Virus record (IMG/VR): IMGVR_UViG_3300034072_001539
Location: 1-35,130 of that record
Length of the DNA stretch: 35,130 bases
Source: a virus
Reading direction: 5' to 3' (one strand)
A program made the translations under genes and the position numbers. Position 1 is the first letter of the stretch, and each line of letters opens with the position of its first letter. The notes below the pieces were generated by a model that did no database searches, was not told the DNA's origin, and was given only the letters and a program-made list of their open reading frames with translations. This document shows, piece by piece, positions 1 through 35,130 of the stretch.

Positions 1-53
1 GGGCCGGGATGCGGTTCAAGGAGCAATTTGGGTTCTGGCCGAGGGCACTATGA
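1..53 (+). CDS. C-terminal end of SF2 helicase (5' end of gene missing here)
   Basis: The frame that begins at base 3 reads about 16 codons (including RFKEQFGFWPR) and stops at a TGA at 51-53. That stop overlaps the ATG of the next gene as ATGA. A short basic-aromatic tail of this kind, FKExFGxWP, is what I know from the C-termini of phage DEAD/DEAH helicases. The gene at the other end of the window (from 34049) is exactly such a helicase and lacks its end. I infer that both are pieces of one gene on a circular or circularly permuted molecule. Joined directly, the frames do not match, so a segment of 3k+2 bases must be missing. Confidence 0.6.
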   Translation, partial: AGMRFKEQFGFWPRAL

Positions 54-376
54 GCGAGGGCGCGATTCAGGACGCGATCCGCCTTGCCCTGAGCGGCGAG
101 CCTGGGCTCGTGCTGTGGCGCAACAACGTGGGCGTCGCCGAGCACCGCGGCACTCGCGTGCGCTACGGCCTGGCCGTGGGCAGCGCGGACCTTGTAGGCT
201 GCCTTGACGGGCGCTTTGTCGCCCTTGAGGTCAAGACGGCGACGGGGCGCGCGGCGCCCGAGCAAAGACTGTGGCTCGACCTCGTGCGGCGCTTCGGTGG
301 CTTCGCAGCCATCGTGCGGAGCGTCGACGAGGCCAGGGCAGCGATAGCCCGCGCCCGTGCGGGTGGTAATCAGTAG
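50..376 (+). CDS. VRR-NUC domain nuclease
   Basis: A 108-residue protein made up of a single VRR-NUC (PD-(D/E)xK superfamily) domain. The visible motifs are GSADLVG with Asp47, then LEVKT with Glu60 and Lys62, then Gln72 in the following helix. This is the order of the metal-binding catalytic site. Stand-alone phage VRR-NUC proteins are usually next to replication helicases and are thought to cut branched or Holliday-type DNA; the exact substrate here is unknown. The gene starts by ATGA overlap with the helicase tail and is followed after 15 nt by the primase-helicase gene, so it belongs to the replication module. Its length is typical for the family. Confidence 0.85.
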   Translation: MSEGAIQDAIRLALSGEPGLVLWRNNVGVAEHRGTRVRYGLAVGSADLVGCLDGRFVALEVKTATGRAAPEQRLWLDLVRRFGGFAAIVRSVDEARAAIARARAGGNQ

Positions 377-391
377 ACAGAGGAGACGACC

Positions 392-2425
392 ATGCAACTT
401 GCGAAGAAAATGTCGCGCCTCGGGCGCGCAGCGGCCATCTATGCCCTCGAACTCGGGTGGCGGGTGTTCCCGCTGCACAGCATCGTCGACGGAGCCTGCT
501 CGTGCGGGTCTGCGGCCTGCACTGGCACGAAGCCGGGCAAGCACCCGCGGACGCCGCGGGGGTGCCTCGACGCCACCACTGACACCGCGCAAATCGCCGC
601 GTGGTGGTCGCAATGGCCCGAGGCCAACGTTGGCATCGCCACCGGCGGCGGGCTCGTCGTCATCGACATTGACCCGCGCCACGGCGGAGAGGAAGGCTTC
701 GACGACGTGGTTGAGCGCCTCGGGCGCCTGCCCGATACCGTCGAGGCTGTCACCGGGTCGCGCGGGCGACACATCTACCTCCGCGTGCCTGAGGGTGTGG
801 AGGTACGCAACAGCGCGTCGGCGCTCGCGCCCGGCGTCGACGTGCGCGGAGAGGGAGGCTACGTCGTCGCGGCGCCGTCGTCGCACGTATCGGGCGGTAC
901 CTACGGGTGGGAGCTGTCGTCGCGCCCCACCGAGGTTGAGGTGGCCGAGATGCCGAAGGCTTGGCTTGACGCGGTGTGCCGCCGCCCGAAGCTCCGCGCG
1001 ATCAAAGGCGGAGCCTCCGAGGGCTCGCAGGTCGTCGAGGGCGCACGCAATGATACCCTATTCCGGCGCGCGTGCGCCATGCGTGACCAGGGGTGGGACG
1101 AGACGGAGATTCTCGCCGCGCTCAATGCCTTCAACACCTCAAAGTGTGTGCCTTCACTTGACCCCGCCGAGGTCAAGAGTATCGCGGCAAGCGCGGCGCG
1201 CTACGACCCTAAGGCGGTTATCGAAACGCCGCGGCCCGTAGAGGTTTCCGAGGCTCCAACCGACTGGCAAACGACTCTCACAACTAACAAGCAAGGTGCT
1301 GTCAAGAATACCTTCGCCAACCTCGTGACGATCATCCGACACACCGAGGCCTACCAGAGCCTACGGCTCAACGAGATGACCCGCGCCCCCGAGCTTGACG
1401 GCGCCCGGTGCACCGACGCCGGGCTGTCGGCCATCCGGGAGCAAGTCGAGCGCGCGTGGGGCTTCTCCCCCGGCGCCGATAGCGTGGCCGCAGCCGTGGC
1501 CCTCGTCGCCTCCGAGCGCCCGCATCACCCCGTGCGAGACTACCTGCACAGCCTCCGCTGGGACGGCACAGAGCGAATCGAGACGGTCGCCCTCGACGTG
1601 CTCGGCGCCGAGGACACTCGCATCAATCGCACGATGCTGTGGAGCTGGTTTGTCAGCGCGGTCGCGCGTGCGCTCAAGCCCGGCTGCAAGGTTGACACCT
1701 CGCTTGTGCTCGTCGGCCCGCAAGGCATCGGCAAGAGTAGTTTCTTTCGCATCCTCGGTGGGGAGTGGTTCAGCGACAGCGCCGTGGACATTGAGAGCAA
1801 GGACGCGATGCTCCAGATCAATAGCGCGTGGATTTACGAGCTCGGCGAGCTCGACCACGTGACTTCCCGGTCGCACGCCGGGCGCATCAAAGCCTTTGTC
1901 TCGTCGCAGGTCGACACCTACCGCGCACCTTACGCCCGCACCGTCGAGGCAATCCCGCGCCACAACGTGATCGTGGGCTCGACCAACCAGACGCAGTTTC
2001 TCACCGACGCTACCGGCGACCGGCGCTTCTGGGTCGTCTCGGCCACGCGCGTGGACACCGACGCTCTCCGGCGCGACCGTGACCAACTCTGGGCCGAGGC
2101 CGTCGAGCAGTACCGGCGAGGGTACGGGTGGTGGCTCGGCGCTGACGCGGAGAGGGCCCGAGAGGAGGCGACAGAGACTCATAGGGTGGCAGACCCGTGG
2201 GAGGACGCCGTCGCCTCCTGGCTGGCCGCCCTGAGCCCGCACGAGGCACGTGCCATCACGACGCAGCGCCTGCTCACCGGCGCCTGCGGGGTGGAGATCG
2301 AGCGCATCGGCACCCGAGAGTCCGCCCGCGTGGCGCAGATCATGCGTCGCCTCGGGTGGGAGCAGAGGGTGCTACGGCTGGCAGGGCGGAGCACTAGGGT
2401 CTGGCACCGCGACGAAACTCCATGA
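392..2425 (+). CDS. Bifunctional primase-polymerase / VapE-type helicase
   Basis: A 677-residue replication protein with two parts. The N-terminal half (about residues 10-195) is a prim-pol domain: the catalytic Asp pair is in VVIDIDPR (D92, D94), followed by GSRGRHIYLR. A cysteine insert, CSC at 36-38 then C43 and GKHPR, is common in this family and may bind zinc. The C-terminal half (about 375-600) is a virulence-associated-E / D5-like P-loop helicase: Walker A GPQGIGKSS at 442-450, Walker B-like WIYELGELD near 480-488, and DRRFWVV as the sensor region. It would prime and unwind phage DNA. A GGAG-type Shine-Dalgarno (gaggagacgacc) precedes the ATG. The candidate iteron origin lies immediately downstream, as is common for this protein type. 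Confidence 0.9.
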   Translation: MQLAKKMSRLGRAAAIYALELGWRVFPLHSIVDGACSCGSAACTGTKPGKHPRTPRGCLDATTDTAQIAAWWSQWPEANVGIATGGGLVVIDIDPRHGGEEGFDDVVERLGRLPDTVEAVTGSRGRHIYLRVPEGVEVRNSASALAPGVDVRGEGGYVVAAPSSHVSGGTYGWELSSRPTEVEVAEMPKAWLDAVCRRPKLRAIKGGASEGSQVVEGARNDTLFRRACAMRDQGWDETEILAALNAFNTSKCVPSLDPAEVKSIAASAARYDPKAVIETPRPVEVSEAPTDWQTTLTTNKQGAVKNTFANLVTIIRHTEAYQSLRLNEMTRAPELDGARCTDAGLSAIREQVERAWGFSPGADSVAAAVALVASERPHHPVRDYLHSLRWDGTERIETVALDVLGAEDTRINRTMLWSWFVSAVARALKPGCKVDTSLVLVGPQGIGKSSFFRILGGEWFSDSAVDIESKDAMLQINSAWIYELGELDHVTSRSHAGRIKAFVSSQVDTYRAPYARTVEAIPRHNVIVGSTNQTQFLTDATGDRRFWVVSATRVDTDALRRDRDQLWAEAVEQYRRGYGWWLGADAERAREEATETHRVADPWEDAVASWLAALSPHEARAITTQRLLTGACGVEIERIGTRESARVAQIMRRLGWEQRVLRLAGRSTRVWHRDETP

Positions 2426-2447
2426 ATCCGGGGTTTTCAATGCCGGG

Positions 2448-2628
2448 TGCTACACCGCTACTGCTACACCTCGGGTCCCAAAACTCCCCCCGTCCCTCGC
2501 GCGCGCTCTTTGATAATATCAAATCTCTCTCTCTCTATAAGAAGGGGAGGTGTAGCAGTGTAGCAGCCTTGTTTTCAGGGCTTTCGTGGTGTAGCAGGAG
2601 GTGTAGCAGGGGTGTAGCATGTGTAGCA
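2448..2628 (+). other. Candidate replication origin with iterons
   Basis: The 8-nt-class repeat GGTGTAGCA has its core TGTAGCA at 2551, 2559, 2590, 2602, 2613 and 2622. Two inverted copies (TGCTACA) lie at 2448-2454 and 2462-2468. Between the two groups is the only AT-rich spot of the region: a 15-nt palindrome TTTGATAATATCAAA (2509-2523), a TC dinucleotide tract (2524-2536), then ATAAGAAG. Iterons flanking an AT-rich unwinding element next to the primase-helicase gene are the classical plan of a phage or plasmid origin. Function is inferred; the repeats are seen directly. Short frames crossing the repeats translate them into CYT-type tandem peptides and are not genes. Confidence 0.72.
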
Positions 2629-2662
2629 CCGCCAGATTCTGGCCTTGCCGCTGCTCGTGGGG

Positions 2663-2674
2663 TACGATCCGCCC
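2663..2674 (+). promoter_or_regulatory. -10-like box directly before a start codon
   Basis: TACGAT (2663-2668) is followed by six bases and then the ATG of the next gene. No convincing -35 is seen (TGGCCT at 17 nt). The spacing implies transcription starting at or next to the ATG, a leaderless mRNA. The same geometry recurs before the genes at 31203 and 33891 and possibly 18049. Confidence 0.4.
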
Positions 2675-2884
2675 ATGGCTCGTGACGACGGCCCCATGGA
2701 CCTCGACGCCGCCGAGCGCGCGGAGGCACTCGCGACGATCGCCGCAGGGCAGCCCGCACGCGTGTGGCGCGCGGGGCGTATCCTCGTGCTCACCACCCGA
2801 GAGGACGTCGACGCGGTGTGGCCTCCGCGCAGGCACGCCGTGGCGCGCAGGCACCGCGAAGAGGGGTGGTGGCGGCATGCGTAA
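2675..2884 (+). CDS. Small protein of unknown function
   Basis: A 69-residue protein, slightly acidic at the N-terminus, with a basic C-terminus (RRHAVARRHREEGWW). I recognise no domain. The ATG at 2675 was preferred to the in-frame ATG at 2645 because a -10-like box ends six bases before it and the extra residues look non-coding. The stop overlaps the start of the ParB-like gene by 8 nt, so the two are probably translationally coupled. It is the first gene after the putative origin. A start-up or origin-associated role is possible but unproven. Confidence 0.55.
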   Translation: MARDDGPMDLDAAERAEALATIAAGQPARVWRAGRILVLTTREDVDAVWPPRRHAVARRHREEGWWRHA

Positions 2885-3650
2885 AGACACCTCCGCCCGC
2901 GGTCATACCCCCGGCGTCGCTGCGGTATACCTACCGCTCGCGGACCTGCGGCCGAACCCGCGCAACCCCCGCGCGCACGGCGATGAGGTCGTGCGCCTCG
3001 CTCGCACGATCCTGCGCACGACGTGGGGCGCGCCGATCCTTGCCCAGGCCAGCACGCGGCGCATCATCGGCGGGCACGGGCGCTTGGAAGCCGCGAAGCT
3101 CATCGTCGCCGGCCTCGAGGTCGACGGCATCCTGCGCGGCGGGGCTGACCACCTTTTTGATCGCGACGCGCCCGGCCCCGGCATGGTGCCCGTGCGCCTC
3201 GTGGACGTCTCCGACGCCGAGGCCGACGCCATGACCCTCGCGGACAACGCCAGGGCGCTGCAAGGCGTTGACGACGCCGCGGCCGTGGTGGCCATGGCGA
3301 CGCGCGACTTCGCGCGCGACGCCGCGGTCATGGCCGACATGGGCTATGGCGCTGCGGAGCTTGACGCCCTGGTCAAGTCTGCGGGCGATGCGGTGCTTGC
3401 GAGCGCGCCGACGACGGGCACGCCAGTGGACAACGCGACCGAGTGGCAGGGGATGCCGGAGTACGAGTCACAGGACAAGGGGCCGCACCGCACTTTGATT
3501 GTGCACTTCGCCGATGACGCGGCCGTCGCGTCGTTCGCCGATCTCCTCGGCGTGACCATCGCCGAGAAGACTAAGTTTACATGGTATCCACATGTCGAGC
3601 GTCGCGACCTCGCCTCGCTCGCCTACGTGGGCGACGCCGATGATGCCTAG
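2877..3650 (+). CDS. ParB-like N-terminal domain protein
   Basis: A 257-residue protein. Residues about 10-75 show the ParB/Srx-like fold: LRPNPRNPRAHGDEVVRLA, then a hydrophobic strand ending in PILA, then IIGGHGRLEAAKL, which matches the nucleotide-binding GHxR-type motif. The C-terminal part (IVHFADDAAVASFADLLG, then KTKFTWYPHVER) matches the tail of phage ParB-like proteins that sit beside DNA-modification or terminase genes. Such proteins may act as nucleases or CTPase-type DNA clamps; which one cannot be decided here. The next gene, a broken TET-associated-glycosyltransferase homologue, starts within its stop codon region (ATG at 3643), so the two were once one operon unit. That context suggests a link to phage DNA base modification. 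Confidence 0.8.
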   Translation: MRKDTSARGHTPGVAAVYLPLADLRPNPRNPRAHGDEVVRLARTILRTTWGAPILAQASTRRIIGGHGRLEAAKLIVAGLEVDGILRGGADHLFDRDAPGPGMVPVRLVDVSDAEADAMTLADNARALQGVDDAAAVVAMATRDFARDAAVMADMGYGAAELDALVKSAGDAVLASAPTTGTPVDNATEWQGMPEYESQDKGPHRTLIVHFADDAAVASFADLLGVTIAEKTKFTWYPHVERRDLASLAYVGDADDA

Positions 3651-4081
3651 GTTCCCGATCTATGTCCCGACGAAGGGGCGTGCCGTGCTGCGGCAGACCA
3701 GCAATCTACTCGTGCAACCTGATTCGCAACGACGTGCCTTTTCGGTGGCGCGGGCGGTACAATGAGGACACCATCCTTTCACTTGACATGCTCAAAGCGG
3801 GCTGGTGCACAATTCAATTCAACGCATTCCTGCAAAACAAGGTGATGACGCAGCGCGTACGCGGCGGCAACACCGCGGAGTTCTACGCGAAGGAAGGCAC
3901 GGCCCCGAAAAGCGAGATGCTCAAGGCCGTCCACCCCGACGTGACGCGCCTCGTGTGGAAGTTCAATCGCCACCACCACCACGTCGACTACAAGCGATTC
4001 AAGCAGCCGCTCCGGCGCAAGCCCGACGCCGAGATGGTGTCGCCCACCGCCAACGCAATGCGCCTCGTCAAGATAGCCTGA
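3643..4081 (+). pseudogene. TET-associated glycosyltransferase-like gene, internally deleted
   Basis: An ATG at 3643 opens MPRFPIYVPTKGRA, the start typical of phage glycosyltransferases of the TET-associated (TAGT) type. That frame stops at 3763-3765. From about 3695 the next frame reads IYSCNLIRND, then WRGRYNEDTILSLDMLKAGW, then GGNTAEFY and NRHHHHVDYKRF, ending at 4081. This is the conserved C-terminal half of the same family. The central part (my estimate is well over 100 residues, with the usual donor-site region) is absent, and the two pieces are in different frames. The simplest reading is an internal deletion of a gene that added sugars to oxidised 5-methylcytosine in phage DNA. The C-terminal piece could still be translated from 3662 (139 residues). 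No TET/JBP dioxygenase or cytosine methyltransferase is seen in the window. Confidence 0.75.
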
Positions 4082-4560
4082 TGCCGCGCCCTACGATCAT
4101 CGCCACGGCTGGCCCTGTGATCATCGGCGCGCGTCGCGTGGGCTCGCCCCTGCGCTCGTGCGCCGCCGCCGCGGGAGTGCCGTGGATCACAGTCGCCAAG
4201 TGGCTGCGCCGCGGGCGCGAGGCTATCGCAAGCGGGCACGTCTCCGAGGCTGACAAGCCCTTCGCCGACTTCGCGATCGAGTGTGATCGCGCGTCGGCGC
4301 AGCTTGAACAGGTGCTGCGCGCTCGCGTGCTCAAAGGGACTGAGGAGGACGCGCGGCTCGCGCTCGACTATGTGCGCTGGCTTGACGGCGAGCGCGACCG
4401 ACGCCTTGCGCGTGGCCTTGAGCGTGCGAGGTTGCGCAAGCTCGGTGCCGATGCGACCCTTGCCGAAGCCGCGTCGAAAGCCATCGGCGCCGCAGAGACG
4501 ATCACCCTGACACTACCCGCGAGCGTGTCCACGCCGCGCACCGACGGAGACGACACATGA
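4081..4560 (+). CDS. Putative terminase small subunit
   Basis: A 159-residue protein starting at an ATG that overlaps the previous stop (TGATG). Residues about 18-45 form a helix-turn-helix (LRSCAAAAGVPWITVAKWLRR), followed by a helical region with DKPFADFAIECDRASAQLEQ and an RALDYVRWLDGERDRR-like stretch. This arrangement of HTH plus amphipathic helices is usual for small terminase subunits that recognise the packaging site and form an oligomeric ring. The position, one gene before the large terminase, supports it. I do not see a family-specific catalytic motif, and the family has none. Moderate certainty. Confidence 0.65.
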   Translation: MPRPTIIATAGPVIIGARRVGSPLRSCAAAAGVPWITVAKWLRRGREAIASGHVSEADKPFADFAIECDRASAQLEQVLRARVLKGTEEDARLALDYVRWLDGERDRRLARGLERARLRKLGADATLAEAASKAIGAAETITLTLPASVSTPRTDGDDT

Positions 4561-4883
4561 GCGCAGCACCCTACCCCGACGCCAAATACCTCGACGTGAT
4601 GCCGCTGCACTCCGCGGCTGCGGTCTACCGCCTCGACATCTCCGCGGTCAGCGCGAGCATCACCTTGCCCGCGGGCGGGTACCTCGTGTGCGTCGAGGGC
4701 ATGAGTTCGGGCTACGCCGTGGGTCGCCTCGGCGCTGCGGCTGCGGTGCCCGCGGACGGCGCCAGCGTGACGGGCTTCCACCTCTCGCCCGGCGCGATCT
4801 ACACCCTCGACACGCCCGACGCCGTGCTGCACGCGATCACTTCGACGGGCACGGGCACGCTCCTCGCCACTAAGCTCCGGTGA
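4557..4883 (+). CDS. Small structural-type protein of unknown function
   Basis: A 108-residue protein rich in small and beta-branched residues (SITLPAGGYLVCVEGMSSGY, then a GTGTLLATKLR end). It looks like a small beta-sandwich, as seen in minor virion proteins. It lies between the small and large terminase genes and overlaps both by 4 nt (ATGA; then GTGA). No motif identifies its job. It could be a head or decoration protein. Confidence 0.6.
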   Translation: MSAAPYPDAKYLDVMPLHSAAAVYRLDISAVSASITLPAGGYLVCVEGMSSGYAVGRLGAAAAVPADGASVTGFHLSPGAIYTLDTPDAVLHAITSTGTGTLLATKLR

Positions 4884-6175
4884 TCTATGCGCCCAGCCCT
4901 CGGCAAGAAGCCTTCCATCGCTGCGCCGCAGCGTGGCGGTGGTACTGCGCGGGTTACGGGTCGGGTAAGACCACGGCCTCGGTCATCGAGGCGGTACGCG
5001 CTGCGACGGTGACGCACCCTGGCTACGTCGGCATCGCAGCCGCGCCGACGTACGCGTTGCTATTTCAGGCTTGGGTCGCGGAGTGGGAGCGGTGGGTGCC
5101 GCGCGCGGCGTGGTCGCTGCGGCGTGACCCGCTGACAGGGCCGCGCATCGAGATGCCGACGCCTGAGGGGCTGTCGGTGATCTACCTTCGCAGCACCGAC
5201 CGCCCGTCAAGCAACGAGGGCATCAACGCGGCGTGGCTGTGCTTCGACGAGGCCAGCCGCGAAAACGACCGCGCCGCCTTTGACGTGCTCGCGAGCCGCG
5301 TCCGCCGTGGCTACCCAGGGCGCCAGCGCACGATCATCCTGACCGGCCCGCCAATGACGAGGCGCCATTGGACGGCGCAGGAGTTCGGCAGCGGCCCCGG
5401 CGGTGAGTACACCGGCGACGCGCTTACGTGGCGCTCGGGCGCGCGCGCCGTCGTGCGAGCTCGCACGCGCGACAACCCCCACCTGCCGAGCGACTACGAA
5501 GCCAACCTTCGCGCCCGCCCCGGCGCCTCTCGCGCGTGGTGCGCGCAGTGGTTGGACGCTGAGTTTGGTGCGATGGAAGGGCAGGTTTACGAGGCCTTCT
5601 CGCGCGACGTGCACGTTGTCCCGGCGGCATCGCTCCGCGGTCGGCAGTGGCGCCGCATCGTCGCCGGCGTGGACTGGGGATGGGCGCACCCCGGCGTGTG
5701 CATCGTCGCCGCGCAGGACGGCCACGGGGATATCTACGTGCTGCACGAGGAGGTACACCAGCGCCGCGTGGTCGCCGAGGACACCGGGTGGGGCCCGACG
5801 TGGCGCGATGTGATTCGCACGTGGCGGGTGCAAGAGCTTGCCTGCGACCCGTCGGGGCCCGGCAACATCACGGTGTGCGGCGCCGTCGCCGGTAGCCTTG
5901 GCGCGCGGGCGTACGGCGCCGACAACCGTGTTGACGAGGGCATCCGTCGCGTGACCACGAGGCTTGAGCGCGCTACCGCCCGCCGTGGTGGCCCAGCACG
6001 CGAGCCCGCGCTGTATGTGAGCGATGCCTGCACCCACACGATTGGCGAGTTTGAGTCCTACTCGCGCAAGCGGGCCCGCGATGGTAGCTTGCTTGAGGCT
6101 CCCGCCGAGGTCGGTGACGACGCGATGGATGCCCTGCGCTACGCTGTGATGGCGCTCACGAGGTACGACGAATGA
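4880..6175 (+). CDS. terL: Terminase large subunit
   Basis: A 431-residue DNA-packaging motor. The ATPase domain carries Walker A GYGSGKTT (residues 25-32) and Walker B WLCFDEAS (D123, E124), with a coupling-type TGPP near 155-158. The nuclease domain has the RNase-H-like acidic residues VAGVDWGWAHP (D265), ACDPSG (D323) and GDDAMDALR (D413, D414, D417). RDNPHLPSDY (about 197-206) is a conserved linker signature. It would translocate and cut concatemeric phage DNA at the portal. The start is GTG at 4880, in GTGA overlap with the preceding stop. The portal gene begins four bases before its end. Both catalytic centres look intact. Confidence 0.95.
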   Translation: MIYAPSPRQEAFHRCAAAWRWYCAGYGSGKTTASVIEAVRAATVTHPGYVGIAAAPTYALLFQAWVAEWERWVPRAAWSLRRDPLTGPRIEMPTPEGLSVIYLRSTDRPSSNEGINAAWLCFDEASRENDRAAFDVLASRVRRGYPGRQRTIILTGPPMTRRHWTAQEFGSGPGGEYTGDALTWRSGARAVVRARTRDNPHLPSDYEANLRARPGASRAWCAQWLDAEFGAMEGQVYEAFSRDVHVVPAASLRGRQWRRIVAGVDWGWAHPGVCIVAAQDGHGDIYVLHEEVHQRRVVAEDTGWGPTWRDVIRTWRVQELACDPSGPGNITVCGAVAGSLGARAYGADNRVDEGIRRVTTRLERATARRGGPAREPALYVSDACTHTIGEFESYSRKRARDGSLLEAPAEVGDDAMDALRYAVMALTRYDE

Positions 6176-7938
6176 TGCCGACGATTGTGACCGCCTACGA
6201 CACGACCACGCGCGACCGGTGGCGGTACTACCACGACGCCTACCAGGGCGGGCAGCACTGGCACGTCCCGTCTGCCACCGTGCTCGGCACCGCCTCGCTG
6301 ACCGCGTGGCGCCCCGTGGTCAACGAGGGCTTGCGCACCGGCGAGTGGCGGGAGGATGTGGTCGCGCGGCTGTCGAGCTACCTCGTGCCGCACCCTGGCG
6401 AGAGCAAGACTGCGTTTGAGGCCCGCATGCGGGTGGCCGCGTACATCAACGTGATCGCGCCAATCTGCGACGCGTACACCGATGCTGTCACCGGGCCGAT
6501 CACGCGAGACCTCGGGTCGCTCGGCGACGCGCTGCTGAGCCTCGACGGGCAGGGGCAGGAGTGGCCCGAGCTCGTGGAGGACGTGGCGCGGTGGGCCACC
6601 GTCTACGGATGGTGCGTCGTGCTGCTAGACAGGCCCGCGGCCAACCCCGCCGCGAACAGGGAGCAGGAGCTTGCGCTTCGCGTGGGGCTGCGCGCCACGA
6701 TGGTGCACCCGCCCGCCATCGCGTGGCTCTCGGTCGACCGCGACGGCGCCGTCCACGAGATTGCCTTCGTCGACGCGCCCTACCAGCTCCGCGACGCGAG
6801 CCGCCAGGTGGTGTCGCTGTGGCACTACACCCGCGAGACGTGGGCGCGGTACGAGGTCGAGATCGCCGCTGACCCGCAGTGGGATCAGGTGCGCGCCAAC
6901 CTCTCGCGCCCGCTAGAGTCCGGTCCGTCGCCGACGCCAGGTGAAGTGCCGATTGCCATCGCCTACTTCCGACGCGACACCGCGAGCGCCGTGCCCTCGG
7001 GCATCTCGCTTGTGGCAGACGCCGCGGACCTTGCTCGCGCAGCGTTCAACACGCTGTCGAGCGCGCAGGAGATTCACGCCGCGGCGGTGCCGTTTTTGGC
7101 AATCCCTGAGCCCGCCGCCGGTGGTGCCCTCGACCCCGCGACGCGGGTGCAGGTGGGCCCCACGCGCGCCCTGGGATACTCGTCGCAGACCGGCGCGCCA
7201 GGGTGGATCGCACCGCCATCGGAGAGCACCAAGGAGCTGCGCGAGCACGCCGCGTTTCTAATGGCCGCGGCGCTGCGCACGACCGGCCTCGAAGTCGCCG
7301 CTGGCGACTCCCCGGCCGACGCCTCGGGCACCGCGCTGCGTATTCGGTCGCGGGACTTTGACGCGCGCTGCGTCCGTTTCGCCAAGGGCCTGCGGGCCTT
7401 TGAAGAGCGTGCCCTCGGGCTTGCGGCGCGCATCCTCGGGCGCGACCCTACGGTGACGCTGACGTATCCAAAGCGCTTTGTCTTGCCCGACCCAGGCCAG
7501 GACTTGGCGCGCGCCCTCCTGCTCGTGCAGGGCTTCGGCGCGAGCCTGAGCACCGAGGCGCTTGCAGAGACGATGCGGCAAGCTCTCGATGCCGCTTTGT
7601 CGCTGACGCCAGAGCGTCTCGCCGAGATCGTGGAGGCCGCTCGCGCGATGCCGCAGGGCCCCGCCGCTGTGGCCGACGTGGCACCTGAGATCGGCACCGC
7701 GCCGGTCGCGCCCGAGGGCGACACGACGGTGCAGGATCAGGTGCTCAACGGGGCGCAGGTGTCGAGCCTCGTCGAGATCGTCACCGCCGTGTCTGCCGGG
7801 CAGCTCCCGCGCGACGCCGCGGTGCAGATTGTGATGCTGGCCTATCAGGTCGACGACGCGACGGCGCAGCGCATCCTCGGCACCGCAGGCCGCGGCTTTG
7901 TGGCTTCGCCGTCGGGCGCGGAGGTGCAGGGTGGCTGA
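6172..7938 (+). CDS. Portal protein
   Basis: A 588-residue protein placed directly after the terminase and before the scaffold and capsid genes. The features fit the phage portal family: an N-terminal helical region (RWRYYHDAYQGGQHW), a core with YINVIAPICDAYTDAVTGPI, a wing/stem region SLVADAADLARAAFNTLSSA, and a C-terminal helical segment with TETMRQ-like repeats and an Ala-rich end. It would form the dodecameric vertex channel that docks TerL. I assign it from order, length and overall pattern rather than a catalytic motif. The start ATG overlaps the terL stop. Confidence 0.85.
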   Translation: MMPTIVTAYDTTTRDRWRYYHDAYQGGQHWHVPSATVLGTASLTAWRPVVNEGLRTGEWREDVVARLSSYLVPHPGESKTAFEARMRVAAYINVIAPICDAYTDAVTGPITRDLGSLGDALLSLDGQGQEWPELVEDVARWATVYGWCVVLLDRPAANPAANREQELALRVGLRATMVHPPAIAWLSVDRDGAVHEIAFVDAPYQLRDASRQVVSLWHYTRETWARYEVEIAADPQWDQVRANLSRPLESGPSPTPGEVPIAIAYFRRDTASAVPSGISLVADAADLARAAFNTLSSAQEIHAAAVPFLAIPEPAAGGALDPATRVQVGPTRALGYSSQTGAPGWIAPPSESTKELREHAAFLMAAALRTTGLEVAAGDSPADASGTALRIRSRDFDARCVRFAKGLRAFEERALGLAARILGRDPTVTLTYPKRFVLPDPGQDLARALLLVQGFGASLSTEALAETMRQALDAALSLTPERLAEIVEAARAMPQGPAAVADVAPEIGTAPVAPEGDTTVQDQVLNGAQVSSLVEIVTAVSAGQLPRDAAVQIVMLAYQVDDATAQRILGTAGRGFVASPSGAEVQGG

Positions 7939-8380
7939 GCCTAGGCGATACAAGACAGGCTTCACAAAGCTCCGCAGTGCCCTCTCGCTCATGGCGCAGG
8001 CCACGACGCCAGAGGTGGTGGTGACGATCACCAACCTCTCGGCCGATAAGCTTCGATGGCTGCGCCTCGGCGGGCGCGACTTTGAGGCGACCACGGGCGA
8101 GCTGTTGCGCGAGATGGGCACCGCGTACGTGCGTGGCCTGAGCGACCTTGCACGCGGCCGCACCCGCGACGCGCGCAGGCCCTGGCAGCTTGCGGGCGAG
8201 GTGTTCAAGGACCGCGTGGCTTCGCGTCTCGCCACTTCGGGCGGCGACGTGCGGTCACGCATGACCCCGCTCGCTCCGAGCACCATCCGACGCAAGGGTC
8301 ACGCGCGCATCGGCGTGGACTCAGGCAAGCTCTTGACGGACGTCGCCACGGCTGCTGTCGTGGTGACGCTGACCCGATGA
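7931..8380 (+). CDS. Putative head-tail joining / minor structural protein
   Basis: A 149-residue protein starting at a GTG (7931) that overlaps the portal gene by 8 nt; the longer frame upstream is not needed. It is rich in Arg and Lys. The segment MTPLAPSTIRRKGHARIGVD followed by SGKLLTDVATA resembles the 'LSPxTixRKGxxxplvDTGxL' signature of virion-morphogenesis and tail-completion proteins (gpG / HK97 gp10-like). Its position right after the portal would fit a minor head or neck component. Evidence is one motif plus context. Confidence 0.55.
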   Translation: MAEPRRYKTGFTKLRSALSLMAQATTPEVVVTITNLSADKLRWLRLGGRDFEATTGELLREMGTAYVRGLSDLARGRTRDARRPWQLAGEVFKDRVASRLATSGGDVRSRMTPLAPSTIRRKGHARIGVDSGKLLTDVATAAVVVTLTR

Positions 8381-8622
8381 CAGACCGCATCACCACGCAC
8401 GACAGTGCCCGCGACCTCCTGCGCTACGCCGCCCCGGGCGTGCACGTCGAGGTGCTACCCGTGTGGCCACCGATGCCGCACGCCCGGCGCTTCCGCGTGC
8501 GCATCTCCGACGTGGGCGACCTGTCCGAGCTCGACACCTACTCTCTCCCCGTCGAGGCCTCGCGCCTCGTACGCCGCGTGCGCGACCTCGCCGCGGCCGT
8601 CCACCGCATGAGGCACCGATGA
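8377..8622 (+). CDS. Small protein of unknown function
   Basis: An 81-residue protein that overlaps both neighbours (ATGA at each junction). It has an acidic middle (SDVGDLSELDTYSLPVEASR) and a basic helical C-terminus (LVRRVRDLAAAVHRMRHR). I recognise no family. It lies inside the head operon between a joining-protein candidate and the scaffold candidate, so a morphogenesis role is likely, but nothing more specific can be said. Confidence 0.6.
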   Translation: MTDRITTHDSARDLLRYAAPGVHVEVLPVWPPMPHARRFRVRISDVGDLSELDTYSLPVEASRLVRRVRDLAAAVHRMRHR

Positions 8623-9203
8623 GCGATTCGACTGACACGACCACCCCGACCACCGCGCCCGTCGCGTCGGCACCGCAGCCGACGCAGCCGAGCCTCCCCC
8701 TCGCCGCCAAGGCCGTGCCCCCGGTGGACGTGCCGAGCGAGATCGCCCGCATCCGCGCGGAGCTGGACGCAGAGCGCGCCGCCATGCGCGCCAAGGCCGA
8801 GGCGCAGACCGCTGAGGTGGCGCGGGTACGCGCCGAGGCCGACGCCCGTATTCTGCGCGTTGAGACCACCGCCGCGTTTCGCGGGCTGGGCTTCGACGAG
8901 GCGCGCACTGCCGCTGCGCTGAAGCTCATGGGCGACCAGCTTGCCGTGGTCGACGGCATGGTCGTCTCGCGCGCCGACCCGAAGGTACCCGCAGGCGACG
9001 TGATCAAAGCATGGGTGGAGGGCGATGGCGCGATCCTGCGCCCCCCTACCGTGCCCGCGGGTGGTAGCGGCGCGCCGTCGAGCACGTCGATGCCGGCCGC
9101 GGCGAAGGCTGCGGACCTCAGCACCGCCGAAGGCGCGACGGCCTACGCCAACAGCTTGCTCGCGCGCGGCGTTGCCGCGGTGTTGCCCTCGCGGAACGGC
9201 TGA
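8619..9203 (+). CDS. Putative capsid scaffold protein
   Basis: A 194-residue protein. The N-terminus is low-complexity Thr/Pro/Ala, followed by a long charged helix (about residues 38-90, EIARIRAELDAERAAMRAKA and onward) that should form a coiled coil. The C-terminal part is flexible with Ala/Gly-rich repeats. This composition and the position just before the major capsid gene are what scaffolding proteins of HK97-fold phages look like. It would guide procapsid assembly and then leave or be degraded; no protease domain is seen here. The ATG overlaps the preceding stop (ATGA). Confidence 0.72.
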   Translation: MSDSTDTTTPTTAPVASAPQPTQPSLPLAAKAVPPVDVPSEIARIRAELDAERAAMRAKAEAQTAEVARVRAEADARILRVETTAAFRGLGFDEARTAAALKLMGDQLAVVDGMVVSRADPKVPAGDVIKAWVEGDGAILRPPTVPAGGSGAPSSTSMPAAAKAADLSTAEGATAYANSLLARGVAAVLPSRNG

Positions 9204-9211
9204 CGTACGAT
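9183..9211 (+). promoter_or_regulatory. Candidate promoter for the major capsid gene
   Basis: TTGCCC (9183-9188), a 17-nt spacer, and TACGAT (9206-9211) give four of six matches in each box. They lie at the end of the scaffold gene, before one of the few gaps in the late region. A 5' leader of about 50 nt would follow, ending in a TGAGG Shine-Dalgarno (9259-9263) six bases before the capsid ATG. This would allow extra capsid transcription. It is a sequence match only. Confidence 0.45.
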
Positions 9212-9269
9212 CCACTTGACTCGCGGCCCCGACGACGGCGCGCCGCGCGAGCCTCACATGAGGCGCTAG

Positions 9270-10202
9270 ATGTCCACGAATCTCACGTCCACCTCGCCGC
9301 TGCTGCGGCCGAATGACCGCGGCGCCGCGGTCGACCTCCTCTTCCGCCAGACCGATTTCGTGCGGTGGGCCATGTCGCGCGGCCTCTTCGTCGAGAACAC
9401 CGGCGGCTCGCCGCACGCGTGGAACGTCCAGACCGCCAGCGGCGGGCTCGCCGAGATCTTCGTGGAGGGACAGGCCATCGGCCTCCCTGGCACCCCGGCC
9501 TTCTCGACGCACTCCGTCGCGGCCACGTACCTCCGCGGCACCGCCCGCGTCACCGGCCACGTGCGCGATCAGATCGCCCGCGGCGGGATGTACGAGGACG
9601 CCGCGGCCAAGGCCGTGAGCGACGCCACCCTCGACCTGCTCAAGAAGACCGAAGACACGCTCGTCGGCAGCACGCAGGACGCGGGCATCGCGGCCATCAT
9701 CGACAGCACCACGGTGTACGGCGGCCTCGACCCCGCCGTCGTGACCGAGACCGCGTCGCTGGAGACCGCCGTCGGTGGCGCGCTCACGGTGGCCGTGCTC
9801 GACACGCACTACCGCACCCTGTCGGACTCGCCCCGCGGCGCGATGCCGGACACCATCCTCTGCGGCCTGCGGCAGCGCGAGCTGTACGCCCGCATCAGCG
9901 GCACCACGAGCGGCGCGGGGCTCCCCAACGACTTCCGCGCCAACGCGGGGTCGCCGTACGACTACGGCATCGTGGGCAGCGTGGCCTTCAACGGCATCCC
10001 GTTCACCGTGATCCGCCTCCTCACGGCGTCCGAGCTGTACATGCTGGACGTGGCCTCGGGCATGGAGATTCGCATGCAGCGCAACCTCCAGGCCGAGATC
10101 ACCCGCGAGGCCGACGACACGGTCTACACCGTCTCGCACGCCTACCTCCCCGTCGTGCGCAACCGCCGCAAGCAGGGCAAGCTCACCGGACTCAGCACCT
10201 GA
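9270..10202 (+). CDS. Major capsid protein (HK97-fold type)
   Basis: A 310-residue protein directly after the scaffold candidate. Features in order: an N-arm with RPNDRGAAVDLLFRQTDFVR, a central region with an RGTARVTGHVRDQIARGGM-like loop, then FRANAGSPYDYGIVGSVAFN and GIPFTVIRLLTASELYMLDV, and a strand-rich end (EADDTVYTVSHAYLPVVRNR). This pattern is known from capsid proteins of this HK97-like size class. It forms the capsid shell. It has its own candidate promoter and Shine-Dalgarno. Its codons are strongly biased to C-ending and AAG forms compared with neighbours, fitting very high expression. Confidence 0.85.
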   Translation: MSTNLTSTSPLLRPNDRGAAVDLLFRQTDFVRWAMSRGLFVENTGGSPHAWNVQTASGGLAEIFVEGQAIGLPGTPAFSTHSVAATYLRGTARVTGHVRDQIARGGMYEDAAAKAVSDATLDLLKKTEDTLVGSTQDAGIAAIIDSTTVYGGLDPAVVTETASLETAVGGALTVAVLDTHYRTLSDSPRGAMPDTILCGLRQRELYARISGTTSGAGLPNDFRANAGSPYDYGIVGSVAFNGIPFTVIRLLTASELYMLDVASGMEIRMQRNLQAEITREADDTVYTVSHAYLPVVRNRRKQGKLTGLST

Positions 10203-10220
10203 TCGGAGACACCAGACACC

Positions 10221-10586
10221 ATGAGCGCCTTTACCATCATCTCCAAGCTGTCTGCGGACAGCGCGCCCTCGGGTGCCGCGAAGCGCGTCACCTTCACCGC
10301 CACCGGCACCGCGTCCTACGACACGGCCGGGTCGGTGCTCAACCTCGCCACGAGCGGGGTGCTGGGCATCGACGGCTTCACCGCCGTGCACGGCGTCAAG
10401 CTGATCGGCGTCGCCGCCGCCGCGAGCGACCGCTACGTCTGCACCTACGTGCGCGCCTCCGCGGGCGCCGCGGCCACCGGGCTCATCAAGGTCCGTGACG
10501 CCGACGCGGGCACCGCGATGAGCGAGGTGTCGAGCACTACCGACCTGAGCGCGCTGACGTTCATCTTCGAGGCGGTAGGCGTCTGA
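10221..10586 (+). CDS. Small virion protein, possible capsid decoration protein
   Basis: A 121-residue, Ala/Ser/Thr-rich, strand-rich protein (SKLSADSAPSGAAKRVTFTA, ending in SALTFIFEAVGV). The ATG follows a GGAGAC Shine-Dalgarno region 12 bases upstream. It lies immediately after the major capsid gene and shares its C-ending codon bias, which suggests high expression. I infer a decoration or head-surface role. There is no recognised motif, so a different minor structural role is possible. Confidence 0.6.
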   Translation: MSAFTIISKLSADSAPSGAAKRVTFTATGTASYDTAGSVLNLATSGVLGIDGFTAVHGVKLIGVAAAASDRYVCTYVRASAGAAATGLIKVRDADAGTAMSEVSSTTDLSALTFIFEAVGV

Positions 10587-11128
10587 TGATGACCGTCGCC
10601 GTCTTCGCCCCCGACTTCGCCCGCCAGCTCAACGCCACCACGCGACGCGCGTATGTGGCCGAAGAGCTTCGGCGGGCGCAGGCGAGCGGGCCGCTCTCTC
10701 TGACCGCCCTCCTCGCGGGGGCGGTAGACGGCGCGGCAAGCGTCGCTCTCGACCTCATCGACAAGGGCCGCGCGCCCGACGGCTCCGACGTGGTGCCGCC
10801 GGGCTTCGCGGTGCAGCTTCGGCTGCGCGAAGGCGCCGTGCCTCCTGCGCGCGACCCGCAGGGACGCCCACTGCCCGCTGACAAGGCGGGCAAGGTGCTC
10901 GTGGTGAAGATCGGGCAGCGGCAGGCGCTGGCCGAAGCGCGCAGCGTCGACGCCAACGCGCGGCGCGACATCTACGAGACCACCGAGGTGACGACCACAG
11001 CGCGCGCGTACCGGCTCCGCGATGCGGTCACGATCCTGCGCCAGTGGGGCGTGGGCGTGGCCGATGACATCGACCGGCACCTTGTCGAAGAGGTGCTCGA
11101 CAGCGGCACGAAGGGCGGCAAGCGATGA
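10586..11128 (+). CDS. Structural-region protein of unknown function (neck candidate)
   Basis: A 180-residue protein whose start overlaps the previous stop (TGATGATG, so either of two adjacent ATGs could be used). It contains a helical N-terminus and an Arg-rich stretch EARSVDANARRDIYETTEV. No family is recognised. The position between the capsid pair and the tail genes is where head-completion and connector proteins are encoded, so a neck role is a reasonable guess only. Confidence 0.6.
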   Translation: MMTVAVFAPDFARQLNATTRRAYVAEELRRAQASGPLSLTALLAGAVDGAASVALDLIDKGRAPDGSDVVPPGFAVQLRLREGAVPPARDPQGRPLPADKAGKVLVVKIGQRQALAEARSVDANARRDIYETTEVTTTARAYRLRDAVTILRQWGVGVADDIDRHLVEEVLDSGTKGGKR

Positions 11129-11982
11129 GGTTTGTGGAGGTCGACCGGGCCACAACGCTACACGTCGACCTCCCTGTGAGGCCGTCCGCGGCTGGCACGT
11201 ACGAGGTGCAGACCGTCCGCGGTGGCACCGTGCAAGCGAGCGCCGCGGCGTCTCTGTCGGCCGTGAGCACCACGCTCTCTGGCGCTGCGGTGGCGGGCGC
11301 TGCGTCGATCACGGTCACGAGCGCGACGGGCATCGTCGCCGGCCGGCGCTACCTCATCGGCGGCGCGGAGGAGTCGGGCGGCGAGTGGGTCACGGTGCGG
11401 TCTATCGACGGCACCACGGTCACACTCGCGCGGCGGCTGATCGCAGCGAGGGCTTCGGGCGTCGCGTTCGAGTCCACCCGCGTGGACTTCGCCCTCCCTG
11501 CCATCGCCAACCACGGGCGCGCGCACCGGGTCGTGTACTCATGGCCCTTGGCCGACGACAGGCCCGACTTTGTGTTGCCCTTCGACGTGTGCCGGTGGTC
11601 GCCCGTCTCGCACCTGTCCACCGAGGACTTGCGCACGCTTGACCCGCTGTTGGCGAAGCGCATCCCGGCGTCGGTGTGGCTCCCTGGCTTGATTGAGGAG
11701 TCGTGGGAGATGCTCTGCCGCCACATCGCGCAGCGTGTGGAGCCCGGTGGGATCGTGGGCACCGTCGACCTTACGACCGCGCACGGGTACCTCGCCCGCG
11801 CCTTGCTCGCCGAAACGGCGGGCGACGACACCGAGACTACGGCGTACCGCGCGCGGATGCAGGAGCGGTACGCGCAGGAGCGCGACAGCACCCTTGCCTC
11901 GCTTGCCTACGACGAGTCACAAGACGGCCAGGCCACGGTGCAGACCGGGTGGGTGCGGACCATCAACGTGATGCGAGGCTGA
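11125..11982 (+). CDS. Structural-region protein with inserted beta domain (neck candidate)
   Basis: A 285-residue protein. Residues about 60-105 (SITVTSATGIVAGRRYLIGG, then WVTVRSIDGTTVTLARRL) form a compact beta domain that also occurs in the tail-tip protein encoded at 18049. The C-terminal half is helical and charged (YLARALLAETAGDDTETTAY, RMQERYAQERDSTLASLAYD). The order of genes suggests a head-tail connector or adaptor. I do not recognise the family. It overlaps the previous gene by 4 nt. Confidence 0.6.
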   Translation: MRFVEVDRATTLHVDLPVRPSAAGTYEVQTVRGGTVQASAAASLSAVSTTLSGAAVAGAASITVTSATGIVAGRRYLIGGAEESGGEWVTVRSIDGTTVTLARRLIAARASGVAFESTRVDFALPAIANHGRAHRVVYSWPLADDRPDFVLPFDVCRWSPVSHLSTEDLRTLDPLLAKRIPASVWLPGLIEESWEMLCRHIAQRVEPGGIVGTVDLTTAHGYLARALLAETAGDDTETTAYRARMQERYAQERDSTLASLAYDESQDGQATVQTGWVRTINVMRG

Positions 11983-11985
11983 CTG

Positions 11986-12525
11986 GTGGCGAGCGTACAG
12001 AGCGAGCTGCGCACGCGGGCGATGGCCTTGATCCTCGGCACCGCCGGGCAGGTAGGCTACACGGTCGCCGCGGGGCGCTTCCGCGAGGCCGCGCCCGAGG
12101 ATGAGCTGCACAGCGCGGAGCGCGCGGTCACGGTGCGGATGCGCTCGCGCGCGCCCGTCAACGGGTACAACAATCCGCAGTGCGGCCAGGGCTTGTACCT
12201 CACGACGCTGGAGGTGCTCGTCACGTACGTGGTCGCCAAGGGCGAGGCGTCGTACGAGGCGCCCGGCGAGCAATCGGGCGGGGCAGACGACGAGACCGTC
12301 GAAGACCGCGCCGCCGACGACGCGCAGGTGTTGCTCGCGGTGCTCGGGTACCAGCCAAACTGGACGGGTGTGTCGCCGGTGGTGATCGATCCTTACGCGG
12401 TCGTGCCGTCTGAGCCTCCCGCCCCCACGCTCGACGTGACAGACTCCCGCGCAACGCTCACCCTGACTCTGTACCTGATGACGCGGGCCGACCAATACAC
12501 GGCGTACGGCCCCACGATCTCCTGA
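11986..12525 (+). CDS. Putative tail terminator / tail completion protein
   Basis: A 179-residue protein starting with GTG (11986), three bases after the previous stop. The pattern TLEVLVTYVVAKGEA, an acidic helix DDETVEDRAADDAQVLLAVL, then RATLTLTLYLMTRADQYTAY resembles tail terminator proteins, which alternate strands with a helix and precede the tail tube gene. The next gene is the tail tube, supporting this. Assignment is by pattern and context. Confidence 0.5.
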   Translation: MASVQSELRTRAMALILGTAGQVGYTVAAGRFREAAPEDELHSAERAVTVRMRSRAPVNGYNNPQCGQGLYLTTLEVLVTYVVAKGEASYEAPGEQSGGADDETVEDRAADDAQVLLAVLGYQPNWTGVSPVVIDPYAVVPSEPPAPTLDVTDSRATLTLTLYLMTRADQYTAYGPTIS

Positions 12526-12534
12526 GGCTCCACG

Positions 12535-13815
12535 ATGGCCCGTCAAACTGTCCTGCATGGCTCCCACGTCGGAGCGGTCTACATCTCTGAGGAGTCGCCC
12601 TTTGGCACGCCGGGCACCGAACAGCGGTGCCACGTCAAGGCCGACAGCGTCGACCTTCAGGTGACGCAAGCCGAGGTCGACCGGATGCGGCTGTCGCCGT
12701 CGGTCAACGACTACTTGGCCCCTGTGCGCGGATACAAGGCCGCGACGTGTGCGCTCGTGCACTACCTCCAGCCCGCGACCACGGTGCTTGCCGACAACGC
12801 AACGCCCGACGCCGACGCCAACGCGCCGCTGCGGGTGCTGATGCGCTGCATCCTCGGCGGCGAGAGCGTGGCCGCTGGTAGCGTGTCGGCGGCGGGCACG
12901 TACAGCAGCACCGCCAACGGCACGCCCTTCGACGTGTCAAGCGGTGACGGCGCCAACTTCCCGGCGGGGCAGATTGTGGCCGTTGACCAGAGCGGCAACG
13001 TCGGCGCGGAAGACCTCGTGCCGTGCCGCGTGCGCGTGCGCTCTATCGACACCATCACTGTGTGGCCAGCCCTCGCCGCAGTGCCGAGCGCGGGCGGTGG
13101 CGAGCGGGTCATCAACAGCTTCACGTGGTACCCGACGCAGACCAACACCAAGAGCCTCTCGGTGGCCCTCGCGCCCGCGCAGGGCACGGCGCTGGAGTAC
13201 CGCGCCACGGGCGGCACTGGGTCGTTTGAGCTCAGCTTCAACCGCGGCGAGCTGTTGGAGGCGTCCTTCGACCTCCAGTTTGCGTCGCACGTCGGCCCGG
13301 CAGACCTCTCCCTCGGCGCAGCCGTCGCAGCCGATCCGATGGCGCCGCCCCTCAGCACCCGCGGCGCGAAGCTGTATCTGCAGCCCATCGCCACCACCAC
13401 GCGCACGTGCCTCTCAGTGGACTCGATGACCCTGCGCGTCAACGCGGGGATGGAGCACCGCGAGACCTTGACGTGCGGCGTGGAGGGCATGAGCGGCACG
13501 ATGCGCAGCGCCGGGCTTCAAGAGGCGTTCGCCGAGGCCGAGTTGGTGTTGGACGTGGACACCGACTACGACACCTCGACGTGGACCGATCAGACCGAGC
13601 TCAGCATGATGTTCTTCGTCCCCTTCGACGCGGCCACGAGCCGCCGGATGGTGGTCGTCGACATCGGCCGGTGTGTGATCGTGGGCAAGCCCGCGGTCGC
13701 ACGCGGCGCCAACAACTTGGCCAAGATGACCCTCGTGCTGCGCGCTCAGCGCGACACCAGCGTGACCGGCACGACCGACCTCGCCACCGCGCCCCTGCGC
13801 ATCGCCATCCTTTGA
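12535..13815 (+). CDS. Major tail tube protein
   Basis: A 426-residue, strand-rich protein with long Ser/Thr/Gly segments, a start after a TGAGG Shine-Dalgarno (12523-12527), and an N-terminus with VYISEESPFGTPGTEQRCHV, a pattern of long-tailed-phage tube proteins. A central part (about 125-195) has the same style of inserted beta domain as other tail proteins here. It lies directly before the tail-assembly chaperone pair and the tape measure gene, the fixed place of the tube gene in siphophages. It would polymerise around the tape measure. Confidence 0.78.
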   Translation: MARQTVLHGSHVGAVYISEESPFGTPGTEQRCHVKADSVDLQVTQAEVDRMRLSPSVNDYLAPVRGYKAATCALVHYLQPATTVLADNATPDADANAPLRVLMRCILGGESVAAGSVSAAGTYSSTANGTPFDVSSGDGANFPAGQIVAVDQSGNVGAEDLVPCRVRVRSIDTITVWPALAAVPSAGGGERVINSFTWYPTQTNTKSLSVALAPAQGTALEYRATGGTGSFELSFNRGELLEASFDLQFASHVGPADLSLGAAVAADPMAPPLSTRGAKLYLQPIATTTRTCLSVDSMTLRVNAGMEHRETLTCGVEGMSGTMRSAGLQEAFAEAELVLDVDTDYDTSTWTDQTELSMMFFVPFDAATSRRMVVVDIGRCVIVGKPAVARGANNLAKMTLVLRAQRDTSVTGTTDLATAPLRIAIL

Positions 13816-13829
13816 CCGGAGAACCCCGC

Positions 13830-14354
13830 GTGACCTCTCCCTTGTCCACCACGATCCGCGTCGTACGTCTCTCGCCCCTGTGCCCTGACGAGGCCGTTGA
13901 CGCGGACGCAATGACCGCCGACGTAGTGGACGGGCGCAACGCGTTGTTGCGCTACCTCCAAACGCGCGACGAGAGCCTCCTGCGCGTGCGGGAGGGGATG
14001 GCGCCGACGTGGTTCGTGGTGCGGCGCCTCCCCGCGTCGTACCTTGCGGCTGTCCTCGACGCGGTGCAGCCCGTGGCAGCGCGGCGCGTGATGGCCCTGC
14101 GCGCGGCCGTGCACGCCGTCGAGGGGCCCGAGGCCATTGCCGTGCTTCCGCCCGGCGGACGGGGCGTCTACGTGGCGGCGCAGGCCGACTACGGCGTGAC
14201 CCTCGCGCCGGAGGAGTGGGTGCAGGAGATCGCGGACCGCTACGGGGCCGACGCGGTGCAGGAGCTTGGCGAGATCGCACTGACCCTGTCGAGGTTGCCG
14301 AAGGCTGCACGCGGCCCTTTCGGCTGGTGGGGTGGTACGGCAGCGACCTCCTAG
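13830..14354 (+). CDS. Tail assembly chaperone (G-type, unshifted product)
   Basis: A 174-residue protein with a GTG start at 13830, preceded by GGAG at 13818-13821. The middle is mostly helical (ADYGVTLAPEEWVQEIADRY, then ELGEIALTLSRLPKAARGPF). It lies between tail tube and tape measure, exactly where the G gene of siphophages sits. Near its 3' end is a canonical slippery heptamer, C CCT TTC at 14315-14321, in the right phase for a -1 frameshift. Ribosomes that do not slip end at TAG 14352-14354 after FGWWGGTAATS. Confidence 0.82.
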   Translation: MTSPLSTTIRVVRLSPLCPDEAVDADAMTADVVDGRNALLRYLQTRDESLLRVREGMAPTWFVVRRLPASYLAAVLDAVQPVAARRVMALRAAVHAVEGPEAIAVLPPGGRGVYVAAQADYGVTLAPEEWVQEIADRYGADAVQELGEIALTLSRLPKAARGPFGWWGGTAATS

Positions 14355-14788
14355 ACGAGGCGATGGGCGCCCACCCCTGCGGCTGCGACCTGGCAGACCG
14401 CGCAGACCAGCAAGCCGACCCCCGCGCCGCCGCGGTGATGCGCAGCGATGCAGAGGTGTTTCGGCGCTTGTGGTCGTGCCCTTACGCGGGCCACCGCGGG
14501 GCGCCGGCGTCCGAGACGGCGCGCACCATCGCGGCCGTCGAGCGGCTTGTGGGCGCTCTGCCCGGCGAGATCGTGGGATGCCCTGGCGCTTGCGTGCGTC
14601 GAGAGGACGCGCACGAGGCCCTCAGTGCGCTACGATGGTGGCGCAACGGCCAGCTACACCTACGGGTGCCGCACCCGAGCGCCGCGCTCGTGGAGGCCAT
14701 CGACCTAATCGACACCAGCGTGTCCGCCCGCGAGGGAGCCGAGATACGCCGCGCCAGAGAGCGGGCAGAGCATGGCCGAAAAGATTGA
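13830..14788 (+). CDS. Tail assembly chaperone GT-type fusion by -1 frameshift
   Basis: Slipping at C CCT TTC (14315-14321) moves ribosomes into the -1 frame, which is open from 14321 to TGA at 14786-14788. The fusion has 319 residues (164 from the first frame, 155 from the second). The added T-like part starts RLVGWYGSDLLDEAMG and contains cysteines in HPCGCDL, WSCPYAGH and GCPGACVR, perhaps a metal site. An independent start at ATG 14363 is possible, but its nearest GAGG is only two bases away, so frameshifting is favoured. G and GT proteins chaperone the tape measure during tail assembly. The end overlaps the tape measure gene by 17 nt. Confidence 0.78.
14315..14321 (+). promoter_or_regulatory. 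-1 ribosomal frameshift heptamer CCCTTTC
   Basis: The codons read GGC CCT TTC. The heptamer has the X XXY YYZ form with X at the third codon position, so both tRNAs can re-pair in the -1 frame (CCC, TTT). The stop of the upstream frame lies 31 bases further on, and the shifted frame stays open for 155 codons. Confidence 0.75.
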
Positions 14789-17156
14789 GGTACCTGTCGA
14801 GATCGGCGGGCCGCAGGCCGTCGCGCAGGTGCAGCGGCTAAAGACCGCAGTGGACGGGCTGGAGGAGTCCGTCGACAATCTCTCGGACAAGGCCGGCGAG
14901 GCCAAAGACTCGCTCAACGATCTAGGCCAGCGCAGCAGCGTATCGCTCCGCGGCCTGGGCGAGGCCTTTACGACCACGACCACCGCCGTGGCAGCCTTTG
15001 CCGCGGCAACGGTCGCTGCGGGTGTGGCGCTTGGCACAGCAGCGGGGCACGGCGAGGACAACCTCCGCGCCGTCAACGCCCTCGGCGATGCGTACCGACA
15101 GGTGTCGGAGGCCACGGGCGACACCGTGACCGCAACGCAGGCTTACGCGACGCAGCAGCGTCTCGTGCGCTCGGGCTTGCAGGTGTCGACGGAGCAGCTC
15201 GCCACGATCACCCGCGCGGCCCGCGACTACGCCCGCGCAACGGGTGTTGAGGCTGCGCAGGCCACCGAGCAGCTCGCCGATGCGCTTGTGGGCGCGTCCG
15301 CCGACGAGCTTGAAAAGTACGGCGTCGCGCTCCAGTCGGGACTTGAGCGCACTGAGGCGTTTGCCCAGGCCACGCGACAGCTTGCCGAGCAACAGAGCGG
15401 GACGGCTCCAGCGGCGCGCACGTTGACCGAGGACATGACACGCCTTGGTACAGCATCGACGGAGGCTGCGTCCGCCTTTGCAATGATGGCCGCCAACGGC
15501 CTCGGGCTGCAAGGCGTCGTGTCGGGTATCGCCTCGCGGCTGCGCCAGCTCACCACGGACATCCAAGACGCGATCAACGCCTCGCGCCAAGCGCGCGCCA
15601 CCGAAGCCGACGTGGCCGCGCGGCAGCAAGCGCTCGACGAGCGCCGCGTCCTCACGCGCGAGATGCAGGCCCGGCTGCGCGCCTCGGGCGTGTCAGAGGA
15701 GCAGATTCGCGGCGTGGCACCGACCGCCGAGGTGCTCATGCGGACAAGCCCTGAAGCGCTTGCCGCACAAAACGCACGGCTGCGCGCGGCGCTGGAGTCA
15801 ACCGCAGCGTCCACCCCGGCGACCGCCGAGACGATTACTGCGGCCTTTATGCGCGGGCAGAGCGACGTGCGCGCGGGCCGCGTGTCGGGCATCGAGTCGC
15901 TGACGCAGGAGCAACTGCGCGCTCAACTCTTCGGCGACCGCATCACCGGCACCGGCTCGTTCCGCACTGCCCTCGCTCGCGGCGCAGCACGAGCACCGGG
16001 CACACAGCAAGCCGCTCAGAGCTTGCTCAACACCGCAGGCGACTTGACGCAAGAGCTACTGCGCGGTGTCAACCAAGGCGCTACCGACGCTGTCATCCAG
16101 ATCACAGCCTCTCGCTCCGGCGGTGGCGGTGGCGGCGGCGCTCGTACCGACCTCACCGCTGCGGCGATGGAGGCCGCGCACCGCGAGGCCCAGCGGCTTC
16201 GCGGGTCGGGCGCTGCGCCCACGATGTCAACGATGTTTGACCTCGCCGCTCAAGATCAGGCCGCAGTGCGGGCGCGGGAGGCAAGCGAGCGACAGGCCGC
16301 GATCGGTCGGCAGAGCACCGCGATTACCGAGGCCCTTGCGGCGCAGGAACGCGCTGGTCAAGCGCTTGCCGATGCGCAGGCCGGGCAGTTTCGGCCAGGT
16401 GGGGTGCAAGGCAACGACGAAAGGCTTGCGATGCTCCGAGAGCAGGCCGCGGCCATGCGCGACATGCTTACGCAAACCGACGCAGCCATCGCTGCGGCGC
16501 GCGAGCGTGGCGCGTCGGAGAGTGAGCTCAATGGGTTGCTCTCGCAACGTGCCGGGCTCGTGTCGGCCAACAGCGCGGCGGAGCGCGAGGCTGCGGCGCT
16601 GGAGCGCGAGCGCATCGCGGGGCTGACCTCGTACCGCGACGCGATGGTGTCCAACCTCGGGTCGGTGGCCGAGGCTTTCGGCGCGGCGACGGAGGCCGCG
16701 ATCAACGGGGAGCAGAGCTTTGGCAAGGCGCTGCAAGGCCAGCTTCGCGCCGTGCTTGTGGCCCTCGCCAAACAGTCGGTGGTCGAGGGCCTCAAGAACC
16801 TCGCCCTAGGCTTCAGCGCGCTCGCCACGCCGGGCACGCAACTCTCGGCCGCGGGCTACTTCAAAGCCGCCGGGCTATGGGCTGCAACGGGCGTAGCCGC
16901 GGGCGCAGGCGCAGCGGCAATCCCGCAGGCCTCGGCTCCGGCTGCGGGCGCGTCGGCAGCGCGTCCACCGTCTGCGGCACGAGCACGCGAGGGCGGCGCG
17001 GGTGGCGAGACGCAACAGCCGCTGACGCTGTCGATTGTGGTCAACGGGGCCCTTTTCAACGAGGGCGTCGAGGAAGGCGTTGTGCGCGCGCTTGACCGCG
17101 CCGCGACGCGCGGCCTCTCGCCGCGGGTGCTTCGCATGGGACGGGGGATGGCATGA
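14772..17156 (+). CDS. Tape measure protein
   Basis: A 794-residue protein, Ala-rich and largely helical. It has an N-terminal coiled coil (QRLKTAVDGLEESVDNLSDK), a short hydrophobic segment near residues 70-95, Gly-rich linker, a long central helical region with MAQERLRAA-like heptads (EAAALERERIAGLTSYRDAM), and a C-terminal membrane-prone region (about 690-740, YFKAAGLWAATGVAAGAGAA). It sets tail length and passes into the host during injection. At about 0.15 nm per residue the tail would be roughly 120 nm, an estimate from known phages. The ATG lies inside the end of the chaperone fusion. Confidence 0.9.
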   Translation: MAEKIEVPVEIGGPQAVAQVQRLKTAVDGLEESVDNLSDKAGEAKDSLNDLGQRSSVSLRGLGEAFTTTTTAVAAFAAATVAAGVALGTAAGHGEDNLRAVNALGDAYRQVSEATGDTVTATQAYATQQRLVRSGLQVSTEQLATITRAARDYARATGVEAAQATEQLADALVGASADELEKYGVALQSGLERTEAFAQATRQLAEQQSGTAPAARTLTEDMTRLGTASTEAASAFAMMAANGLGLQGVVSGIASRLRQLTTDIQDAINASRQARATEADVAARQQALDERRVLTREMQARLRASGVSEEQIRGVAPTAEVLMRTSPEALAAQNARLRAALESTAASTPATAETITAAFMRGQSDVRAGRVSGIESLTQEQLRAQLFGDRITGTGSFRTALARGAARAPGTQQAAQSLLNTAGDLTQELLRGVNQGATDAVIQITASRSGGGGGGGARTDLTAAAMEAAHREAQRLRGSGAAPTMSTMFDLAAQDQAAVRAREASERQAAIGRQSTAITEALAAQERAGQALADAQAGQFRPGGVQGNDERLAMLREQAAAMRDMLTQTDAAIAAARERGASESELNGLLSQRAGLVSANSAAEREAAALERERIAGLTSYRDAMVSNLGSVAEAFGAATEAAINGEQSFGKALQGQLRAVLVALAKQSVVEGLKNLALGFSALATPGTQLSAAGYFKAAGLWAATGVAAGAGAAAIPQASAPAAGASAARPPSAARAREGGAGGETQQPLTLSIVVNGALFNEGVEEGVVRALDRAATRGLSPRVLRMGRGMA

Positions 17157-18013
17157 GTGAGGTCTTGCACTACCTGTTGGCGCAGCCGTACGAGTTGGGC
17201 TCGCAGGCGATTACTGCGACCGATAGCGGCGGCACGGGGCGCGCGACTCCGCTTGTCGCCGCGTGGTACCGCACCTTGCTAGCGCCGACGGCGGGCGCGG
17301 GCGGGGCGCAGGATGACCCCATTGAGATTCTTGGCGCGTTGGAGTCTGCCCTGGGCCCGTCGCTATGGCGCGTCGAGATGATCGCCACCGGGCTCGTGCG
17401 CGTCACGTACCTCTCGACGGGCACAGGCACGGTGACGCTCACCAACGACGTGCGTAACCTGCTGGGTTTTACGTCGTCGACCGTGGGGCCGCTTGCCACC
17501 AACGCCTCGGCGACGGCGACGTACCTCCCCACGCATTGCGTGTTTGCGCCTGGCGCGAGCGACGACGGGTGGCAGCAGGTGTCGGGTCGCGCGTCGGTGG
17601 CCGCGATGCCCGACGGCACGGCCTACGGGTGGCAGGACGGGCGCGTGTCGCAGTCACGCGAGATCACCTTCCAGATGCTGCCGCGCGACGAGGACGCCAG
17701 GGCGCTTGTGTCGGCCGCTGGCACCAACGCGCTCGACGTGTCCAGCACGCGCCTTGACCCCGGCGCGAGCGAGCCTGGGCAGTCGCCGCCGTGGTCGGTG
17801 CCGATGACCCTCGCCACATGCGCGGGGCTGGAGTGCGGGTGGACAGACCGCTTGCCCGAGGTGATTGCCGGGACGCACACCGCCTACGACGAGGTGTACG
17901 TGGTGCCGCCGTCGTACGAGGCCAAGACTACGCTCTCAATCCCTGGCTACGACCAGCGCCGGGACATCGGCCCGCTGACGCTCACGTGGGCCGCATACGG
18001 CACGGTCACGTGA
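17153..18013 (+). CDS. Putative distal tail protein
   Basis: A 286-residue, strand-rich protein directly after the tape measure gene (ATGA overlap). The segments MSEVLHYLLAQPYELGSQAI, SALGPSLWRVEMIATG and FTSSTVGPLATNASATATYL suggest beta-sandwich folding. The C-terminal portion (YVVPPSYEAKTTLSIPGYDQ) is unassigned. The position fits a distal tail (Dit-like) protein. No diagnostic motif is seen, so this is a context call. Confidence 0.5.
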   Translation: MSEVLHYLLAQPYELGSQAITATDSGGTGRATPLVAAWYRTLLAPTAGAGGAQDDPIEILGALESALGPSLWRVEMIATGLVRVTYLSTGTGTVTLTNDVRNLLGFTSSTVGPLATNASATATYLPTHCVFAPGASDDGWQQVSGRASVAAMPDGTAYGWQDGRVSQSREITFQMLPRDEDARALVSAAGTNALDVSSTRLDPGASEPGQSPPWSVPMTLATCAGLECGWTDRLPEVIAGTHTAYDEVYVVPPSYEAKTTLSIPGYDQRRDIGPLTLTWAAYGTVT

Positions 18014-18036
18014 TGGCGCCGCGCCCTCGCAGGTGG

Positions 18037-18048
18037 TAGCGTCGGCCC
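18037..18048 (+). promoter_or_regulatory. -10-like box directly before a GTG start
   Basis: TAGCGT (18037-18042) is followed by six bases and the GTG of the tail-tip gene. This is the same arrangement as at 2663 and 31191. No good -35 is visible (TGGCGC at 18014-18019). It lies in a 35-nt gap, which is unusual in this packed operon. Weak evidence. Confidence 0.3.
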
Positions 18049-20628
18049 GTGATTCGCGGCTTCGCCCTCACTGTCGCAGGAGTCCCGTACGTGTTTGCCA
18101 CGGCGGGCGTCGGCGCCATGCCTTCCTCGACGGACGCGCGGTGGTTCGGCGCGGAGACGGGCGTCGAGCTTGCAACGGGCTTCCTCGCGCACGAGGGCCT
18201 GCGGTGGAGCGAGCGCGCGAAGCCCCTCGACGGCAGCACCGAGGTGGACGCAATCACCTTCCGGCTGCGCGATGCGCGCGTGCAGACGGGCCTTGCGGCG
18301 GGTTACAACCTCTTGACCTACCTCGCCACGCTTGACGCCTCCAGCGCCACGAGCACGCCCCTCTCGGCCACGGTCACAGCCTCAGCGACGGCGCTCACGG
18401 TGGGCAGTGGGTCGGCGCTGTCGGGTGCGTCGTGGGTGTGGCTCAACCGCGAGGCCCTGGCCGTCACGTCGATTGTGTCCAACACGATCAACGTCACGCG
18501 CGGGGCGCTCGGCACAAAGGCCGTAGCGCACGTGGTCGCAGAAGGGGTGTACCCCGAAATCTATAAGACCGTGCCGTGGGTGCAGCGCCGCAAGGTCGTG
18601 CTGTGGGCTGTCGAGGATGGCGTGGCGACCGCGCTCTGGGCGGGCTTTTGTGTCCGCGCGCCGAAGCTCAGCAGCGACGGTGCCACCTTTGACCTCGCGT
18701 GCGACCCGTACCTCCAAGTCGTGAGCGCGGCGCCAATCGGCAGCTCGTCGGCGGTGACGCGGCTCGTGGGGTACGGCGAGACGTCGCGCTCTGCGCCCGC
18801 GTGGGGCGCCAACGTCCTCGGCGTGCAAGTGCAGTGCGCCACACACCTGCCCGCCGTTGCGTCAAGCTACCGCACCGCGCGGACGTGGGAGGAGATGGTT
18901 GCCGGTGTCACGGCTCGATTGGCGACGGCGACAACCAACCGCGGGCACCTCGTCAACTGCGTGATCTCGCGCGTTGGGAACCGCGGGCGCGTCGAGATCG
19001 ACGACACCTCGCACACCTTCGCGGCGGGCGTGTGGTGGCTCGGTGAGGCGGGCACGTCAGAGCTCGTGCCATCGCGCAATCGCGGTGGCAGCCGCGAGTT
19101 CCTGTCGCTGGAGTTCGGCCCCATCCCCGCGGTGGCGTACGTGTTCCCTGCGGGCGGCGGCGCCGCGGTGCGGCTTGCCATCACCTCCACCGACGCGCTG
19201 CCCACGGTGTGGGGCGTGACCACGGAGGACAGCGGCACCGACTACACGACCACGTATCAGCCCGTGATGCGCACCGCGCTCAACGCCGACTATTGGATTG
19301 ACTTCTACGTCTCGCAAATTGGCAGCACGTCGGACCCGCTGACCCCGTGGCTTGAGCCGCTGGGCTCCGAGCAGGTGCCGCGCAAATGGGGCCTCCCGCC
19401 CATCGACGGGATGGAGGTCGTAGTGCTCAAAGACCCGCCGCCGCTTACGACCGCCGTCAAGGTCACCACACGGCACTGGGCGTGGGGTATGCGGCGCGCG
19501 GCGATCCGGCTCGTTGACGACGCCGAGGATGACGACTGGGATTGGTCCACGCTGCCCGCGGTCGTGCAAGCCACGGTCGGCAACGCCGTCGCGCGCACGT
19601 GGACCTTCGACGGGCGGCGCACGCTCGGCGACCTGTTGCGAGAGTGCTGCATCCTCTCGGGCGTGACGCCGACGCTGCGCAACGGGCGCGTCGCGCTGCA
19701 CCCCTGGGCGTGGCCGCGATCGGGACAGACGCCCGACGCGACGCTCACCGCGGCGGACGTCATCGGCACGCCGGTGTGGTCGACGTGGGACGATGGCCTT
19801 GCGAATCGCCTCGTGTTTCGGTCGGGCGACCTTGTGGCGGACATCACCGACGCGGGCAGCGTCGCGCGGTACGGCCCCGCGCACGAGATTACCGTCACCC
19901 TCGCGGGGCTTGACCAGCAGGCACCGCTAACGGATGACCCGCAGTCCATCGCGCGGCAAGCCCTCGGGCGGCTCAACCTGTGGGCGGACCCTCTGCCGTC
20001 GGTGCAGGTCGTGGTGTCGCTGCGGCACCTGTCGCTGCGCCTCGGCTCGCTTGTGGTGCTCTCGGATTGGATCACGCCCGACGGGGCCGGGTCGCGTGGC
20101 CTGTCGTCGCGCAAGGGCATCGTCTACGGGCGGACCGTGGACTTCGACGAAGCGCGCGTAACGCTGGATATCATGCTGTTTCCGCGCATGAGCTACGGCT
20201 ACGCGCCGTGTGCTCGCGTGCTGTCGGTGGTGTCCTCGACGATCGTGGACATTGACGCGACGCCCATTGGCAGCTTTGACTACGCGGGCGGCACCGACGG
20301 CCTCGGCGGCACCGGCACCGGGGTGCAGAGCTTGTTCGCGGTCGGCGATCGGGTGGAGCTGCTCACGCGCGACGCGACCACGCTTACCGCCGAGGACCGC
20401 ATCATCTCGGCGATCACGTGGACAGGCACCGAGTGGCGCATCACCTTCACGGTCGCCTTGTCCGCGGGGATGCAGACCGCCATCGGCGCGGGGCCTGTGG
20501 ATATCCGCGGGAGCGCGTACGCGACGGCGGGCCTCACCGCGCCGCAGAAGGACTACATGCACGTTGCTGATGACTTGACGTTGGTCATCGATGGCACGGC
20601 AGACAGGGCACGGGTGATCGCACCATGA
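18049..20628 (+). CDS. Tail tip / baseplate hub-like protein
   Basis: An 859-residue protein, the longest after the tape measure, beginning MIRGFALTVAGVPYVFATAG (GTG start, after a 35-nt gap). It contains an inserted small beta domain at about 105-157 (ATALTVGSGSALSGASWVWL then INVTRGALGT), then long strand-rich sections and a region with VVSSTIVDIDATPIGSFDYA near 725-745. A large protein right after the distal tail gene is normally the hub or tip attachment protein. I see no enzyme motif. Function is inferred from size and order. Confidence 0.65.
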   Translation: MIRGFALTVAGVPYVFATAGVGAMPSSTDARWFGAETGVELATGFLAHEGLRWSERAKPLDGSTEVDAITFRLRDARVQTGLAAGYNLLTYLATLDASSATSTPLSATVTASATALTVGSGSALSGASWVWLNREALAVTSIVSNTINVTRGALGTKAVAHVVAEGVYPEIYKTVPWVQRRKVVLWAVEDGVATALWAGFCVRAPKLSSDGATFDLACDPYLQVVSAAPIGSSSAVTRLVGYGETSRSAPAWGANVLGVQVQCATHLPAVASSYRTARTWEEMVAGVTARLATATTNRGHLVNCVISRVGNRGRVEIDDTSHTFAAGVWWLGEAGTSELVPSRNRGGSREFLSLEFGPIPAVAYVFPAGGGAAVRLAITSTDALPTVWGVTTEDSGTDYTTTYQPVMRTALNADYWIDFYVSQIGSTSDPLTPWLEPLGSEQVPRKWGLPPIDGMEVVVLKDPPPLTTAVKVTTRHWAWGMRRAAIRLVDDAEDDDWDWSTLPAVVQATVGNAVARTWTFDGRRTLGDLLRECCILSGVTPTLRNGRVALHPWAWPRSGQTPDATLTAADVIGTPVWSTWDDGLANRLVFRSGDLVADITDAGSVARYGPAHEITVTLAGLDQQAPLTDDPQSIARQALGRLNLWADPLPSVQVVVSLRHLSLRLGSLVVLSDWITPDGAGSRGLSSRKGIVYGRTVDFDEARVTLDIMLFPRMSYGYAPCARVLSVVSSTIVDIDATPIGSFDYAGGTDGLGGTGTGVQSLFAVGDRVELLTRDATTLTAEDRIISAITWTGTEWRITFTVALSAGMQTAIGAGPVDIRGSAYATAGLTAPQKDYMHVADDLTLVIDGTADRARVIAP

Positions 20629-21302
20629 GCCTCGGCCAACGCCTCGGGCAGTACCTGCGCCACCCCGCGACGGGCATCACGCCCGACGGCGCGCCACTCG
20701 ACGCGGGCAGCGCCCACGTCCTGCACGCCAACCTCTCCGAGCTCAGCGCGCAGAACGCCCGCCTGATCGGGCAGCACGTCGGGCCGGGCGTGGTGGGCTA
20801 CGACACGTCGACGTTTGCCCAGTGGGCGGACGTGTACGACGTGTTTGAGCAGGACGGCGCCGACAGCTTCGCGCAAATCCCGTGGGTACAGGCGACGCAG
20901 TGCGTGGCCTTCGGGCCGCTCAACGCGCACGCGATGACGCTCGACGGACGGGGCTTCACGCACCGCGAACTCAAGGTGTTGGTCGACGTGACGAAGGGCA
21001 ACGTGGCGACGACCACGCTCACCATCATGGCCGCGGTCACGTCGGTGTACGACACGCCGCTCCGCACCGAGCGCGTGGCCTCGGACTTCCAAAGCTTCCC
21101 GCACACCGCGCCCGGCGACTACACGAGCGTACTCGATCTCCAGCTTCGGCCCGTGCGCCCGTCGGCCTCGTGGCGCTCACGCGACGGAGGCGATGCGGCG
21201 GCGGCTGTGGCGCCTCTGTGGCTGTGGGTCGGGTGGTTTTCCAACGACATCAGCAGCGCCGACTTTGTGCACAGCATCAGCGCGTTTGAGGTGCGGTCGT
21301 GA
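20625..21302 (+). CDS. Tail-tip accessory protein of unknown function
   Basis: A 225-residue protein with ATGA overlap on the hub gene and GTGA overlap with the next. It contains aromatic and acidic-rich strands (STFAQWADVYDVFEQDGADS, WLWVGWFSNDISSADFVHSI). No family is recognised. Genes in this position normally encode tip or fibre components, so it is probably part of the tail tip. Confidence 0.6.
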   Translation: MSLGQRLGQYLRHPATGITPDGAPLDAGSAHVLHANLSELSAQNARLIGQHVGPGVVGYDTSTFAQWADVYDVFEQDGADSFAQIPWVQATQCVAFGPLNAHAMTLDGRGFTHRELKVLVDVTKGNVATTTLTIMAAVTSVYDTPLRTERVASDFQSFPHTAPGDYTSVLDLQLRPVRPSASWRSRDGGDAAAAVAPLWLWVGWFSNDISSADFVHSISAFEVRS

Positions 21303-22423
21303 GCACACCCGTCTCGCCTGGCCCGACGGCATTCGACCTCGCGTCGGTGCGCGTCGCGCAGCCCGTGGTGTCCGGCGGCTTCCTCCGGTGGGCGCAGGAG
21401 GCGTCGTTTGTTCTCGGCGCGTGCGTCCACCACGTCGGCGGCGGGACGATCCCGCAGCGCGGGTCTGGGCGGACGCAACTTGAGGGCCTTGCGTACTCGG
21501 TGCCCGTCGCCTACACGCGCAGCGCGGGCGCGCAGGTGCTCCGCATTGCGGTCGACCTGTGGCCGTCCAACGAGATCGGCGACTCGCAGACCGTGACCGT
21601 CACGCTCCCCACGGGCGCGACGTGGCTCGTGTCGGGTGGCCTTGACGGCACCGTGACGCACTACAACCCAGGCCAGGGCCGCACGGCGACGCGAGAGCTT
21701 GTGGGGTGGGCTGACGTGTCGGGCGTGACCGTGGGCGACCTGACGACCTGGCTGTCTGTCGCCACGTCGCCCACGAGCAAGGGCGCGGGCGTGCGCCGCG
21801 TCGCGGTGACGGAGGTACCGCTTGCCTCTTTCCCGGTCGATGCGAGCGACGCGGGCTGGGATGCCGCCGCAACGCGTCCAGGGCGCCCTGTGATTGACGG
21901 TGGCGCCGCGTCGCCACGCGGAGTCGAGCGTCTGTGGCACCTACTCGACCTCGGGCGCGCAGACTACCGGCGGCATTGGCAGCTCTGCGGCGTCGAGAGC
22001 GCGAGCACCGCGGGCTACGGCACCACCCCGCACTGGTCACGCGAGACGGCGAGCGCGGGCAAGGTGGACTGGCTTGCGGGCAGCTTTGACCCCGCGTGGT
22101 ACTTCCAAGGCCGCGACCTCTACGGGGCCGCGACGACACCGTACAAGCTCCGCGTGCGGTACAAGACCAGCAACGCCACCAACTGCGACCTAGGCGTGTA
22201 CATCGAGGACGGCAACGTCGTCTCGGACGTGTGGTCGGCCACGGCAGCGGCCTCGCGGCAGACCGTGACGCTCGCGGGCACGTCGGGCGTGTGGACGTGG
22301 GCTAGTGCCAACGTCACCGCGCCGTGTGGTACGCTGACCCGCGTCAAGATTGACGCAAAGGGACCGGGCCACCCAGAGCTGCTATCGCTCTCGTGCGTGG
22401 CCCTGATCGAGGACGAGGGCTGA
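21299..22423 (+). CDS. Tail-tip or fibre protein of unknown function
   Basis: A 374-residue protein starting with GTG at 21299. It is strand-rich with a C-terminal part (about 255-370) that looks like a carbohydrate-binding style beta-sandwich (PYKLRVRYKTSNATNCDLGV, then WSATAAASRQTVTLAGTSGV). That suggests receptor contact, but no specific family is recognised. It precedes the tail-fibre candidate by one base. Confidence 0.6.
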   Translation: MSTPVSPGPTAFDLASVRVAQPVVSGGFLRWAQEASFVLGACVHHVGGGTIPQRGSGRTQLEGLAYSVPVAYTRSAGAQVLRIAVDLWPSNEIGDSQTVTVTLPTGATWLVSGGLDGTVTHYNPGQGRTATRELVGWADVSGVTVGDLTTWLSVATSPTSKGAGVRRVAVTEVPLASFPVDASDAGWDAAATRPGRPVIDGGAASPRGVERLWHLLDLGRADYRRHWQLCGVESASTAGYGTTPHWSRETASAGKVDWLAGSFDPAWYFQGRDLYGAATTPYKLRVRYKTSNATNCDLGVYIEDGNVVSDVWSATAAASRQTVTLAGTSGVWTWASANVTAPCGTLTRVKIDAKGPGHPELLSLSCVALIEDEG

Positions 22424-22424
22424 T

Positions 22425-23411
22425 ATGGGCGTGCGCAGAGGGTCTAGAGGCGGCGGCGGGGGCATGGCCAACCCCATGACCGCGCAGGGAGACATGATCA
22501 CCGGCGGCGCTGCGGGTGCGCCTGCTCGCCTGATCGTGGGCAGCGAGGGCGACGCGCTTACGGTGCTCGGCGGCGAGCCGGCGTGGGCACCGCTCTCGAT
22601 ACCGGCGCTGTCAGACGCGACCCCGCAGCCGCTCGGCGTCGCCGCGGAGGGTACGTCGAGCGAGGCTAGCCGCGCCGACCACGTGCACGCGAGTAATACT
22701 CCGAGCGAGCTGACGGTCCCTGGCCTTGTGTCGCTCGCAGGCTCTGTCGTCTCGTACAGCGCGAGCCCCAGCGGCGTCACGCAAGAGCGCGGCGACACTG
22801 CTCTCGCGGCGCGCAACGGCATTCGCTTTTGGGGCCGCGGCAACGCCAAGGGCGCAATCGAAGGCACCGCCACAGGCCTCAGGATTACGACTAGCGCCAC
22901 CGACACGACGCAGCCGTACCCTTTCGCCGACGGCGGTACGTCAATCTTTGTCGCGCTCCCGACGCTCAATGAGTTTGAGGTTGATTTGTATTACACGCTG
23001 GTGCTGACGCAAAAAGCTACCGGCGGAGATTCGGTCAACTTTCGCGCGGGGTTGATGGGTTTTCTGATTGGACAGAGCTATAACTGCGGGCGCATCGCGC
23101 TGTTTTCCTTCGGCGGCGTAAACAGCGGCAACCCTACTGAGGAGTGGGGGTTTTCAAGCGCTGTCAATAGCACTCAAGCCTCAACCACCACGACGACCAA
23201 TCGGGTAGCGCGCATGCGCCGCGCTGGCAACATCTTTGAGGTCTGGGGTGGCCCAGACATCAACAACCTCACGCGGCGTATTGCGCAGGCATCAAACGCC
23301 AACAGCCAAACGCCGCTGCTGCTCACGGCTGGCGTAAACGCCAACGGCGCGAGCATGGTGGGTAGCTACGTGGAGCTGACGTCAATCGCAATCCGGGATC
23401 GGTGGTCCTGA
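22425..23411 (+). CDS. Tail fibre / receptor-binding protein candidate
   Basis: A 328-residue protein. The N-terminal 80 residues hold the repeat-type segment common in phage fibres: MANPMTAQGDMITGGAAGAP then ARLIVGSEGDALTVLGGEPA, followed by a SSEASRADHVH motif near 80-90. The C-terminal domain (about 140-328) is Asn/Ser/Thr-rich. Its DNA is visibly less GC-rich and uses codons such as AAA, ATT and TTT that its neighbours avoid, which suggests exchange from another source. It would define host range. The lysis genes begin immediately downstream (TGATG overlap). Confidence 0.75.
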   Translation: MGVRRGSRGGGGGMANPMTAQGDMITGGAAGAPARLIVGSEGDALTVLGGEPAWAPLSIPALSDATPQPLGVAAEGTSSEASRADHVHASNTPSELTVPGLVSLAGSVVSYSASPSGVTQERGDTALAARNGIRFWGRGNAKGAIEGTATGLRITTSATDTTQPYPFADGGTSIFVALPTLNEFEVDLYYTLVLTQKATGGDSVNFRAGLMGFLIGQSYNCGRIALFSFGGVNSGNPTEEWGFSSAVNSTQASTTTTTNRVARMRRAGNIFEVWGGPDINNLTRRIAQASNANSQTPLLLTAGVNANGASMVGSYVELTSIAIRDRWS

Positions 23412-23671
23412 TGACCTCCCACGACGACACGTCGCTCTCCGGACGGCTGCTGACGCTGATGGGCGTCGGCGGTGTCACCTCGGGCGTGGCAGACGGCTTG
23501 CTCGGCCGCGCACCGGCGATCATCCTCGGCGCCGTGGTCTCGCTCGCGGTGGGCCTCCTGCTGGAATACGCCAGGCCGATCGTGCGCGTCCACGGCGAGC
23601 GGGCCGCCAAGCGGCTCAAGCGCGCCCACCCGACGATCGCTCCCCCACCGCCACCACCTCCGGAGGTCTGA
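23411..23671 (+). CDS. Putative holin
   Basis: An 86-residue protein with a hydrophobic membrane segment (about residues 31-52, LGRAPAIILGAVVSLAVGLL) and possibly a weaker one before it (12-28). A basic cytoplasmic-type C-terminus (RVHGERAAKRLKRAH) ends in poly-proline. ATG 23411 is preferred over the one at 23402 because it overlaps the preceding stop. Small size, membrane segment and basic tail next to lysis genes fit a holin that permeabilises the inner membrane. No family signature exists to confirm. Confidence 0.6.
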   Translation: MTSHDDTSLSGRLLTLMGVGGVTSGVADGLLGRAPAIILGAVVSLAVGLLLEYARPIVRVHGERAAKRLKRAHPTIAPPPPPPPEV

Positions 23672-23672
23672 C

Positions 23673-24194
23673 GTGCTCGACTCTCTCTCTCGCGCCCTGG
23701 TGTGGGCCGACTCCCACGGGCTGACGGTGCCTGTAATCCTCGGCGCTGTGACTGTCGTCGCACGCCTCGTGTGGGCGGTGCTGCGCCCGCCTGTGCTGCG
23801 TCGGTGGCCGGCTGCGGTGCCGGTCATCGAGGGCGCTGCGGTGCGCGTCGCGGCGCTCCTGCCCGATGTGCTTGCGGCGCTCCTACGACGCCGCGCAGCG
23901 CCCGCGGCGCAGGCGGATAGGCCCACGATCGTACCGGTCGCGGTGCTCGCCCTCCTGAGCCTCTCAGGGCTCTCCGCGTGCCCTCGGGTGCGGGAGGCGA
24001 TCGTGGACACGCAGTCGCCTCGCGTGGGCTGCGAGGTGGGCGCGCAGCGGTGCCGCGACGGTGCGCCCGAGGTGTGCTCGTCGTCGGGCCGGTGGTGGCC
24101 AGCGATGCCCCCGGCCGCAGACGGCTCGCCACGGCGCTGCGCCGGGCTGTGCGAGGTCGCCGAGGGCGTGGCCCGCTGCGGGGTGGCGCCATGA
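23673..24194 (+). CDS. Membrane/lipoprotein-like cysteine-rich lysis-region protein
   Basis: A 173-residue protein starting at GTG 23673 after a strong GGAGG (23661-23665). It has a hydrophobic segment at about 18-37 (VPVILGAVTVVARLVWAVL). A second at about 85-103 ends in the lipobox-like LSGLSAC (C103). The C-terminal region has six further cysteines (C120, C127, C135, C156, C160, C169) in a GxxRCRDGAPEVC-style spacing that I know from Myxococcota surface lipoproteins. It may be a membrane-anchored lipoprotein, or an overlap of a holin-like part with a short o-spanin-like lipoprotein starting near GTG 23943. It precedes the endolysin genes. Confidence 0.55.
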   Translation: MLDSLSRALVWADSHGLTVPVILGAVTVVARLVWAVLRPPVLRRWPAAVPVIEGAAVRVAALLPDVLAALLRRRAAPAAQADRPTIVPVAVLALLSLSGLSACPRVREAIVDTQSPRVGCEVGAQRCRDGAPEVCSSSGRWWPAMPPAADGSPRRCAGLCEVAEGVARCGVAP

Positions 24195-24871
24195 GCCGCG
24201 GCCCGATCACCATCGACCTCGCTCGCGCTGCGGCGCAGCGGCTGTGCTCGCTCGCAGGTGTGACTCTGCTCGCACCTGACCACGCGCTGCGGGATGTGAT
24301 CGTCTCCGGTGTCGCGGCTGCGTCGCGCCTCGGCGGAGGGTCGTGGTCGCGCGACGAGATCGCCGAGCGGGTGAGCGTCACCCTGCCCGGTGCGGGACCG
24401 GCGCTGACGCTCCTGCGGCTCGTGCCTGTCGCGGGCGGCTTGCTCGCCGCGGCGGGAGAGGCTGCGGGCCTCGGGCGCGACGCGGTGATCTCAATCGCCT
24501 CCGAGACGTGGGATGCCCCGGTGGGCCTCCTGGCTACAGTGCAGCACGAGCTCGCGCACGCCGGGCAGATCAGACGCGGTGGGGTGCCGTCGTGCCTCGC
24601 CTACCTCGTGTCGCGTGAGGCCAGGGCGGCGGCGGAGGCACCGTGCTACGGCGCGTCGATGGCCGTCCTCGTGCGCCTCGGCGGGTGGTCGTCGGCGGCG
24701 GCGGCGGAGTCGGCGATGAGGTCGCTCGCGGGGTACGGCCTTGACGCCGCCGCGCTGCGGCTTGCGGCGGGTATCGTGGCGTCGACGAGGGCGACGCTCG
24801 ACGAGGGCGAGGATCTCGGCGGTGTGGTGGCCGAGGTCGTGGCCGCGCTAGAGGCGGAGGGCTGGCAGTGA
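24191..24871 (+). CDS. Putative zinc metallopeptidase (HExxH) in the lysis cassette
   Basis: A 226-residue protein with a clear HELAH motif (H119, E120, H123), preceded by a hydrophobic stretch LLATVQ as in zincin helices. A likely third ligand is in REARAAAEAPCYG (E149). The rest is Ala/Leu-rich with no signal peptide recognised. It overlaps the preceding gene by ATGA and the amidase by GTGA. Such proteins could cleave peptides in peptidoglycan or process a virion protein. No substrate can be deduced. The HExxH and its context are seen; peptidase activity is inferred. Confidence 0.6.
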   Translation: MSRGPITIDLARAAAQRLCSLAGVTLLAPDHALRDVIVSGVAAASRLGGGSWSRDEIAERVSVTLPGAGPALTLLRLVPVAGGLLAAAGEAAGLGRDAVISIASETWDAPVGLLATVQHELAHAGQIRRGGVPSCLAYLVSREARAAAEAPCYGASMAVLVRLGGWSSAAAAESAMRSLAGYGLDAAALRLAAGIVASTRATLDEGEDLGGVVAEVVAALEAEGWQ

Positions 24872-25509
24872 GCTTGATCCTCGACGGGGTGCTCGTCACC
24901 CTCCCTGGCGTCGAGACGCGGTGCTACGCCGACGACAGAGCGATCCCGCGCGCAGTGGACGGGCGGCGCCGTCTGCGTCGTGACGTCGCGGGTGTCGTGC
25001 TGCACACCGTGACTGGCCACCCGCACCAGCCGCAGGTGCTGCCCGGCTCGCTGCCCTCCGACCGCGCTGAGGTGCTTGCCCGCTATCAGGCGCGCAGCGA
25101 GCGACAGGTGAGCTGGCATCTCACGGTAGACACCGACGCGACCGTGGTGCAGTCGGCTGACGTGGCGCTGTGGACGTGCTGGCACGCGGGCGGAGTCAAT
25201 CCCTGGACAGTCGGGATCGAGCTGTGCCAGGGCCCCGGTGGCGCACTGTACGAGGCGCAGCTCACGGCGCTCGTGCGCGTCGTGGACTGGCTGTGCGCGT
25301 CGCTCGATATCCCTCGACGGTATCCGATGCGGGCTGCGACCGGTCGGCCGCACGGCGGGCTGATCCCGCGGCTGCAGGGTGCTGCTGCGCCGTGGAGCGG
25401 CGTTTTCGGGCATCGCAATCAAACCTCCGACCGGGGTCACGGCGACCCCGGTGACGCGCCTTTCGACGCCTTGGCTGCGGCGGGGTACGTGGGCGTGGCC
25501 TTCCCGTGA
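24868..25509 (+). CDS. N-acetylmuramoyl-L-alanine amidase (endolysin)
   Basis: A 213-residue Amidase_2 (T7-lysozyme-like) enzyme. The motifs are VVLHTVTG (H46, zinc ligand), SWHLTVDTDATVVQ (H84, substrate pocket), CWHAGGVNPWTVGIELC, and GHRNQTSDRGHGDPG (H182 and D193 as the other ligands). It cleaves the bond between muramic acid and the peptide stem to lyse the host. The start is GTG in GTGA overlap with the metallopeptidase stop. It has no binding domain of its own; a separate 59-residue peptidoglycan-binding-like protein follows in the next frame. Confidence 0.87.
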   Translation: MSLILDGVLVTLPGVETRCYADDRAIPRAVDGRRRLRRDVAGVVLHTVTGHPHQPQVLPGSLPSDRAEVLARYQARSERQVSWHLTVDTDATVVQSADVALWTCWHAGGVNPWTVGIELCQGPGGALYEAQLTALVRVVDWLCASLDIPRRYPMRAATGRPHGGLIPRLQGAAAPWSGVFGHRNQTSDRGHGDPGDAPFDALAAAGYVGVAFP

Positions 25510-25685
25510 CACCCGACCTCATCGCGTGGGCGCAGTATCGCCTCGGCGTCGATCCTACGGGCGAGTGGGACGAGGTGACGCGCGCAGAGTGTCGTGCTGT
25601 GCAGCGTGGGGCAGGACTGCCTGAGACGGGTGAGCTAGACGACGCCACGCTGCGGGCGCTCGCGCCGGATACTTGCGAGCCCTAG
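25506..25685 (+). CDS. Small peptidoglycan-binding-domain protein
   Basis: A 59-residue protein starting at GTG 25506 inside the amidase stop (GTGA). The sequence AWAQYRLGVDPTGEWDEVT then AVQRGAGLPETGELDDATL then RAL follows the PG_binding_1 repeat, where a QxxLGl...G.fd..T..AvkaFQ...GL...G.id..T pattern is usual. It would attach to peptidoglycan and may partner the amidase, which lacks this domain. A fusion by ribosomal slippage looks unlikely because there is no good heptamer. Translational coupling is the simpler route. Confidence 0.72.
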   Translation: MTPDLIAWAQYRLGVDPTGEWDEVTRAECRAVQRGAGLPETGELDDATLRALAPDTCEP

Positions 25686-25694
25686 CAGGCCGCG

Positions 25695-26045
25695 CTACTC
25701 TCGCGGGGTCTGGACGTCTCCTCCGTCAGTCTCCCCGCCGCCGCCTCCGAGCTCACGCCCGGGGGCGGTTGCGGTTTGGGGATAGTCGCAGACGTAGCAG
25801 GGCCCGACCGTCTGACAGCCGGGGATGCGGCGGCGCACGGGCCCTGTCTCGATAGCGGCGCATTGCTCGGAGATCAGGCCGCGCAGCCGCAGCACCTCAG
25901 CGGCGAGGGCTGGAGCGGCGGCGCAGAGATCGCAGTAGGCCGCAGCAGCCCGAGCGTCGCCCGTCAGTACGCCCCCGGTAATCCGCACCTCTCCGCGCTG
26001 TAGGTCGGACAGCAGGCGCCGCAGCGTGTCGTCGTCGAGGCTCAC
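25695..26045 (-). CDS. Protein of unknown function, last gene of the minus-strand operon
   Basis: A 116-residue protein. The GTG at 26045 overlaps the upstream stop (GTGA); the longer frame upstream is a readthrough of that gene. It has a helical start (SLDDDTLRRLLSDLQRGEVR), an Ala-rich middle, and cysteines in YCDLC and GPCYVCDYP that may bind metal. The C-terminus is low-complexity Gly/Thr. I recognise no family. Its stop lies 9 nt from the end of the convergent lysis operon, with no visible terminator between them. Confidence 0.6.
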   Translation of the reverse strand: MSLDDDTLRRLLSDLQRGEVRITGGVLTGDARAAAAYCDLCAAAPALAAEVLRLRGLISEQCAAIETGPVRRRIPGCQTVGPCYVCDYPQTATAPGRELGGGGGETDGGDVQTPRE

Positions 26046-26347
26046 GCCTCTACCACCCGAAAGCGCACCCAGGCGTCGCACGAGTCACCCGCGGCGATCT
26101 TGACATAGCCCTCATCGTAGATGCTCTCCAGCGTGCGGGCCTCGTCCTCAAGCGCGTCGAGCAAGGCCTCGTGCGCCTCGGCGCTATCGGGGCCGGCCCA
26201 CAGCGGGTCGCAGGCTACCTCCGCGGGCACCTCCGCGTCCTCGCCGTGGTGGCTGCGATACAGCCGGGCAAAGCGCGTGAGCCCGAGGGCGGTGGCAGTC
26301 TCGGGCAGGGACTCGGGCGACTCGTGACAAATGCTGATGGTGATCAT
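26042..26347 (-). CDS. Acidic small protein of unknown function
   Basis: A 101-residue acidic protein (AEAHEALLDALEDEARTLES, IYDEGYVKIAAGDSCDAWVR). It is preceded by a conserved hairpin leader ending in a GAGGAGA Shine-Dalgarno. It overlaps the following gene by GTGA. No motif identifies it. It may be a small early protein that interferes with host functions, as many acidic phage proteins do, but that is a guess. Confidence 0.65.
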   Translation of the reverse strand: MITISICHESPESLPETATALGLTRFARLYRSHHGEDAEVPAEVACDPLWAGPDSAEAHEALLDALEDEARTLESIYDEGYVKIAAGDSCDAWVRFRVVEA

Positions 26348-26372
26348 GGTCGTATCTCCTCTCGGCGGTATC

Positions 26373-26412
26373 CAGCGCCGACCACAGCCCCCCGCAGGGG
26401 GCTGGCCGTCGA
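26373..26412 (-). repeat. Leader hairpin repeat, copy B
   Basis: On the minus strand a GC-rich hairpin (CAGCCCCC-TGC-GGGGGGCTG, one extra G) sits inside an outer CGAC/GTCG pair. It is followed by GGCGCTGGA and then a GAGAGGAGA Shine-Dalgarno before the gene at 26347. It has no U tract, so it is not an ordinary terminator. Two further copies occur at 26639 and 29356. Confidence 0.75.
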
Positions 26413-26414
26413 TG

Positions 26415-26618
26415 CTAGGCCCAGAGCCTCAGGCCGGTGTCCACGTGGTCGCATTCGTCGGGGTCGCCCGAGAGCACCGCCGCGGACTCAAGCCCGTAGG
26501 CCCGGAGCGCCTCGCGGGCGTCCGTCACGTCCTGGTCGGTGTCGAGGGTGTACGTCTCGACGTCCCCCGTGGCGCGGCCGTCAACATCGAAAATCTGCAG
26601 TGCGATGAAGTGTGACAT
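26415..26618 (-). CDS. Small acidic protein of unknown function
   Basis: A 67-residue protein beginning MSHFIALQIFDVDGRATGDV with ATG 26618, nine bases after a GAGGAGA Shine-Dalgarno in the hairpin leader. The longer in-frame extension to 26651 would run through the hairpin and is not used. The protein is acidic (DTDQDVTDAREALRAYG, SGDPDECDHVDTG). No family is recognised. Confidence 0.65.
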   Translation of the reverse strand: MSHFIALQIFDVDGRATGDVETYTLDTDQDVTDAREALRAYGLESAAVLSGDPDECDHVDTGLRLWA

Positions 26619-26638
26619 GGTCTCTCCTCTCGGCATTC

Positions 26639-26677
26639 CAGCGCCGACCACAGCCCCCGCAGGGGGCTGGCCGTCGA
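26639..26677 (-). repeat. Leader hairpin repeat, copy A
   Basis: This is the same element as at 26373: minus-strand stem CAGCCCCC-TGC-GGGGGCTG with flanking CGAC/GTCG, followed by GGCGCTGGA and GAGAGGAGA. It lies between the ParB-like gene stop (26691) and the next gene start (26618). The 37 bases shared with copy B show duplication of a leader module. Confidence 0.78.
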
Positions 26678-26690
26678 GGCTGGCAGCGGG

Positions 26691-27089
26691 TCAGACACAA
26701 TCCTCTGCGGCGATCTCGGCGAGCGCCTCCGCCTCAGGGCACCCGCTGTCGTGCAAGATCGTGTCAAGGGCTGCAAGGTCGCCACGCCCGCGCAAGGCCT
26801 CGTCAAGGGCCTCGTACAGTGCCAGCTCGTCGGAGTCGTCGCCGTCGAAGCCCGAGAGCACCACCACGGGGATGGTGTCGAGCCCCGCCGCGCAAGCCGC
26901 CGCAATGCGGTGCGAGCCCGTGAGAGGCCGAGGCACGTCGCCCTCGGCGCAGAAGGCGAGGACGGGTCGCCCCTGCCAACCGCCCGCGCGCATCGACGCG
27001 GCAAGGGCCTCGTAGTGCGCCGCGTTCCGCACCGCGTGGGGCGGGCGCAGGGTGGCGGGGTCGATGTGCAGCGTGTCGGTGGTCAGCAT
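26691..27089 (-). CDS. ParB/Srx-like small protein
   Basis: A 132-residue protein with ATG 27089 chosen because an AGGAGA Shine-Dalgarno lies 9 bases upstream and the promoter is about 45 bases away. LHIDPATLRPPHAVRNAAHY, then PVLAFCAEGDVPRPLTGSHR (GSHR in the place of the ParB GHRR motif) and IPVVVLSGFDG show a compact ParB/Srx-type nucleotide-binding domain without the DNA-binding half. It could be a nuclease or a regulator. It is the first gene of a promoter controlled by the TTGACAC operator, so it is probably an early gene. Confidence 0.65.
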   Translation of the reverse strand: MLTTDTLHIDPATLRPPHAVRNAAHYEALAASMRAGGWQGRPVLAFCAEGDVPRPLTGSHRIAAACAAGLDTIPVVVLSGFDGDDSDELALYEALDEALRGRGDLAALDTILHDSGCPEAEALAEIAAEDCV

Positions 27090-27132
27090 GTCGTCGTCTC
27101 CTATCGGGGCGCTCCGTGCCTCCGATGGGTAG

Positions 27133-27175
27133 ACTATAGGTACCGCTTGCCACCGTGTCAAGCTTTTCTTGACAC
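27133..27175 (-). promoter_or_regulatory. Promoter with inverted-repeat operator
   Basis: On the minus strand TTGACA (27161-27156), a 17-nt spacer and TATAGT (27138-27133) make a near-consensus sigma70-type promoter for the ParB-like gene. A perfect inverted repeat GTGTCAAG-N5-CTTGACAC (27155-27175) overlaps the -35. The half-site CTTGACAC is shared with the divergent promoters at 31110-31196. This is the strongest promoter match in the window. Confidence 0.85.
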
Positions 27176-27206
27176 TTTCTTGCGAGGGGCTTGTTTTTGA
27201 GGCGTT

Positions 27207-27602
27207 TTACGACGCGCCGCCCACGGCGAGGGCGAGCCTCAGGACGGTGCGGGCGTACGAGTCCACCTGGCACCGCCCCGTGTGGTAGTACCCCGCGGCC
27301 CTGGCCCACCGTGCGGCCGTCGTGCGCCCTCCGCAGCGTGCCAGGCCGTGCACGAGCGACCGCGCGGCGGCGCGGGGCTGGGCCTCGATGCCGCCGCCGT
27401 GCACGATGGCTCCGCACCACGCGACAGTGCGCCGAGGGTCAGCCCCGGACTCGACGGCACAGACTGCGGCGACAAGCTGTGGCGGAGCGCCCACGTCGTA
27501 CGCCGCGCGGGCGAGCCGCTCGCCGACGCTGTGCGGCACGACAGCGGGGTGCGTCCACCCCGCGGACAAGGCAAGGGCGAGGGCCTGCGCGAGGGTCGTC
27601 AC
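27207..27602 (-). CDS. Lytic-transglycosylase-like protein
   Basis: A 131-residue protein. LVAAVCAVESGADPRRT (Glu at about residue 51 would be the catalytic acid), then GYYHTGRCQVDSYARTVL, matches the order of SLT/lysozyme-like motifs: an ESG-type start and a YxxGxC...Y end. It would cut peptidoglycan glycan strands. Its place in an early minus-strand operon rather than the lysis cassette is unusual. No signal peptide is visible. It starts with GTG overlapping the upstream stop. A structural or non-enzymatic lysozyme-like protein cannot be excluded. Confidence 0.45.
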   Translation of the reverse strand: MTTLAQALALALSAGWTHPAVVPHSVGERLARAAYDVGAPPQLVAAVCAVESGADPRRTVAWCGAIVHGGGIEAQPRAAARSLVHGLARCGGRTTAARWARAAGYYHTGRCQVDSYARTVLRLALAVGGAS

Positions 27603-27850
27603 AGGCCACCGAAGAGCGCGAAAAGCGCCTCGTCGGCCTCAGACTCGCGGTCGATGGCCGCGGCCATCTCGTCGGCGTCGGCGTCGATCATCTCGCGCCG
27701 GGCGTCGACCAGCTCGCGCGCCGCGCGCTCGATCGCTGAGAGGTGCCGCACCTGCGCCTCCAGCGCCCGCACGCGGGCGATAAGGTGCGCCGGTGCGCCC
27801 GCGGCCGCGAGGTCGTCAGAGACAGACGCCACCACGCGGAGCGTGCTCAC
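27599..27850 (-). CDS. Small coiled-coil protein
   Basis: An 83-residue protein with GTG at 27850 that overlaps the upstream stop (GTGA). It is almost wholly helical, with heptad-like hydrophobics ([40 protein letters not shown]). It probably forms a coiled-coil dimer. It ends in ALFGGL, in GGTGGCCTGTGA, a variant of the repeated gene-end junction. Function unknown. Confidence 0.65.
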
Positions 27851-27858
27851 AGCGCACC
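27847..27858 (-). repeat. 12-bp gene-end/start junction repeat, copy 4 (opposite strand)
   Basis: Identical GGTGCGCTGTGA on the minus strand, at the end of the sigma-like gene and the start of the coiled-coil gene. Confidence 0.65.
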
Positions 27859-28725
27859 CCCACGCGCTGCGGCTTTGCGGCGCTGCAGACGGGCCACAAG
27901 GTCGAGGCCCTCGGCGGCGGCCCATTTGGTGGCCAGGGACGCCGTGATGCCGTGGCGACGCGCGATCTCGCCCACAGACGGGGTGTCCGCGGCGCGTATC
28001 TCGGCGAGCACCGCAGCGCGCGCAGCGCTCGCAGGAGGGAGCCCGAGGGCCTTGCGGTACCCGCGACCCGTGAGCTGTCGCTCGGGCTCCTCCCCTAGCA
28101 GCGCGAGGGCTTCGAGCCGGGCCTCCGTCCACGATACGAGCACCCCTTTGGGCGAGCGCCACGGCGACCGCGGACGGCCTGAGGCGCGGCGCCATCCGGC
28201 GAGTCCGAGGGCCTGCTCCAGCCTCACGACATCAGGCTCGGGCTCGGGCTCCGCCACGGGCTCCGGCTCGCGGCCGTCGACGCCAAGGCGCACGGCCTCT
28301 GTGTGTGCGGCGGCCAGGGCGTGCAGCTCAAGCTGGCGCACACGCTCGCGGGTGAGGTGCATGAGTTCGGCAATCTCTTCGAGCGTCTCGCCGTCGCGGT
28401 CGGCGACGCGCAGCGCACACGTCTCGCGTAACTCCCAGACCTCGCGGCCCGGGAAATTGAGCTTTATCGAGCCCGTGCGCTCGTCGACGTCGAGGTACAG
28501 GTGGTGTTTGCACGACACCCACGGGCACGGCAGCACGTCGTGCTCGCAGTCGCCGCGCGTCCGCGGGCGGTCGGCGTGCTGTCCGACGTCGGGATACTGC
28601 AGGCGCCCGGCTTCGAGCGACTCGCGCGACACGCGGCGCGGATTGATCGTGGTGCGCTTGCCGCGGGCGAGCGAGCGTGTGAGTGCCTCAACGGGCACGT
28701 CAGGGGTCAGACCTCCGTCAGCCAC
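27847..28725 (-). CDS. Sigma-70-like DNA-binding regulator
   Basis: A 292-residue protein with GTG 28725 (overlapping the previous stop by 8 nt). Residues 60-80 carry cysteines in [14 protein letters not shown]. Residues about 86-137 read [20 protein letters not shown], then [20 protein letters not shown] and QLELHAL. This is a sigma region-4-like helix-turn-helix in a family I know from Myxococcota genomes, usually 100-130 residues long. Here it is extended by an Arg/Pro-rich linker and a second C-terminal helix-turn-helix ([20 protein letters not shown]). It could act as a transcription activator or sigma-like factor for phage genes. The family and length comparison are from memory. Confidence 0.7.
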
Positions 28726-28912
28726 GGCGCACCCCCGTCCCGGCGCACGCGGAGCACGGACCGGCATCAAGCCCGAGGGCCCTGCCGTCGCACGCGGGGC
28801 ACGCGCCCCACGCGGGCACGGGCGCGAGCGCGGCGCGCATCCTCGCGGCCCACCTGGCGTCGTCGCTCTCGGCCTCGCGGTCGAGGCGAGCGGTGTCGTC
28901 GTAGGCCCTCAC
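28718..28912 (-). CDS. Small DnaJ-type zinc-ribbon protein
   Basis: A 64-residue protein with GTG at 28912 in GTGA overlap with the upstream stop. The C-terminal half carries two CxxC knuckles, [10 protein letters not shown] and PCSACAGTG, in the CxxCxG form of DnaJ zinc modules. The N-terminal half is a charged helix ([20 protein letters not shown]). Phage proteins of this form often act as small adaptors; the target is unknown. Confidence 0.65.
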
Positions 28913-29331
28913 TGCGCCACCTCGGAGAGCACGTCGATAGCGGTGTGCAGGCGCCTTTCGGCGTCCTCCGCGGTCACGTCGTCGCCCTCTGCGGCCTCGA
29001 TCTCCCACAGGCCAGACACGATGCGCCGAGCCTCCTCGATCGCGCCCCGGCGGTACGCCTCCGCCGTCGCTGCGCGCAGCAGGGGCTCGATGCGCCGCAT
29101 CTCTGCCTTGATCTCCGCGAGGCGATCGCGCGAGAGCATGCCGCGCAGGGCCGCGTCGATGTCCGCCGCGCGTCCACTGGCGATCAGCGTCGCCACGTCA
29201 TCCTGCCCGAGCCGCCGCCGCAGGGCGTCGCGCTCAAGCGTCACCGCCCCGAGGCGCTCGGACAGGGTATCTACCTCGTGCCGCAGGGCTTCCACGTCGT
29301 GCACCATCTCTGCGATATCGATCTCGTCCAC
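28909..29331 (-). CDS. Coiled-coil protein of unknown function
   Basis: A 140-residue protein. The start was set at GTG 29331, because GGAGGA lies five to eight bases upstream and because aligning the leader with copies A and B puts 29331 at their ATG position; the longer frame to 29364 would run into the hairpin. The N-terminal 45 residues are a coiled coil ([20 protein letters not shown]), the rest is mixed helical with acidic patches. It overlaps the next gene by GTGA. Confidence 0.6.
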
Positions 29332-29355
29332 GTCATCCTCCGTCTCGGCGTAGGT

Positions 29356-29390
29356 GCCGACCACAGCCCCGCGCGGGGGCTGGGCGTCGA
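29356..29390 (-). repeat. Leader hairpin repeat, copy C
   Basis: A variant of the 26373/26639 element. On the minus strand the stem is CAGCCCC-CGCGC-GGGGCTG with the same flanking CGAC/GTCG, followed by a GGCACCTACGCC leader and a GGAGGA Shine-Dalgarno. The loop differs while the stem is kept, as expected for a functional RNA structure. Confidence 0.7.
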
Positions 29391-29393
29391 TAC

Positions 29394-30701
29394 CTACGCG
29401 CTGGCCTTCGTCCGCGGACCCTCAGCCGCCCACGCCTCGACCTCCGCCCGCACCGCGTCGCGGTCGGTGCGGTCTGTGATCGTCGGGTCGATGGCCGCGA
29501 GGCGCTCGACAGCCGAGACTAGCAGGCGATCGCGGGCCGGGGGGCGCATGCGACCCGCGTGCTTCCGCACCGCATTCTCGACCTCCTTGCGCGTGCCCTT
29601 GCCGTCGAGGTACTCACGCACGAGCCGTGGCGAGGCGTACCAGGGCTCGTCGGCGTCGTCGCCCCCGGGCTCGCGCGGGAAGGGCGCGTCGCCGATCGCC
29701 TGCACAGCCGCCGCAAAGGCGGTATTGGCGGCCTTGGTTGTGTCCGCCTTGACCGGGCCGAGCAAGCCCGCTGCGCGGCGCGCGACGAGGGCTTTGGCGA
29801 CTCGCCCGTGCGCGTCGTGCAGCGCCTCGACGGCGGCCTTGTGGCCCACGTACCACACCGGGAGGGCCTCGGCGGAGACGTGCGCCGCGGAGTCGAGCAG
29901 GGCGCACAGCTCGCTGCCGTGCGCGCCGAGCACCTGATCTCGCTCGGCCGTCGTAGCCTGCCACCCGAGGCGCTCGACGTGCGTCGCCGCGTACCCTACA
30001 GCGCCGCGCAGCCAGTCCGCGGGGTCGTGACCCTCGGCGCGGAGGTCGCCGGGCAGGGCGCACCATGCGAGGCGCACGGCGACGAGGGTGTCAGCGTCCT
30101 CGATGGCGGCGACGTAGCGCGCCATCGCGCGCGACGACTCCTCGGGCGCATCCTCGACGGGCTCTGCGACGGCCACGGGCTGCGCGGGGGCGGAGGCCTG
30201 CATCTCGTCGGGGTCGTACAAGCCGAGCACTACGTCGGGATACACCTCGCGGGCAAGGTCCGCGGCGCAGCGGTGGCGGAGCATTTGGGCGGGGTAGGAC
30301 TTCCAGTTGCCGCCCTTCGAGGTCAATCCCGCCCTGGCCGCGTCTGCCATCGTCCACGTCTTGCGCGCGGCCTCGGGCTCGCCTTCGCGGCGCGTCTCGA
30401 TCGTGCACGCCTCGGGCGTGGACTCGACCGTGCGCCACGACGCGCACAATCCGCTGCGTCTCACGATCGCCACCATCAAGTCCGCGGAGAGCACCGGCCT
30501 GCCCTGCACGACGTGGATGCCGCGCAACGACTGCATCGGTGCGAGGCCAAGCTCCCTGCCCGTCAGCAAGATTACAGCGGCCTCCTCGGGCCGGCGCAGC
30601 GCCGTAAGGCCCGAGGCTACCGCGATCCTCGCCAGCCGCTCGGCGTCGTCTACGGTGGTGATCTCGATGCCCGTGCGGGCCAGTGTCGTTGTCGTCGTCA
30701 T
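29394..30701 (-). CDS. RecT-family single-strand annealing protein
   Basis: A 435-residue protein starting MTTTTTLARTGIEI at ATG 30701, about eight bases after GGAG. Residues about 60-125 contain ILLTGRELGLAPMQSLRGIH, VQGRPVLSADLMVA and GLCASWRTVESTPEA, the typical core of phage RecT-type annealing proteins, followed by NWKSYPAQMLRHRCAADLAR. The C-terminal half (about 215-435) is a charged helical extension of unknown role. RecT promotes strand annealing in phage recombination and replication. No RecE-type exonuclease is seen next to it; the VRR-NUC protein at 50 is a possible but unproven partner. Confidence 0.8.
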   Translation of the reverse strand: MTTTTTLARTGIEITTVDDAERLARIAVASGLTALRRPEEAAVILLTGRELGLAPMQSLRGIHVVQGRPVLSADLMVAIVRRSGLCASWRTVESTPEACTIETRREGEPEAARKTWTMADAARAGLTSKGGNWKSYPAQMLRHRCAADLAREVYPDVVLGLYDPDEMQASAPAQPVAVAEPVEDAPEESSRAMARYVAAIEDADTLVAVRLAWCALPGDLRAEGHDPADWLRGAVGYAATHVERLGWQATTAERDQVLGAHGSELCALLDSAAHVSAEALPVWYVGHKAAVEALHDAHGRVAKALVARRAAGLLGPVKADTTKAANTAFAAAVQAIGDAPFPREPGGDDADEPWYASPRLVREYLDGKGTRKEVENAVRKHAGRMRPPARDRLLVSAVERLAAIDPTITDRTDRDAVRAEVEAWAAEGPRTKASA

Positions 30702-30787
30702 CGTCTTGTCTCCGTGGGGTCGTGCTCGAGGGCCCCGGTCGCAAGCGGGTCGCGCCCGCCGGCCACCGCGGCCCTCGCCGCGCGGGC

Positions 30788-31063
30788 CTAGCCCTGAGCC
30801 GCCATCAACTTGTAGAGGTCTTCGTCGGCGCGCTCGTCGTAGAGCTCGCAGAGCCAAGCCACCGCGTCGGCGGGCACGTCGCTGCAGTCTACGCAGTGGC
30901 CGTCGACGTCAAGCTCAGGCGCCGCGGTGCCGCAGTAGCGGCACGCGACCGTGCCGTCGCAGTCGGGGCACGCGCCGTGGCGAGTCAGGTCGTCGGAGAG
31001 GACGCCGCAGTGGGCGCAGGGGCGGTGGGTCAGGTCGGCGTGGCTGTAGGGGTCGTGCATCAT
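30788..31063 (-). CDS. Multi-zinc-ribbon small protein
   Basis: A 91-residue protein with four CxxC pairs: CAHC, CPDC, CRYC and CVDC. These imply two to four zinc sites, followed by an acidic helix (AVAWLCELYDERADEDLYKL). ATG 31063 has a GAGGAGA seven bases upstream; the next in-frame ATG (31060) is a possible alternative. It is the first gene of the long early minus-strand operon, downstream of the promoter at 31110-31138. Such proteins often bind nucleic acid or host proteins, and its target is unknown. Confidence 0.7.
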   Translation of the reverse strand: MMHDPYSHADLTHRPCAHCGVLSDDLTRHGACPDCDGTVACRYCGTAAPELDVDGHCVDCSDVPADAVAWLCELYDERADEDLYKLMAAQG

Positions 31064-31109
31064 GGCGGCGTCTCCTCGGAGCGGCGGGTCCAGCGCTGCT
31101 CTCCCCCTC

Positions 31110-31138
31110 TATGTAGCGCCGGTGCGATGCGGTGTCAA
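31110..31138 (-). promoter_or_regulatory. Early leftward promoter
   Basis: On the minus strand TTGACA (31138-31133), 17 nt, then TACATA (31115-31110). The -35 reads TTGACACCGC, identical over ten bases to the oppositely directed -35 at 31168. It would drive the zinc-ribbon gene and the RecT operon, with a leader of about 40 nt containing a GGACCCGCC and GAGGAGA segment similar to the hairpin leaders. Confidence 0.7.
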
Positions 31139-31166
31139 CCAAAAAAAGGCATCGTGCTTACGGAAT

Positions 31167-31196
31167 CTTGACACCGCGTCAAGCGAGGCCTAGAGT
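31167..31196 (+). promoter_or_regulatory. Repressor promoter with inverted-repeat operator
   Basis: TTGACA (31168-31173), a 17-nt spacer and TAGAGT (31191-31196), six bases before the ATG of the XRE-type gene. The -35 lies in a perfect inverted repeat CTTGAC-N5-GTCAAG (31167-31183). It faces the leftward promoter at 31110-31138. The mRNA would be leaderless. The arrangement fits autoregulation of a repressor. Confidence 0.75.
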
Positions 31197-31202
31197 ACGC
31201 GC

Positions 31203-31472
31203 ATGGACTCACTCCCTCAGCGCCTCCTCTGGCTGCTCTCCGCCGCGGGCGTATCGGCCCGCACCCTCGACGTCGCCGCCGGTCTGCCCCGGTCGGCCAC
31301 CTACCGCGCGACGCGTGGCCAGGCGACGGAGGCGACGCTGCGCGCGATCGCCGAGACGCTAGGTGTCTCCGTCGCCTGGCTGCGATACGGCACAGACTAC
31401 GGCGCGCCAGCGCCTGCGGCGGCTACCGTGGGCGCACGTGGCGCTGCTATCCGCCTCGGGGGTGCGCTGTGA
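31203..31472 (+). CDS. XRE-type helix-turn-helix protein, repressor candidate
   Basis: An 89-residue protein. Residues about 8-60 carry an XRE-type HTH: LLWLLSAAGVSARTLDVAAG, then LPRSATYRATRGQATEATLR and AIAETLGVSVAWLRYG. The C-terminus is short and Ala/Gly-rich, with no LexA-like cleavage domain, so induction by self-cleavage is unlikely. It starts six bases after a -10 box, so its mRNA should be leaderless. It sits between divergent promoters that share TTGACAC half-sites and is the best candidate for their regulator. The stop GTGA also starts the next gene. Confidence 0.7.
   Translation: MDSLPQRLLWLLSAAGVSARTLDVAAGLPRSATYRATRGQATEATLRAIAETLGVSVAWLRYGTDYGAPAPAAATVGARGAAIRLGGAL
31461..31472 (+). 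repeat. 12-bp gene-end/start junction repeat, copy 1
   Basis: GGTGCGCTGTGA, with the stop TGA and the next GTG start inside it. Identical copies are at 31652-31663 and 31903-31914 (plus strand) and 27847-27858 (minus strand). One-to-two-base variants occur at 33568-33579 and 27599-27610. It encodes a GAL or GGL C-terminus and the restart site. Confidence 0.65.
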
Positions 31473-31663
31473 GCGATCCTACCGATCGCCCACCGGTGCT
31501 ACCTCGCGTGGACCTCGAGCGCCTCGCCGCCCGCGCCGACGCCGTGTGGCCAGGCCTCACCCGCACCGAGCGAGCCGCGGCTCTCCGGCTCGTCGGCGAG
31601 CTGCGCGACACCCTGCGGCGGTACGAGATCGCCCTCGCAGCCGGGCAGCGGGGTGCGCTGTGA
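31469..31663 (+). CDS. Small protein of unknown function
   Basis: A 64-residue helical protein (PRVDLERLAARADAVWPGLT, RTERAAALRLVGELRDTLRR) that starts by GTGA overlap with the XRE gene. It ends in QRGAL with GGTGCGCTGTGA, the junction shared with its neighbours. No family is recognised. Co-transcription with the repressor suggests a role in early control or host takeover, but that is inferred only from position. Confidence 0.6.
   Translation: MSDPTDRPPVLPRVDLERLAARADAVWPGLTRTERAAALRLVGELRDTLRRYEIALAAGQRGAL
31652..31663 (+). repeat. 12-bp gene-end/start junction repeat, copy 2
   Basis: Identical GGTGCGCTGTGA at the boundary between the two small genes, encoding the GAL end of one and the GTG of the next. 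Confidence 0.65.
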
Positions 31664-31914
31664 TCGGCGCAGAGTCACGGGCGCGCGCCCTCGCGGCTGT
31701 CCTGATGCCGGGCGCTAGGCTCGCTGTGTACCGCCACGCCGAGGGCTGGCGCGTCACGACGCAGTGGCACCGCGGGCCCGAGTGCCTCGCGTACCGCTCC
31801 TACGCGACCGCGCCGACAGAGGCCGAGGCGTGGCAGCGAGCTGCGACGGACCTCTCCTCCGAGGCCACGCGGCTCCAGTCGCGCCTTGACGCTGCCCTGC
31901 GAGGTGCGCTGTGA
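31660..31914 (+). CDS. Small protein of unknown function
   Basis: An 84-residue protein with GTG at 31660 overlapping the previous stop. It has an alternating pattern with RLAVYRHAEGWRVTTQWHRG and a helical C-terminus (EAWQRAATDLSSEATRLQSR). It ends LRGAL, again within GGTGCGCTGTGA. No recognised domain. Confidence 0.6.
   Translation: MIGAESRARALAAVLMPGARLAVYRHAEGWRVTTQWHRGPECLAYRSYATAPTEAEAWQRAATDLSSEATRLQSRLDAALRGAL
31903..31914 (+). repeat. 12-bp gene-end/start junction repeat, copy 3
   Basis: Identical GGTGCGCTGTGA at the boundary to the membrane protein gene. Confidence 0.65.
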
Positions 31915-32165
31915 GGCTCCTACGCGCCGCCCGCGCCGCATGGCGCCTCGCCCTGCTAGAGGCCGTCCAGACCGGCTCTATCTCCCGCGTGCTCGCCCCT
32001 CTGCCGCCGCGCGTGCGCCGTGGCCTTGCCGCGGACCTCCGGGTGCTCGCGGGCCTGTGGCTCGCCCTGGCCGTCGTGCTGTGCTGCACCCGCGCCTATC
32101 CGCTCGCGGCGATCGGCGCCCTGGCCTCGTGGCCTCTGTACCTCGCCGACCGGGTGGACCTGTGA
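31911..32165 (+). CDS. Small membrane protein
   Basis: An 84-residue protein with GTG 31911 overlapping the previous stop. An Arg-rich amphipathic N-terminus is followed by two hydrophobic segments at about 44-60 (VLAGLWLALAVVLCCT) and 63-79 (YPLAAIGALASWPLYLA), so it probably inserts in the inner membrane as a hairpin. An exclusion or holin-like role is possible. Nothing in the sequence decides it. Confidence 0.6.
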   Translation: MRLLRAARAAWRLALLEAVQTGSISRVLAPLPPRVRRGLAADLRVLAGLWLALAVVLCCTRAYPLAAIGALASWPLYLADRVDL

Positions 32166-33130
32166 CTCGCCGCCGCGCACCTGTGCCCGCCCCTGCGCCC
32201 GCGCCGTGCACCTGCGGAGGCGCCCCACACGCGCTGACGTGCGAGGCGGTGGCCTTGCGGCTCACGATCCCCACGCCCACCACGCGCCCTGCGGCGCCTG
32301 CCCGCGTGACCGGGCGCGACCCGTACCGCGTGCCGGGCCCCGCCGTCGTGTCGGTGTCGGGTGGCCGCACGAGCGCGTACATGCTCCGCAGGGTGCTCGA
32401 CGCCTACGGCGGGCGACTGCCGCCCGACGTGCACGCCGTCTTCGCCAACACGGGCGAAGAAGACCCCAGGACGCTCGACTTCGTGCGCGACATTCAAGAG
32501 CGGTGGTGTCCGATTACGTGGGTCGAATACGACCCCGATGCAGAGCACGGCTTTCGCGAGGTCGAATACGAGACGGCCAGCCGCAAAGGCGAACCCTTCG
32601 CAGAGCTCATCCGACAAAAGCGATTCCTGCCAAATGGGCGCGCGCGCTTCTGTACCCAGGAGCTCAAGATTTTCACGATGGCGGGCTACATGCGCTCGCT
32701 CGGGTACGGAGATGACTGGACAAACTGCGTCGGGCTGCGCTGGGACGAGCCAAAGCGCGTGGCCGACCACAGCGCGCGCGAGTGCGATTGGCATAACGCC
32801 TATCCCCTCTACGATGACCGGGTAATCAAGCCTACGGTGAGGGCCTTCTTTTCGGCACAAGACTTCGACTTGAAGACGCCAGAGCACCTGGGCAACTGCA
32901 CCCAGTGCTTCCTGAAGGGCAAAACTCTCCGAATGCATGCAGCGCGGGATGCGCCCGAGGCCGCCGCGCGATTTGCTGCGCACGAAGCCAACGTTGGCGC
33001 GCGCTTTATCCACAAGGAGCCCGGCGGTTACGCGGCCACAATCGACAAGGTGCGACGCCTCCCCGTGCTCCCACACATCGACCCCACGGACGCGGAGTCG
33101 GTGATGCTCCCGTGTGACTGCACACAGTGA
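32162..33130 (+). CDS. PP-loop ATPase, PAPS-reductase-like phage protein
   Basis: A 322-residue protein, GTG at 32162 in GTGA overlap. A P/A-rich cysteine-containing tail (CTCGGAPHALTC, 16-27) precedes the PP-loop SVSGGRTSAYM (64-74), the ATP-binding motif of PAPS-reductase/N-type ATP pyrophosphatases. Further motifs are VFANTGEEDPRTLDFVRDIQ, FCTQELKIF, NCVGLRWDEPKRV, GNCTQCFLKGK and the final LPCDCTQ; the cysteines may bind metal or a sulfur carrier. Such phage proteins are widespread but uncharacterised; reactions suggested include sulfur or nucleotide modification. The codon use from about 32440 to 33060 is lower in GC than its surroundings, which suggests recent gain. Confidence 0.7.
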   Translation: MTRRRAPVPAPAPAPCTCGGAPHALTCEAVALRLTIPTPTTRPAAPARVTGRDPYRVPGPAVVSVSGGRTSAYMLRRVLDAYGGRLPPDVHAVFANTGEEDPRTLDFVRDIQERWCPITWVEYDPDAEHGFREVEYETASRKGEPFAELIRQKRFLPNGRARFCTQELKIFTMAGYMRSLGYGDDWTNCVGLRWDEPKRVADHSARECDWHNAYPLYDDRVIKPTVRAFFSAQDFDLKTPEHLGNCTQCFLKGKTLRMHAARDAPEAAARFAAHEANVGARFIHKEPGGYAATIDKVRRLPVLPHIDPTDAESVMLPCDCTQ

Positions 33131-33337
33131 CGGGGCACCCGCACCAGTCGCCGGTGCTCGTGCGGGCGCCGCCGGGGCGAGGGTCACGCGCTCGTGTGCG
33201 ACCGCGTGCTCGGCCTGGGCTACGCGCCACACGACCCCGGCCCGCGCGGGTGGGTGATGCCCTCGCGCCAGCGCGGGCACCGACAGAGCCGCGTGGAGGC
33301 CGAGATCGCCGAGGCCGTGGCGATGGGCTGGACATGA
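33127..33337 (+). CDS. Small protein of unknown function, apparently frameshifted
   Basis: GTG 33127 overlaps the PP-loop gene stop, as in all neighbouring junctions. The first 17 codons read VTGHPHQSPVLVRAPPG. After a GGGG run (33174-33177) the sensible protein continues in the +1 frame: GEGHALVCDRVLGLGYAPHD, then PGPRGWVMPSRQRGHRQSR and VEAEIAEAVAMGWT, stop at 33335-33337. Removing one G joins both parts without a break. Without it, the original frame turns into an Arg/Pro-rich shadow. I infer a one-base insertion, either real or a read error. Function unknown. Confidence 0.45.
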
Positions 33338-33360
33338 CCACAATGGCAACAGGAGACACC

Positions 33361-33579
33361 ATGACCCTCGAAGAAGCCCGATCCGCATACCTCGCCGCCG
33401 TCGCGGCAGACGTAGACGCACAGATCGCCCGCGCGCAGTGCGACGCTCGCGACCCGTCGCCCGAGGCCGTCGCGCGGTACGAAGCCGCATCCGACGCCGC
33501 CGCCGAGACGAGCCGCGCCCGCGTGCTCGCATCGACCGCCCTCGACGCGGCCATCCGTCGCCTGCGGGGTGGACTGTGA
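33361..33579 (+). CDS. Small helical protein, paralogue of next gene
   Basis: A 72-residue protein with ATG 33361 after a GGAG five bases upstream. The longer in-frame ORF from 33127 is rejected as mostly shadow. The N-terminus MTLEEARSAYLAAVAADVDA resembles that of the next gene (MTLTEARAAYLGAITARLDA). The rest is Ala-rich helix. It probably forms a coiled coil. It ends RGGL within GGTGGACTGTGA, a variant of the 12-bp junction. Unknown function. Confidence 0.6.
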   Translation: MTLEEARSAYLAAVAADVDAQIARAQCDARDPSPEAVARYEAASDAAAETSRARVLASTALDAAIRRLRGGL

Positions 33580-33816
33580 CCCTCACCGAAGCCCGCGCCG
33601 CGTACCTCGGCGCCATCACCGCCCGCCTCGACGCAGAGGCCACCTACGCCGCCGCGAGCCGCGCCCCACGCGGGCGCTCCGACGCCCGACACGTGGCACA
33701 CACTCACCTACACCGCCGACGCCGTGCGCCGGGCCAGCGCCGCCGAGGCCATCGCCGAGCGGGAGTACGCCCGCGCGTACCGGGCCGCGTGTCTGCCTGA
33801 CGGGGGCCGACCGTGA
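33576..33816 (+). CDS. Small helical protein, paralogue of previous gene, apparently frameshifted
   Basis: GTG 33576 opens VTLTEARAAYLGAITARLDA and AEATYAAASRA, similar to the preceding gene. At CCCC (33663-33666) the natural sequence continues in the +1 frame as HAGAPTPDTWHTLTYTADAV, RRASAAEAIAEREYARAYRA and ACLPDGGRP, stop at 33814-33816. Removing one C restores a single frame of about 79 residues. This is the second one-base homopolymer insertion within 500 bases. Function unknown. Confidence 0.5.
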
Positions 33817-33854
33817 ATCGGCACAGCCGTGGGCCTCTGGCCGTCGTGCGGTGC

Positions 33855-33883
33855 TTGACAAGCGTATGACAAAAGCATACGCT
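33855..33883 (+). promoter_or_regulatory. Promoter with RHH-type operator
   Basis: TTGACA (33855-33860), 17 nt, TACGCT (33878-33883), then ATG at 33891. A perfect inverted repeat AGCGTATG-N7-CATACGCT (33861-33883) fills the spacer and covers the -10. It differs from the TTGACAC operator. The downstream gene encodes a ribbon-helix-helix protein, so autorepression is likely. Confidence 0.72.
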
Positions 33884-33890
33884 CCAGGAC

Positions 33891-34052
33891 ATGCGATACC
33901 CGAAGGCTCCCAAGGAAAAGCTGGTGTCTGTGCGCCTGACCGTCGCCGAGTGGGAGGCCGCGCACGCGGTCGCCGCGGCGCGAGGGCAAAGCCTCGCTGA
34001 GTGGTACCGGGCGCAGATCCGCGCGGCGCAGGCCGAGGGCGCGCGGCGGTGA
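33891..34052 (+). CDS. Ribbon-helix-helix (CopG/Arc-type) transcription regulator
   Basis: A 53-residue protein with ATG 33891. EKLVSVRLTVAEWEAAHAVA then AARGQSLAEWYRAQIRAAQA follows the ribbon-helix-helix plan: a short beta strand (VSVRLT), helix A, a turn at RGQS, and helix B. Family members bind inverted repeats as dimers of dimers, and one lies over its own promoter. Its start is 7 bases after the -10, so the mRNA is probably leaderless. The TGA is in GTGA overlap with the helicase start. It would tune the replication operon that follows. Confidence 0.8.
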   Translation: MRYPKAPKEKLVSVRLTVAEWEAAHAVAAARGQSLAEWYRAQIRAAQAEGARR

Positions 34053-35130
34053 TCCTGCGGGACTACCAGTTCCGCGCGATCGACCTCGTGCGGGGGGCCT
34101 ACCGGCGCGGCAAGCGGTCGGTGCTGCTCGTGCTGCCCACGGGCGCGGGGAAGACGGCAACGGCGTCGCAGTTGATCGCGTGGGCCGTCGCCCGCGGGCG
34201 CCGGTGTCTCTTCCTCGTGCATCGGCGCGAGATCGTGCGCGACACGCACCGGCGCCTCCTCGCCGCCGGGGTACCCTGCGGGGTGGTCATGGGCGACGAG
34301 CCCACCGCCGAGGCGAGCGTGCAGGTGTGCAGCGTGCAGACCCTCGTGTCGCGCGACCATCACCCGCCCGCGGACCTTCTCGTGTGGGATGAGGCCCACC
34401 ACTGCGCCGCGGAGACGTACCGCACGATCCGCGCACAGTACCCGCAGGCGTGGCATTTGGGGCTTACAGCCACGCCTGAGCGCAGCGACGGGGCGCCATT
34501 GGGCGACGCTTTTGAGGAGCTGATCGCGCCCATCTCCGTCGAAGAGCTGGTGGAGGCCGGGCACCTTGCACCTATCGACGTGATCGCCCCGCCGACGCGG
34601 TTGCAAAGCGCCATCGGCGCGACGCCCGCCGATGCGTGGCGCGAGCACGGAGGCGGGCGCCCGGCGGTGATCTTCACAGCCACCATCGCCGAGAGCCGCG
34701 AGGCGGTGGCAGCGATCGGGGCGCGCGCGGAGCACGTCGACGGCGCGACGCCGAAGGCCGAGCGAGACGACATCTTGCGCCGGTTTGAGGCGGGGGAGCT
34801 CGACGTGGTGAGTAACTGCGCCGTGCTGACCGAGGGGTGGGACAGCGCACGCGCAGAGGTGTGCGTCCTCGCGCGCGGCTGCGGGTCGCTGCCGGTGTAC
34901 CTCCAGACCATCGGGCGCGTGCGCCGCACGGGCGGGCGCGCCAACAAGCGGTGCCTCTTGATCGACCTCGCGGGGGCGGCGCACGAGCACGGGATGCCGG
35001 ATGAGCCGCGGGACTGGTCGCTCACCACGGGGCAGGCGAAGCGGAAGAAGGACCGAGTTGCCCTGTCGACGTGCCTCTACTGCGGCGCGGTGGTGGAGTA
35101 CGCGAAGCGGGGCGCGGCGTGCAAGCACTG
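34049..35130 (+). CDS. SF2 DEAD/DEAH-box helicase, truncated by window end
   Basis: A 360-residue portion of an SF2 helicase starting with GTG 34049 (GTGA overlap). Motif I is LPTGAGKTATAS, motif II is WDEAHH, motif III is LTATPERSDG. Later motifs include ILRRFEAGELDVVSNCAVLT, then EGWDSARAEVCVLARG and QTIGRVRRTGG (motif VI). A zinc-type CLYCG and CKHC follow at the end of the window. The frame is open to the last base with no stop. The C-terminal tail at 1-53 is probably its end, with a short segment missing between. It would unwind phage or branched DNA in replication or recombination. Confidence 0.85.
   Translation, partial: MILRDYQFRAIDLVRGAYRRGKRSVLLVLPTGAGKTATASQLIAWAVARGRRCLFLVHRREIVRDTHRRLLAAGVPCGVVMGDEPTAEASVQVCSVQTLVSRDHHPPADLLVWDEAHHCAAETYRTIRAQYPQAWHLGLTATPERSDGAPLGDAFEELIAPISVEELVEAGHLAPIDVIAPPTRLQSAIGATPADAWREHGGGRPAVIFTATIAESREAVAAIGARAEHVDGATPKAERDDILRRFEAGELDVVSNCAVLTEGWDSARAEVCVLARGCGSLPVYLQTIGRVRRTGGRANKRCLLIDLAGAAHEHGMPDEPRDWSLTTGQAKRKKDRVALSTCLYCGAVVEYAKRGAACKH

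Follow-up and report, generated by a model that had tools for sequence, protein, structure and literature searches.

Phage TET/TAGT systems (TAGT, TET-associated glycosyltransferase) were reportedly described in a 2013 NAR paper and a 2021 PNAS paper. In T6-like phages, the role assigned to TAGT is the second glucosylation step at DNA cytosines (PMC13390438). ParBc domains occur beside, or are fused to, phage DNA methyltransferases, where their role was left open, and an SPPC motif has been named for the carboxymethyltransferase CmoX (PMC12783734). No paper was found in the open-access literature in which TAGT, Mom, and methyltransferases replace one another on a single ParB lineage.

The virus record analyzed here (the window) is 35,130 bases long and GC-rich, and contains no tRNA genes and no terminal repeat. 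Between a small ORF and the terminase genes lies a position (the slot) that related phages fill with different enzymes, and in the window this slot holds an intact ParB-like gene followed by two pieces of a TAGT gene. We consider it probable that a TAGT gene of the GT-A type was recently inactivated by an internal deletion of ~425 bp, in an exchangeable phage DNA-modification slot. L002, which is the closest relative with an intact gene, has the same gene order (ParB, TAGT, small terminase, large terminase, and portal); L084 and L082 are related phage loci that are considered below. The features are as follows:

2645..2881, plus strand: small 79-aa ORF, left border of the slot (93% identical in L084, 49% in L082)
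2877..3647 (stop 3648-3650), plus strand: intact ParB-like protein of 257 aa (PHROG ParB-like, 1.2e-18; AF2 model compared with ParB structures)
2877..3398, plus strand: ParB-N module, residues 1-174, common to phages with different enzymes
3432..3647, plus strand: ParB-C, the TAGT-linked tail domain (EWQGMPEYESQD...KTKFTWYP), identified by its linkage to TAGT
3643..3762, plus strand: 5' remnant of TAGT, a 40-aa frame closed by TGA 3763-3765, whose start overlaps the ParB stop
3681..3706, plus strand: deletion joint, ~425 bp missing relative to L002 (alignment to L002)
3704..4078, plus strand: 3' remnant of TAGT, the C-terminal half, with no further lesions (PF20691, 4.5e-11)
4081..4557, plus strand: terminase small subunit, right border of the slot (PHROG 4102, 1.3e-7; residues 1-119 are 92% identical in L084)
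4880..6172, plus strand: terminase large subunit (PHROG 2, 8.3e-31; Terminase_6N, 2.3e-6)

Internal deletion of the TAGT gene

The frame at 3662-4078 matches PF20691, the TAGT family, with an E-value of 4.5e-11 at profile positions 151-205 of 205; its 43.5 bits exceed the curated cut-off of 27.5, and only the final quarter of the profile is covered. The same frame matches PHROG 842 (1.5e-21, positions 148-242 of 270). When compared to the intact 291-aa TAGT of L002, this C-terminal half is 85% identical over 134 residues, which rules out a chance similarity to TAGT, and its DNA is 85% identical over 367 bp. The 5' frame, which opens at 3643 (MPRFPIYVPTKGRAVLRQTSN), aligns to the first 26 residues of the L002 protein (65%, 2e-6). 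The overlap of its start with the ParB stop is common to most relatives. Relative to L002, the gap amounts to ~425 bp (~142 residues), and the joint falls within 3681-3706; since 425 leaves a remainder of 2 on division by 3, the two halves are out of frame. A sequence-only reading of this DNA had described out-of-frame TAGT halves without the middle, joined at 3684-3700, and this is confirmed by PF20691, PHROG 842, and the L002 alignment at both ends, with a joint that agrees with ours. Alignment to the L002 TAGT defines the missing segment as residues ~23-164 of that protein. The segment includes the DDN motif (residues 102-104) and accounts for 40 of the 92 positions with at least 90% conservation. 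The missing middle is absent from the rest of the window, which excludes its having been moved within the window or inverted.

A sequence search returned no convincing solved structure for TAGT. According to structure prediction (pLDDT 92), the L002 TAGT resembles GT-A glycosyltransferases (GnT-I and heparosan synthase; E ~5e-5), and therefore the deletion takes out the nucleotide-sugar half of the fold. Intact TAGT relatives combine the conserved DDN motif with the GT-A fold. With residues 23-164 gone, the window TAGT has no full GT-A domain with a DDN metal site and is, to judge from its sequence, a pseudogene and no working member of the family. It might be argued that the remnant is still useful, either through the 139-aa C-terminal frame (ATG 3662) working in truncated form or through a frameshift that joins the halves, since conservation is high in the C-terminal half and an ATG is present in that frame. 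However, the DDN site and half of the fold are gone, beyond repair by frameshift, and no stand-alone C-terminal half is found among the loci of relatives. Moreover, ATG 3662 falls within the 5' remnant but in a different frame, and is distant from the ParB stop, where TAGT begins in relatives. We consider a useful remnant highly improbable.

Relatives were compared for an intact gene, and all 93 fetched loci that are uncut by contig ends contain a full-length TAGT frame. A second set of 78 further TAGT-bearing loci includes one frameshifted TAGT (L204, 404-1352), which is split across two frames with no sequence lost, through either a frameshift or a sequencing error. Between the window and L002, the surviving half has a dN/dS of 0.064, and the intact TAGT pairs computed have values of 0.07-0.18. 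This resemblance to intact pairs indicates that the break is recent, or that most copies of the phage still carry an intact gene. The TAGT gene of the window is either a recent pseudogene or an assembly gap.

In the latter case, the contig would have skipped ~425 bp, through misassembly or as a minority variant, and an intact TAGT would be present in the dominant genome. This is compatible with a gene that is broken here and intact in 93 of 93 complete relatives, with a remnant that is free of further lesions and under ordinary purifying selection, and with the window being a metagenome contig for which no second copy of the joint was found. On the other hand, the intact L002 gene contains no exact direct repeats of at least 10 bp (the longest listed is 9 bp), which speaks against a repeat-driven collapse and makes assembler collapse less likely. 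Any overlap at the joint is only a few bases, far below the usual assembler k-mer, so reads that carry the joint should exist; there are no Ns at the joint, and the neighboring genes are open and full-length. Among the viral contigs open to the search, no second one with the same joint was found, and a search with two exact 30-mers found no near-identical contigs. We regard an assembly error or minority variant as unlikely, though of some weight, and prefer a recent deletion in the phage itself.

The ParB-like gene and its TAGT-linked tail

The ParB-like gene just upstream was thought to be intact, which is correct, and the TAGT-linked tail is kept as well. Its product consists of two modules, ParB-N and a tail of ~65 residues (residues ~186-257, EWQGMPEY...KTKFTWYP). 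ParB-N is ParB-like by both sequence (PHROG ParB-like, 1.2e-18) and fold, as the AF2 model matches ParB structures solved with CDP or CTP analogues (7bm8, 6sdk, and 7bnr; E ~1e-5). No Pfam family, including ParB_N, matches the window ParB at E<=1, and the tail has no Pfam match.

Of the 70 TAGT loci whose upstream sequence is 900 bp or longer, all 70 match a profile of the tail on the upstream side of TAGT, and the match nearly always abuts or overlaps the gene. Conversely, when loci were fetched by the tail alone, TAGT lay downstream in 78 of 79, at a median gap of 5 bp, and the sole exception has just 543 bp of sequence remaining. Fusions of the tail with TAGT occur in cultured phages (Aeromonas phage 65, Tenacibaculum phage PTm1, and Vibrio phages Kuja and 1.076.O), as well as in the locus L057. 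Among TAGT-linked ParB proteins the tail is more conserved than ParB-N, and none was found in ParB-N loci with other enzymes.

Three further arrangements were observed. Vibrio phage Kuja has two ParB-C::TAGT fusions in tandem (L130, 3098-5786), and two tandem TAGT genes are present in the viral contig L170 (2126-4039). The window also encodes a second, short ParB-like protein on the minus strand (26694-27161; PHROG 723, 2e-6), with no obvious TAGT-type tail.

Replacement of tail and enzyme at the slot

Loci for the comparison of slots were found by searching separately with ParB-N (window residues 1-174), and slot enzymes were named by Pfam (Mom, PF25680; C5-methyltransferase, PF00145; N6_N4_Mtase, PF01555). 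ParB-N is followed by TAGT with its own tail in L002, L003, L004, L085, L086, and L097-L099; by Mom in L084 and L095; by a C5-methyltransferase in L087, L091, and L096; by a fused N6/N4-methyltransferase in L088, L090, and L093, with L089 and L094 counted here as near copies of L088 and L093; and by a cupin and a PP-loop-like protein in L092. In L082, whose large terminase is 73% identical to that of the window, the slot content is wholly absent. No bacterial genome with the window type of ParB-N was found, and isolated phages gave two weak matches only.

The ParB-N of the window is 93% identical to that of L084 (Mom), 82% to that of L087 (C5-methyltransferase), and 75% to that of L085 (TAGT). 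The window and L084 share ~92% nucleotide identity up to ~3397 and again over 4081-4394, with no homology between. Likewise, the ParB-N modules of L085 (TAGT) and L091 (C5) are 98% identical, and those of L086 (TAGT), L088 (N6/N4), and L092 (cupin) are 96-98% identical, while in both groups the tails and enzymes are unrelated. Such ParB-N modules, 93-98% identical and joined to unrelated enzymes, indicate that tail and enzyme are exchanged as a unit. The tails behave in the opposite manner: those of the two Mom loci, L084 and L095, are 87% identical with ParB-N modules at 63%, and among the C5 loci the identity is 74-80% for the tails and 64-66% for ParB-N. High tail identity where ParB-N identity is low shows that tail and enzyme move together, with the joint at the end of ParB-N.

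On a ParB-N tree of 19 rows and five enzyme types, 9 enzyme changes are counted, on a short tree with strong support on two branches only and mostly weak support elsewhere; overall, the count is close to that from shuffled labels. The number of changes is compatible with frequent exchange, and gives no date. The window encodes RecT, which is a plausible agent of these exchanges.

Several details of the slot and its borders may be added. The small terminases of the window and L084 (2861-3300) are 92% identical over residues 1-119 and then diverge, and similarity between the large terminases is only distant, which marks a second recombination joint. In the L092 slot (3537-5233), the cupin-like protein has a weak Pfam match and the PP-loop-like protein none; by its position, this pair is a candidate DNA-modification system. 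The C5-type enzymes in the slots of L087, L091, and L096 carry the SPPC motif.

The target of TAGT and the role of the slot

The sequence-only reading took the window for a cytosine-hypermodification cassette in the process of loss. It had noted no TET or C5-methyltransferase gene, and indeed neither TET/JBP (PF12851) nor a C5-methyltransferase has a Pfam match in the window. It had also suggested a comparison with relatives for a TET gene, and this gave it no support. Above the cut-off, TET/JBP was found in none of 40 related records, most of which have an intact TAGT, with one weak match below the cut-off, in a survey that included many fragments and used a Pfam model that may miss divergent phage TETs. 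A ParB-TAGT pair without TET is, as a strong tendency, the usual state among related records. Since TET is also missing next to intact TAGT genes, its absence is no sign of a decaying cassette, and was rejected as evidence for one; for the same reason, cytosine hypermodification is not supported. What stands of the earlier interpretation is thus a deleted TAGT beside an intact ParB, with no TET or C5-methyltransferase, and what falls is the loss of a TET-based cassette; the exchange of slot enzymes among related phages had escaped that reading. A C5-methyltransferase is present in 7 of the 40 records, and stands in place of TAGT in three of these (L087, L091, and L096). A thymidylate-synthase-type enzyme was found in one record and in none of the other 39.

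A TAGT without TET raises the direct question of which base it modifies. The target could also be a protein or a cell-surface sugar instead of DNA, with the nearness of ParB incidental. In favor of this, no TET above the cut-off (40 records) and no thymidylate-synthase-type hydroxymethylase (39 of 40) were found, so there is no obvious hydroxylated base for TAGT, and the GT-A fold search returns protein- and polysaccharide-modifying enzymes. However, TAGT is coupled near-absolutely to the ParB tail and in some phages fused with it, the same slot is otherwise filled by families of DNA-modifying enzymes, and the T6-like phage TAGT is assigned to DNA cytosine glucosylation (PMC13390438). We therefore hold a non-DNA target to be quite unlikely, and take DNA as the probable target of TAGT in what follows.

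From linkage and fold, ParB-N, with its ParB/CTPase fold, may serve as a common DNA-bound platform, and the tail would be an enzyme-specific adaptor or tether. The enzyme in the slot would modify phage DNA and so help it to escape the nucleases of the host. In this phage, the platform and the TAGT adaptor appear to have been kept with a dead enzyme, and TAGT-dependent glycosylation is expected to be absent because TAGT is dead. Loss and exchange at the slot could allow related phages to change their DNA chemistry rapidly, and the TAGT break looks like one step in this turnover of phage DNA camouflage. We give about even chances to a fuller version, in which ParB is a platform with a plug-in site, tail and enzyme recombine at the end of ParB-N, the tail is an undescribed TAGT adaptor, and the window slot was caught after the death of TAGT. 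This version covers the TAGT, Mom, C5-methyltransferase, N6/N4-methyltransferase, and cupin/PP-loop units, and predicts that each tail binds its own enzyme and that ParB-N brings the enzyme to DNA. By itself, the TAGT break is an ordinary pseudogene; the interest lies in the exchangeable ParB-linked slot, which offers a clear way to ask why phage DNA-modifying enzymes come with ParB-like domains.

Elsewhere in the window, a PAPS-reductase-like protein is encoded on the plus strand (32237-33127; PHROG 424, 3.7e-47), which also matches the PADLOC model of the phosphorothioation protein SspD (1.6e-14). From these matches, it is possibly a second DNA-modification gene of the window.

Among described systems, the TAGT family (PF20691; PHROG 842, beta-glucosyl-HMC-alpha-glucosyltransferase) is the sequence family of the window remnant, although here the catalytic half is deleted, and the intact relatives are linked with ParB instead of TET. 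The T6-like TAGT of Straboviridae is of the same Pfam family and is assigned to phage DNA (PMC13390438); T6-like phages make hydroxymethylcytosine, whereas no such pathway was seen in the sampled ParB-TAGT phages. Mom, C5-methyltransferase, and N6_N4_Mtase replace TAGT in the same slot of related phages, and are absent from the window slot. The ParBc-methyltransferase proteins (PMC12783734) likewise pair a DNA-modifying enzyme with an adjacent or fused ParB-like DNA-binding domain; in contrast, a single ParB-N lineage is joined here to enzymes of five kinds, and the tail differs with the enzyme.
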